64,000 bases of DNA from Apricaphanius iberus (lineage: Eukaryota; Chordata; Actinopteri; Cyprinodontiformes; Aphaniidae), in the NCBI GenBank assembly GCA_028564705.1, contig JAPXFQ010002153.1, positions 992,001 to 1,056,000 of the forward strand, written 5' to 3'. The position numbers and the translations under genes are program-made. This document shows, piece after piece, positions 1 through 64,000 of the stretch (the first letter of the stretch is position 1; the number at the start of each line of letters is the position of its first letter). The notes beneath the pieces are model-generated. The model ran no database searches. It was not told where the DNA came from and saw nothing but the letters and a program-made list of their open reading frames with translations.

Positions 1-880
1 ACACATTGCTGAAAATAGAAGTGAACCAAATTAAAACAAAACGATTTACACTAAAACCGAATTGTGCCTGTTATGGCTACAAATATGTTGCTTCTAAAAA
101 CAGAGATAAAACTGAGTCCTTTAAGTATTTAACAAACACATGTTTGGCCAAACCATTGTTGTAATATTGATATAGGTTTTAGGCTATGAATATGTATGAA
201 AAATTGCATATTTTATATTTTTTTGGAGTCTTGCTGTTACACCACAAAATAAGCTTTTCTTTCTGTCAACAATTTGCTTAGCCTTCTCAAAGTCAGACTT
301 TCAATATCTCTCCAACAGTTTTTATTTTATTTTACCTTTCTTTAAGCAGGTTTCCCCTCAACCTTTTCAGGAAAATACAGTACATCTCAAACACATCAGC
401 ACTCAATCAAAGTTACCCCGGCAAATAAAACAGTTCTGCTACAAAATTTGGGATATGAGTCAAACCTTTTGACAGTGATGAAAACACAGCAAGACATTTG
501 CTCAGAGGCTAAAACTTCAGATGCCACTAGCAGAAGAAAAGAACACAGCTTTCAGCTCACATAAATGTTCATGGTGTACAATTCCCACCATAGCTCTCTT
601 CAATAGCTTTTTGAACCTTTCCTACTGTTCAGTGCTTGATTTATGTGCACATCAGGCCTCAAATTAATCTCAACCTTTTGAATTTCAATTCTGACTGCCC
701 ATCATAATTTAAGTAGTAGGTTCAAGAAGCTTCATATTAAATAATTCTTAACATTGACGGATGCCTCATTGAGTTTTTAATTCAAAAGAGTTGAGCAAGA
801 GCAACGTGATGGGTGGGGGCTGAAAGTGGTGTGTGTTGAAAGTGGGGGGAAATGAAAGAACAGAACATGTGAAATGAACT
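1..880. other. AT-rich intergenic sequence, nothing recognised
   Basis: No open frame of note, no repeat signature and no RNA gene were seen. The base composition is ordinary AT-rich fish background. Confidence 0.6.
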
Positions 881-1160
881 GTAATTAATGTTGAACAAGG
901 AAGGCAAGAAGAAAAGGCCAGCGCACGCTTCTCCTATCCAGCCTGCTGCTAATGGGAATATGATTGCATTCTGTCTTTTTTCTCCTCATGAGGGTTCTTT
1001 GTCTAATTCAATCAATACTTCAGGGCATTCAATGCACCCTGAGTGGATGCTCTGAATGCGGTAAATCAAAGCAAAGCGATTCCGACAGCAAAGGCAGCCA
1101 GATTGACCTATGGTCTAATTTAGTGGAAAGCTCGAAAATGTGAGATTGTCTTATTCTCAG
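881..1160. other. Candidate conserved non-coding block
   Basis: This block differs from its surroundings: balanced composition, no open frame, no simple repeat, and clusters of short motifs such as TCTAATTCAATCAAT and AATCAAAGCAAAG (a TCF/LEF-like CAAAG core). It matches no transposon family I recognise. That is the look of vertebrate enhancer-type conserved elements, but conservation itself cannot be seen from one sequence, so this is inference. Confidence 0.3.
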
Positions 1161-2019
1161 GAAGAATAGAAGTCTATTCATGACCTAAAAGTTTCCATTA
1201 AATTCAAACCGATATTAGGTAGACTCTACTGCTATAGGATAGTACATTGGACACACAGATTATGATAGAAACATTTATCAAGCTATTAGGGAAGTCAACA
1301 CTTTTTTGTGTGTGATGGAAAACAATTCTGTGTGTACTTTTCCATGAAGGCTGAAGTCCTTTGGGGGTTCACTGCTGCACTGTTATTTGGCATCTTTTGA
1401 ACCCCCTCCTAGTCTCAAATGGATCTGCCAAGCCATGTAGCACAAGATGTTGACAGATAAGAATGACAATGGCCTTAAGGTTCAATTTTAGAGTGTTTTA
1501 AAGTATCTTTATTAAACTTTATATAGGTGAGTGATATGGACAAATAGTGCATGGATCAATTGTTTGAACAGTTATGGCTCTTTTGAAGTCTAAAGTAGCT
1601 GTTTGTAATAATCAAAAGTCTGTAACGTTCAAGTTAGTGTTAAAAGCTAATACTTCAGATCTGAAATCTGGATCAGTATCTTCTTTCAAGCATTGTTGCC
1701 ATCTCAGTAAATAAAGTTCCTATTGGCTATTCTAAATGTTTGTAAAAGTTGCTAAATGGCATTGCTTCATATGACATATATCTTGTACAGTTCAACTGAA
1801 AAACTAACAAAAAAATCAAAATAGAGTCCCACATCAAGAAAATATTCATTTCAATAATAATTATATTTGAAAATATGTGTTCTACTCCGCAAACTATGCC
1901 TTTAAATATGAATATAAGCAAATTTCAATAGAGGAGTCTAACCAGATTATTGCAGATTGCTTAACTTATTTATTTAAAGAGGCATTGTTTTTTCCAGTTA
2001 AGCTGTAAATGATCATCAT
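1161..2019. other. AT-rich intergenic sequence, nothing recognised
   Basis: Plain AT-rich sequence without coding potential or recognisable repeats. The short open frame at 1727-1921 on the minus strand has no family resemblance. Confidence 0.5.
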
Positions 2020-2430
2020 ATCCCACATGGAAAGAATCTATATAAACATATATGTTTTAATATGTTTTGATATAGGGTTTGAACATGTGGCATACATAAA
2101 ATTGTCATTTTAGGTTTAGGTCTACCATGAGCTATATAGGATACATATATAGGGCTTATATGCAGATATAAAGAAACAATACTGGAGACATATACGGTCT
2201 GTATATACACATATATCCACCTTAGTTTAGCCTATATGTGGCATATGTAGGCTTATGTGTAACATATATATTATAATACATGTGCATATTTGCTGTATAT
2301 AAGCAGCATATATGTGCATATATATTATCATATATGTGTATATATGCTGTTTATAGGCAGCATATATGTGCATATAAACTGCATATAGGTTTTATATATG
2401 TGCATATATCCTCATATAGGTTCTTGCCAT
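2020..2430. repeat. AT-rich imperfect palindromic tandem repeat
   Basis: The stretch is built from variants of a short unit around CATATATGTGCATATAT, with spacing of roughly 20 to 30 bases and frequent self-complementary cores (CATATATG, TATATGTGCATATA). The best-ordered part is 2278-2415, where TGTGCATATA-type units recur. The copies are degenerate, which suggests an old minisatellite or an expanded microsatellite. Short open frames on both strands here are by-products. Confidence 0.7.
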
Positions 2431-2524
2431 GCAGGACATGGAATAAGGCTTCAAGGTTTTTCCCAAAACCTTTTTCTCTTCTTAATCTTGTAGTTTTTCT
2501 TTGTTGTTTTGTTTTGTTTTAGAT

Positions 2525-3170
2525 TTAAAAATGTTTCAACTAATAATAACTAATAATATTAAAGGTATACAATGCAATAAAATAGAACATCAAATTAGTC
2601 TGTATGCAGATGATGTACTACTTTTTCTACAGCATTCACAAACCTCTCTCTCAGGTAATTTAGTTGATACAATTTTATTCAAGAGTTTCAGACTATTCCA
2701 TAAATGGGTTAAAATCAATTGTTCTTCCCAGAGTCCCATTGCTGTGCAGGGAATATTACATATTTAGGTATCCATATCTCACTAAGACTGGCAGACTTAT
2801 CAAAGTTAAACTACATCCCACTTAAAAAAAAAAAGTGGAAGATGAGCAGGCTAGATGGAAATCACTACCCATATAACTTATTGGAAGAGTAGCTAAAATA
2901 AAAATTATGGTTTTGTCTAGAATCAATTATTTATTCTCAATGATCCCAAGCAAACCATCACCTGATTGGTTTAGATCTCTGGACTCTTTTTTTTCTAAAT
3001 TTCTTTGGAAAGATAAAGCCCAACGTATTAGCTTGAAAACACTGCAGAAGTCCATAGATAAAGGAGGTCTAAACCTACCAAACTTTTGTCATTATTTCTT
3101 AGCCAACAGGGTTAAATACAAATCAAGATGGTTAAAACACAGCTCTGGAGCCCTAGATAGATGTTGAACA
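2525..3170 (+). mobile_element. L1-type LINE reverse transcriptase relic
   Basis: Two open pieces on the plus strand read as consecutive parts of a LINE ORF2. The first (about 2501-2767) carries the reverse-transcriptase palm motif in SLYADDVLLFL. The second (2907-3167) reads FLWKDKAQRISLKTLQKS followed by GGLNLPNFCHYFLANR, the thumb/connection region typical of vertebrate L1/Tx1 elements. Frame changes and a stop separate the pieces, and the endonuclease and early reverse-transcriptase parts are missing. It is a dead internal fragment without a visible poly(A) tail or target duplication. Confidence 0.75.
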
Positions 3171-3589
3171 GACACTATGAAATAAGATAAAACTTTCAGG
3201 CCTACCATTTATTAGCTCAAATATAAAACAAAATTATTGTTTTAAAAGTATCAGTTTAAGCTCCTCTTTGACAGCATGGTGGGAATTTCTTAAAATGAGT
3301 CCTTGTAAAGGAATTGAATACCAGAAGTTTGGCGGAGCTGCTCCGAGCGGCTCCGAGCCAATACTATTTTTCGTACCACCTCAGCTGTGGTTCCATCCGT
3401 GCTGAACTGGTACTGAAAAGCGACGTCAGACGGCTGTCAGTCACTGATTGGCTGGAGGGTGGAGTCACTGGAGAGTAAATTGACAGCATCTTTTAACCAC
3501 AAACCGACCGCCATTTTGAAACCTCGCTACAGCGTGTGGATGTGTTTAGTGTTTGCTAAAGAAGAAAGACAACGTTAAAAACCAGTGCT

Positions 3590-4250
3590 GTGATCCAAAC
3601 GGAGTTTCAGCATTTCTGAGTTTGTTGGCTGAAGAGAAGATTCAGTGTGAGCTGGATGGAACTACTCTCTGTGAGAGGGTTATCAAGGAGGAGTCAGAGC
3701 TGATCGTGGTTCATAGCCGATAACTCTCATCTGCAGGCCGAAGCAGAAAAATGGAGAACGCCGAAGCCCTGAACTCACTGTGTCCTACTCTCGGTAAGAA
3801 GCAAATTTCATGCCGCTTGTATATTTTATTCACAATATTAACCTATTCAGCTGCATATTATCTTCAGTATCACAGTTCTTTTTATTATCAGATATCAAAT
3901 TATTTCTGATGCCGTGTTTTGTTTTTTTAAATATAAATGACCTACTTACGTTTTCTCCAGCACAGTGAGACATATTTGTTTCTATTCCTTTATTTTAATT
4001 TTTAGAGTATGTTTTAAATGCACTGTAAGCATAATACTTAAAAAAATATCTGCGATCCGTTGCAGCGGGATCAACACCTTCTTCTGCAGGAAACCGGCTC
4101 AAGGAGGGTGGAAATGACACGATATGCCTTCAATCTGCCATCAGTCAAACCTTCCTGGGATGCTGCAGACTAAACCATGACCCACAGACATGTGCAACTG
4201 GACTTTGTTTCTGAAAATTTTCTACACCTGTCCAATAAAAATGTCCAAGC
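3590..4250 (+). pseudogene. MYB/SANT-like protein gene of PIF/Harbinger element
   Basis: One frame reads VSAFLSLLAEEKIQCELDGT near 3602-3665. This matches the characteristic first helix region of the MYB/SANT-like DNA-binding partner encoded by fish Harbinger elements, normally introduced by a Trp-containing EVQAFL block that is damaged here. A good splice donor (CTCG|GTAAGA) lies at 3793, an acceptor (TTCTGCAG) near 4088, and a polyadenylation signal (CAATAAA) at about 4232, giving a two-exon gene with a short 3' exon. The N terminus is broken and the exon 1 frame stops soon after the helix region. In the family this protein helps the transposase enter the nucleus and bind DNA; here it is a relic. 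Confidence 0.6.
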
Positions 4251-4289
4251 TGGTGCTGATTTAAAAAAAACTGAAAACATTTTCAAAGA

Positions 4290-4920
4290 ACAAAGCTTTA
4301 TTACAAAACATACAGTTGTGATTTGTAATTCATAGAAGTCGTAGCATGTATATGGCAACTCCTTTCTTTAAATGGAGACACAGAGGCGAAAAGCTGCATC
4401 GCTCGAGCGCTGGACATAGTTTGCTGCACCTGTAGATGAATTTGTTTCCACATCCTGAAGTTCTGCAGCCACTGAGCTTCGGTAAAACCCAGAAGAAAGT
4501 CTCATCACTGCAAGGCCCAGTTAAATGACCAAACCGACGGTCGGCTGCGACAACTTCACAGAGCAGTCATCTGAAACACGCACACACACAATACTTATTA
4601 ATAAAGCCAACTTGTTAACATAGGTTTTGTACGCTGGGCTTTGGTGAATAAATAAATACCAAGCGCGTATTTATAGTCCATCACACCGGGGTATTATTTG
4701 CATCGGCTTACCCACACAAGCTGCCGGGGTCCTGTCGCGTCATTCTCCTGCAGAGCTTCTCACACTCGTTTGTACTACTCCACCGTGTTTTTCCTTGCAG
4801 TGTACAGCTTTTCCGGGGTCTGTATTCTTTGATGAAAGAGGCTTTCTCTTCGATGTGGAACTACAGAAATCCACGAACTTAGCAAAAAGCTCAGGATCGC
4901 TAGTGAGGTCGCCATTGTTC
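4290..4920 (-). pseudogene. PIF/Harbinger transposase N-terminal relic
   Basis: On the minus strand, frames between about 4500 and 4340 give EAQWLQNFRM and then SKLCPALERC...LHLKKGVAI. Together these are the conserved N-terminal block of PIF/Harbinger transposases (W-x-x-NFRM, then L-x-P-x-L, then a lysine-rich segment and VA). The frame changes in between. Upstream on the same strand (about 4915-4740) another open frame reads SDPELFAKFVDFCSSTSKRK and may be a first exon; I do not recognise it. The DDE catalytic part is absent. Its convergent orientation with the MYB-like gene supports the assignment. Confidence 0.5.
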
Positions 4921-5109
4921 TTCTTTTTCTCCGAGCCTTTGTTTACTTCCCACTACGTACTCTGGGGCCACCCACCATATGACGGACCCGCTCACTTTAG
5001 ACGCTCTGGTTTGTTGCAACTGTGAAGCAACACTTGACGAGTCGGGCCGTGTGGTGTCGAGCTACCGATAGTACCGGTACGGTACGGCTCGGCAAAAGGT
5101 ACTAGTGGA

Positions 5110-6330
5110 TAGATGCCTTATGTCTATGTCTACTTGTCAGGTTGGGGCTTCGGCTACCCTCTGGCCTGAAACATCTCAGGCCCGACATCCAGGGGGGCCT
5201 TTTTTTCCCTTCCATCATGCCCGGAGGTGGCCTGGCTTTGCCCTGGTGCATGCCTGACTGGACGTGGGTGGACCTGGGTGTGTCAGGCGGCCGTTTTCAG
5301 GCCGATGTCCTCCTTGGATTGGCTGGGGCACCTCTTGTGGGCGTGCCACTGTTGAACAATAGGTTGGTGCCGTTCGGTGGGGATCGGATCTGGCGCCCAG
5401 GCCTACTGGCGGTTCTGTGGGCTCTGCTGCCTGGTCGGTTTATTTGGGGGATTGTCTGGCAATTGGCTAGGTTCCTGGTCTCGGCGCTCTGCTTGGTGTA
5501 GGATCTGGACATGGGAGCAGGTAGATCTGGGTGCCCCGGTGCTGGCTGGGAGCGGCCCGGGGAGGACGTACATCCGCTGTGGCTTTTACTGTGGTTCCCT
5601 GGTGGTTACCGGCTGAGCCAGTGAGCTCGTACCTACGACCTGGGCCCCAGCATTGCTGCTTCTGGCTGTTCTCCTGGTTCTTCCATCTATTCCTCTCTTG
5701 GGGGACGGTTGGCCCTGCGTTGGTCCGCCTGTGTCTCCTGCGCTCTTGGGAGCTCTGGACGTAAACATCTCCGACCTCCTTCATGTCTGCGTCGATTCCT
5801 GTAGGACGGATTGACGGCTCCTTACACCAGCAATCAATCACTTGCATGGGGAAACCTTATTTACACCTGCATGCTCACACAAACAAACATAGGTGCGGGG
5901 ACATTGGTGTGTATGGGCATAATCTTGAGCTGAGGTTATCGTCAATAGAAGGTTGGTACCAGGAGCTTACCAGCAACATTAGTGTTGTATTCATTAATCA
6001 ATTTTTGTGTGTAGTGAATGTGTAGTTCTTATTTCATATTATTGGATCTGTTTTTTTAATGTTGTTCTGTTCTATTGGCTGTTTTTGTTTGTTTTATTTT
6101 TCCCACTTCTCTGCCCTCCAACAGAGGTGGAGGACTGGAATGTTTTTGTATGTTCTTTGTTTGCCTCCTTATCTTGTATCGTCAGTTCACACTCCTACCT
6201 GTCCTGTTTCTCTTCTTCATCTTCTTTATTTCATTCTTCTTTTTATCTCAATTCTGTGTCCATAACTTCAAGAATTTAAACCCACAGTAATCATTAATAA
6301 AGTTTTCTCATACATATATATCAAGTGGAG
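5110..6330 (+). mobile_element. GC-rich retroposon family, copy 1
   Basis: This stretch shares long blocks, in the same order, with 33780-35210. Examples are TCTATGTCTAC near 5121, GGCCGATGTCCTCCTTGG near 5300, GTAGGACGGATTGACGG near 5802, CACTTGCATGGGGAAACC near 5838, and AGAGGTGGAGGACTGG near 6123. Copy 2 ends in a long poly(A), so the family moves by retroposition. Both strands have open frames because of composition; I recognise no protein. Copy 1 lacks a clear poly(A) end and stops around 6300-6330 beside an AATAAAG. The family is not one I can name. Confidence 0.7.
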
Positions 6331-6884
6331 TATTATAACAAAGCTGTAATGCTCTGCTTGAGAAAGTAAATCTGTTGGGGTTGTACTTGGTACTCAGACA
6401 CCAACTCGGAGTAGCAAACTGCTAGACAGGACAGTAAAAAAAAAAGATTTTCAAGTGTAATTTGTATTTCACCTTTATGATCCACTAAGGAGACTACAGC
6501 AATAACATCAAACTAGTCATTGGCTGCTGGAAGGTCCTAATTAGATCTCTGGTATGGACAAGATCGTCAATGACAGCACTTAAAGGGTCAGGACAATTCA
6601 TGCTTTCCAGATAAGTGTTTGGTAATTTACCATGAATACTGATGAAATTGCTGTTTAACTTCATCATGGTTAATTTAGATAACTGTATAACTTTGCAGAA
6701 TGCAGCAGTTTGCAGATGTTCGTTAATTTACTATGTTAACATTTATTCAAGCCAAACTCACCACGTTAAAATTAAACTGCCTGTTTAGTTTCACTAACCG
6801 TAGCTAAGGCTTATTTATGCCAGATATGTAGAATCAAGTAATGACTTGAATAAAACCTGCCAGATGATATGAAGTAGATAAAAT
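6331..6884. other. Intergenic sequence, nothing recognised
   Basis: AT-rich sequence without coding potential. It may contain the lost left end of the neighbouring Tc1 relic, but no inverted repeat was found. Confidence 0.4.
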
Positions 6885-7615
6885 ATATCAGAAATCTTCA
6901 TCTCCATAACATACAAGAACAGATTAGAAACAAAATAATTGACATCATTCTGAAAATGGTTCCAAGCCACTTTCTAAGACAGTGACAGCCATCATCTACA
7001 AATGGAACAGTGGTGAGGTATTCCATCAGTGGCCAGTCCAGCAAAATTACTTCAAAAGTCCATCAAATACTCTCCCAGGAGGTCACAAAAGGACATCTAA
7101 TGCATTTCTGACCTTGCTGGCCTCAATCAAGGTTCATCAATCAACTATAAGAAAGAGACCGAGCAAAAAGTGCATAATGGGACAGTTCAAAATTGAAAAT
7201 CAATTCTAAACACAAAAGATAATTAATAAAAGATAATAATAAAAAAGTAGATACCCTTTACATTTGTGTAAATAGTTCCCTGGACTAACAAGCCAGAATT
7301 TGGAATCTCTGTGTCCTGTTATATCCGGCATAAAATGAACAAAGTTTAAAATAAAAAGAGTGAACAACCAAATCAAGGTGTTGTTAATGTGCTTGACCTG
7401 GATGAGTCATCATAATTTACTGAACCATGAAAATCCAGAACGAGAATGTCCACCATCGGTTTCTGACTATAACTCAGGCACAGTTGGGTTATGCCACAGG
7501 ATACTGATCCAAAGCAAAACAGGTACCCCACTGAATCACAATTAAAAAAATAATAACATAATGAAGGTTGTGGAGCAACCCACTCAAAGTCTAGACTTAA
7601 ATCAATTGTGATTCT
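6885..7615 (+). mobile_element. Tc1/mariner relic, internally deleted
   Basis: Sequence blocks match the coding part of fish Tc1-like elements in order: the region around GGCCAGTCCAGCAAAATTAC (7021), the region ACTATAAGAAAGAGAC (7145), GTGCTTGACCTGGATGAGTC (7390), and ACTGATCCAAAGCAAAAC (7503), which stands where functional copies encode the catalytic D within a ND-x-x-H segment. Stops and frameshifts are frequent and part of the transposase is missing between 7200 and 7360. No terminal inverted repeats were found. It is an old, dead copy. Confidence 0.6.
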
Positions 7616-7634
7616 TAAACAGGTTTTTCATAAC

Positions 7635-8045
7635 TGTCATGTTTGTTGGTGTTTGGACTCAAAGGAAGCCACAAAATCAGAACGGACACGGTAAGGATTG
7701 ATTTTGATAAAAGGTATTTGTTACAGGAAGTTTGTTTGTTTTCAGTCTTTGATGGAACTCCAGGAACCAGGGCCAGGACGAGGAGGAGCACTGGAGCAGA
7801 AGGAGAAAGGTTAGCTGAGGTAAGATGAAGGTGAGTTGATACAGGGTTCAGGTTTGTACTCACTAGGTGATGAAGTTCAGGGTTCTTGGGGAGGAAGTTG
7901 TTAGGATCCTGTCTGGACGGTTGGTTTGGATTGATAGAGGTTCTGACTGTGTGTGTGTAGGTGGAGCGGGCAGGCGGACGAGGACAGACGAACCAGCGGA
8001 GGTGATGGTGCAGAGGCTGACCAGGAGGAGATTCAAGGCTGAAGG
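7635..8045 (-). repeat. Ty3/Gypsy LTR, 3' copy, minus strand
   Basis: Read on the minus strand, this segment follows the integrase relic and ends ...AACATGACA at 7635, a typical Gypsy LTR end. A block around 7965-8040 (minus: GGTCAGCCTCTGCACCATCA) is similar to 35640-35720 (GGTCAGCCTCTGCCCTGC), and both copies end in CATGACA, so the two are LTRs of one family in opposite orientation. The 5' boundary of this copy with the coding region is not sharp. No matching 5' LTR is present because the element is truncated near 9345. Confidence 0.55.
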
Positions 8046-9345
8046 TAAGTGGTTTCCAGGGAACTTTCCAACGGAACGGAGACAGAAGTGAGAGTGTTTT
8101 TGATTTCCTGGTTTAACCTTTCGCACAGACCGTTTGACTGAGAATGATAACCGGAGGTGAGGTTGGAGGTGGCACCCAGGGCTAAACAAAACTGTTTCCA
8201 GTGAAGGATGAGTTAACAGACGGTTTTTTGGATGATGGAAGCTTGGAGAGAGGAACGAGGTGACAGGCTTTAGAAAAGCGGTCTACAATGGTTACACCGG
8301 GAGTCCTGTGATGAAATCTAGGGCTATGTGAGTCCAGGGTCGAGTGGGTATAGAAAGAGGTTGAAGAAGACCAGCAGGAGGTTTATGGGTTGGCTTGTTT
8401 TGACTATAAATATGTCAGGCGGAAACGTACTCGGTGACATCTTTGTTGAGGGATGGCCACCAGAAGTACCTTCTAAGAAAGGTAATGGTGTGGCTAGGTC
8501 CCGGGGTGACAAGATCATTTTGTGGTGTGAGCCCAGTGGATAGTCCGTGCTCGGACGGCAGATGGCACACACAGACGGCCTGGAGGTCCCCCAGCTGGGT
8601 CAGGTTTGTTCTGCAGTGCCTTCTTGGTGGATCTTTTGATGTCCCAGGTGAGGGAACTGATGAAACAGGAGGGTGAGAGTATGGTGGTGTCTTGAGGAGT
8701 GTTTTCATTGGGCTGGTGGATCATGGAGAGAGCATCTGATTTCTTGTTCTTTGAACCAGGTCGGTAGGAGATGTTGAGGTTAAAGCGGGAAAAGAAGAGG
8801 GACCAGTGGAACTGTCTGGGATTCAGTCTCTTGGCGGATTGGAGGTATGAAAGGTTCTTATGATCAGTCCAGACAATGACGGGAATCTCTGTACCCTCCA
8901 GCCAGCAACGCCGCTCCTCCAGAGCCATCTTGATTGCCAGGAGTTCTCGGTCCCTGACGTTGTAATTTTTTCTGCTGGCAAGAATCTCCTAGAGAAGAAA
9001 GCACAGGGGTTAATCTTGTGATCAGATGGGGACCTTTGGGAAAGGATGGCACCTATTGCTGTGTCAGATACTAGGATGAGTTGTTTTCGGTCCGGTTGAG
9101 TGAGGATGGGAGCTTGGACAAAGGCTTCTTTAAGCGTGATTAGCCTCTGTGGTCCAGTGAAAGGTTTTCTTTGAAGAAGTAAGGGCGTTTAATGGTCCGG
9201 CGAGTTTAATATACTTATTGATGAAGCGTCTGTAGAAGTTAGCGAAACCCAGGAAGCATTGTAACTGTTTTCGAGACTCTGGAATGGGCCAGTCCTGAAT
9301 GGTCTTTATTTTAGCTGGGTCTGCCCTCACCTGCCCGTCTCCCAA
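8046..9345 (-). pseudogene. Ty3/Gypsy pol relic (RT, RNase H, integrase)
   Basis: Reading down the minus strand, the order is standard for Ty3/Gypsy pol. The end of the reverse transcriptase connection is at 9345-9130 ([13 protein letters not shown], then [10 protein letters not shown]). RNase H follows at 8928-8720 (IVWTDHKNLSYL, RYRPGS-type block read as SYRPGSKNKKSDAL). The integrase zinc-binding region lies near 8480-8415 (FLRRYFWWPSL), and the integrase core begins with LDFITGLP near 8310 and DRFSKACHLVPL near 8270. The core end reads [18 protein letters not shown] near 8150. Part of the core between the last two blocks is deleted, and stops and frameshifts are present. The 5' part of the element is lost at 9345. 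Confidence 0.85.
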
Positions 9346-10199
9346 GATTAATCAAAGGAAGGATACTCCACATACAGCTACTCCACATACCAGTCTCTGC
9401 TGGGTTTTAATTGCTAGATTATCTAGTCCTATTTTGTTGAAGAACTGTACCCCAGTCGTTCTGCTCAACCCAAGTGTGTTTGAAATTCATGGCCATAAAC
9501 TGATGTTCATGCTTCCATCAATTCCATTAACTTATCCATGACCTGGCTTTAATCTTGCAAGGATGCTATTAATGTCCATTCTCTTTTTGATATATCTGAA
9601 TCATGAACAATGGCCTTAACTGGGGCAAGTGAGGTCAGCTGTAGCTCAAACAATGTTCTAGGTTATGTTATTTTCTGAAATTACGTTCTGTTGTTAAAGG
9701 GTTGCATTATAATTTTTCTTCCTTTTAATGTTTAAAGTAATTATTTAAAACTTTATTTCGTAGTAACTCAGATTATCTTGGTTAGCTATTAAAACAAATT
9801 ACCAAAAGAATTTTGGTGGGAAAGGAAAAGTAAGCTGGGTGAAATTTTTGAATAATTAAAGCTTAAGTAAAAATGTGAAAGCTTATATTAAAATAGCTAA
9901 TGTTTCAAATAATTATACTTTTGTATGACTATTGTATGACCATAGTCATTTTATATTAAAGCCTGACTGAAATTCAAACATTAATGTATTTTTTTTCCCG
10001 TGTTTTCTATGTATAGTTGACTTATTGTACACAGTATCACAGTTCTGCACAGTTACATGTTTGAAGCTTGTCTTAGTGCCAATAAAATGCATAATCACTT
10101 TGGAGTGATTGTACTTCTAAAGTGGAACTGATAATTACAGGAAAAGTTTGAAAGGCCAGGGAAATGGACATTCAATTTATTTGACATAATCAGTCCTGT
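9346..10199. other. AT-rich intergenic sequence, nothing recognised
   Basis: The Gypsy element breaks off at about 9345. Beyond it lies AT-rich sequence without coding potential or a repeat I can name. Confidence 0.45.
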
Positions 10200-10345
10200 G
10201 AGTTTCAACCTCATTGTCAGTCAGAGTAAAGGGGCAGGGAGGGGCTGCATCCTCAGTCATGCACATAACTCAGCCAGTCTGCAGTCCTCCTCCCCCAGTA
10301 ATTGTGTTTTCCTTTACACTTCAGCTATAAAATAGCTTCTGTTGC
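10200..10345 (+). promoter_or_regulatory. TATA-containing promoter-like segment
   Basis: A comparatively GC-rich stretch (GGGGCAGGGAGGGGCTGC at about 10231) leads to a good TATA box, TATAAAATAG, at 10326-10335. No recognisable first exon follows: the short open frame starting at 10342 has no family resemblance. It could be a chance TATA box, a regulatory element or the start of a non-coding transcript. The call is tentative. Confidence 0.25.
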
Positions 10346-10852
10346 CCATCTACTGCTTTTTCGCTTTTATCGCTCCAGATGTTTTATCAACGTCAAGCAA
10401 TTTCTGCTATGAAAAGCTATGTAGCTCCAGGGTGTGCAGCTGCAATGTTTGTAGAGAGGCACAATGCACTTCTAAAAGACACAATAAAAACAATGTACTT
10501 GTAATCAAACCTGTGAGTGCTGTAGCAAGAATTTTCTTCTTTCTGCAGCAGAGCTTTCCTTTTTTCAACCAAAAAAAGGCAGGGAGGCATATGACTTTTT
10601 GTTTTCTCACATTATATGTCTCCTCAGCTTAAATGCTACTATATAAAACAGTAGCAGAGTTTTATCATGTAAAGTATCTCAACCAGGTAATTTAAAGATA
10701 AAATAAAACTTCTGATGTATTATACTACTTTTGACATATTATATTGTCTCAATAAAGATAAAACCATATTCTGAAACCATGACTCCTTATCGCCTAGAGG
10801 TGTAAAAAAGCTATAAAACGGGGGTTTTATGCATTGAGTTTTAGTATACCTA
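10346..10852. other. Intergenic sequence with unsupported short frames
   Basis: Opposed open frames of 96 and 67 codons overlap here. Neither resembles a known family and both are rich in residues expected from AT-rich sequence. Confidence 0.4.
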
Positions 10853-10854
10853 TA

Positions 10855-12377
10855 CAGTGGGTTTGTAAAGTATGCAGATCCCTTTAAATGTTTCAGTCTT
10901 TCTTTCATTGCAACCATTTTTCTAAAATCAAAAAAAAGGTAATTTTGTCTCTCATAAATGTACACTCAGCACCCTATCACAACCCCAAAAAACAATAATG
11001 TAGAAATGTTTGCAAATAAAAAAAAATAAAAAAATACCACATTGCCATAAGTAGTCAGACCCTTTGCAGTGACACTCATATTTAGCTCACATCCTTTCCA
11101 TTTCTTCTTGTCATCCATTAGATGGTTCTGCTTGTTCATTGGAGTCAAGCTGTGTTTAGTTTAACTGACTGGACTTGATTAATCAAAATTAACTTTTGTC
11201 TTCATAAGACCTTGCAGCTCACATTGCATGTGAGAGCAAATAAGAATCATGAGGTCGAAGGAACTGCTCAAGGAGCTCAGAGACAGAATTGTGGAAAGGC
11301 ACAGATCTGGCCAAGGTTACAAAATAATTTATGCAGCACTCAAGGTTTCTAAGAACACAGTGGCCTCCATAATCCTCAAATGGAACAAGTTTGGGACGAC
11401 CAGAACTCTTCCTTGACCTGGCCATCAAACTACTCGAAGCAATTGTGGGAGAAGAGCCTTGTTGAGAGAAGTAAACATGAACCCAGAGATCACTGTGCCT
11501 GATCTCCAGGGATGCAATAGGGAGATGGGATACATTCACCAAGTCAACTATCACTGCAGCTCTCTACCAATTGGGTCTTTATGGCAGAGTGGGTAGACAA
11601 AAGCCTCTCCCTATTGCAAGACATATGAAAGCCTACATTGGTTGAAAAAAATAAATGAAGGACTTCCCGACTAAGCGAAATTAGATTATCTGGTCTGATG
11701 AAACCAAGATTGAAATTTGTGGGGAGAAACCAGGCACTGCTCATCAGCTGCAATACGATCCCAACAGTGAAACATGGTGGTGGGAGAATCATGTTGTGGG
11801 AGGTTTTTCAACTGCAGGGACAGGGTGACTGGTTGCAATTGAAGGAAAGATGAATGCAGCCAAGTACAGAGATATCATGGAAGAAACCTCTTCCAGAATG
11901 CCCAGGACCTCAGTCTGGGGCAAAGGTTCACCTTTCAACAGGACCCTAAGCACACAGCTAAAATAACAAAGCGGTGGCTTCGGAATCACTCTCCAACTGT
12001 TCTTGACCAAAACCATGATCTAAATCCAATTGACAATCTCTAGATAGACCTGAAACCAACATTCACCATCCAACCTGACAGAAGTGGAGAGGATCTGCAA
12101 GAGAGAATGGCAGAGGATCCCCAAATCCATGTGTGAAAAAGAAGACCAATGATTGTACTAACTGAAAAGGTTCTGAATACTTATGACTATGTGATATTAA
12201 AGTTTTTCATAAATTTGCAGAAATTTTCTTCATTTCTGGGTTTTTTTCTGTAGAGCCGGGATGCTGAGTGTACATTAATGAGAAAATATCATTAACTTTT
12301 TTTTATTTTAGCAATGCCTACAATGAAACAAGTGAAAAACTGTACTTCAGTGCTCTGACTACTTTCCATACCCACTG
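10855..12377 (+). mobile_element. Complete Tc1-like transposon (inactive)
   Basis: The element is bounded by CAGTGGGT at 10855 and ACCCACTG at 12377, each flanked by TA (10853-10854 and 12378-12379), the Tc1/mariner target duplication. The inverted repeats run about 130 bases (10855-10985 and roughly 12250-12377). They can be followed through the AAGTA-T-CAGA, CATTGC and ATGTACACTCAGC blocks on both sides and have diverged by scattered substitutions. Length 1523 bp is close to the usual 1.3-1.6 kb. The transposase inside is broken, so the copy cannot be autonomous. Confidence 0.9.
11249..12150 (+). pseudogene. Tc1-like transposase pseudogene
   Basis: The start codon at 11249 opens a clean N-terminal frame: MRSKELLKELRDRIVERHRS, then GQGYKIIYAALKVSKNTVAS and ILKWNKFGTT. 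This is the paired-type helix-turn-helix that binds the inverted repeats. The frame stops at the codon after RTLP (about 11418) and continues in other frames. The blocks that hold the catalytic aspartates in working copies can still be recognised at nucleotide level, around GTCTGATGAAACCAAGATTG (11692), the CATGGTGGTGGGAGAATCATG block (11772) and AGGACCCTAAGCACACAGC (11940). Multiple frameshifts and stops mean no protein of useful length. Confidence 0.85.
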
Positions 12378-12945
12378 TAGATGGTATAATTTTTTTTTAC
12401 TTTTTACTATGACTGTAAATTAATTTGTTCATCTTTCATTTGTGATTGTATTGACTGTGCATTTTTGAGCTTAATAATGAATATTTTATCTATATTATCC
12501 ATTTTATCCATTTAGTAAAACTCCCTGAACAAGGTTATAAAAGAAACATTGACCAACTTCAAGTTAAACTGTGAAGAATTTATTAAATTCAAAGCTCCAA
12601 CATACACTAAACCAGCTCAAGAATTTTGTAAGAAAATGTGTTTTTTGTAAAATTTGTGTATAATTACATAATTAGAAATCTGATAACAGTACCCAATAAT
12701 TTGTGCTCTCAGGTTTCAGCCAGCATTTTAATGTTTGCTCATCAAAAGCACCTTGTTAAGCACCTTGAATTGCCTTGTGATTCAAAGTGTGCAATACAAA
12801 TTGCTCTGCTTGACCTTATCCCAGTATTCTCTGCAGACACAAGTACTGTCATCTAACATAGTCAGAAAAGTTGCTTTCAGCTGTCAGAAACTTATTTCTG
12901 CTCAAAAGTAAAGTTATTTAAAACTTCTTAAGGACATGGACCTCA
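12378..12945. other. Intergenic, with a probable LINE tail near 12745-12830
   Basis: Mostly AT-rich sequence. The segment AAGCACCTTGAATTGCC at about 12757, followed by a GTGCAATACAAATTG block, resembles the 3' end of L2-type LINEs and is similar to the complement of about 55925-55980 in this window. No reverse transcriptase accompanies it. Confidence 0.4.
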
Positions 12946-13131
12946 TTAGGACAAAATTAGATTTGCCTTTAATTTTGAAAGTGATTTATGGTTTAAAATC
13001 CTAATTCTCTTTGCCCACAGTGTCAAAATTCCACCCACATAAGTTTTAAAAGGCGTTTTCTTTGTCATTTTGACAATAAACACATGTATGAGAGCGAAGG
13101 AGAGAATGAGAAATTTCAGCTTTTTCTTCAT
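12946..13131 (-). other. Short open frame with signal-peptide-like start
   Basis: A 61-codon minus-strand frame begins MKKKLKFLILSFALIHVFIV, a basic then hydrophobic start. It lies downstream of the gag relic. I do not recognise a family and the rest is basic without motifs. It may be chance. Confidence 0.15.
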
Positions 13132-13279
13132 GCACGCTGTGGCACTTTACCATTCTCTCATGTGCCCACATGTCACATTATGGACATACTCATTTAGAGT
13201 TGTACCACAAGTTAGCGCAGAATTGTTTAGCCAAGAGCTTTCATTAGCTTTATATAAATCATAATATTTTTAGGTTTTG

Positions 13280-15322
13280 ATGTTATTAAAAAGTACTAAG
13301 TGTTTGATCACTAAAATCAGATTGACTATCACTTTCAAAGTGAACATGTGTGTCTGTGTGTGTTTGTGTGTGCGTCAGACCTCCAACTCCATCTGCTGGT
13401 GAAACAGAGAAATCTCCTAGCTCTGAACTGGAGGTCCGCACCCCTGATCAGTCAGCTTGTTGACATCCTCTGCGTGGGCCTTGACTCCACCTCCTGGTAC
13501 ATTGGTCTCTCCAGTGGCCACGCCCCCGGCAGGCAAAACAACGGTCATCGTCATCACCTGATTCTCTGTTATTGTCTTTGTTGTTTCGCCGGTCTGGGGA
13601 AAAATGGCGTCGGCTTGAGTTCTGCTGCTGTTGTCTGCCTCCTCTTCAGTGCTCACGAGGACCTGTAGGCTGACGTCGGGGCGGTCCACTCCTGTAATCT
13701 TTTGTGACTGCAGAATACATCGTTAATGCCGCTTTATGCATGTCTGTTTCTCTCTTTGACTGCAGCTCACTTTGGGTTTTTTTCAACTCACAGAGAATCA
13801 CATATTTGCGAAGGTCACTAAAATTCATTCCAGCATCCAAACCAAAGTATTTTTCCATTACTTCTGCTCGAAGTTCTGGCAATAAAGCACCAAGAACTCT
13901 GTCACAAAGCATATTTTCGTAAGCAAAACCAGCAAAATCACCTTGTTCCGGTTTCTGACGTCCACTAAACTGCTCCAAAGGTTCTCCTAATCTGTGAATA
14001 AAGTCATCTACATCTTCTCCAGGTCTTTGTTTCACAGAATGCAGCTTAGTCAAGTTCGGCCTTGTCGGAAATTCTTTTCATTGGCTTTACAGAGCTTAGT
14101 TATAGCTGCGGAATATTTAGAGCTTACCTCTCGTCCCCGTCACCGTGCTCAAGCTTTGCACGCAGGCCCGCTGCAGGCAAACTGTCAGCTTCGCAGCTTC
14201 GGCGGCTTTGAGTTTGCGTTTCAGAATCCGACCGATCTCTGCACCGGTCGGCTTGTGGGACAGACAAATATCTTCTAATTCCCTCGCGAAGTCACGCCCG
14301 TTGCAGGTGATCGGCGGCAGGCCTGAGACAGCCTGGTCCCAGTCCGAATCACTCCAGGCTCGGAAAACAAGCATTTTTCCACTCGCTCCAGCTACCTCAA
14401 GCATCGGGAAAAAGTCTGAACAACATCGTTATTATCAATTTCAGTGTCTTTCACCTTACAGCTGTTGCACGCAGCGGCTTTCCGCGTTCTAGACGCAGGC
14501 GGGGATGTTGTCTGCTGGGGCGATCTGCAGACTCTAGTAGTCTTTTCTGTTTTGCTTCGTCCAACACCTGCTTCAGACATTCAGTGTGGTGTCTGGCCCT
14601 TTCGAGAGCAGGGCTACCCAATTCGGCTTCAGTTTTTAGTTCCTTTGTCCTCTGAATCTCTGCTTTCGGCGGAGTGTCTGCACGTACCTTTGACTGCTTT
14701 GGCTGCTCATCACTGGGGCCCGCCTCCGCTCGTTCGCGATAGGCTGCTGCTCCCGTCTGTTCCTGCGGATCTGACAATAACTGTTTGGCAGAAAAATATG
14801 GTGATGAGCTTGGCATTTCTTTTGTAGATCTACACTTTTGCTCAGCGCTAGGAGGAGGTTTGACGTCCGTGTCGTGTGGAGTGACGTCATTACATAAAGT
14901 GTCTAAGAGTGGACCTGTCGGCTGAGTGTGTGTGTGTGTGTAGGAAACTTAACAGAGCGAATCTTTATCCTTTTGCGTTTGGGTTAATACCGGAATAATC
15001 TAAACCACCTTGCAGCTCCGTAAAGCTGGTTTTCCGCTCACAGCAAACCGGCTCATCTAGCCACACCTTTAACACCTTTCTTTGTTTTTCAATCTTAAAG
15101 TTTATATGAAGCTCCCCGCAAAAAAACCTTAGATTGCAATTTCTCCCCCTCTGAGATTAATTTCTGCTCGATTTCTGCAACGTCAAGACTACCCCAATCG
15201 GGAAATCCCATTTTTTTAATCCAAAAGTGAACAAATTCTAAGCATTCTTGCCTGTATTTATCTCGCATTGACCGACAGACACTACTGTCCGGAACCGAAA
15301 ACTTGGACTTCGCTGTGCCCAT
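13280..15322 (-). pseudogene. gag: Retrovirus-like gag gene, broken
   Basis: On the minus strand the gene starts at 15322 with MGTAKSKF, an N-myristoylation-type start as in retroviral matrix proteins. About 75 codons are open, then the frame breaks. A proline- and charge-rich linker (14816-14451) and a stretch at 14404-14117 follow in changed frames. A capsid-like segment (14053-13646) contains KQRPGEDVDDF. One in-frame TGA (13646-13648) interrupts it; the same frame then resumes and encodes a CX2CX4HX4C zinc knuckle at 13540-13499, with another stop near 13470. So matrix, capsid and nucleocapsid parts are all recognisable in order. No pol or env was identified. The leader is split by the LINE at 15363-16480. 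Function: virus-like particle structural polyprotein in the family; here a relic. Gypsy gag is the alternative. Confidence 0.75.
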
Positions 15323-15362
15323 TATGCAAAGAGAATGAAACCCAGCAAAAACTCTCGTTAAT

Positions 15363-16480
15363 TAACGTTAAGTACAGAGGGCAGAACTCCACAATGTTTC
15401 TGTGCTTCTTGGATGCCTCCAAAGCATTTGACCGCATCAATCATGGCAAACTGCTTGAAAAACTGCAGCAGCGAGGGGTTCCTCCCTACCTAATCCGGGC
15501 CCTAGGTTATTGGTACACGCATCAAACTATGCAGGTTAGATGGGGAAGTGCAACATCAAGTCCTTTTTCTGTGACTAATGGGGTGAGGCAGGGTGGGATC
15601 CTGTCACCCATGCTTTTTAACCTTTACATGGACGATCTCTCCCGAACATTGAAAAACTGTAAGACCGGCTGCATTATAGGGGAGAGACTACTAAACCATC
15701 TACTTTATGCTGATGACTTGGTCATCATGTCACCCTACTCAGCAGGTCTTCAGCAATTGCTTAATGTGTGTACTGAATATGGTGAACAATATGATATCAA
15801 ATTTAACCTGAAAAAGACTGTTGTGATGATTGTGAGGACTAAAGAGCAGCATAAGGCTGTATTTCCCATGTTTCACTTGCTAGGAGGGGAACTGGCAGTT
15901 GTGGAAAAAGTGAAGTACCTCGGTCACATCATCAGGAGTGATCTCTCTGATGATGATGACATCCGGAGGCAGTATTGTAAATTGTACGCACAAGCTAATA
16001 TGCTGGTACGGAAATTCGGCATGTGTACAGAAAATGTAAAAATAGCTTTGTTTAAAGCCTACTGCACACCACTCTACACTGCCCACCTGTGGTGCTGCTA
16101 CACAAAAGCTAAATTTCACAAGCTGCAAGTAGCATACAACGATGCTTTTAGGATTCTTTTGAAAGTCCCTCGCTGGACCAGTGCCAGTCAGTTGTTTGTG
16201 CAGAATGAAGTGATCACACTAAATGCTGTCATAAGGAATGTTGTTCATAAATTTATGATGAGACTTATGGACTCACAAAATGAAATTTTAATTGTTTTTA
16301 CATGGCCTGACCAGAGCAGTGTCCGGTACAGCTCGCTGCTTTGGAGGCACTGGAGAAAGTGTTTATATGGATTATAGTAATCCCCTGTTTTATTTTTCTG
16401 TCTGTCTGTATCTATTGTATGTTTCCTGTGGACCTTTGTTTCTCGGTCTGAATAAATAAAAGTATCTAACTCTTTTTGAG
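15363..16480 (+). mobile_element. 5'-truncated LINE reverse transcriptase
   Basis: An open frame runs to 16377. The reverse transcriptase starts around 15391 with FLCFLDASKAFDRINH (motif A with the first Asp), then NGVRQGGILSPMLFNLYMDD (motif B) and LLYADDLVIMSP (motif C). A conserved C-terminal region reads KYLGHIIRSDLSDDDDIRRQ and CTPLYTAHLWCCYT. A tail with AATAAATAAAAGTA lies at 16451. The frame is uninterrupted but lacks endonuclease and the N-terminal reverse transcriptase, so it is a typical 5'-truncated insertion. The open frame extends back to 15268, but its first 30 or so codons are antisense gag leader, so the true LINE junction is near 15363. Clade uncertain (RTE/CR1-like group). 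Confidence 0.85.
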
Positions 16481-16765
16481 TAGAATGATGTTGAAACGCA
16501 GCACAGCATTGTGTTCACAAAAACCATAACACTGCACAATTTTTACACTTCGCCAGATTAATGAAAATGGAATTATAAAAGAGGAAATCTCTCTCACCTG
16601 GTGATGGGTCCTTCCAGACAGCGTACCGAAGTCCACGGAGGACCAAATCCCTGATTCTCCGAAGATGGGAGGTCACAGGCCAGTCAAGTCAGTCGTTCCC
16701 CGGGTCGTCCTGATGATTTGATTCTCCGGTGGAAACCCGATCCGCCGTTGGAAGCCGGAAAAAAT
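16481..16765 (-). other. 5' leader of the retrovirus-like element
   Basis: This segment lies between the primer binding site and the LINE that interrupts the leader. On the minus strand it reads away from the LTR toward gag. It holds no gene. A splice-donor-like CAGGTGAG occurs on the minus strand near 16602. Confidence 0.5.
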
Positions 16766-16777
16766 GTTTCGGCACCA
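16766..16777 (-). promoter_or_regulatory. Primer binding site, tRNA-Phe type
   Basis: On the minus strand, four bases after the LTR end, the sequence TGGTGCCGAAAC is complementary to the 3' end of vertebrate tRNA-Phe (..GUUUCGGCACCA). The match holds for 12 bases and then decays. Confidence 0.75.
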
Positions 16778-16781
16778 AGAA

Positions 16782-17177
16782 TGTAGTCGGATTTTTGAGA
16801 CTCTTAATAAATGAGAGAGATTCCTTTAAGCGTTTGGAGGTTTTAATATGATTTGAATTGATTGTACAGGACAATAGCAACACATCACAGCAAATGTGGA
16901 ATACTGACCCGTCTCGGTATTACAACAACAAGCTTATATTTTTACTAGCAATCTTGGTCTATCTATTCTATTCGATAAAGTACAACTCTCAAGATGAAAA
17001 TCAGAGACTTTATGGTGCCTTTCTCTTAGATTAGAAAGATGAGAACTTTGTGTATCTTTAAGGATGCCCGGTTGAAGAACCATCTCCATGGTAACACTAT
17101 CATTATCAAAAACTCTCTGTCCCTGTCCTGGGTAAAAACGTCACTTAATAAGACTAGTCATTCAAACTGATACTACA
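16782..17177 (-). repeat. 5' LTR of the retrovirus-like element
   Basis: On the minus strand the segment begins TGTAGT at 17177 and ends ACTACA at 16782, a perfect 6-base terminal inverted repeat with TG...CA ends. It is followed directly by a short spacer and the tRNA-Phe-type primer site. An ATTAAA polyadenylation-type signal lies near 16848. The length of 396 bases is reasonable for a retroviral LTR. No 3' LTR was found, so the right part of the provirus is lost or outside recognition. Confidence 0.7.
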
Positions 17178-17204
17178 ACATTAAGTAAACCAGGTCACAG
17201 TTGA

Positions 17205-17350
17205 TTACAACTTTTACAAGACTGATTATGTCTTTGGATCCTTTGTGCTCCACGTCTTAACGACGGTCATTGGCGTATCGCCTATCGGTGGAGGTTAGGT
17301 TCCAAGACAAATTACCAAGTCCAGTTGCTTTCGATTGAAATTTCCTTGAG
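17205..17350. mobile_element. Penelope-like element fragment with internal inversion
   Basis: Bases 17212-17303 are the reverse complement of about 43108-43200, and 17303-17345 match about 43317-43360 in direct orientation (CCAAGACAAATTACCAAGTC in both). Segment 43201-43316 is missing. The family is identified through the coding part next to the 43-kb copy. No coding sequence is present here. Confidence 0.6.
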
Positions 17351-18067
17351 ATATCCATGACCTAGAGAAATGAGAATATTCACAGGCACAACATTAAATT
17401 CTTTCCACCACAATGGCACTAGTGGCCCTTGTTCAATAGCAAATGGGAAGAAGGACAGACAGATTGAGCAGGAACGCATCCAGAAAATAGATCTGGGGAC
17501 GGGAATAAAACCAGGGAGAATTGTTTTGGGGACTGCATCCTCTGCTGAGCCTGGTCTACCACTGAGCCATGTGGCACTCAGTGTTAAATTCTTAATTGCA
17601 GAATTAGAGTAAGAATGTGTAGGACCAATAACACTAATATGTGTTTTGATAATAATGTTATTTCTTGGTAACTGGATGATAAAATCATGAACCAGTAAAG
17701 AAAACAATAATCACAATGCTTAGTTCATTTTTGTTTTAAAACTAGAGTATCTATAATATAAACTAAATATCATATTTATAAATATAATAAAAATTTCATA
17801 CCTCTACATAGGGACTGTTTTTGCTGTGAGCCTCAAATGTGTCCTCCTATTTTTTTGTGTTTTCAACAAACCAACTGTCAACACACAAGAGTGTATGAAA
17901 TAGAAACATATATAAGTTATTTTTATTAGTTTAGACAGACTCTTAGGCATACCATACAGGAGCAGTGATTGCACGGGATGAAGCGTAACCCTTTTACATA
18001 TTGCAAGCAGAAGTTTATATACAGGATTAAAAAACCCCAGAATATCAGCTAGCAAGCCGTTTTTTTA
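17351..18067. other. Intergenic sequence, nothing firm
   Basis: The segment 17500-17600 includes TCTACCACTGAGCCATGTGG, which recalls the complement of a tRNA-SINE head, but the second promoter box is not convincing. The rest is AT-rich without features. Confidence 0.35.
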
Positions 18068-18075
18068 CTTTTAAG

Positions 18076-18853
18076 TAGGGCCGGGACTTTAATGCGTTAA
18101 TTAAGATTAATTAATTACACAAAAATAACGCATTAACATTTTTTAACGCATTTTAATCGCACCTATTTATGCACCGCAGCCTTCCAGCACTGGTGCGCAG
18201 TGAAAGGCGCAGATCCCGTTTCATGTCCGCTAAGCCGCGTGCTGTCGTTCCTTCAGCAGCTGATGGACAGAAATTTAGCTTTCACTACAATTAAAACTTA
18301 TGCTGAAGCTAATTCTTCCTGTCATGAAGGTTTTGGCGACAAAACGGTCTCATCTACTCTGTCCCGTGCGTGTGCTCTCGTGTTACGTGGCACACACGGC
18401 TGCACTGCGCTGCTTCTAGCGTCTGTTTGTGCATTACAGAGGACACTTACATTTCCTCTGGGCTCGATCCTCCAGAGAATCTCAGAACTCATTCCACGAG
18501 AGGGATTTCATCTTCCACAGCTCTGCAAGGAGGGATGACGGTGGTGTGCTTCAGCTTCCTGGTCATCACCGTGTTAATTTATCTATTTCTATCTGAGAGA
18601 CATTTCCGCTTTCTCCATGATTCATTCTCTTATCGGTGTTCTGACAGAATTATGTTTTTTTTTTGTTTTTGTTTTTCTGATCATGTAAACTTATGTATTT
18701 AGTGATTATCCAAACTAAAAATCCATGTGAAGAAAATTCTCACTTTTCTCAGGTCAAATATTTATGTGCGATTATTATGTGATTAATTTCGATTAATTAA
18801 TTACAAAGCCTGTAATTAATTAGATTAAAAATTTTAATTGAGTCACAGCCCTA
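18076..18853. mobile_element. Non-autonomous hAT element, 778 bp
   Basis: The ends are TAGGGCCGGGAC at 18076 and, complemented at the right, TAGGGCTGTGACTC, with AATTAATTA-rich subterminal sequence on both sides. Flanks CTTTTAAG (18068-18075) and CTTTTGAG (18854-18861) form an 8-bp target duplication with one mismatch, as expected for hAT. The interior has open frames but no transposase similarity. It needs a transposase made elsewhere. Confidence 0.8.
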
Positions 18854-18861
18854 CTTTTGAG

Positions 18862-20734
18862 TTTATGTTTTCTCTCTTTTAAGTAAGAAAAACAATTATA
18901 CCAAATTAAGTATTTTCCTCATCTGTCATGATTACAAAAACGACTAAATGAAAAACTTGCATCTTTAGTTCATAATTTTTTATTTCAATGAAAGTGAAAT
19001 TGCCACTTATATTTTAAGTTTTGAGTACTGGTGTGTGATTAGAAAATCCACTTATCAACCAGAATAAGGAAAGGAAGTGTTGTCTGACCCGTGTCAAATT
19101 TTGTCTTTCTGCTCTATGTAGAAAGAGGAGGAACAACAGGAGCGTTTGGCTTTAACAAGGTAAACAACCTGGTCATGAGATGACAAGCTGGCGCAGCTCG
19201 ATGGCTCTGCTTGAAGCGACTCTCCTTAATATGCTTCTCCAGCGGTGAAGCTCCGGCAGCTCTCAGCTTGGGAACTAGGCCGCTCCTACTCTATCACTTC
19301 CTTTTTATTTTCCTTGATTCTTCTGATAGTATCTTCTTTGGCTTCTTTGATGGATCTGCCATGGCTCAAGTCTCAAAACTTCAGGGTTGTTTATATCATT
19401 TGGTGGAGTGTAGCATACTGCAGTAAGGCTAAACTCAGTCAGCACTTCCGGCCACGCGACCCGCGGGTGAAAAGTTGTCATTAATAATTACTAATCACTG
19501 AAAATAACTAATCTTGAAATAATTCTTCCACAACAAGTGCTGGTTTCAGCAGTGCTACCCTCCCATGCGGCAACAGCTCTAAAAATGAAGATGATGAATG
19601 CTGTGTTCTGTTAAAACATTTCAAAAACATGATTTTAAGGTGTAAAAGTTACGTAGTGCTTATTTAATGTTGAGAACCAGATGGAGTACATCAATAAGAA
19701 CTTGGTAGGAGTATTGTGGGACAAATTTGCTCAATTGTTTGCCAGCATTGACAATTCAATTACCCTTGTTGACTGCTTTGACAGCACTAACATTTTGACT
19801 TACCCCCATGCTGACTGGCATTATAATTCCTTCTGTCTGTAAAATTATCACTGCATAGTACTAATCTAAAACACACTGCTAAAGGCAAGTATCTATGTTG
19901 AAAAGTCAATAGTAATTTTATTGTCCCCAGTGGGAAATTAATATGTGGTGTCCAACCTTTGAACACCTCGTATATTGTACAACAGAAAAAAACATGAATT
20001 AAGCATAAAAATAATATATAAGATAAATCAGTTAACTAATCAAGTAATATTTATAACTGACACCTTTAGGGTGTCTGCTTTTAGGAAAAGGCAGAACAAC
20101 ATAATCAATCACCCAAAGATCAGCTGAAAACTCACATAAGAACCAAACTTTAAAACAGCATGCGTTTATTTTGATTCAAAAGAATAAAATAATAATTACT
20201 ATTAAATGAAAATATTGATCTTGTCTTGCACAAGCACAAAATTAGATGTTATTTAAAAACTAAAACAAGTTTCTATTGAGTACATATTTCTCTTACTTTA
20301 AGAAGTTTTAGACTAATCTAGTATTTGATCTGCCAGTGCAGTAAGACAATTGCACTTGGTAAGAATTCTCAAGATAAGACATATTCTCTAAATAAGATTA
20401 CACCTTCTGTTCTTGCTTAGTATATAAGTCTCAAAACAAGATCAAAAATAACTTTTGTCTGGAAACAAGATTGTTGGACATGGTTAGAAGGACAGCTTTT
20501 GCAGTGCTCCATCTACATCATGTATTCAGCTGATCCACCTGCCTGTTTATTCTAATAAAAGCTTAAAGAAGAAAGGTCATTCATAGACATTAACAATTAT
20601 AAATAACTGCAAAATAACTTATCTGAATGTCAATATGTTATCTTAATTTCAACAGTCATTTTAATTTTTTTAAAGTAAGTTTAATGTTCATATCTTTAAA
20701 AAAACTGTAAACAATAAGGCAACTGTTAATAATG
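18862..20734. other. Intergenic, with a small basic-protein exon relic
   Basis: Mostly AT-rich. On the minus strand, 19362-19291 encodes MADPSKKPKKILSEESRKIK and ends in a stop two codons later. It resembles the lysine-rich N-terminal exon of transposon-encoded proteins common in fish genomes, though I cannot name the family. Sequence on the same strand down to about 19130 is GC-richer and may belong to the same relic. The remainder (19500-20730) shows nothing recognisable. Confidence 0.35.
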
Positions 20735-21300
20735 AGGATGTAACATGTTAGGAGCCATACGATTGGCTGAAAGCAAACATGGCTGGGTAGTAATCAATTT
20801 GATTGACAGATTTCTTAGCCAATGGTGAAATTTGTTGTATCTTCACGCTAGGCGAGTCTCAGAACTCACCACACGGAATTCTGTCACAAATGCAGCGAGG
20901 TTCACAAATGAGAAGTGGTGGGTTCATGCACATTCAGGGATTTGTATGATCTGTGAGTATATATTTGAGGCTTCTCTCAAAATTATATTTGTGAAACAGC
21001 TTGTGTGTATTTCTGAAACAGATCATGTGCATTTTTGAAACAGGTTGTGTGCATTTTTTAAAGAGATTGAGTAAATTTTTGTAACAGATCGTGTGGGTTT
21101 GTGAAACACATTGTGTGCTTTTTTGAACCTCATCGTGTGCATTTGCGAATTTATATTACAAGTGTTTCTGAAAATTATATTTGTGAACCTGAGATTGTGC
21201 ATTTTTGAAACAGACCATGTGCATTTCCAAATGAGCATATGCATTCCTGAAAAACCCTGCTTTAGTTTATTTATTATGAGACTTTTTCTGCTCCTTACAA
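20735..21300 (+). repeat. Interspersed repeat with ~24-bp sub-repeats, copy 1
   Basis: The left part (ATGTTAGGAGCCATACGATT at about 20746, then GATTGACA and AGCCAATGGTGA) is shared with 36837-36920. It is followed by an irregular array whose unit is roughly TTTGTGAAACAGATCGTGTG plus CAT, seen at 20990-21250 in about ten degenerate copies. The second copy at 36815-37240 has the same architecture. Short open frames on both strands arise from the array. Likely a non-autonomous DNA element, but no termini were proved. Confidence 0.6.
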
Positions 21301-21530
21301 GTAGGGTTTGGGGCATTTTGAGTTATTAAATGCTGAAATTGGAGTCTCCAAACTTTCTAACGATGTGCAACACATGGAAATCTGACAATGTTTGGAGAAG
21401 CTGTGGCCATTTAAAGGTAGGTGCTCAAGAATTCTAAAATGTGAGAACAGAGCCTCCAATGATTTGCAGAATTTACCCATTTCTCCTGCTAGGTGTGGCA
21501 ATAGGTCTTATCAACATCACATTTACATAA
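21301..21530. other. Intergenic sequence, nothing recognised
   Basis: No coding or repeat signature seen. Confidence 0.4.
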
Positions 21531-22133
21531 AGGCCAGTTTATGCTTCTCCATTTTGGTGGAGACAGATTGACGCAATGCCATTATCCGTTGATGCAAAGG
21601 CTCTCTGTCACCTATGCAAGAACAGAGGAGGAGTAGAGGTCAGTTTTCTAACTATCTGTCTCCGTTAATGGAGGGTGTATGCCCGTGATTGGTCAGTTCA
21701 ACAACAGAGTTTGGCCACTACATGCTTTATATGAAAGGATAATTTATCCATTTGATCTTTTGGTGATTCTGAACACAAGGAGGTGTAGGAAAAAACAAAA
21801 AAGGCTGCTGTGTTTGTTTACATGTGTTTTTAGAGTATTCTATGAGCTGCACTTGTAGTTAAAAGCTCTACAGCTTAAAAAAATTTTACTTTTCTGTCGT
21901 CCATTGTTGTTTGAGGAAGAAATGCGTTCACAAGCCTAGAAAAAAACTGAAACGATGCTGTGATAGTAGCCAGAGACGCCAATAAAAGTTAGCACCCCCT
22001 GCTGTCCTGGTCGAGCAACGCTGAAAAAACAATGGCCCAGAGAAAAAAAAAGAGAACCATTAACGAAAAACTTATTTGTCAATAAATCTGCGTCTGAGTG
22101 CAAATTTGCTGTTGGAGAAGCATAAACTAGGCT
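21531..22133. mobile_element. Short inverted-repeat DNA element, Harbinger-like ends
   Basis: The left end AGGCCAGTTTATGCTTCTCC (21531) is matched in inverted orientation by GGAGAAGCATAAACTAGGCT (right end about 22132). The middle shows no transposase. GC(C)AGTTTATGCTTC-type ends are common in fish PIF/Harbinger or ISL2EU-type elements. I could not fix the target duplication, so the superfamily is inferred. Confidence 0.5.
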
Positions 22134-22204
22134 TTTGCCATACTCACTGTTAAGCTTCAGAAAAAGGCTACACAGACCCTGCTGACAACTACTAAATGTA
22201 CTTT

Positions 22205-22207
22205 TGA

Positions 22208-22294
<87 letters not shown>
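22205..22294. repeat. (GAAA)n microsatellite
   Basis: About 22 uninterrupted GAAA units. The long Phe/Leu/Ser-rich open frame on the opposite strand is a product of this repeat. Confidence 0.95.
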
Positions 22295-22355
22295 GGAGGG
22301 TGCATGTATTTTGAGAACATTTATTCTGCAAAACTATAATAATACAGCATGATGT

Positions 22356-23359
22356 TAGAGCTGAACGATTTTGGAAAATAATCGAATTGCGATTTTTTTT
22401 CTTCAATATTGCGATTGCGATTTAATGTGCAGTTATTTTTGTGGGGCTTTTGTCATGCATTTTTTAATTGATGCAATCAAAAATATTGTGTATTATTAAC
22501 AGATTTTTATACATAATTTATTCTATTCCATAAGATTATTTCCTTATTTTAAGACAAAGGCAAATATTAACAACTTTATCTACTTTTAATCATCACAATC
22601 GATGGTCATCGGTGTCGTTCTGCAATCAAGGTTTTCTTCCTTTTGATCCCAGCTAATAATTCCCTCCGGCTGCAATGTTTTTTCTCCGTGTGGTTATCCA
22701 GGAAGTAGGATGCTTGAAGGAACAAGCTCTGATTTTTAATTCTCCATTGATCTAATGCACTTTCAGACTCTGGTATGGCTCCGTAGAGCGGTTTGATCTC
22801 AGGTCAGTTGTTCCAAAATACTCCGCTGTTTTCGTTGCGGCTTTACCTTTCTGTCGGTATTTTTTATACAGCGCAGGTAAAATGTGGCTAAAATGTGTTC
22901 GTGAGATTGAATCCTATCTTATTCATCATGGTAAACAAAACATACTTTTGGCTATAAAACCCGTTATAGCACGAATTATTTCAGTGTGACGTTTTTTTGG
23001 TTGTTGATAAAGGTTCGTACTGTAGCCTACCTCGTGAGGCAGCAACAATACCAAGACGGGTTCTGCATAATACCTGGCGTTGCGCAGCATCAACGTTTTC
23101 ATAGCAGATATAATTTCTCACAACTGATGTACTGTTCCTCTTTGGTACCAAATATTGTGTAGTGTTGGATTCTGTTAAGCTTTTGGTCATTTTATAACTG
23201 GTTAAAGTGCAGCGTTTCCTTCTCTCCCTGCATTGTTTGCAAGTCACGTGACTTTAGCAGATATGTTTACATCAAGTCAAATCGCAGCCTTTGCGATTAG
23301 GAAATCACATTTTACCAAATCGCGATTTAATTGCATATGCAATTAATCGTTCAGCCCTA
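22356..23359. mobile_element. Non-autonomous hAT element, 1004 bp
   Basis: The left end TAGAGCTGAACGATTTTGG and the complemented right end TAGGGCTGAACGATTAATTG form the terminal inverted repeat, with TTGCGATT/AATCGCGA blocks below it. Perfect 8-bp flanks CATGATGT lie at 22348-22355 and 23360-23367. No transposase is encoded inside. The intact target duplication implies a single clean insertion. Confidence 0.9.
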
Positions 23360-23367
23360 CATGATGT

Positions 23368-23764
23368 ACTGTAGGTAAATAAAATTCAAGTATCAAGTAC
23401 ACTAGCTGCAGAGACTTTCAATAGGCCTAATGTTAACATTATGGCTTGGAGCTGATGAAATACTCAACTTAAAATTAAAATATTGTGAAAAGGTTAACAT
23501 AATCTTCCACCACCTCTCCGAGCTGCCAGCAAGAATCAGCAGCTTCGACCTATATGTTTGTTTTTATGTTGTTCTTGTGTTAGTTGTTTTTTTTTATTTT
23601 TGTATTGTGGACTGCTTTCACACAAAATGGAGTTCAGAATTCTGTGGACAATTGTGTTCTTTTTCACAATTTTTACGATCTCCCATTGTTTACAGCAGGG
23701 ATCAGCTGTTAAGCCTAGGGCACTCCAATGTACCACGGAGTAAGCAGGGATTGGGTTAGGAGGT
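23368..23764. other. Intergenic sequence, nothing recognised
   Basis: Contains overlapping opposed short frames without family resemblance. Confidence 0.4.
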
Positions 23765-23767
23765 TAC

Positions 23768-24500
23768 AGTGTTTCCTCTAGGATTTTTTGTAGCTGTGTC
23801 GGGCAGGCCTGCCAAAAGCACCCACATCCGGAAACGTTCCATCCCCCTCCCCGGGTCACGCCTAGTATAAAACTGAAATGACACCTCGCTGCAAACATAA
23901 ATATATTTATTCACATAAGACGACGCATATTTGAGTTGTGATTGAACTGCATTTCTGGAGAATCTACAACAGAAATTCTTAATAGGAAAAACAAAACGCT
24001 TTGAAGTGTAGCGCTACCCTCCAGTGCACACGTATGCTATAGTGTAAATGGATAATATGTCATAAGCTCTTTCCCTTAAACACCATTTAGGTAAACTGAA
24101 CCGGGGGGGGTGGGGGGGGGGGTAATTTTTAGAAACATTTTGTCTGTGGTCTACTGTCTAATAGCTAATGTAATATTACACATATCTTCATCCAACTTCA
24201 AGGTTAGGCTACTTAAAGAGACCCCTAAAATATGTTCTAAATGGCATAAATAGGCTAGGCTACTGCCAAATACATAATGTTAACTTATTGTAAATTGTCT
24301 GCTAGGCTATCCTAGCCTATTGATTACAACGTTTCAGTTGGGTGGCCTTTGTTGGTGTGTGTAGTCTAATTCATTAAAAACCTAAACTTTTCTGTTTAGG
24401 CTAACGCAACACAGCTGTTTACGTTAACATTATTATTTCTATTACAACATCTCTAGATTATTTCCAATTGGTATTATATTCAGACGTGAAAACGGGTCAA
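23768..24500. other. hAT-like terminal sequence and adjoining unassigned DNA
   Basis: CAGTGTTTCCTCTAGGATTT at about 23768 resembles a common fish hAT terminus, but I could not find the partner end. A G-run (about 24104-24121) follows. The rest up to 24500 is unassigned. Confidence 0.3.
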
Positions 24501-24929
24501 GGGTGAAAAAGGTAAGAAGAAAATTGCCCATCTAGGCGGGTCTGGGGACATGCTCCCGATAATTTCTTGTTGTTGCTTTTTCTCATCGAATCTACACGAT
24601 TCACGTAGGTCACTTATTTTGGTTTCCAAATGGTGAATATCGCAGAAAGGTGAGTGGTTTTCATGTCCGTATATTAGTGACTCACTTACCGTTGTTTCCA
24701 GATGCTTTGATATCAGGACGTGTGAGCAGACAGAGCTGACAAGTTGAACATTGTCCAATTAAAATGGACCCACCTCGGTGACAGAACAACAGAGAGTGGT
24801 AGGAAGAGAGGAGGGGGTCTTGTGTGTTTGTGAACGATAAATGACGTAACTCTGGGCTTTTATCTATCAAAGAGATGCTATGCTGTAAGTACATTGAGCT
24901 GTTAGCGGTCGCTTGAGACCTTACTATCT

Positions 24930-25112
24930 GTGATGGCTGTGTATTTCCCGCCCTCTACTAACGCTGCTCCAGCCTGCGATGCCCTGCACACGCTAACCAG
25001 CAAACCCCAAACCGAGCACCCTCAGGGCCTTTTTCTGATCTCTGGGGAATTTAACCACATCTTCTGTCCTCCACTCTCCCCACCTTCACCCAGTATGTCA
25101 CCTGCCACCTGG
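24930..25112 (+). pseudogene. LINE endonuclease fragment
   Basis: The frame reads MAVYFPPSTNAAPACDALHT, then GLFLISGEFNHI. This is the apurinic-type endonuclease of fish LINEs (Y-x-PPS, then SGDFNH, with the catalytic Asp of GDFN changed to Glu here). It stops abruptly at about 25110. It is only 60 residues, without reverse transcriptase. Confidence 0.6.
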
Positions 25113-25412
25113 GGTGTAGCACCAAATCTTGGGCCCTGGGTAAAAAACAATTTCGCTTGGCCCCCCTACCAAATACCATAGTGATACCAGTGGGCCTTGA
25201 ATATCTTTAGGTTGGATATTTACAATACCAGACTTTGCTCCACCTTCACTGCCTAGCATTTGAACAATAGTTTTCCTGTGCTTATCAGTAAGAGTTGTTA
25301 GCCATATTCCTGGGTCCTTTGACAATCCCTCATCAGTATCCCCAAGTCTCTTTTTGTATTCTCTTTCCCTTTGAGCGCTTTCCTCCTGCTCCTGACTATC
25401 TTCATTCTTCAC
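25113..25412 (-). pseudogene. Possible hAT transposase fragment
   Basis: The minus-strand frame reads GLSKDPGIWLTTLTDKHRKT, then IVQML. This resembles the segment just before the TTF-type zinc finger in one group of hAT transposases (DP-x-LW ... R-x-x-IV). The following residues do not show the zinc-finger cysteines and the frame ends soon. Low confidence; it adjoins the LINE fragment. Confidence 0.3.
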
Positions 25413-27110
25413 CTACCCTCTCATCCCTTATATGAATATCAACCTTATCTTCTATTTCTGTCTCTACTACAAAAGGAAATAAACAAAATGGGTCACTTAT
25501 ACTGTACTCTTTTAAACTTAAAATTGTATTTACTTCGTATTATAACAGACAATTCTGCTAAAAACTAAACTTGTCTCACTGTCACTGCTTTCACCTGGCA
25601 CTAATGAAAGACCTGCTGCTGCACGTCTGAAACAGAAAAATATTCAATTCAATTCAAAGAACTTATATATTTATATTGCTTCAAATCGTTGCTAAAATAT
25701 CCTTTAATGTCACAATACTTTTTTAAAGGGTAGGGTAAGTACAAGTTAATTGATTATTATATTTGTCTGTTTAAATTAAATGCAGACTAACCGGCAAACT
25801 AGACATTCAGTCTTTGAATTACATTTTAAAATAAGTCACTGTCAATCATTAAGATGCACATTAAACTGAGAACAACCCTGTATTTAATGTTGGAGCGTGG
25901 AGCTACTTTGCATAATACTGTGGTAAAATAGGCGCTAATGTTCTTTGATTTCACAGTTGTTAGATTTTGACAATTGAGGGAAATATAGGGTGTTTTCATG
26001 TAATCTTCAGATTCTGGGGAGAAGTGCAGCAGAAGAAGAGACAAGCACAGCTGCCTGGAGCAGCAGTGTGTTGAGCTCCAAGCTTGGCCTCTGTCTGCTT
26101 CTCTCTCCATAGTATTTATCCAGAAACATTGTTTTCACACAATCTATTGTGTGATATTATACAGTATTGCTATATTATTCAAATAGAGTATGAACATAAA
26201 TGCAATGTATTCTACCTGGAGTAGATATTAATGTAAAAACAATGTCAATGCTTGATAATGCATTTGGAGCTTGGACCTTATTTGCCTTTCTCTCTTTAAT
26301 CTGCTTTTAATTTTTTTATTTTTGAGCCCCTGGTTTTCCTTTAAGGAAATACTCTTCCCCCGTCTTCCTAGGTCCTTCTGCATCTCACTCCAGCTCTTGT
26401 ACTGCAGCAGAAGCACCTGTGGGTCATACCACTTACACTGATTAGATAGGGGTGGTGGGGCCCTGCACAGCATGAAAAAGACTTTTTTTATATATATACC
26501 AAACCAGTGGCTAACTACAAGTTTAGTTTTGCATAGGATATTTTTTATTTGTGTATATGTATGTATGACTTCTAACCCATTTGCCTTTTATCTCTTAAAT
26601 AAACAGAGAACTCCAACTCCAACATTTGGTTCTAAAACTAAGCAGATTTACAGTATTTCTTTTTATTTGAAAAAATAACAATCAACTGCAATAATATAAG
26701 TTAATAAACTAAACAGTCCATCCACTTTTTTGAGAAAAGTTGCAGTGTTTTAGTGATTTTTATTTTTAGCCAATCACTTAAATTGTTTGAAAAGCAAGCA
26801 GAGTTTTAGACGACATTGTCACATAAACCTTAGCAAAACAAACAGCTTTAAATGTCCCTTTAACAGTTTACATCTCTAAAATGTGACCATCTCAGATTGG
26901 GTCCCCACTAAAAGAACATCTCTGCTTTATTTTGGCGCTACATTCCCAGACCCACCCTGGGCCCTTTTATCCCCTCTTTATTCACCTCCTGGATACTCCG
27001 CTGCTAATGGTCACTCATTAATCATTCTAAAACACACAGGAGTCTCTGTGTCAGGACAGAGTGAGAAGGTTGTTTTTTTTTTTCTTACTTTGGTCGCAGC
27101 GCAGAATTAA
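25413..27110. other. Intergenic sequence with unsupported short frames
   Basis: AT-rich. A minus-strand frame at 26473-26228 is basic (KKIKSRLKRERQI) and could be a transposase exon belonging with the fragment at 25113-25412, but no motif proves it. No gene or repeat end is convincing elsewhere. Confidence 0.35.
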
Positions 27111-27775
27111 GTTCGTTTGGTTTTAAATGTTGAAGCATTTTTTGTCACAGATAGTGACGTTAATGTTCTCATCCATCCATGCGCAAATACTGAAAACAGA
27201 GAAAACTTAGTTCTCCACAGAGTTCAAGATTAGTTTTTTTGTCCCGAAAATCTGCGTTTACGTGTGGATGACAGGCAAAACTGTAGAAAAATACTTCTAT
27301 TTTGTGAGATACCCGTCAAACAGCATCATGACATCGCTACATATACAGTATTAAAATTAGCGAACATCAATATTTACCTTGTTTCAGCGATGCTTGATGT
27401 AAAAGCATGTGGATGTGTTCTGATGCTGGATCATTGAGCTCGTACTGCTGTGTTACGCCAGGTCTACTTTGCAATAAATACACTGTACTTTGTTTTCTTA
27501 TTTTTTTTAGAACGTAATGATCCCAAACTTTACACATTTTCTGCCATTTATTGGAATCTTTATTCTCCGCAATCGCGCCAACTAAATTCAAACTGTATCA
27601 CGCACTACTGTTGTGCTTTGCACAGATGCGAACAAAACAACGGTCCGTGTGGAACAATCATATCTCTGCGCATCTCTGCGCTTATAGTGTGTGTCATAGG
27701 AATTTAACAAGGCTTCGAGGCCTCAAGCAATTCTTGGAATGAGTCAATCGAGTTACGCAACAAATCGCTGCAGCC
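27111..27775. mobile_element. hAT-like element, right end
   Basis: The complemented right end reads TTAGGGCTGCAGCGATTTGT, then GCGTAACTCGATTGACTCAT, a terminus typical of fish hAT elements. The matching left end was not found, so the left boundary is a guess. No transposase frame is present. Confidence 0.45.
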
Positions 27776-27861
27776 CTAATTTGGACTCATGGTGACCTTC
27801 TACTGGCTCACTGTAAAATCCCTGTGTCAGAAATGTAAACAGATGCTCCTTCACCTACTCC

Positions 27862-27918
27862 TTAAATTCGTCCCACACACACATACACACATCATACAGA
27901 CACACACACACACATCCT
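27862..27918. repeat. (CA)n-rich simple repeat
   Basis: CA dinucleotide runs interrupted by T and G; a degenerate microsatellite. Confidence 0.85.
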
Positions 27919-28199
27919 CACTGTCCTTTGCTACTACCACAACACTCCCTCCTACTTCAGGAAGCAACTAATACCGTTCATCGGTTGTACTGCATCAACT
28001 CGTGGACTGGAGTTCCAAATTCCCCACCTCTCCCTCCTGATTTGTTTTATCAATGTCTGAATATGTGCTTAAATTGTAACTAAACCCCAAAACCACTTTT
28101 TTTTTGCTTATGAACTTTATAAATGGGTTTTTACCAATTCAATATTTCTGTTTAAGGGCATATATTTGACATTTTCATGTAAACTTGCTAAATTCCACA

Positions 28200-28760
28200 T
28201 ATTTTGGTCTAAAAACATCTTAGTGCTGCTGTTCAGTGACCTGGATCTGTTTGTTACTGTTTGTTTGCTTGTTATAGGTTCTTAGACAAGTTGTACTGTA
28301 AACTCAATTGCCCTTTGTGGGATCAATACATTAATCTGAATCTGAGTAACAACTTAACAACACCACTACAGCTATAACTTGCACATTATTTTTCACAGAC
28401 TATATATACTATCTTATTGGAAGTTATATGTTTACTTTTTAAAGCACAGTTACAAAGCACATTCTGTACTTTTCTATATATTTTAATTATTTAAACGTCT
28501 TTCAGTGTCCTGCTCTGTTTGCACACTACAACCTGTGTTTACCACTTTATCTGCACTTAACCTTAATAATTGTACAGTACTCTGTTTTTTATATTTGTAC
28601 ATGATGTCATTTTTTTAAGGTAAAAATTGTGTGTGTCTATGTTTTCTGTGTCCTGTTCTGTTAGTACATGGCGTTTTTTGTGTTTTTTTTGCTGCTGTCA
28701 CAACCAAATTTCCCCTTGTGGGAAAAAAGGATTATTATGTCTATTCTTCTGTCTTCTATC
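28200..28760 (+). other. LINE 3'-tail-like sequence
   Basis: Two blocks, AATTGCCCTTTGTGGGATCA at about 28309 and AAATTTCCCCTTGTGGG at about 28709, resemble the ends that many fish LINEs and SINEs carry just before a short tail. No reverse transcriptase precedes them, so these are probably 5'-truncated tails. Confidence 0.4.
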
Positions 28761-29395
28761 AAGCTGTAAGCCATAATCAACAAAACTTTAAATGATAAAG
28801 GCTTGAAATATCTCACTTTGCACCATGTCACAGACCGAAAGTACGAAACCGTGCAGAAGGCACCAAATGCAGTTATAGTAAAAATAAAAAATTGTAAAAA
28901 ATAAATTTTTTATTAATTAATCAAAACGGAGTTGGCCCTCTTGATCACTTTTGTTTTTCTTTCTTAAAAGAAGATGTAAATGTAGAAATCAAAAATCCTA
29001 AAAAAAAAATAAACAAAAAGTTTTAAAAATCTATATAAACAGATAAGTTAAACAATATAACAATAAAAACAATATAGAAAACATAAATTCTGGTATAATT
29101 GAGTCTATGTTGGTGTTGGTTGGTGTGTAGTGTGAATCTTGTGTATGCAGGTGGACCTTCCCTATTTCCTTTGTGGGTTGCAGTGCGTCTGGGTGGGACC
29201 CATGGGTATCTTGATTTGTTCCCTATTCTTTCCCCTTTCTTTATTGTAATGGGTGATGGTAATTGTGTGTTGTTCTTTTTAGTTGTGTGTATTGGGTCAT
29301 GCAGTGTTGTGGTGATACCATCCGGATCCGATGTTAGGTGGCTTGTTGGGTCTGTCTAGGTGCCCCTTGGCCCTGGACATGTGATGCCTCTTGCC
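28761..29395. other. Intergenic sequence left of the piggyBac element
   Basis: AT-rich to about 29095, then a GT-rich stretch. An 86-codon frame at 29099-29359 shows no family resemblance. Confidence 0.4.
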
Positions 29396-29399
29396 TTAT

Positions 29400-29803
29400 C
29401 ACTAGAAGACCCAGGATTTTTTGCTATACCTGTAAAACCCAGAGGTCAGCCGATCGGCTGTAAGGCCACCTGTGAACCCTCCTTTTGTTATGTGAACGAG
29501 GCAATCACTGGGGCACCACAGGACGTGACGTGAGCCACTTCACTCAAAACACCTTGACATAAAATGGGGGAGGAGGAGAATCAGATTACAGCAAGATTGC
29601 TCTGTCAGAGCTGCTAACTGACTGGGCAGAACACATGAACTGAATCAAAATGTAATATATGTAATATATGTAGAAGGATGTAGAAGTTATCAGGACCCTA
29701 CAACACTGGGCTTCCAACATCCCCACCAGACAAATAGGAAAAGTAAAAGAATAGAACCCCATCAAAAAAAGCACTCAAAATCTGTGGTAGCCCCACCAGT
29801 CAT
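29400..29803 (+). repeat. Left terminal inverted repeat of piggyBac element
   Basis: About 400 bases that match the right repeat in inverted orientation with scattered differences. It includes an AGCCGATCGGCT palindrome near 29449. Confidence 0.88.
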
Positions 29804-30116
29804 TTACAGAATTGCTCATCAAGTTGATATCTGTACAAGATAATGATTTATTTTATGTAACATTTTTTTCTAACTGAGATACACCAGAAATGTATTTGAT
29901 ATGTTTTATTTTAGAATTTGTATATTGTTTTTGTCTGTTTTGCTCTGTCCCTCTATTTTCTTTTTCCCTGTCTCAACTTATAGAAAACCAGACTGACTGT
30001 TGCTTTTTGCCCACACTGTAATGTGATGTTATGTCAAAGATATGATATTATATGTCTGATTTCAAAATACCAGTTATGGATTTGAGCTGTGCCAGGTTCT
30101 GCTCAACTCCTCAGGT

Positions 30117-31130
30117 CGCCTTTATGCTGCAATTTCTGGTGTATGGGGATCGTTTGTCACCAACTGCATCACATCCTACAACCCTGGTCGACACATCACC
30201 ATTGATGAACAGCTTTTCCCGTCAAAGACTCGCTGCTTTTCACTGCAATACATTGCAACGAAACCTGACAAGTTTGGGATCAAGTTTTGGGTGGCTGGTG
30301 ACTTGAAATCCAAATACATCTGCAATGTCCCATATCTTGGCAAGGACCCAAGTCGTCCCAGTGGGGAGAGGCTATCTGAGAATGTAGTTATGAGGCTGAT
30401 GGAACCATTCCTGGACAATGGCAGAAATGTTACCATGGACAATTTCTTTACATCGCTGTCACTTGCACAAAGACTGCTTAGCCGGAAAACCACCATCCTT
30501 GGCACAGTCAACAGGATTCGGCAAGAAATTCCACAATCAACAAGACAGGGACCACAATGAATTCCCCACTCAGGTATTTTCAACCACGGGTGCCACGCTG
30601 ACGGTGTATGCGCCCAAACGGAAGAAGACAGTCTACATTCTCAGCAGCATGCACAGTGTGGTTCAGACTGAAAATACCACCAAAAGGAAGCCAAACACTG
30701 TCACCCTTTACAACACCATAAAGTGTGGCGTTGATGTGATGGACCAGATGGTGCGGGAGTACACTGTCCGCACATGAACACGGCGCTGGCCAGTCGCGGT
30801 GTTCTATAACATGATTTATATGGCAGCACTGAATGCATATGTGCTCTATCAAGCATGCACCGGGAGGCAGGAGAGACGGGTGGACTTCCTGGTGGAGCTT
30901 GCAAGAGAGTTGGCTCACTCTCATGTGGGTGCAAAGCAGGCACAAAATGGAACAATTGCTTCGGCAACAACCTTCAACACCTAGCCCTGGGAAAAGACCA
31001 ATATGTCAGGTTAAAATTCCGTGTACAAGCAATCATGCCACTGTGCGATGTATTGACCGCTACAAATACACATGTGGCAAACGCAGAAAGGAGATGGCAT
31101 AGCAGTGCCAGGATTGTGAGTGATTATTGA
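30117..31130 (+). pseudogene. piggyBac-type transposase pseudogene
   Basis: A long frame begins inside the DDE domain: VWGSFVTNCITSYNPGRHIT, IDEQLFPSKTRC (first catalytic Asp), KPDKFGIKFWVAGDLKSKY, and VTMDNFFTSLSLAQRLL (second Asp). It breaks at about 30557 and continues in another frame through TVYAPKRKK to KCGVDVMDQMVREYT (third Asp), then a stop at 30775. After it come NMIYMAALNAYVLYQ and a cysteine-rich C-terminal tail near 31010-31110 (CIDRYKYTCGKRRKEM). All three catalytic aspartates are still encoded. The N-terminal third is missing. An AATAAA signal follows near 31224. In the family this protein performs precise cut-and-paste at TTAA; this copy cannot. Confidence 0.88.
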
Positions 31131-31221
31131 CATGTACTCACCTCACTTACTGTTACTTACTGTTTAGTTTTCTCTGTGTGCTTGAAAACTCAAATTTCCC
31201 TGAGGGAGTCCCCCCAAAGGG

Positions 31222-31230
31222 ATCAATAAA
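31222..31230 (+). terminator. Polyadenylation signal of piggyBac transposase gene
   Basis: A CAATAAAGTT signal about 100 bases after the last coding block and before the right inverted repeat. Confidence 0.5.
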
Positions 31231-31335
31231 GTTTTAAGTATAAGTTCTAAGTCTCACTCACATCCACTCTCTAACACTGTATCCTGATTATACATTTTTT
31301 TTAATTATTATTTGTAAATATCATGAAGGCCCAGT

Positions 31336-31737
31336 TGGGATAACCACAGATTTTGAGTGATTTTGTTGATGTGGTTCTGTTCTTTTCCTTTTCCTATGTG
31401 TCTGGTGGGGATGTTGGAAGCCCAGTGATGTAGGGTCCTGATAACTACATCCTTTTATATATATTACATATATTGCATTTTGATTCAGTTCATGTGTTCT
31501 GCCCAGTCAGTTAGCAGCTCTGACAGAGCAATCCTGCTGTAATCTGATTCTCCTCCTCCCCCATTTTATGTCAAGGTGTTTTGAGTGAAGTGGCTCATGT
31601 CACGTCCTGTGGTGCCCCAGTGATTGCCTCGTTCACATAACAAAAGGAGGGTTCACAGGTGGCCTTCCAGCCGATCGGCTGACCTGTGGGTTTTATAGGT
31701 AGAAAAGCCAAATGGCTGCTCTCTGGGAGTTCTAGTG
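31336..31737 (-). repeat. Right terminal inverted repeat of piggyBac element
   Basis: The inverted partner of 29400-29803. The palindrome AGCCGATCGGCT is conserved at about 31669. Confidence 0.88.
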
Positions 31738-31741
31738 TTAT

Positions 31742-31915
31742 CAGCACAGAATGGCCTGATTTTGTCATACAGATAGGCCTGCCTGTCAGTCCAGGTGGAG
31801 CCAGGACAAGAAGATTGTCGATTGTGCAGTAGTTGATGTTCGACAGGTTGTGCATCACAGCGAGCTTTTCCAAGCACCCCATCTAGTGTCTTGGCGTCAA
31901 AGCTGTTACAGAATA
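31742..31915 (-). other. Open segment beside the piggyBac insertion, possible exon
   Basis: Two minus-strand frames are open across this segment. One reads LEKLAVMHNLSNINYCTIDN, then LLVLAPPGLTGRPICM. The other reads FDAKTLDGVLGKARCDAQPV. Neither matches a family I know. Composition is balanced, unlike the AT-rich neighbourhood. It may be an exon of a host gene or of an older element into which piggyBac inserted. Confidence 0.25.
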
Positions 31916-32235
31916 AGCAAATAAGACGTTTTAAACATGCCAAAGTATATTATCAGAAGAAACTTTCACATGGATGTTGTTGCTATTGTATATGCACAAC
32001 ATCAAAGTTTTTACAAGTAATTCAAGTGCTAATAACTCTTGATCTGTGGGAGTCTATGGAAGTGGGGACTAAAAGTTTGCCCTCCAACAAGCTGTGAGAT
32101 ATTGAGTCGACTAACAGGAGAGCTTTTTTCTACAACCTGATGACATAAAAACGAAGAGAGACAAAAAAGATCTTCAGTTAAATGTTACATTGAAGCAGAA
32201 CAGAAAACAGCACTGAGGTCATTAAAACAAAGTAA
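31916..32235. other. Intergenic sequence, nothing recognised
   Basis: No coding or repeat signature. Confidence 0.4.
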
Positions 32236-32238
32236 AGT

Positions 32239-32580
32239 TAAAGGGCCTATATCATGATATTATACAGCTTTCAAAGTCTGGGATAGACATGTATATGATA
32301 CAATTTTACCATTGGTGTGATATAATATTAATTTGTCCTGAAATTTCAATTGTATCCTGGATTTATTGTCGGACCGGGAAGTAAAACACCCCCCACTCTT
32401 CTCCTCCTCTCCCCTCACCACGAGAGCTGCGCCCCTGTGACTGTATGAGCGGAGATTAAACAGAGCCCATTCAGACTTTAGACAGAGCCCAAACCACTGC
32501 CGCTGAGTCCAGTAGGTCAATCTTTCCAGCCCAGTATATAAAAAAGCTGTGGGTGTTGTTTTCACCATTTACTGAACATT
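32239..32580. other. Probable DNA-element terminus
   Basis: AAAGGGCCTATATCATG at 32239 looks like the terminus of a short inverted-repeat element seen in several fish genomes. No partner end was located and no coding part is recognisable. Confidence 0.3.
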
Positions 32581-32819
32581 CTGAGATGCTACAGATCAAT
32601 CAATTAACCACACAATGCTTTTAAAAAATCACATAAACAGCTTGATAAACGGCTAACACACAATAGCCTGTAGCTACTTCTCTGCCAAATCCATCAGGCG
32701 TTTTTGCTGTTGGAATTGATCCAGCTGCTGTTCTTTAGGAATGTAGAATAAAGTCCTGTGATATATGCAGCCAAAGGGGATTTTCACAGACATTTTAGAA
32801 AGTAAAATTCCTGGGTGTC

Positions 32820-35229
32820 TAGTGACATGTGTTTTGTTAGCAGTGTGAATGTTGGGGAGGATTTAGGTATGCCCCTGGCATGGGGGCTGGTGGATTGCCG
32901 GGGCCCCCATGGGGCTCGGCGGTACCGCTGCCGTGGGCCCCGACTGGACGTGCTGGGGCCTCCCACCCCTGGTGGATCGGGCCGAACGGGGGTGCCTATT
33001 GGAGTCAGCAGGGGAGCTGGCTCCCTGGGGTTGGCAATGGTCACCCCAGTTATTTTCTCCCCATCCCCATGCCTCTGTCCACCTGCTCCTTCATTCTACC
33101 ATTCACAAGGCCTTGGGACGTGGGCACGTCACTGGGGTGCGGGATGGAGCTTCCGTCTTCGCTACCCGGTGGCGGCCTGGGTCCCGATTTTATTGAGCAA
33201 TTTAGACACTACACTTGCAACATTTACAGGGAACGCACATGTAGGGACCTGGCGGTGTGGCGCCACAGGCGAGGCCCCCCCGTTGAGGGGGCCTCGCCTG
33301 TGGTGCCGGCACCCACTGGTTAAACGCATCTAGACACTGAGGGCCCAGGGGGGGAGATGGGGGTACCCGGCAGTATTCCCATGTCCCCCCCCTCTGTTTT
33401 AAGTGCACATTAGAACAACACGCAACAACACCACATTGAGCTGGGGGAGAGAGGCTGGGGGGTCTTTCCACACCCCTGTTCGTTGGACCATCAGGGGTCG
33501 GAGCCCGGATAGAACATCACGCCGTCTGGTCGGGGTCCTGGGCTGGTGGGCTGCTCTTGCCGGTGTGGGGCCTTGGCGGTCTACTTGTCCCCGTCCTGGT
33601 GGGCAAAGGGGTCTGTCTCCTGGGTGCAGGGGCAGGGTTCTCTACTGGGGTGTCTGTCCCTGGGCCTGGGAGTATGGAGTATAGTGTACGTATGGGGGGT
33701 ATGAATGAGGGTATAGCGTCCTTTTTTCGTATGTCCTGTATTTGTAAGAATGTGTACACAAGAAAGGGAGGGTACGTATGAGTGTCTCTGTCTGTCTATG
33801 TCTACCTGTCAGGTTGGGTGTTTGGCTGCTCTCTGGCCTGATGCATCTTCTTCCCTCCCCGTCACTCCCCGTCGGTGATGGTTGCTCCTGCCCGCTGGTT
33901 GATGATGACTCTCGATGCCTGGGGCTGGGGGTCCCGGTTGCGGCCCGGCTCGGTCCTGGTGCATGTCGGGCGGGTCCTGGGTGGTCCGGTGTGTCGGGCG
34001 GCCGCTGTTTCGGGCCGATGTCCTCCTTGGATTGACTGGGGCACCTCTTATGGGGGTGCCGGGTTTGTAGAATAGGTTGGTGCCGTCCGGTGGATCGGTG
34101 GGGACCGTGCCTGGCGCCCAGTCCTCCTGCCGGTTCCAGGACTTCAGCTGGCTGGTCTGTTCGCCTGGTGGGGCTGTCCGGCATTGGCTGGGCCCCTGAT
34201 CTTGGCGCCCCACGTGGGGCGGGATCTGGACCCTGGAGCTGGAAGATCTGGATGTCCAGGTGCCGGCTGGGCGCGGCCTGGGGAGGGCGTACATCCGCTG
34301 TGGCTCTTGCTGTGGCTCCCTGGCGTGTGGATGTGTGGAGGCGGGCCGGGTTGTTGGCGGTGGGTACTGGTCCGGGGTGGCGGCGGCGTGTGTTGTCCGT
34401 CGGTTGGCTGCGGGTCCTCCTTGCCTGCGGCGGCGGCGGGGGACCCTTGTCGGCTGGTCCCCTGGTTGGGGCCCCGCTGGGGGGTGGGGTGCCCCTGGTC
34501 CCCGTGGCCTCCGGTTCCTGGTCCGGGCCCGCCCTGGCGTAGCCGGTTACCGGCGGAGCCCGTGGGCTCGTCACTGCGATCTCTCGGGCCCCAGCATCGC
34601 GGCTGGTGGGTGCTCCCCTGGGGCTTCCATCTGTTCCCCTCTTGGCGGGTGATCGACCCTGCGCTGATCCGCCTGTGGACTCTGTACTCTGTGGGACGCT
34701 GGATGCATACATCTCTTGCCTCCTCCATGTCTGTGCCGATTCCTGTAGGACGGATTGACGGTTCCTTACACCAGCTATCAATCACTTGCATGGGGAAACC
34801 TTATTCCGACCTGCATGCTCGCACACACATAGGTGTGGGGACATAGGTGAGGACGGACATATCTTAAGCTGAGGTTATCATCATTAGTTAGTTGTTCACA
34901 GGAGCTTACCAGAAACATTTGTATTATGTTCATTAATCAATGCTTGTGTGTAGTGAATGTGTAATTCTTTGTTTATTCTACCAGATCCGAACTATTGGTT
35001 TGGTTCTGTACACTTTGTTGTTTTTGTTTTGTATTACTGTTTCTCTGCCGTCCGGCAGAGGTGGAGGACTGGGATGTTTTCTTGTGTTCTTTATTTGCCT
35101 CCCTGTCTTGTGTCATCGGTTCGCCCCTCTGTTGGTCCGGTTTCTTTTCTTCACCTTCTTCCTTTCTCCCTTCTTGTCTCAGTTTAATGTCCATGACGTC
35201 AGGAAAAGAAAGAAAAAAAGAGAAAGAAG

Positions 35230-35276
<47 letters not shown>

Positions 35277-35280
35277 AAGT
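32820..35280 (+). mobile_element. GC-rich retroposon family, copy 2, poly(A)-tailed
   Basis: This copy aligns with copy 1 (5110-6330) from about 33780 to 35200 and ends in a poly(A) of about 45 bases (35230-35274), a retroposon hallmark. The upstream part 32820-33780 is not present in copy 1, so copy 1 is truncated or this is a compound insertion. Long open frames on both strands (up to 379 codons, minus) come from GC-rich composition with few stop codons. They overlap each other, are Pro/Arg/Gly-rich and show no conserved motif. No reverse transcriptase is present, so it is non-autonomous or just a LINE 3' part. Confidence 0.65.
33259..33307 (+). other. Strong hairpin inside the GC-rich retroposon
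   Basis: Bases 33263-33279 (CCACAGGCGAGGCCCCC) pair perfectly with 33287-33303 around a 7-base loop (CCGTTGA). The stem can extend four or five more pairs with G-T wobbles. Confidence 0.85.
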
Positions 35281-35380
35281 AAAATTCCAACAATAAAAAA
35301 GTTGTTTCAGCTGCTTAAACAGGACCAGCTCTTTGAGAAGAGGGGCAGTGTGTGGATCCTGTGTCTGAGTGCTGGAGGGC

Positions 35381-35382
<2 letters not shown>

Positions 35383-35415
<33 letters not shown>

Positions 35416-35433
35416 TTGCGTGTGTGTGTGTGT
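35383..35433. repeat. (TG)n microsatellite
   Basis: TG repeats with one TA and short interruptions. Confidence 0.9.
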
Positions 35434-35479
35434 TGGTGTTGTTCTACCTTCTCTGTATGGCAGGCTGCCGGGAAGATTT

Positions 35480-35997
35480 TTTAGAGTATCCAGTTTTGAT
35501 CGCTTGACTCACCTGTTCTCCTCATATATCCCGAGTCCATTCCTTCCTCGTCCTCCTGAGTTCCCTCGTCTAGTCTGTGTCCTTTCGAAATACTCCTCGT
35601 CGAATGGTACTCGCTATTCCTTTCTAGAAGAGTCCTCATGGTCAGCCTCTGCCCTGCTTCCTCCACTGGTCCATGTGCTCCTCGCTCACCTGTCCGTCTG
35701 ACCGCTCCTCCTGCAAACACCAAATCAAGCTCCACATTACCTCCAGCCAGGCTCAGCTTCTCCTCCGTAAGTCCTTACCTCAGTTCTCACCATCTCCACA
35801 CTTGATCAAGTCCTGCTCCAACTCCTCTCGTCTCCACCGAAGTTCTCACCTGCTCCTGAGATTCCACTCCCGTGTCGAGTCATCCAACTGAGACAACACA
35901 GATCCATTTCCACAAAATAAATCATTATTTTACTAAAACCTACCTGTGTCCATCTGTAATCTGTGCCATTTGAGTCACATAACCTGAAATCATGACA
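35480..35997 (+). repeat. Ty3/Gypsy LTR, plus strand, probably solo
   Basis: The 3' end CATGACA (35991-35997), an AAATAAATC polyadenylation-type signal at about 35915, and a block GGTCAGCCTCTGCC at about 35640 match the LTR at 7635-8045 on the other strand. No Gypsy coding sequence lies on either side, so this is a solo LTR or a fragment. The left boundary is uncertain. Confidence 0.5.
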
Positions 35998-36814
35998 GAG
36001 GTAAGCTGCTCCCTCTGCAGGGGCGGTGAAAACACCTCTAGCACTTTCTTCTTTTCACAGTGACGACGTGTCAACCACTTTTTTTTTCTCAGGTAAAGAA
36101 TCCAGCCGTATGTTGTACATAATATCTGGAGAAAGCTTCTGGCGCACGAGGCTGTCTCCCATGCAGAAAATTCTCTTTTCTCCTCGTTTACTACAAGCTT
36201 TACAGCGTCCATTTAATTTGTATTTTGATATCAGTTAGAGCCGGGGTAGAGTCTGCATAAGAAACCACATGGACTTCTCAGAGGGTGGGGACAACAAAAG
36301 AAACAAAAACATCTTTATCCAATATGCAAATACACACAGATTGACATTCCCCTTACGGAATGCAGAGAAAGTCAGAAAAACAAGACGATTTTAACCTCAA
36401 GATGTTTGCTTTAAAAATATTCCACTACTACCATCTCAAACATGGAGAGGCTGGGACTTCAACTAACTCTAACCCAACAACTAACTCAACAACTTTAATT
36501 TAACAACTTCAACTAACAGATTCTGCAAAACAGCAAAAATCACAAATTGATAAAATAATTTTTTTTTCCCATTTTCCCGAAAAGCTCGGCTTCTGACTTG
36601 TGTCCCTGACACAAGTCAGATTAGCTTGTCTATGAGCGATGTTTAACAAAGTAAGATTATAATACATGTGTATGCTAGCAAAACAAACGGCACACAACAC
36701 AACCGCCTTAAGTTTTTTATTTTTATAATGCTAGTTTTTGATATCCTTACATTTAAAACATTCTCCTCTGCTGCTCCCCACGGCGCTTCATCCACCATGC
36801 TGCCTCCCTTTCGG
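35998..36814. other. Intergenic sequence, nothing firm
   Basis: Short opposed frames without family resemblance. A small self-complementary stretch near 36592-36622 (TTGTGTC...GACACAA) was noted. Confidence 0.4.
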
Positions 36815-37240
36815 TCTTCAATGAGGATAGAAAATGTTAGGAGCCATACGATTGGCTGAAAACAAACACAGCTCATTAACTGGTTGATTTGATTGACAAA
36901 TTCATTAGCCAATGGTGACATTTGTTGTGACGTTACCAGAGTCTCAAAATTCCGCACACGGAATTATTTCACAAATGCAGATATGATCACAAATGATTTG
37001 TGAGTTTATATTAAAAGCATCCCTCAAATTTGTTTTGCGAACCAGAGCACTTATATTTTTGAAACCCATAGTGTGCATTTTATGTTACAAGTTTGCATAA
37101 AAAAATTTTGTGAACCACAGTGACCATTTGTGAAACAGATCGTGTGAATTTCTGTATCCGAAATAATACTTTGAACCAGAGCAGGTACATTTGTGAAAAA
37201 CTCTGCATGAGTTTTTTCATTTAGATTGATCTTGCCTCAT
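36815..37240 (+). repeat. Interspersed repeat with ~24-bp sub-repeats, copy 2
   Basis: Shares ATGTTAGGAGCCATACGATT (about 36834) and the downstream GATTGACA...AGCCAATGGTGA block with copy 1 at 20735-21300. It then shows a shorter array of GTGAAACAGATCGTGTGAAT-like units. This copy has fewer and more divergent units. Confidence 0.6.
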
Positions 37241-38427
37241 AGACACCACTGCTCTCAACACTTTAGATTAATCTCTTTCGAATAGTGTAGTCTTTTCCTG
37301 TAACATTTTAACAAAGTTGGGGCATAGAGTTGTTGGTATCCTTGACTATCCTTCTTTGCACAAACTTTATAGATTATTCAGAGTCCAGGGTTATGATTTA
37401 TGCAGTTTTATCTTCATCTCAATCCCCAATATTTATTTAGGATTTGTCTGTTTGGCCAAATATTTTGGATCATTATTCTGCTGAAAGATCTAATATGATC
37501 TATTTTCAGTCTTTAGGAAATGGTACTTGAATTTGAATTTTTTATTTTATTTTGGTATTTTAAACTATAATAATGCCACGTACTCTTGACAGTGTTCTGG
37601 GGGACTTTGGAGGGGAAACAGCATAACAGATTCTTTACCGTGGGTAACATATGTGAAGAATCTTTGATCTTGATGTACATATAGATTTCCATGATGTAAA
37701 AGATGTTTATCAACATTGATAATTTGTTGTACACCTGATACACCTTAATTGTTTGTTGCTAAAAACCTTGTCTCATTTGACCATTTTACAACTTTTTAAG
37801 TCAAATACAGTTAAGTTCACATATTTACATATTTGATAGTTGGAGAGAAAATATTTGGTCTCGTTATACCTAGAGTCCGAATGGTGAACGTTTCATGTAG
37901 TTTTTCTGATTAACTATTTTTGAAGGTATCACTCCTTTCTGTTTGGCTCCAACATAATATCATATAACAGAACAATGTGGGTTTTTTTTTAGCTGTGTAA
38001 AAATCATTTAGAATTTCAGCCGGTAAAAAATATGCTTGGCCAGTAAATATTTTTCATCTAGTCAGAAATGTTATTTCGGACCCTGGTTATACCTCTGAAA
38101 GAGCTGTTTAAATACAGATAATATCGAATGAGTTTTATGGAGAGCTGGTGAACACAAGATGCGAGTCTTTTCTGCGATTCTCCAACACTGAGCTTTGTTG
38201 GGATTTTTGTTTTGTTTTTTACTCACCATATTGATGCTCAATAGCAAGACAAAGATTGACAAGTTCTAGTTGTTATAAACTTTCAAACTGTTACACTGAC
38301 TGTACTGTACATACGTCAAAGTTTGTGTGCTACCTTCTTTATTGTAGCCATTTGTGGGTTACTAAGTAAAAGCTAACTGACAATCAACTGTATAAGAATG
38401 TGACTCACTAAAGTTAGTTTTTATGAT
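37241..38427. other. Intergenic; faint Tc1-like similarity near 37440-37520
   Basis: The segment GGATCATTATTCTGCTGAAA at about 37468 resembles, on the minus strand, the aspartate-containing block of Tc1/mariner transposase genes. The surrounding sequence is too degraded to define an element. The rest is AT-rich without features. Confidence 0.3.
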
Positions 38428-38690
38428 GTGACAGTAGCTTGGGTGGTACAAGTTAATCTTGTAACCATTGGGTTGCTGGTTTGAGCCCACACTCTGTCCA
38501 TCTTAGTGGTTGTATCCTTGAGTAAGACTCTTCACCTGTCTTTCCTTCTGGTGGAGATGAAAGGGCCTGGTGGTGCTGATTGCATAGCAACCTTGCTTCT
38601 ATCATCTTTACCAGGGGAGGTGTGGCTCACCACCATCAGTGGTCATTTGGAAGTAATAACGTGCTAAACATGTGTGATTTTACCATTTAC
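38428..38690 (+). mobile_element. tRNA-headed SINE, copy 1
   Basis: The head contains a degenerate pol III A box (TAGCTTGGGTGGTACAAG at 38434) and B box (GGTTTGAGCCC at about 38478) at tRNA-like spacing. The body matches the SINE at 58200 (GTTGGGTTGCT/ATTGGGTTGCTGGTT, CTTCACCTGT, GCAACCTTGC). The tail is lost. Confidence 0.65.
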
Positions 38691-40215
38691 AAAACTTCTT
38701 CAGTCACATCTATTCTACATTAAATTGTTAGGGATGCCAAAAGGATGGCACCTGCAGTTTTCGTTCCCCTAGTTTGCTTCCAGAAAACATGAGCTTATCT
38801 TGAGCCCTTCTATACATTTGTATAATCAGGGATACCAATAGAAACATAGCAGCTGACAGAGTAAACAAATAAATATCAGCGACACGGCCCCTGGCAACTC
38901 TTGAAATTCATAACTCAGCTTCCTGTTCCACACTGATCAGACGTGCCTGCACCTTTTGAGTAGTAAAGCCAGGGAAAGAAGGCAACTCACACACAGATAC
39001 GAAAAAAAAACTATCTGTGAATAAGACCCTGAATTGAAATTCTTGACCACAGTCTGAGCTCTAAGTAAGCACAGAGGTGTAAGGAGAAAATCACCATCTC
39101 CATTTAAAGGGAGCAAAAAACTTCACACTTCCAAACATCATTATGCTTATCCAAGCCCTCATCGTGGCTCAGGACTTACTCAGTCAGGCTCCAGTCAGAT
39201 CACAGGAGACCCCCTGGTACAAGCCTTCAAGAGAGGAATTATACGAAAATAAGATGGAATAAAATGTCCATTGCTACTGTACGACTATGCTAACGGTGCA
39301 ACAGCTTTCTCATAAGAACGGCTAAGGTGTTTTGTAGATATAAATTCACCGTATGTATATGTGTGGTGTTGCATGGACAAACAACTCAAGCTCAGCTGAA
39401 CATATTAAGAGATGCAGATGAAAAGAAAACTACCATGGCCTATAGCACTTCACTCAGGGCCATAGACTGAATAACAGTCCTATTCATCAAGTGCGATGAA
39501 TGAACAAGTTGTGACAATGAATTTTAAAAGGGATGAAGATTTGGAAGGATGATCACGAGACATGGACAAATGCAATAACTTGATATACTAAGAATTCAGC
39601 AGAGCAACAGCATTGCTGATTGATTGTATTCATGCTCTAAGGCCCTGCCTGCAAGGCAGAAGCTGTCAGGAGCAGAATACTAATATGGAAAAATTCTTCA
39701 GAGCATGGGGGTCACAACCTGAGACATTTTAGCCAAGACTTAGATCAATTCCAATTTTTCCTCTGCAACATTTTGTGTCATATTTGCAAGTACAAAGTGG
39801 GAGCAAATTGTGTTTTAGAGGGGACAAAGAGGAGGTTCCTGCTCAACCTCAACACATTAACAACCCATCGGTTATGGTAGAAAGCATTATTGGGATTAAT
39901 ACTAATTCTGCTGTCAGGATAGCAAACGTTTTAGAGGAATCTTAATGCACCTGCACTTTTGAGTAATTTTTTTTCCTCTAAAAACTTCTCTTTTGGACAT
40001 TGTTCTTTTATTTCAAATTCTGCTTTCACTTAATGATAGTTTAAGGTTGTTGTTTTTTCACAGTTGCAGTAGGGCACTCTCTTTATGCCGAGACTTCCTC
40101 ACAATAAAATCAAGAGTTTTGTTAAGATACAATTACTGATCAAACTTTCCCACAGACACAGTCACCCTACAATCCATAAATATCCTTGAAAATCTGGATG
40201 CGCAGAACCACCTTC
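38691..40215. other. Unassigned single-copy-looking sequence
   Basis: No transposon signature and no coding frame. Composition is more balanced than the AT-rich background, so regulatory content is possible, but nothing specific is visible. Confidence 0.35.
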
Positions 40216-40460
40216 AGCACACAAACTTAGTCCCATACAAACAAACAACCCTCCTGCAGCAGCGCAGCATTGGGCGGATTAAGGGTCCTGAGTGGTTGTT
40301 TGCACTTATAATGGCTGTCCTAATTATCATTTAACCCTAATTAACCTGTATAGTTAGGAAACGGGTCTGATTAATCCTGCCCATTGTTGGTCCTCTGTGG
40401 GGCCGAAATCAGCTTCCTCATTTACTCCTTAATCAGCTTTCTTCCAAAGCATTGAAGAAA
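40216..40460. other. Candidate conserved non-coding block with homeodomain sites
   Basis: Within 40310-40370 there is a dense set of homeodomain-type cores: CTAATTATCATTTAA, CCTAATTAACC, and TGATTAATCC, the last also containing a GGATTA/TAATCC site. The block has no coding frame or repeat character and contrasts with neighbouring sequence. Such clustering is common in developmental enhancers. Conservation and activity are not observable here. Confidence 0.35.
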
Positions 40461-41929
40461 TAACGTGTGTTCAGTAAATGCACAAAGACAAACAAACATA
40501 CTCTCTCTCATGAATATAATAGCCAGCATCATCGCTGGTGTAAACCGAAGGACAACAGTTATACAAGGTTACATAGTTTTCTTCCAAAACTAATTTATTT
40601 TGAAAAAAAATGTCTCTTTCCTCTGCTGACTTTAATAGAGAAGTATCATTCATTCTGATCACTTTTTTGAGATATAGGAGCACTTTGATATAATGTGGGT
40701 CATTCTGTTCTGCTATTGCTTCACCAAAATTTCACATCTGTCTTTTATGTTTCGGTTTGATACTTTCATGAGCTGGGTTTTATTCTATACTTTAAGGCCC
40801 CAGTGCCCCTGATATGTTTTAGATTCTGAATAATTGTTTTGGTATCAGTCTGTGGATGTAGTGTATTGGTTACATTACATTGCCTTCAGGCTGAAGGAAA
40901 GTATAAGTGAAATGAAGAATTCCACAATTGAATAACCTGAACTGTGACAAGATGTTTTTGGAATAGAATGCTGGGCAAGCAAGAAATATCTTTTGTGAAA
41001 AAAAAAGTAAGCAAAAAACATGTTTAAATGCAGATGACTATGCACAAGTGAACATCATTTTAAAGTAGAAAAAGCTCAATTTTGTGTTGGTCTATCACAT
41101 AAATTCCATATAATATACAGTTGTATAGTAACCAAATAGATTGATTGAATGAATGAATGAATAAATAAATTAGATTTGTTGCAAGTAAGCCTGTACTTTT
41201 TGGATTGTTAAATATCAGGGGTAAGCCCCGTTCCTTTAAAAAATTATCTAACTTATGCATCATAGTTTTGGAGTAAAGAGCTACATGGTGTTTAAGGGTA
41301 AATGAATTATAATCCTTTGTTTATCATGCATTTTAAACTACATCACAATTAGAAAGATACCAATATTTTACTGGAGGTTTTTTTTCACTACTTTTCCTTC
41401 ACATTCTCGTATGTAGCATGTATTTGTCTGTATTGACACCTGATAAAACATTCTCAACATGCACTATTTTCATTTACCCAACACACATATCACTGTGCCC
41501 AGTGTTTGCATGATAATGCTCCAAAAATGTCGAACAAGGAGCAGAATATTGGAAAAGTCATTTCAACCGGTCCTTGCATCACTGCATATACACAGAGGAA
41601 GAACGGGTCTTTTGCATCAACTTGCTATCATACCCAAAAAGGCAACAGGTGATATTTCAGGGGGAAACCAAAATTCATTAGAAAGCAATTACCTTCCAGT
41701 CACTGGCTGACATTATCAAACTTCTACATACTATACCTCTGAAGGCAATATTCCGACAATGACACAGTATCTTTTCCCATAGACCTTTTTTGCTTATCTA
41801 TCTTCCATTTGTTCAATCATTTGTGCCCCAGTGCCCAAATGCATGGGTTATGAAACATTGTGGCCCAGGGCCTTATGGCTGATAAGCTAAGGCTGGCCGA
41901 TATCACTTATTTTCTGTGTAAAGGATTTT
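40461..41929. other. AT-rich intergenic sequence, nothing recognised
   Basis: Includes a short (TGAA/TAAA)n run near 41144-41170. No coding frame of interest. Confidence 0.45.
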
Positions 41930-42062
41930 ATTTTCCATTCACCCTTCCATCCTTCCATATCCCGGCAATTATGTGATTTTTGTAATGGCGGAAGCAAACC
42001 AGGCAGAAAGGACCAGGTGTCCTTCTCTCCAGCTATGTCCTCCAGCCTCACCTAAACCAGAT
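41930..42062 (-). mobile_element. RTE/Rex3-like LINE 3' end
   Basis: The minus-strand frame reads LEDIAGEKDTWSFLPGLLP, similar to the C-terminal [18 protein letters not shown] block of the element at 56804-57350, followed by a GGAT-rich tail (AAGGATGGAAGGG). It is only the last 130 bases of the element. Confidence 0.55.
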
Positions 42063-42360
42063 GGCATATGTACGAGTTTTCAGTTGCTGCAAAACATAAA
42101 AATCTTAAAGAATAACTTATCTTAAACCTTAACATATCAACTCATGCCTCTGTTCAGATCTCTGTTGCTCCTTACTTTTATAAAGACAATATGTGTGCAC
42201 ACAGTGTCTCTCTATGGTGGTCGAATAATGTATGAGTCTACCTGCTTTATGCCTTATAGCCACTGGAATACAACCGAAATAGCTTTTTTCACCTTGAAAA
42301 TTGCTGTAGAAAATAAGTGCATAGTAATGACTGAGTAGTCTACACAGCCCAAAAAATTTT

Positions 42361-42396
42361 CACAATATATATGTATATATATATATATATATATAT
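42361..42396. repeat. (TA)n microsatellite
   Basis: An AT dinucleotide run with one G. Confidence 0.9.
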
Positions 42397-42480
42397 TAAG
42401 TGAGTTCTAAAGGGGAGAATGTAGTTTTGCAATTACTTTAAAGGGGAGAAAGTGAGTTTAAGGTTGCTGTCAGAGTCTTT

Positions 42481-42720
42481 AGTAGGGCAGTATACCGAAA
42501 ATTTACAGATACCGAAAATTATGACTGTTACCGACATCAATTTGCCCATGCCGGTAATGTGCCGGTATGTAAAAAAAAAAAAGATGTAGTTTAGCGGTGC
42601 TCCTGCCCCTTTAAGTAATCAGCTTTGCCAGACAGAGCAGGGAAGCGCTGCTGACGCAGCTAATGTGTAGCTATACTTAGCAAGAGTTTGGAATCATCTA
42701 CCGACTGTTTTTCTGAAAAA
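42481..42720. other. Possible hAT-like terminus
   Basis: TAGGGCAGTATACCGAAAAT at 42482, followed by repeated TACCG/CCGGTA blocks, looks like a hAT left end. It is cut off by the Penelope-like fragment and no right end was found. Confidence 0.3.
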
Positions 42721-42744
42721 TGCGAAAAGGGACAAAAAAAATGA

Positions 42745-43400
42745 CTTTTTATGGTGTTATTGGATACTTTGACTCTAACATGGAGCACCTATACATGTAC
42801 GTGCTCCACTCCTCAGGCATTGACTCTGCTGTCCATTTACATCTCAAGGATAAAGCCCACTCCTTTGAGGACAGCAATGTCCAGATATTAGATAGAGACG
42901 ACAGATGGTTTGAAAGAGGAGTAAAAGAAGCCATCTATGCAAAAGTAGAGAAACCATCTCTCAAATGGCCTGAGACATCACCTATCTCCAATTTACAATG
43001 CTGCCCTTTCGCCACTACCCAGGAGACTCAACAATTTAACCTCTAATAAGAAAAACAACTGTGACGCCAAAGACTGTCGTTATAAAACAATAGGGCACTA
43101 ATGAAGCCGAAACCTAACCTCCACCAATAGGCAACACGCCAACGACCGTCGTTAAGACGTGGGGCACAAAGGATCCAATGACATAATCGGTCTTGTAAAA
43201 GCCCTCCAAGAGGTTAAATAGCTGAGTCTCCACACCAGTTAGTGGACCAGTCCCAGCCTGGTCAGCGGCAAGCATGAACTGATGAAGCCTCTTGGATAAG
43301 AGGTGAAACGTCTTCCAAGACAAATTACCAAGTCCAGTTGCGTACGATTGAAATTGCCTTGAGACAACTGGATGGACATTGCGGTGGTTGATAAAGAGCA
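42745..43400 (+). mobile_element. Penelope-like element 3' part
   Basis: A 108-codon frame (42720-43046) includes AHSFEDSNVQILDRDDRWF, then ERGVKEAIYAKVEKPSL. This is the highly characteristic C-terminal tail of Penelope-like (Neptune/Penelope type) elements, which encode a reverse transcriptase fused to a GIY-YIG nuclease. The nuclease core and reverse transcriptase are missing. The following non-coding part (43060-43400) includes GGATAAGAGGTGAAACGTCT, a block repeated in many fish copies, and shares 43108-43200 and 43317-43360 with 17205-17350. It is a 5'-truncated copy. Confidence 0.75.
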
Positions 43401-43477
43401 GAGGAAAGCCATTGTCGTGCATGTGGAAATACCAAGTGATGGTAACTTCAAGAAGAAGGACATGAGAATAGTATGTA

Positions 43478-43757
43478 AAGAGGCTGTACTTGTATAGGGC
43501 TTTATTTAGTCCCCAGGCTACGAACCCCAAAGAGCTTTACACTACATTTAGTCAATTATCCATTCACCAAAAGATTCACACACTGGTGACGGCAAGTGTT
43601 AATGTAAAGACAGCTGCCCTGGGGCCCACAGACAGAGGAGAGGGTGCTATACACTGGAACCACCAAGCCCTCTGACCACAACCAGTAGTGTTTTGCTGGA
43701 GCCAGAGTTGAACTCAAATTACAAGACGAACTCCTAACCTCTGAGCCATGGTGGCAT
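43478..43757 (-). mobile_element. tRNA-headed SINE, minus strand
   Basis: Read on the minus strand, the head has an A box (TGGCTCAGAGGTTAGGAG, 43748-43731) and a B box (GAGTTCAACTC, 43715-43705). The body runs to a tail near 43490 (AAAGCCCTATACAAG). Box spacing is tRNA-like. The head resembles that of the SINE at 58200, so they belong to one group. Confidence 0.65.
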
Positions 43758-44784
43758 TAACAGTCCCTCTCTACAATCAGAGAATACCTTGAGAAAAACA
43801 TTCTAAGTAGGTCAGGAGTATAATTTGAACTTCCCTTTTCCTTGAAAATTAATCTGGGAGGCTCATTACAAGAAAATTTGAAAAAAAGATCAGTTTGTCT
43901 TTTTGAAATAAAGGCATAGGGATTTACACAAAACCTTTCAAATAATAATGTATTTCTTGACTGAACACCCCCCCCCAACACTTTTCCTGACATGTCATAA
44001 TGATGTTATAAAGGTTAATACAATTGATAAACATTTAAAAGTATAATCGTTTAGAGGTAGCCTGGCTTATTTCACATCACAAAGATATATTTTTTTCCAC
44101 CCAATGCATCTAATTAATAAAGTAGTGTATTGCTGTGAATAATCTTTTTTTTATGCACAAGTACATGTGCCCATTTTGTACGTTTTTAATTATCAATTTT
44201 TTTTAAAGTATCCTCCACTGTGGCACTTTGCAACCTGGGTATTTTTCTTTATCTTTATTTAAATAACTGCACATTACTCTGATTTTTGTAACTCCTTTTC
44301 ACTCCTAAATCTTAATTAATATACATATTTCCTGCTGCTTTCCTGTGGGTACTACAGTAGTCTTCAATACAACTGCCTGGAGTTAAAATCCCATTTCAAG
44401 ACCTTCCCTCTAGCTCATTCTGCCCGTTTCCTATTTTATAACTTCGAATAAAGGCCACCAGCACCACAAAATGTTGGGGGGGGGGTGTTTTTATTTATCT
44501 GAAGAGAATTACAATATTTACAGAATTACAGTAAAAAACTTTATACACCCTCAATAAATGACTCCATTGATGTCTCTTCCAGCGGTAAAAGAAAGAAACA
44601 TGAACATCTTAAGCACTAAAGACCTCAACTTGCTCAGTTAAGGCAATTTTACATGTTTAACCATTACAAGAGACTGTCAAATTTTATTTTGGATGTTCCA
44701 AAGCAAAAATCACTGTTAAACTAAAATAACCCCAAGAAGCAACTTGATTATTCACCAAACTTCTGGCAAACTAATTACTAATAA
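43758..44784. other. Intergenic; possible LINE tails
   Basis: AT-rich. 44210-44450 resembles untranslated LINE 3' sequence but lacks coding support. A short G-run lies near 44475. Confidence 0.35.
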
Positions 44785-44960
44785 GAAAAAAGTGGAACTT
44801 CTTGGAAGGTTTACATTACCTTTGTCATAAAACAAAAAATTGGTGGTGGTAATAGGATGGTCTGGGACTGCTTTGCATCTTTAAGACCTGGGGCACTTGC
44901 TATAGGGTTCAGAGTCAAGGGAGCGATAAAAGTTATTCTGATACCATTTGAAACGTGCCA
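44785..44960 (+). mobile_element. Tc1/mariner transposase fragment
   Basis: Blocks GGAACTTCTTGGAAGGTTTA (44792), TGGTGGTGGTAATAGGATGG (44842) and TCTGGGACTGCTTTGC follow the order of the GGG-x-x-W-GCF region of Tc1 transposase genes. Frames are broken and no inverted repeats are visible. Confidence 0.5.
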
Positions 44961-47187
44961 TGGATTGAACATATGATGTCTGTAAATTTTAAAGACCACA
45001 GATAAACCAGGTATTTTCGGCCAGTGGGAAAAGTAACTTCAGGTTTTGTGTAAAAACACTTTACAGACTACAACTGAAGAAGGAGAAAAAAATGGCAGTG
45101 ATTCACCTCATTCCTCCAGGACTAAGGAACAAGCATTAAACTGGCCATGTTGAAAATTGCAGCTATGCTGGGGGAGAAACAGTCGGTTAAGTGGGAGCCA
45201 GCATGTTGGAGAAGTTCTACAAGGTCTCGGGGAGTAGGTAAGTAAGTGCTAGCTAGTGTTAGCTAGCGTTAGCCCCGGTAGTCATATGTGTGACTTCTGA
45301 TTTGTAAGCATTTTAATTGTGAATTTTCTAAATCAAATAAATTCTAAATCACTTTACAAACACAGTTGAAACACACATCATTAGTTATCATTAATTCGAG
45401 GTACATATATGTACCTGAATATATGTGATTCAGTACATAAGACAAAGCGGATCAGAAAATAACTTTAGCGCTTGGTTGACTTCCATTAATTTTTTTTCGG
45501 CCATTGGACCCATGGGCCGACAGGAAGGGGAGAAGACCTAGGCTCCTCATAGTCCATCTCTTGCAGAAATCCTACAGAAGGTCTTGCAATCAGTTGTGAC
45601 TGTTAAGAGTAAAATATAGCAAAATCACCTATAAGCATTGCTTTCTATTATCTCAGAGATTCTTAATTTGGTACAAAAATAGGAGAGGTGGTTTTTACCT
45701 ATTTTATGCTGATGGTTTTGGCTTCAACTTTTGCCTTCCTCAAAGCGTCTAAAGCTGTTAATGTAGCTTCTTCTGCTGTTTATGTTTTGGCAGTAGAGGA
45801 CAATGATGCCCTCTGCTGCTACAACCCTGGCTGTGATCCAGAGTGTAAACTCGTTTATCTCTGTTCAGGGTTGAGGGTGTTCGTCTTCTTATTTCCACCA
45901 CCTTTTTAATCCATTGTGTACATTTTTTTGTTCTGAGGCTATGATTTTTGAGTAAATAGTATTCACCCATAGCAGGACATGCAACCACACCAACAAAATG
46001 AAAGGATATTAAAAGATAGGAGATATAATACTGCTTTAGCAAGAACCAGTGAACACAGAAACATGCATACCACAGCATAAACTAGCATGTGACGACGCTA
46101 CCAATGATGAGCAAATGGTGGTTTAACAATTACAGAAGACTCAAATAAACGTTCACACAAGTCTAAACTTGTATTTTAAAAGCTCCTACAGAAGCCTACA
46201 CCCTACCCAGACAAACTAAATTTATCCTACTGGTGATGACTTCGTCCATGCTCCCAGTCCAAGGTCCAATGATGAAGGGAGAAGGAGGAACGACCCAAAC
46301 GGGGATAAGTCCATTGAGGTTAAGCAGTGCAAAGCTGATTTTAAAAGAACGCATTCAGATGCAGGCATCGACTTCGGTCGTTCCTGTCTTTAGAGAGCTC
46401 AGATGCCAAGCAGACTTCCTGGCTACACAAACAAGAGGTCAGGTAGCTTGAAAAATAATGCTCTGGAGGTTTAGAAAAGTTGTCCTGTCCTGGCCTGCAG
46501 GTTGGAACCAAAAGGGAAGATTTTGCTAGCAAAGATTTCAAAGATGGTGCAAGCTCTTTCATCAACACATCCTCTCAAAAATTAAAATATTTTTGATGCA
46601 CCTCACATCTCTAATTCATCATCAGACATTCATCCAATCATGCCTCCAGTTCCTGATCTGCATTCCTTATGCCAATACTGATCTAACCAGCAATTATCCA
46701 GTCTGTTGAGTCTGCAGCCTTCCAGCCGATCTAGTCGACTCCCACTCTCCGATCACTGCGGAGACCTCCGGAGATCTCTGCTGCTATACCAGCTTCTTCC
46801 TCAGTGAAAACCGCAGGCTCGCCACGACTTTTCGGCTTGTCAAACGGCGACTTCTCTCAAACCCGCATGAGGAATGAGATAACAGCCCCGATCGGACCTC
46901 CATTTTTCTTGCCGACCTGACAAAACTGATCTTCCCTACTGCTGGCTAAGAGTCTTGTTTTACAACTCTTGTGTTTTTTGTTGGTCTCTTTCTCACAATC
47001 TTTTTGTATTCTATCTTTCATGTTTGGAATGGTCACCCTGTTTCTTCAATATGTCTTTATCAGAGTTTGCATGGGATCTTGTATTTTATGCGGTGCTTTT
47101 GTTCTGGTGGTATCTTGTTTTTGGAGTGTATCACAGTATTTTGAACTGTTATGTATGGTTTTGTTGGTGCATTTATATTGTGCTTAT
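44961..47187. other. Intergenic, nothing firm
   Basis: A 73-codon frame at 45688-45909 starts with a hydrophobic segment and has several cysteines, but no family is recognised. 46700-46900 is GC-richer. No repeat ends identified. Confidence 0.35.
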
Positions 47188-47500
47188 TCAATTCAATTCA
47201 GTTTATTTATATAGCGCCGTTTCACAACAGATGTCATCTCAAGGCACTTTACAAGAAGAGTTATTACAATACAGTGTTTAATTTAGAAATTAGAGAACCA
47301 CAGAAGATTGCGTCGTGTAATTCTCAGCAATCCCTCACACTGAGCAAGCACGAAGCGACAGTGGAAAGGAAAAACTCCCTTTTAACAGGAAGAAACCTCC
47401 GGCAGAACCAGGCTCAGCACAAGCGGTCATCTGCCGAGACCGTCTGTGGTTTGGAGAATACAGAACAGAGACACAGAACAGAGACACAGAAAGAACAACA
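47188..47500 (+). repeat. Widespread fish interspersed repeat (SINE/LINE-like)
   Basis: The block starts with AATTCAATTCAGTTTATTTA and ATATAGCGCC, continues with CATCTCAAGGCACTTTACAA, and includes GGAAAGGAAAAACTCCC and CCGGCAGAACCAGGCTCAG. I recognise these in this order as a very common teleost repeat. No protein is encoded. A GAACAGAGACACA tandem duplication lies at 47462-47487. Confidence 0.65.
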
Positions 47501-48809
47501 CAGCTGATGCAGAAGTTTGTTGCAGGACGTGGAGAACTTTCCGTCACTGCAATCCCATCTTAGTCAGGGTCGTCAAGCAGGGCGGGTCAGGAGCACCTAC
47601 TGTAGGAAGAGACTAAGAGAAAACAGGTTAGCGCTTGAATTGACAGCACATCATGCAGTTGGGGAGAAGTAGGAGAGAAAGTAGGAACAGACCCTAATAA
47701 TGTCCTCCAACAGCCTAGCCTAAAGCAGCATAGCTACTAGCATTAACCTGTCTCCTAGTTACTAGGAGACCTAGCTACTAACACTTTCTACCTGACTTAC
47801 ATTAACCTATCTTATGTGTTGCTTTTTGTAATTTTTCAGTTATTACTTTAATTATGGCAAAGTTATCATTGCTTTTTGATTTGCTTCTGTTTTTTGTGTT
47901 TTTTCTTTCTTGTTTCTTAGTTTGTTCTTTTGCCTTCGTCATGGACAATATGGGCTAACTACAGGTTTCTAATGCTTCTTTTATGCGGCTTTCTTCTTTT
48001 TCTTGGTCTTCCTTGGTTCGTTTGTTATCATTTTTGCCTGGTTGTATAGAATTTGTTAACGCCCTATTTGTGTACAAAAAATAAGAATCTGATATAATCA
48101 CATATTAGTGGCTAAAAGAAAACAATATAACGAAAGAGATTTGAAATAAAGGTTTTGGAAAGAACTAGTCAAAATCCAGACCAAAATTTGAATGAGATAC
48201 TGTACCCTGATCCAATTGGGCTGAATTAAATCAAATATGTAAAAAAGAGTGATTCAACATTGTACTTCAGCAGTAGAAAGGAGTCATGCTTGTTTTTATA
48301 AAACCTTAAAAGCAGATGTTACTGCAAACTATGGTACTACCAGTACATATGCTTTCGGGAAGAAGATTAGTTTTTATTTACCACAGAACAACCGATTAAT
48401 AAGTAGGCCGATATTATTGATGCAGATAGGACTAAAAACTAATAAGTTACTATCATCCCCAAATCTTTTGGCCCAAATTACTAAAACTGGAAGAGAAAGC
48501 GCCAGAGACAAAAAAAGAAGAAGTGAGAACCTCAGGACTGTACAGTGAGACATATACAGGTGGAATGAAAAAAAAAGGTCTGTGCCGCAAACTAGTTTTC
48601 ATATGTAGCACTTGTGCTACAGCTTTGCAAGCTCCTTGTTCTTGTTTTTTTTTTTACTTTTCTGTAAAGACCAGTTTACACTGTGCACATTTCAGTCATC
48701 TCAAAGGACTGCTCCATGTCACACTACGAGCTTTACCTAGTTCTAGATGTGTGTCACTCTCACACTGAATGGCCAATGTTATCAGGGGATCAAACAGTAC
48801 AACATCTCG
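47501..48809. other. Intergenic; partly 3' continuation of the repeat
   Basis: 47500-47820 may belong to the preceding repeat (AGGAAGAGACTAAG, repeated CTAG-containing words). 47820-48800 has no recognisable gene; a 99-codon frame at 48249-48548 has no family resemblance. Confidence 0.35.
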
Positions 48810-48817
48810 TTCTAGAA

Positions 48818-49018
48818 CAGGGGTGGGGAACTCCAGTCCTCAAGGGCAATTATGCTGTAGGTCTTAGATTTTTCCTTGCTTTTACACACCTGATTCAAAT
48901 AAAATGGATCAAACAGCATGTTGCCAAGCTCTGAACAATGAATCAGGTGTGTTGAAGGAGGGAAACGTCTAAGACCTGCAGGATAGTGGCCCTTGAGGAC
49001 TGGAGTTCCCCTCCCATG
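48818..49018. mobile_element. 201-bp palindromic hAT-type MITE
   Basis: The left end CAGGGGTGGGGAACTCCAGT and the right end complement CATGGGAGGGGAACTCCAGT form long inverted repeats continued through CTCAAGGGC, TAGGTCTTAGA and ACACCTGATTCA, so the whole element folds on itself. Flanks TTCTAGAA at 48810-48817 and 49019-49026 are a perfect 8-bp target duplication. It is a well-known kind of fish element that relies on hAT transposase in trans. Confidence 0.85.
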
Positions 49019-49090
49019 TTCTAGAAGGATGCACCAAAGCCAACATCATGAGCAGGCTGGGGTCATAGAATTTCTGACACTGCCTGATGG

Positions 49091-49230
49091 CCAGTGTTGC
49101 TAACTTAGTCACTTTTAGCTATTTCTAATTACATTTCTGACCACCCTTAGCGATTTTTATTTTCCCAAAAAGCAGCTAGCGACAAATCTAGCAATAGTTC
49201 TGACCAACCTTATCTACTAACCATGAAACG
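49091..49230. other. Possible DNA-transposon left end
   Basis: CAGTGTTGCTAACTTAGTCA, then repeated TTAG-C/TAGCGA words, resembles a recurring fish transposon terminus. The partner end was not located. Confidence 0.35.
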
Positions 49231-49429
49231 ATGTTGCCGATATTTGCTGCAGATTAGAGACCATAGACTGTATGTTTTAGACACCTGGCTTGTTCTGATT
49301 GGAACTGTCCTTCCAGACAGTCAGAAAGAGAATGCCATGCTAATAATCACATTAAATCAATTGACCAAAAACACTCTTGGATATCACTTATTGTAATTAG
49401 TTTAACTAATTTAGCACCAGTGGTTTACC

Positions 49430-49488
49430 TTTAAACCAATAAGGCAACAGTGCTAACCACTGCACCACCGTGCAGCCCTAAGATAGCA
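49430..49488 (-). repeat. Short repeat head fragment
   Basis: The minus strand reads GGGCTGCACGGTGGTGCAGT, then GGTTAGCACTGTTGCC, the first 50 bases of a very common fish repeat. The rest is missing. Confidence 0.5.
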
Positions 49489-49539
49489 GATGAAACTTAC
49501 AAAGTTAACAATAAAAAGAAAAGCAACACCTTTAAAACT

Positions 49540-50260
49540 AGTTCTCCTAACTAATTTACCTCTGCCCAAACAGACCTTTAAGAGCTTTTAAAGTCCTCCG
49601 AGTTGCTGCACGTCGATCAGGAAAGGGGGACCTCCAGCGAGCGTTAACAGTACCTTTTTAACAGTACCTTTTTGGAGCTTACCAGTTCGGCATTCACCTC
49701 TTATCAGCTCGGTGGCTAAATGCGGATTTTGGTTGGTTCGACTCTCGGCACAAGTGGCTCACAGCTCCCGTCTCTGAGCGGTCAGCAGCCTGAAACTCAT
49801 AGGGGTTTCGTCGGAGCACTGGGGATAAACAATGTCTTTGTTTATCAATATTTAAGATTCACCTGGTGTCGGCAGTCTTTGGGTTCCTTGAAGTGAGTTT
49901 CTCCAGAAACTCGTGCTTTCCTCTGCTGGTCAAGGAATAGGATTGGAGGTTCTGTTTCTCTTCTCTTGCTCACCCCGGCCAGCAGTAGCATGCGGGATGG
50001 TCTGCAGAGTTTAGCCAGAACAACGGGGTTTGTTTATCAATGTTTATCAGTCACCTGATCGGTCACCCGTCGGTGTTGCTCGTACGAGTTCCTCCTCGAA
50101 CTCAGACGTGTCTCCTTTGCCCACGAAGGAAGGTTCTTTGAGTCTTGGATCTTGCCTTTGTAGCCCCTGCCGGAGGCTATGTGGCTAAGAACGGGCAGCT
50201 GGGGGGGCAGTCCTATTTATAGGTTGTCCTGGTTTCCACTTCCAGTGGGGCTAGACCAGA
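49540..50260. other. GC-richer unassigned segment with internal near-duplication
   Basis: Two similar stretches, TTTGTTTATCAATATTTAAG near 49838 and TTTGTTTATCAATGTTTATC near 50028, each followed by a TCACCTG-TCGG block, lie about 190 bases apart. No coding frame. It could be a piece of an LTR or a decayed element. Confidence 0.35.
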
Positions 50261-51224
50261 GTACACCACCTGATGGCTGTGTGTGTGACCCAACATATAT
50301 GATAACAACATATTATGTTTAGGCAAAGCCTGCTAATGTATAATGTAAGATAACCCGAGCATGAAATATTAGTGAATTAACAAATCCAGTGTTTAGCCTA
50401 TTTACAACACATGCTAGCTAGTTCACCTAAGTAGAACATAGTGAAATGGAGAACATCTTCAGATTGAATTGGATATAGTTTATTTCATGCTGAATGAGTG
50501 CTGAGGTGAGAATATGGCAATGGACAGTCCCCAATACAGGAGAGTTTAATTGGCTGTGCGAGCCAGCTAAAACCTTAGAATTGTCCAGCATACGGGGGCC
50601 AGTCACTGAGTAATCTAGACTCATGTATACGGTGTGATACAATGAGGGATTCTGCAGCACCACGTAACATGTATTTTTACTGTGCTTTTAGGCATAAATG
50701 AGACAAGAGTACAAAGCAGTATTCATCTATTTACACATAGTCTGTCTGTTATTGTGTTCAGAGAATCAAAGACAACTGTTGAGCTGTTCAAGAAGGGAAC
50801 TTCACCTTGTTTAAGCCAGGTTCCATTTAAAGCTTTTATAGCACGTGAGGACTAAAGTGACAATATTGTTCAAGGTTGATGCTGGCCTGACCGCACTCGA
50901 ACTTCCTCCATGTTATATGGCAGCTTCACTTGTTTAATCACTAAATGTATAATCCTTTCTTGCATGAAAACATCCAAATTTAAATATGCAGGTTATGGAC
51001 AGGTTATTGCAAGGAAAAAGGAATAAGACGACAGGGAACCAGCCTCCCTTTTTTAATTATGATACATATCTTAAACACCTAACTATTTTTAATTATAAAA
51101 TTATATTTGTATATTTTTTACTTTTTATTTGTAAAAACATTGTTAATTTTCAACAGTATGTTGTAAAAATAACGTTTTGATATTTACCTTGCAATCTAAT
51201 TTGTTTTTTAGCCTACTGGCTATT
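50261..51224. other. AT-rich intergenic sequence, nothing recognised
   Basis: No coding or repeat signature. Confidence 0.45.
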
Positions 51225-51367
51225 TTACAGAATGGCCAAGTAATCAGCAGTTTTCTTAACTATCGGCCCTATTGACACTATCGGCTCCTCTGTCGGCTAT
51301 CGGGTATCGGCCTCTATAAGAACAACGATCGGCTTGTGGCCAAACCCACTATTGGTCGTTCTCTAGT
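51225..51367. mobile_element. hAT-like right end with TATCGGC words
   Basis: The complemented right end reads TACTAGAGAACGACCAATAG and is followed inward by repeated CCGATA/CCGATAG words (51252-51325). This matches a common fish hAT terminus. The other end was not found. Confidence 0.4.
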
Positions 51368-52340
51368 ATTTACACGTTTTATTTGTCCAATATTAAAATT
51401 ACTTTGATGAACTTTTCATGGGTGATTTAAGAAGAACAAATATTGAACACATATGTAAGGAGGAAAACACTTTGTGTGTGAATATAACAAATTCAATATG
51501 AAGGCATATTTTTAGGATCATTTGAATTGATCCTTTTAAACCCTCCCAATAAACAAACATTGGTATGACTGAGAAAAACCTTAAAAGCCATATTCATCCA
51601 TCTTTGTCCAGACCAAACCCTGTCATTGTCGTTGTGATATATCCCTCTTCTCTACCAATAACCTTCCCCCAGCCCTCTTCATTTCATTTTTTTTCTTTCC
51701 TTCCTTGCTTTTCATTCTTGCACCGTCTGTTCTGTTTCTTTCAACAGGCAATTTTCCTCTTTCGCTTCTTCTTGCCTCCTCATGACTCAAGTCACGAGTC
51801 ATTAGAAAAGCCTGACCTTCTGGGAAAGGTCCTGCGTAAGCAGTGATAAAGTAGGGTTGGCCAATTGAAAAAAAAGTTATGCTGTAGCACTAAAATAGGT
51901 GCAGCTATAGTCCAGGGAGCAGACTAATGATCCTTAACCTTCATGTACCATTAGCTGAAATAAAGACTGGAGGGAGGAATACAGACTGGGTAACGACAAA
52001 AAAACCTGTATGACATGAAGGCAATGGTAATGTGAACATTAAACAGACTTTATCTGACACCGACATTTCTTCCAATAGGCCTCTTGCCCTGTGATGAAGA
52101 ATTAGTCATCCTGTAGCTGTTATAACTGGCATGCATTTAATTTAACACAAATAATTGACTGTTATTTTATATGGTGAAAACTATCCTTGATTTCTTCACA
52201 CTTCTTGACTGGACCAATGCTGCAGATGCTTACTGTGTGCATATAGGACTTTTGATGTTGATATTCTCTAAAACACTTTTAACATTGAGCTGTAATAAAG
52301 GAGACTAGAATATCAGAATAACAACAACTAAAACTGCATA
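51368..52340. other. Intergenic sequence, nothing recognised
   Basis: A 93-codon frame at 51565-51846 is Phe/Ser/Pro-rich and low-complexity, without family resemblance. Confidence 0.45.
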
Positions 52341-52455
52341 ATGCTGGTTTCAAAGCTCTGAATGTGAAAATGAATTTATTTTTAATCTGATGTAACAATT
52401 TGTAGAACTTCCATTTACTGCAATTACAGCTGCAGGTCTTCAGGAGTGTCTCCAA
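52341..52455 (-). mobile_element. Tc1/mariner relic flanking the 52.5-kb transposon
   Basis: TTTGTAGAACTTCCATTTAC, GCAATTACAGCTGCAGGTCT and GGAGTGTCTCC (52400-52453) follow the order of a segment found near one end of fish Tc1 elements. The presumed continuation, AGACAGATTTTTGGCC, lies just past 55815, which suggests the relic was split by the transposon between. Confidence 0.45.
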
Positions 52456-52485
52456 CGTCAGCCTAATAGCATTTCTGCCTAACTC
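52456..52485 (+). repeat. Left terminal inverted repeat (30 bp)
   Basis: Inverted match to 55786-55815 with one difference (T against A at the eighteenth base). Confidence 0.9.
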
Positions 52486-52705
52486 TTTTTTTGGCCAAAT
52501 TGAGATATTGGCCTAACTCTACTCTCCTTTCACTGCTGCACCAACCTGTATAACTGCCTATGTTCTCAGCCAATCAGAAGGCTTGCATAATTCAAAAAAC
52601 ACTATCTGCTTTAGTCATCTAATTGACTTGGGCATTTTTGATGCCATATAAAAATGTGCCCAAGTCATCTCAAAATGACTTGAGCAGTTTTTGCGCTACA
52701 CAGCA

Positions 52706-55452
52706 ATGGGTGCCCCCATGAAGAACAAGGCTCGTCTTAGCATAAATGAAGCATTGAATCTCATCTTTGATTCATCAGGTAAGCTTATTCATATTTCTCA
52801 AACATTCTATACACTAAAGTCACTTATGAATTCTTCTAATCATGTTTCTGCAACAAGGGAATAAGGACTGCAAAATAGCTAGCCTAAAGCTAATGTTTTA
52901 AGCTAAAGCAAAGCTAAATTCTATACAGTGCATCAGTTACATTTTGTTTGGTAAAATAATACTAGCTATAAATATATGAACAAAATTCTTGATTTGAGTA
53001 GATATACTGTAGTCTGTTAAAAATATCAACACTGCTGTTGATTGTTTAATAGCATTATATTTAGCATTTATTTTAGCAGGAATTTATTTGGTTTATTTTA
53101 TATGAATTTGCCTTTTGAGTGTTTTATACATTTCATTGTTAGTTTTATATAGAATTTATTTCCGCAAACAAAAAAAAGAACTGTTGCTGTACTATGTTCT
53201 GCTTCAGGATCAGGAAATCAACATGATATCAATTCAGAGAGTGAGTTTGGACATGAGGAAGAAGATGGGGCAGGAAGTGACAAGGACATGGACACCTGGC
53301 AAAATACTGAAGAAGAAACAGCAGATGAAGCTTCCAGAGCTGCTCCTGATTCATGGTCAGAGAGTGACCATGATGACCCTATCTTGGATAATGACTATAT
53401 ACCCAAGAAAGAAAACTGGTCAACAAGTGGAAGTGATACAGACTCATCTCAACACAGTGAGGAAGAAAAAGGTGAGGAAGTTGAACACAAAGAGGAGGGA
53501 GGAGGTGAGAGGAGTGAAGAAAGAGGACATGCATGTAAACGTCATAAGAATCCAAGGTCACACATGTGGAAGCGACAGATGATGAAAGAGAAACGTCTAA
53601 AGGGAGAAAGTTACCAAGATGCAAAAGGAAAGGAGAGACAGCCTAAGACCATGGGCCCACCCTGTAGATCACAGTACTGCTTAAGGTCGACAAAGCGAAG
53701 TTGTGAACTGCTTTGTGGTGAAGAGAGGACAGGTATTTAAAAAAAATTCTGGTCCATGCCCTCCTGGGAGACACAGAAGCTGTATATCCAGGCTTTAATA
53801 GACAATGTAAGTGATTTGTTGGAGTAAATTTGTCATCTCTGCTGTCTCCTCAGCTCATCTGCCTGTACTTCAGTCTATCTGGATTTGCTATTGTATTTTC
53901 CTTTACCTACAGGTGCCTATAAAGCAGAGTAAAGCCAGTGCTGCATCAAGGAGAAAACATTCTCTATTATAAAACTTGCAACTGGCAGATGGCCGTACAC
54001 TGTGTGTAAGAATCTTTTCTGTTCAACACTTGGCATTGCCCCCAGAACCATTGGATCATGGTTGAACAGGAACGTCAATACAGATCTACCCAAACCCAAG
54101 ATCAATAGGACTGGTAAGTAAATCACAAAATAATTATTGTACTTGAAAATTCGATTTCAAATTGTTGTGGGAGAGGGGTTATTATATCCAGTAATGGCGT
54201 ATTTGCATGATCTTGCTTTAGTTACTTGCAAGTCTATAGTGTATCTCTATTCTAATTTCCATGTTTTATTTGTACTTGTTAAGGATTGGCTCACATGTCT
54301 GCCTACCGTTCCATCCCATTACTGCCGCCATGTTCCCTCCTATCAAGACACGAAGTTTCTGGAGCCTGGAACAGCTATTTGTGACCTGTACAAACAATAC
54401 TGTTAAGCTGTTAGTGAGAATGGAGCACGGGTTGTGAGTGAGGGGTATTTCCGCAAAGTGTTTCGTGAGTTGAAATACTCTGTGTTCATACCACGGAAAG
54501 ACCAGTGTGATGTATGTGTTGGTGCCAAGGCAGGAAATGCAGATCAGGATACCCTTAATGCTCATTTGAAATTAAAGGCTGAAGCTCAGGCTGAAAAATC
54601 TATGGATAAACAGGAATCCAGTGACAAACTCTCAGTGTGGACAATAGACCTGCAGCGTGTTCTTTTGTGCCCCAAGACCCAAGCGAGCACAATGTATTAT
54701 AAAACTAAATTGCAGATGCACAACTTTACTTGCTTCAACCTGGGTAACAAAGATGGCTATTGTTACCCCTGGGAGGAGCACAAGGGCTCCCTCAGCAGCG
54801 AGGTTTTTGCCCATCTGCAGTTCAAACACTTTGAGTCAGTCTTAGAGGCCAACCCAAATATTAAAAAATCATAGTCTGGAGTGATGGCTGCGGCTATCAA
54901 AATCGGTGTTGCACCATTGCAAATGCGTACCTTGATCTGGCCATAAAGCATGATATCACAATTGAACAAAAATTTCTGGTTGCAGGGCACACACAAATGG
55001 AGTGTGACTCCATGCATAGCTGCATTGAACGCCGTACCAGGCAAGACATTTACACTCCGCGTGATTACATCGGTTTTTTTTAAACTGCACGTTTGAACCC
55101 ATCCCCGTACAAGGTCACCCAGTTGTCCCACAACAACTTCATGAAGTTATCTGGGGCCTATGTCACAACCATCCGGCCAGGTAGAAAACCAGGTGATCCC
55201 ACAATCCATGATCTTCGGGCTCTCCAGTACTTGGCAGATGGTACGGTTCGCTATAAGTTAGCCTTTGAGTCAGACTGGGAGGGCCTGCCTCAGCGAGTAA
55301 CCATCCCCAGAGAACCATTCCCCTGGGTCCCACTCTTTCTGACCCAATTGCCACTTACTCTGAGGAAATTCCAGGACTTGCAGTCAATGAAACTCGTCCT
55401 ACCAAGAGTGGTCCATGACTACTACAACAACCTGCCTCACCAAGGCAAATAA
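52706..55452 (+). pseudogene. DUF7869-like transposase gene, four exons, few lesions
   Basis: Exon 1 (52706-52778) starts MGAPMKNKARLSINEALNLI and ends at GTAAGC. Exon 2 (53208-53806) is acidic, then basic: HMWKRQMMKEKRLKGESYQD and TMGPPCRSQYCLRSTKRSC, a W-K ... G-x-x-Y ... PPC-x-C-type N-terminal signature of this family; donor GTAAGT. Exon 3 (53913-54113) encodes the CKNLFCSTLGIAPRTIGSWL helix region; exon 4 (54284-55452) the core. Core motifs: PRKDQCDVCVGAK, WTIDLQRVLLCPK (Asp at 54647), VWSDGCGYQN (Asp at 54883), AGHTQMECDSMHS (Glu at 55000, Asp 55006, His 55012), and DYIGFF. Lesions: frameshifts at A-runs near 53742 and 54865, one in exon 3, and in-frame stops near 54403 and 55081. An AATAAA signal follows at 55718. 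It presumably cut and pasted this element; activity is lost. Confidence 0.78.
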
Positions 55453-55717
55453 AACAATCTGGGTTAGGCAAGTGAAACATTGTTTCACGTTAGTTAACTT
55501 TAGGTCTTAAGTTAAGATAATAGTTAAATAACCAGGTTATGTTAAGGCAAGAAACAAGTTTGATGGTTTTTACTTTATTATAAAAACTGCCTAAGTCAAA
55601 TTGAGTTCCCTGCAAAATGTGCACAAGTCAGTTTAATATGTGATCCAATAGTTATTGTGTCTGTTTTTTTATTTCAAACTTGTTCACACATCTGGTGGGA
55701 GTCACCTTTAACATATA

Positions 55718-55723
55718 AATAAA
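55718..55723 (+). terminator. Polyadenylation signal of the transposase gene
   Basis: AATAAA about 265 bases after the stop codon and 60 bases before the right inverted repeat. Confidence 0.55.
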
Positions 55724-55785
55724 AAGTTCTTACAATTTAGTGAAAAAAAGGTGTTTTTTCTTCTTTTCCAAAAACCTGAAAAAAT

Positions 55786-55815
55786 GAGTTAGGCAGATAT
55801 GCTATTAGGCTGACG
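55786..55815 (-). repeat. Right terminal inverted repeat (30 bp)
   Basis: The inverted partner of 52456-52485. Confidence 0.9.
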
Positions 55816-55894
55816 ATATCTCAAGACAGATTTTTGGCCAAGTATTTTTATTTCCAAAACAGGCAAGCATAGTCACACTAAAAGGAGACCAGCC

Positions 55895-57520
55895 TTTTAA
55901 TTTTGTGTCTAGCCGATTCCCAGTTTGATTTATGTCAACAAGGTAACAACAAGGTAATTCAAGGTGCTTTGCATAATTCAGTGATAAAGAAACAAACAAA
56001 CAAATGATACAAGCATGAAAATAAAAACAGATATTGAGAATAAAGCATAAAAATAATAAAAATACAAAATTAGAGAAAAGAAAAAAAAGAAAAAAACAAC
56101 AATTAAAGCATAAAACAAACACAACATATGATACACAATGAAGCATAATTGTTTACTGAAAGGAAGCTCTAAACAGATGAGTTTTAAGATCTGTTTTAAA
56201 GCAGATTAGTATTTCAGCAGCTTTGCAGTCATCAGGAAGTTTTTTTCGAGATAAAGGGAGCAAAGAAACTGAATGTTGCTTCTCCATTCTTGCTTCTAGA
56301 GATGATTAGCAGACTAGAACTGGGGGATCTGAGTGGTCCGGATGGTTGGTATGGCGGCAACAGGTCTTGAACATATTTTGGAGCTAAGCCATTTAATGAT
56401 TTATAAACTAGTAGAATAATTTTGAGGTCTATTCTCTGAGCTACAGGGAGCCACTGTAAGGACTTTAGAATTTTGGTGATGTGCTCTATTTTCCTCGTTC
56501 TATTGAGAACGCGAAGAGATCTGCATCAGCTGCCTGATTGACTTTTTAGGCAGAATTATGAGGACGCTGTTGCAGTAATCGAGTTGACTAAAGATAAATG
56601 CATGGATGAGTTTTTCAAGGTCCTGTTGCAACATTAGTGCTTTAATCCAAGAAATGTTCTTAAGGTGATAGAAAGCTGACCTTGTTATTACTTTTATGTG
56701 ACCCTGGAGGTTCAGTCCTCATTACACCTAGATACCGGGCCTGGTCAGTAGATTTTGTAGTGGTATTAACTGAAGCTCAGTGGTCCTCTTTAAGTCCAAA
56801 AATCGCCCACGTGAGCGTGGAAGTCCCCCAGCAGAATGAGGCAGTGTCCAGAAGGAGTACTCTACAGCACCCCCTCCAAGGACTCCAAGAAAACGTTCCT
56901 ACCCTCATCTATGGTCACGAAGGCTGGGTGGTGACCGAAAGAATGAGATCGCGGATACAAGTGGCTGAAATGAGTTTCCTCCGTAGGGTGGCTGGGCTCT
57001 CCCTTAGAGATAGGGTGAGAAGCTCGGTCATCTGGAGGAGGCTCAGAGTAGAGCCTGCTCCTCCACATCGAGAGGAGCCAGTTGAGGTAGTTCAGGCATC
57101 TGATCAGGATGCCTCCTGGACGCCTCCCTGGTGAGGTGTTCTGGGCACCTCCCACCGGGAGGAGACCCAGGGGAAGACCCAGGACTCGCTGGGGGGATTA
57201 TGTCTCCCCGCTGGCCTGGGAACGCCTCAGGATTCCTCCCGAGGAGCTGGCCCAAGTAGCCGGGGAGAGGGAAGTCTGGGTCTCTTTGCTTAGGCTACTG
57301 CCCCCGCGACCCAACCCCGTATAAGCGGAAGATGATGGATGGATGGATGGAAGTCCAAAAATAATAATTTCAGTTTTTTTTCTATTCAGTGGGAGACGAT
57401 TGTGGGACATCCAGCTATTAATTTGCTCAATGCATCCACTTAGGTTTTGGATGGGTTGGAAGTCACCTTTTGACAATGTAATGTAAAGCTGAGTGGACAC
57501 TAGAGTGGACTCTGATATTT
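55895..57520 (-). mobile_element. L2-like LINE 3' part, interrupted
   Basis: Reading the minus strand, 57480-57360 gives [20 protein letters not shown], then TEIIIFG, the block after the YADD motif in L2/CR1 reverse transcriptases. After the RTE-like insertion the coding part resumes with SQLDYCNSVL, and with an L-x-WLPV block read from a CAGTGGCTCCCTGTAG word, then FFAPFISKK-type residues. The 3' untranslated part ends near 55925 with CTTTGCATAATTCAG (complement), and a CACCTTGAATTACCTTGTTG tail. Frames are broken. It is an old copy, 5'-truncated at about 57520. Confidence 0.7.
56804..57350 (+). mobile_element. RTE/Rex3-like LINE fragment nested in the L2
   Basis: Frames read YGHEGWVVTERMRSRIQVAE, MSFLRRVAGLSLRDRVRSSV, then [20 protein letters not shown], and [20 protein letters not shown]. 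This is the C-terminal end of an RTE-like ORF2 abundant in fish; one frameshift is present near 57110. The 3' tail is a (GATG/GGAT)n run at 57331-57350, as reported for Rex3-type elements. Perfect 12-bp flanks AAGTCCAAAAAT lie at 56792-56803 and 57351-57362. Confidence 0.85.
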
Positions 57521-58195
57521 GTGATATTTGTGATTTTTAGGCACTATAGCCATCTGTGAACAGTTAAAACCACTAAGTATTTAAGAACACCTATTTAAAT
57601 GGCTCAAACACAAAATATACCTTAATATGTATCAGTGGAATCTGTCTTAGCACTACTAGTTGCATTTATCCATGGTATTTCAGCTTCCCAAGCAGCATAT
57701 ATGTTTTTTTCAAATATCTTAGATATGCTCTATTAAACAAATCCATGAAAATCTTCCAAAAATAGTTTGGCTTAAGTTCAACAGAAAGAAAATCTAAGAA
57801 TACTGAATGGTACATAGGTTGGGTTTCACTATTTTCTAACTGCTAGCTTAAATGTAATTCAAGAATGTTCAAAGTACAGACTGTGGGCCATTTTTTCCTT
57901 TTGAAATCCAGATGGACACTTTAAAAAATATTTTGGGGCAAAATCTTTTATAGACAAAAGTACTTTTTCTGAATATAAATACACTCAAGATAATTCTCTT
58001 GCATTACCCATACTTAAATAGGACAAGAAACGAAACATCCTGTAACTTAGTCTAAAACAGACTTCTAGCATCTAACACACTTTTACTTGCAGATGATGTT
58101 TAGAGAACAAAAAAACATCCTGCAAAATTTGCAACTATCTTGTATGTGTGTTATGCGGTCTTCATCATATTAAAATATGACACATTCAGGCTTGA
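57521..58195. other. AT-rich intergenic sequence, nothing recognised
   Basis: No coding or repeat signature. Confidence 0.5.
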
Positions 58196-58199
58196 ACTT

Positions 58200-58510
58200 T
58201 GGGTGACTTTGGCTCAGATGGTAGGAGCTTGGACCTTGACCGTTGGGTTGCTAGTTCGAACTCCCGCTCCATCTGTCTCGGTCTTTGTGTTCTTGGACAA
58301 GGCACTTCACCTGTGTGCTTGTAGAGGTCAGAAAACCTGGTTGGGCCTGTGTGTATGGCAGCCTTGCCTCCGATAGTGTGGTCCAGGGCAGCTACAATGT
58401 AGGTCACCACCAGCAGGATGTGAATGGGTCAATGACTGAATGTAGTATAAAGCACTGTAAGGTCCACTGCCTGAAAAAGCTCTCTATAAATACAAGCCAT
58501 TTAGAAAGGG
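58200..58510 (+). mobile_element. tRNA-headed SINE, best copy
   Basis: The A box TGGCTCAGATGGTAGGAG starts at 58210 and the B box GTTCGAACTC at 58254, a tRNA-like arrangement for RNA polymerase III. The body includes GGCACTTCACCTGTGTGC and GCAGCCTTGCCTCCGA. The tail reads CTCTATAAATACAAGCCATT. The copies at 38428 and 43478 belong to the same group. Intact promoter boxes suggest a fairly recent copy. Confidence 0.8.
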
Positions 58511-58789
58511 CCTAATCCTGATCAATTCAAACCTGTGGAATTAAAAACGCCAGGTCAAACAAATACTTTTTTAGTCGAGAATTAAAAATGAACAAAGATG
58601 GAGCCTGCCAAACCTGTAATGGTAAAATAAGTAGTAACTGTAACTGAAGTAGACGGTAATTTAATTTTGTAATGTACATCAAGTCATGGAAAAGAGCTGT
58701 ATTATCCAAAAAAAGGCATCTTTACAAAGAAAAATATGTAGAATTTATTTGCCTAATATGAAATTTTAAATTAAAATTATTTCACTGGG

Positions 58790-59260
58790 ATGCATGTTGA
58801 TGATCCAAGGGAAACTGTTAAGTTTAGTAGAAAAAAACTTTCAGCTGACATAGCTTTGCATAAAATATGTCACAGGCACAGAATTTGTTGCCCAGAATTT
58901 CATGTTAAAAAGAACCGGACAAGTACTATTCCAAAGAACCATGTTGCTGCCCATGAAGTGCTTGCACAAATTGACAGGAGGAAAGGTATGTAAGTGTGTC
59001 TGCTTTCAGTTAGACCAAGACAGCAAAGAAGCCTGTTCTGTCCAGAAAACATTTTCAAATTCTAAAGGATGTACAAGAATGGATTGTGGAAGACTGTTGC
59101 CAACTGATTTTTCTCTGACTAATCTCCTTTCCAACCATTTGAGACAAATGAAAAATTATTTGTCTGAAGAAAGAAAGGCGACTCCTACCATAACACCTGT
59201 CTTGTGCCAAAAAATGTATGTACATTCTATCATGAACCATGTGAGTGATTACAAATAGCA
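58790..59260 (+). other. Unrecognised open segment with splice-like signals
   Basis: A 67-codon frame (58790-58993) reads KKLSADIALHKICHRHRICC and ends at a donor-like AAAG|GTATGT (58985). Twenty-odd bases later comes an acceptor-like TGTCTGCTTTCAG, after which an overlapping frame reads PTDFSLTNLLSNHLRQMKNY and ends at ATGAACCAT|GTGAGT (about 59240). The gap is far too short for a functional intron. Several frames look protein-like but none matches a family I know. It may be a processed or deleted relic of a host or transposon gene. Confidence 0.25.
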
Positions 59261-59784
59261 TAATTTAAAAAATAGATTCGACATTGTGAATTTGTTTTTG
59301 CATAAATGTCATGCATCTCCTGATAAAACACATACTTTTAATGACGCTTACAGTGAATACAAAGAAATGTGGAAAAATTGAAAATGTTCACAGAGAGAAA
59401 GATTTGTTTTACTTGCAAATAATTGACAATAAGGAAAGGTAACATTTAGGTTGACTTTATTAGTCTCTTTGGATAGATTTGCTTCGCAAAGTCCAGCCTA
59501 AAATATAACTGATATTGTGAATTTAAAACTATAGTAAGACCATGACAGTAAAATGAAACTCGTTATTTCCTTCCTGACACTTATAACCACATCAGTCCCA
59601 GTTCAGATAAGCTTGCAAAATATTCATTTTTGGTCCCTTATTGCATATCTCACACTAAGGGTATTCAGGTTTGCATTAATGCAAAAAGAGTCTCACCAAC
59701 TTACAGATCATTAAAGAATATAAGCATTGCACACAACATAGGCACACCAGCTTAACATTCCTAAAATTTAAATCAGAAAGCACT
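59261..59784. other. AT-rich intergenic sequence, nothing recognised
   Basis: No coding or repeat signature up to the junction with the LINE. Confidence 0.5.
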
Positions 59785-59785
59785 A

Positions 59786-60463
59786 GCACTAACTAGGACA
59801 GGACCTAGCCGTCCTTCAACAGCTCCCGTGCAGCCGGGACCTCAGGCGAGCTGGGTGACTGTTCGTAGGAAGACTAGCGCCAGACCCCAGTCCGCGGCCA
59901 ACCTCCAGCCCCTTTCTCTGAACAATAGGTTCGCCCCGCTCAGCGACGCACCCGCCGAGCAGGAGAGGCCGATTCTTGTAATTGGCAGCTCCATAGTTAG
60001 GAATGTGGCTCCAGAGACACGAAAGACCACCGTCAAATGCCTTCCAGGGGCCAGGGCTGCGGACATTAGGTCCCATCTGAAGCTTTTGGCCAAGGACAAA
60101 CGGCGGTATAGCAGGATCGTTATCCATGCTGGTGGCAACGACACCCGGCGACGGCAGTCGGAGGTCACTAAAATTAGCGTAGCTTCGGTGTGTAGGGCTG
60201 CCAAAAAGATGTCTGACTCTGTAATTTTTTCTGGTCCCCTGCCTGATCGTACTAGCGATGACATGTACAGCCGTATGCTTTCGTTCCACCTTTGGTTGTC
60301 AAGGTGGTGTCCAGAAAACGATGTGGGCTACATTGATAACTGGGGGGCCTTCTGGGGAAAACCTGGACTGTTACGTAGAGACGGCATCCATCCCACCGAG
60401 GACGGAGCTTCGCTTCTTTCCAGGAACATTGATAGGGTTATCTCTAGTTCCCCAAAGCCGTGA
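59786..60463 (+). CDS. LINE ORF1, SGNH/GDSL esterase-type protein
   Basis: The frame is open from about 59765 to the stop at 60463 and has no upstream ATG, so the N terminus was lost by 5' truncation; a GTG occurs at 59828. Counting from there, a basic N-terminal stretch ([12 protein letters not shown]) precedes an SGNH hydrolase domain: [11 protein letters not shown] with the candidate nucleophile Ser at residue 54, GARAAD near 75-79, HAGGNDT at 100-106 and DGIHPT at 185-190 with Asp and His. This domain is known from ORF1 of CR1/L2-type LINEs, where it is thought to aid retrotransposition through lipid or RNP association. The end of this frame overlaps the ORF2 frame by about 200 bases. Confidence 0.8.
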
Positions 60464-63400
60464 CAACCCAGAGTCCAGCTCAGGGAACCCAGAGTCGAGC
60501 TCAGGGAAAGTCAGTCAGGGAACCAGAGTCCAGATCAGGGAACCCAGAGTCCAGGTCAAGGAACAGGGACTGCCACCCACCCACTACCCTATAGAGATAG
60601 TTTCCCGTCCACTACCCAAAACTAATGAATTAAAAGTTAATGCTACTAGAGCAAAGTATAAAAATCTCATAAAGATAAATAAAACTCGGACTGAACATAA
60701 AAACAAATCAATTAAATGTGGTTTACTAAACATAAGATCTCTCCCCTCAAAAACACTCTTAGTAAATGACTTAATTTGTGAAAATAATATTGATTTGTTT
60801 TGTCTTGCAGAGACATGGTTGCAGGAAGAGGACCATGTCACAATAAATGAGTCAACTCCCCCTAGCTACTTAAACTTTAGTGTCCCTCGAAGTACTGGTC
60901 GAGGAGGTGGAGTAGCAACTATCTTTCATTCCGATTTACTAATTAATCTCCAAAAAAATAATAGTTACAGTTCCTTTGAGCATCTAGTTTTTAGCTTTCC
61001 TCATACACATAACAAAGCAGTAAAGCCACTTTTGTTTGTGGTCTTATATCGTCCACCAGGACCTTATTCTCAATTTTTAGATCAGATTTCAGATTTTCTA
61101 TCTGACTTAGTTTTAAACACTGATAAAGTCATTATAGTCGGAGACTTCAATATTCATGTTGATAATGAAAGTGATAGTCTAAATACAGCTTTTAACACTA
61201 TCCTAGACTCAATAGGCTTTACTCAAAATGTGCAGGGACCAACACATTCTTGTCACCACACTTTAGATCTTGTGCTGTCTTATGGCATTGACTGTGAAGA
61301 AATAACAGTCTTTCCACATAACCCTATCCTGTCTGATCATTTCCTTATCACTTTTAAACTTACTCTAATGGATCATATCAAACCTGAAAGAAAACTTCAT
61401 TATACCAGAACGTTATCAGACAACGCTGTAGCAAATTTTAAAGAAGCTCTTCCAACTTTAATTTCCTCAGTTTATAAATGCAGAACAGAAAACAGTGATT
61501 TAACTCGTGACCCCTCACAACTTGACATTTTAGTTCATAGCGTTAATTCCTCCCTGCGTCGGGCAATAGACAAAGTTGCCCCCTTGAAAAGGAAGGTGGC
61601 TAGCCATAGAAGATTAACTCCCTGGTTTAATTTAGAGCTACGTACCCTAAAGCAGAATGTTAGAAAACTAGAGAGAAAATGGCGCTCCACGCATTTACAT
61701 GATTCCTTTTTAATATGGAAAAATAGTTTATTGCTATATAAAAAGAGCCTTCACACAGCTAGAACAGCATATTATTCATCTTTAATCGAGGAGAATAAAA
61801 ATAATCCTAGGTTTCTTTTTAATACAGTTGCCAAACTCACACAGGATCATAGCTCTATCGAGCCAACCATTCCCCAAGCTCTAAGCAGTGACGACTTCAT
61901 GCAATTCTTTATAAATAAAATAGACTCCATAAAGAATAAGATAATTGGGAACCTTCCCAATATGCTTGCTTCCTCCTTAGTTAATGAGGCAGCCTCAAAA
62001 ATGGTGGAACCTAATATATGCTTAAACTGCTTTAATGCAGCCGAACTTTGTGATGTACTAAAATTATTAGCTTCATCTAAACCTTCAACTTGCGTTTTAG
62101 ACCCAATCCCAACTAAACTCTTAAAAGAAGTTTTCCCTCTGATCGCTGCTCCAATTTTAAATATAATGAATCTATCCTTAGTCAATGGATATGTACCACA
62201 GGAGTTTAAGATTGCTGTAATTAAACCTCTACTTAAGAAACCCTCTCTTGATCAAAACGACTTAATTAACTATAGACCGATATCTAATCTTCCCTTCTTA
62301 TCTAAAATTCTTGAGAAAATAGTTGCACACCAGATATGTGAGCATTTAAACAATAATGAGCTGTTTGAGAAGTTTCAGTCAGGCTTTAGAGCTCATCATA
62401 GCACTGAAACAGCTCTGGTGAAGGTTACTAATGATATTCTCATAGCCTCAGACAATGGACTGGTGACCATTCTGGTCCTGTTAGATCTCAGTGCTGCCTT
62501 TGACACTGTTGACCACAATATTCTCATAGAAAGGCTTCAAAGTGTCGGTATAATAGGAACAGCACTAGGTTGGTTTAAATCTTATTTGTCTAACAGATTT
62601 CAGTTTGTTCAGGTAAACAATAGATCTTCCTCAACCTCAATAGTTACTTGCGGAGTACCACAGGGTTCAGTGCTTGGGCCGATTCTCTTTACTATATATA
62701 TGCTTCCTATTGGTAAAATAATTAGGCAGCATGGGATAAAATTCCATAGTTACGCAGATGATACACAGCTATATCTATCCATAAATCCTGATGAATCCAA
62801 TCAGTTAGGTAGACTACAGGCATGTCTGGAAGACATAAAAACTTGGATGACTCTAAACTTCTTGCTTCTAAATTCTGATAAAACAGAAGTTGTCGTCTTT
62901 GGACCAGAAGCTCTGAAAAAGAAACTACTTAGTCAGCCCCTTCACCTGGACGGCATTAAATTAGCCTCCAGTAATAAAGCAAAAAACCTCGGTGTCATTT
63001 TTGACCAAGATATGTCATTTAGAACTCACATTAAAGAAGTCTGTAGGATTTCCTTTTTTCACCTTAGGAATATTGCAAAAATTAGAACCATCCTGTCCAG
63101 GAATGATGCTGAAAAACTAGTCCATGCCTTTGTTACTTCAAGGCTGGATTACTGTAACTGTCTATTATCAGGTAGTCCACAGAATACAATTAAAAGTCTT
63201 CAGTTAGTTCAAAATGCTGCTGCTAGGATTCTGATGAATATTAAAAGAAGAGATCACATTTCCCCTGTTTTAGCTTCTCTTCACTGGCTCCCAGTAAAAT
63301 CTAGAATAGAATTCAAGATCCTCCTTCTGACATATAAAGCCCTTAATAATCTAGCTCCATCATACATAAGAGACCTGATTGTTCCATATGTTCCTAACAG

Positions 63401-63593
63401 AGACCTTCGCTCTCAGACTGCAGGTTTACTGGTAGTTCCTAGGATTTCTAAAAGTAGAATGGGTGGCAGATCTTTCAGCTATCAGGCTCCCCTCCTATGG
63501 AACCGGCTCCCAGGGTTGGTTCGTGAAGCAGACAATTTGTCTATCTTTAAAACTAGGCTAAAAACTTTCCTCTTTGACAAAGCTTACAGTTAG
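60258..63593 (+). CDS. LINE ORF2, endonuclease-reverse transcriptase
   Basis: One frame of 1111 codons is open without stops. The EEP endonuclease lies at residues about 153-370: LLNIRSL, CLAETW with Glu185, [11 protein letters not shown] at 292-302 and LSDHF with His361. The reverse transcriptase spans about 650-900: [38 protein letters not shown] at 799-808 and YADD at 832-835. A conserved C-terminal segment reads [20 protein letters not shown] and ends LFDKAYS. The protein nicks target DNA and copies LINE RNA onto it. L2 clade is most likely. The first ATG (60258) lies inside ORF1 in another frame, and no Met occurs between the ORF1 stop and the end of the endonuclease, so the real start is unclear. 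All catalytic motifs look intact. Confidence 0.92.
60464..60572 (+). repeat. Inter-ORF minisatellite in the LINE
   Basis: About five copies of a 16 to 22-base unit of the form CCAGAGTCCAGCTCAGGGAA, with deletions in some units. In the ORF2 frame it encodes repeats such as NPESSSG, then shifts to [13 protein letters not shown] residues, staying open. Confidence 0.85.
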
Positions 63594-64000
63594 AGATATG
63601 TTTATAGGTAGTTAGAGTCAGGTCAGACAGGTAGATAGGAAGAGACAGGTTAATGTTAGTAGTCAGGCAGAGTGTCAAAAGTTAGGAAGAGATAGGAAGA
63701 GGTAGAGTAGCTAGGTAGAGATAGATTAATGTAAGCCAGGTAAAGATCCGGAGCCGGTCGCGGCTTACCGCCGCGGAAGAAATGCGCCCCACAGGGGCCA
63801 GCCAGCGCCGGAGAGAGGTCCCTCAAGGGGATCCTCCCGCACAGTGCGGCCGCCCATTACCTGCCGGGTTGAATCCCCCGGGCAGACTGTGCGGACCCCA
63901 CCCGTTTATCTCTTAAACGTTTCTCGCCCTCTTCAACTCTGTCCTCTCAGTTCTGTCTATTTTTCCTTAAGATAGTTGTCGACTATCGGTCTCGTGCCGG
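63594..64000 (+). other. 3' untranslated region of the LINE
   Basis: AGGTAG/TAGATAGG-rich sequence (63605-63740) gives way to a GC-rich stretch (63750-63900) with potential stem-loops, for example CGGTCGCGGC...GCCGCGG near 63756-63776. No poly(A) or short-repeat tail is reached before the window ends. Confidence 0.6.

What the first reader, a model, noticed from the sequence alone, without database searches (positions are those of the whole stretch)
52456..55815. Near-complete DNA transposon with a DUF7869-like transposase and 30-bp inverted repeats
Seen: 30-bp inverted repeats (29 of 30 identical) bound a 3.36-kb unit holding a four-exon gene with canonical splice signals and a polyadenylation signal. 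Its core shows WTIDLQ, VWSDGCGYQN and AGHTQMECDSMHS, a spacing that suggests an RNase H-fold catalytic D...D...E/D. The protein resembles a family often annotated only as DUF7869 or uncharacterised. Inference: this is a cut-and-paste element of a superfamily that is poorly described or not widely recognised in vertebrates.
Basis: partly seen in the sequence, partly recalled or inferred. Interest (0 to 1): 0.85.

Follow-up and report, generated by a model that had tools for sequence, protein, structure and literature searches.

The report
Fish transposon with DUF7869-type transposase
This is a dead copy of a young cut-and-paste jumping gene in a large animal genome (most likely a fish), whose enzyme belongs to a widespread but unnamed protein family; it is most likely a member of an already described transposon superfamily rather than a new kind.

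Summary
Inverted repeats (35 of 37 nt) bound a 3,360-bp unit at 52456-55815. The host genome holds four more full-length copies (0.3-2.6% divergence among the five), a truncated copy, seven short internally deleted derivatives and older relatives. Of 13 copies with two readable ends, 11 are flanked by identical 4-bp, mostly AT-rich target duplications (ATAT, ATGT, ATTG, AAAT, ATTT, CCAT). The window copy itself lacks a matching duplication (CCAA/ATAT) and its gene is a pseudogene that has lost the start of exon 4. AlphaFold models of two relatives show an RNase H catalytic order. Pfam DUF7869 matches only below cut-off here, but three other families in the same genome carry the same protein between inverted repeats; two have clear ATAT duplications, and the most remote passes the DUF7869 cut-off. 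DDD transposase plus 4-bp duplication is the stated signature of Sola, known in teleosts. No Sola sequence was available, so membership is probable, not shown.

The parts
52456..52492 (+). left terminal inverted repeat (5'-CGTCAGCC...)
   Evidence: same terminus in the copies
55779..55815 (-). right terminal inverted repeat
52452..52455 (.). left flank CCAA, where a target duplication would lie; does not match the right flank
55816..55819 (.). right flank ATAT, the commonest duplication in sister copies
52647..52653 (+). TATA-box-like sequence upstream of the start codon
   Evidence: function inferred
52706..52778 (+). exon 1 of the transposase gene
   Evidence: contiguous with exon 2 in relatives P0007 and P0004
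53208..53806 (+). exon 2 (acidic N-terminus, Cys-containing motif); stop codon near its end in this copy
53913..54113 (+). exon 3 (probable DNA-binding helices); stop codon, and 4 bp fewer than L010-L012, in this copy
   Evidence: DNA binding inferred
54281..55452 (+). remainder of exon 4 (catalytic domain and C-terminus); 43 bp with the acceptor, present in L010-L012, are missing before it; frame broken
   Evidence: the first base is set by the alignment and could shift by a few
54647..54649 (+). catalytic D1 (WTIDLQ)
   Evidence: D in 209 of 212 and 78 of 78 relatives
54883..54885 (+). catalytic D2 (VWSDGCGYQN)
   Evidence: D in 210 of 212 and 75 of 78
55006..55008 (+). catalytic D3 (GHTQMECDSMHS), preferred over E at 55000
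   Evidence: D in 205 of 212 and 70 of 78, whereas the E position is P in 71 of 78
55718..55723 (+). polyadenylation signal AATAAA
   Evidence: a second AATAAA at 55448 overlaps the stop codon; function inferred

Best explanation
An inactive member of a young, low-copy cut-and-paste DNA transposon family. The full-length element carries one four-exon gene. Its product (about 696 codons in the least damaged sister copy) probably binds the 37-bp ends with its N-terminal helices, cuts the element out with an RNase H-fold DDD active site (D-x78-D-x40-D) and joins it to staggered cuts 4 bp apart at AT-rich sites, preferably ATAT, leaving 4-bp duplications. The short derivatives presumably move with the same enzyme because they keep both ends. 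Shown: ends, copies, duplications, gene layout, predicted fold, conservation of the triad. Inferred: end binding, catalysis, mobilisation in trans. Filing: a DUF7869-related transposase, most probably within the Sola superfamily.
Against: The window copy has no matching flanks, and one small derivative (L020) has ATAT/AATT. None of the five full-length copies of this family has an unbroken spliced reading frame, so activity is inferred from sequence alone. The window family itself scores under the Pfam cut-off (19.7 and 17.5 against 26 bits), and of ten of its relatives scanned only two reach it. E at 521 (P0002 numbering) on the same helix is also conserved, 200 of 212 and 70 of 78, so the third acidic residue is not settled. 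No Sola reference sequence was compared.
Confidence: 0.9

Rival explanations
1. It is a DNA transposon of a superfamily distinct from all those named in Repbase: DUF7869 transposons are not Sola, and only share its duplication length and DDD triad.
For: Apart from DUF7869 and chance-level matches, no family came up in Pfam or NCBIfam, and no transposon superfamily name among the listed source names (120 rows each). DUF7869 is in no held paper. Sola is said to reach bacteria (PMC10741241), but no relative was found in genome contigs with two peptide patterns, plasmids or phages.
Against: Duplication length, DDD triad, inverted-repeat and element sizes and teleost occurrence all fit Sola as described in PMC10741241 and PMC4746887 (passages). 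The bacterial scan was narrow. Inference only: published fish repeat libraries would hardly have missed so widespread a family.
Confidence: 0.3
2. A host gene or pseudogene that happens to lie between inverted repeats (no mobile element).
For: The four-exon layout with TATA and polyadenylation signals looks gene-like.
Against: Same ends and same gene on five contigs with different flanks, four of the five with matching 4-bp duplications; short derivatives with both ends; three other families with the same arrangement.
Confidence: 0.01
3. The window copy is a composite: an ectopic exchange or rearrangement between two insertions, which would explain CCAA/ATAT flanks.
For: Flanks do not match although those of 11 of 13 copies do; a sister copy (L009) differs at only 11 of 3,359 aligned bases.
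Against: A later rearrangement next to the left end, a misassembly, or a one-sided loss would look the same; no second full copy of either 500-bp flank was found in this genome, though up to 56 bp next to the left end belong to a short repeat.
Confidence: 0.3

Closest known systems
Sola superfamily (Bao et al. 2009, recalled; described in PMC10741241, passages)
   Same: DDD transposase, 4-bp target duplication, inverted repeats, 2-9 kb, present in teleosts and other animals
Pfam PF25273 (DUF7869)
   Same: Homologous over the catalytic domain; a remote family of the same genome passes the cut-off
   Different: The window family scores below the cut-off; the model's name gives no function
Tc1/mariner (Mos1, SETMAR transposase domain)
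   Different: No relation by sequence found; 4-bp rather than TA duplication (TA: PMC10741241)
Kolobok and piggyBac
   Same: 4-bp duplications, cut-and-paste
   Different: Both make TTAA duplications (PMC9587614, passages); none of the duplications read here is TTAA

Membership tests
Sola superfamily | 4-bp target site duplication | tested here: met
   11 of 13 copies of this family; 4 of 4 copies of families B and C with both ends read. Not in the window copy itself
Sola superfamily | DDD transposase | tested here: met
   Three conserved D in an RNase H order in two predicted models; no biochemistry, and E521 remains an alternative third residue
Sola superfamily | inverted repeats of 11-1124 bp and element of mostly 2-9 kb (PMC10741241) | tested here: met
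   37 bp and 3,360 bp; weakly diagnostic
Sola superfamily | transposase similarity to Sola1, Sola2 or Sola3 by profile search | not testable with these tools
   No Repbase or Dfam sequence held; the defining paper is not held
Pfam DUF7869 (PF25273) | score at or above the gathering cut-off (26 bits) in this family's own protein | tested here: not met
   19.7 bits for the window piece, 17.5 for L010 exon 4
Pfam DUF7869 (PF25273) | homology to proteins that do reach the cut-off | tested here: met
   P0071 and P0104, hits of the L010 search, have 27.2 and 30.4 bits (2 of 10 scanned); family E has 42.7 bits and hhalign 98.7% to A1
Kolobok / piggyBac | TTAA target duplication | tested here: not met
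   no TTAA among the 13 copies read
Tc1/mariner | TA target duplication | tested here: not met
   4-bp duplications that include CCAT, ATTG and AAAT
hAT, P, MuDR, Kolobok, Dada group | C/DxxH motif between second D and last acidic residue (PMC9587614) | tested here: not met
   found in 4 of 212 and 2 of 78 relatives, so not conserved; absent in P0002
CMC / Transib group | C(2)C and H(3-4)H motifs between second D and last E (PMC12730594) | tested here: not met
   C(2)C in 0 of 212 and 0 of 78 relatives; H(3-4)H alone in 9 and 4, P0002 among them

The most novel reading that the evidence does not exclude
DUF7869 transposons are an unrecognised animal-wide superfamily of DDD cut-and-paste elements with a 4-bp, ATAT-preferring target choice, distinct from Sola, with several lineages recently mobile in one genome and at least one family (C) with near-identical, uninterrupted copies.
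Probability: 0.3. Interest if true: 0.6.

Novelty: new member of a known kind. Interest (0 to 1): 0.4.

Why it matters
It gives a probable function to an unnamed protein domain (DUF7869) that fills animal gene catalogues as 'uncharacterized protein' or under wrong names, by tying it to element ends, target duplications and a predicted active site in families of one genome. Family C, with two copies 99.6% identical, ATAT on both sides and frames without stops (616 aa from the first ATG in L043), makes the mechanism testable. If the family is Sola, the link between Pfam and Repbase names is what is new; if not, a transposon superfamily has been overlooked.

Tried and rejected
Literature: the 2009 paper that defined Sola and the 2011 survey of catalytic domains are not held, nor a 2020 review; nine searches were answered. 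In the listings, and in the passages I read of twelve papers, I saw no Sola sequence and no link to DUF7869; supplementary files could not be opened. One search was rejected for a character.

Bacterial or viral relatives: none in genome contigs (two peptide patterns, 14 stretches matched, none confirmed; a weak test), plasmids or phages. Solved structures by sequence: trypsins for P0002 and matches of the acidic N-terminus for A1, both taken as chance. NCBIfam: only chance-level matches for five proteins. BFVD: no match at E <= 0.001.

Empty site: the joined window flanks matched none of four loci across the junction (these came from the left-flank search and one is the window itself); loci from the right-flank search were not tested.

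First alignments of L010-L012 were made on the wrong strand and are discarded; one search replaces them. One search failed on a file name.

Rejected readings: E at 55000 as third catalytic residue; Kolobok, piggyBac, mariner, CMC and hAT-group membership (see Membership tests). tRNA and Rfam (gathering threshold) scans of the window found nothing.

Full report
What is there. The unit at 52456-55815 has inverted repeats of 37 nt, 35 identical; 200 letter shuffles of the two end regions never exceeded 25 of 37. The window lies in an unnamed 1.2-Gb assembly. The best-matching relatives that carry an organism name are fish proteins, so the host is probably a fish (inference).

Copies. A search of the host genome gave 56 matching stretches (the tool scores only its best candidates, so counts are lower bounds). 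They include five full-length copies: the window, C1223 (L009; 0.33% different), C103 (L010), C423 (L011) and C1211 (L012), the last three 1.6-2.6% from one another and from the first two; one truncated and rearranged copy (C1051); seven short derivatives (237-246 bp) that keep about 171 bp of the left and 70-82 bp of the right end; and older relatives whose matching stretches are 68-89% identical (C1957, C1739, C406, C1843). A search with one short derivative again found seven, three of them identical over 245 bp, the query included. The family is young and small.

Target duplications. I read the 4 bp outside the ends in 13 copies with both ends recognisable: five full-length, seven short, and the older copy in L014. 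In 11 of 13 they are identical: ATAT six times, and ATGT, ATTG, AAAT, ATTT and CCAT once each. Shuffling the right flanks reached 11 matches once in 20,000. The two failures are L020 (ATAT/AATT) and the window copy itself (CCAA/ATAT). L013, L015, L016, L017, L025 and L026 were left out because a pair of clean ends was not found by the patterns used. The window mismatch is unexplained; both 500-bp flanks were searched and no second full copy was found.

The gene. Copies L010-L012 show four exons with GT/AG junctions. Exon 2 runs to 53806. P0007 and P0004 align across all three junctions without a break there, P0002 and P0003 across the last two. The window copy is a pseudogene: it lacks 43 bp at 54280, including the exon 4 acceptor, has smaller deletions in exons 3 and 4, and several stops. 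None of the five full-length copies has an unbroken spliced frame; L010 is nearest, with one stop.

Which acidic residues. I aligned 212 of 226 relatives of the window type and its neighbours (380-900 aa) and 78 of 120 of the remote type E (380-720 aa); the rest were dropped for length. D394 is D in 209 and 78, D473 in 210 and 75, and D514 in 205 and 70. Position 512 is E in 203 of 212 but P in 71 of 78. In the type E model (P0227, pLDDT 88.3) the equivalent of D514, D289, is the third residue of the helix 287-300 that starts at the P. So the triad is most likely D54647, D54883, D55006. E521 is also kept (200 and 70) and cannot be excluded without a structure with metal.

Other families in the same genome. 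A protein search found 75 matching stretches. I fetched copies of three further families. B: L046 and L047, 3.04 kb, left end CGACACC and right end CGTCACC (read inwards), ATAT on both sides in 2 of 2. C: C1118 and C770, 4.40 kb, ends CGATGGCC, ATAT on both sides in 2 of 2, 99.6% identical, no stops in either copy, 616 aa from the first ATG in L043; of a third copy, L045, only the right flank (ATAA) was read. E: C286 and C1180, about 3.7 kb, ends GAAGAG, inserted in AT repeats so that the duplication cannot be read; its 450-aa frame passes the DUF7869 cut-off with 42.7 bits. A further group seen (C1734, C906, C972; about 30% identity) was not fetched. The window family's own DUF7869 score is below cut-off, so I call it DUF7869-related rather than a Pfam member.

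What it is. The mechanism class, cut-and-paste by an RNase H-fold DDD transposase with 4-bp staggered joining at AT-rich sites, is well supported by anatomy, though no activity was shown. Among described superfamilies, Sola is characterised by a DDD transposase and 4-bp duplications (PMC10741241, passages); Repbase counts Sola1-3 as one superfamily (PMC4455052, passages); Sola copies are reported in zebrafish, medaka and stickleback but not tetraodon (PMC4746887, passages). I put about two in three on membership. No Sola sequence could be compared, and the founding paper is known to me only from memory.

Novelty. DUF7869 is named in none of the held papers. What is new here is the tie between this domain and elements with defined ends, duplications and a probable triad; the kind of element is known.

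Noticed in passing
window 60225-63593 (+): A 1,122-aa open frame of a non-LTR retrotransposon (endonuclease and reverse transcriptase; Pfam RVT_1 E 4e-39, Exo_endo_phos E 1.5e-10), without internal stops.
   Followed up: partly
window 30060-30560 (+): A fragment of a transposase of the DDE_Tnp_1_7 family (E 8.5e-31), the piggyBac type by recollection.
   Followed up: partly
window 15220-16377 (+) and 8515-8988 (-): A second reverse transcriptase frame of 385 aa (RVT_1 E 8e-30) and a retroelement RNase H fragment (E 1.5e-14).
   Followed up: partly
window about 55945-56315: About 130 bp right of the element lies a very abundant repeat: 3,716 first-look candidates of which 40 were scored, 72-90% identity.
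   Followed up: no
window 52452-52455 and 55816-55819: The element's flanks (CCAA, ATAT) are not a duplication, unlike in 11 of 13 copies.
   Followed up: partly
proteins P0004, P0113, P0264: Relatives carry host-gene names in public records (RISC-loading complex subunit TARBP2, FolD, epoxide hydrolase 2), probably misannotation or fusion of gene models with transposons.
   Followed up: no
L043/L050 (C1118) and L044/L051 (C770): Family C: two 4.40-kb copies 99.6% identical with transposase frames free of stops and ATAT on both sides, so probably very recently mobile.
   Followed up: partly
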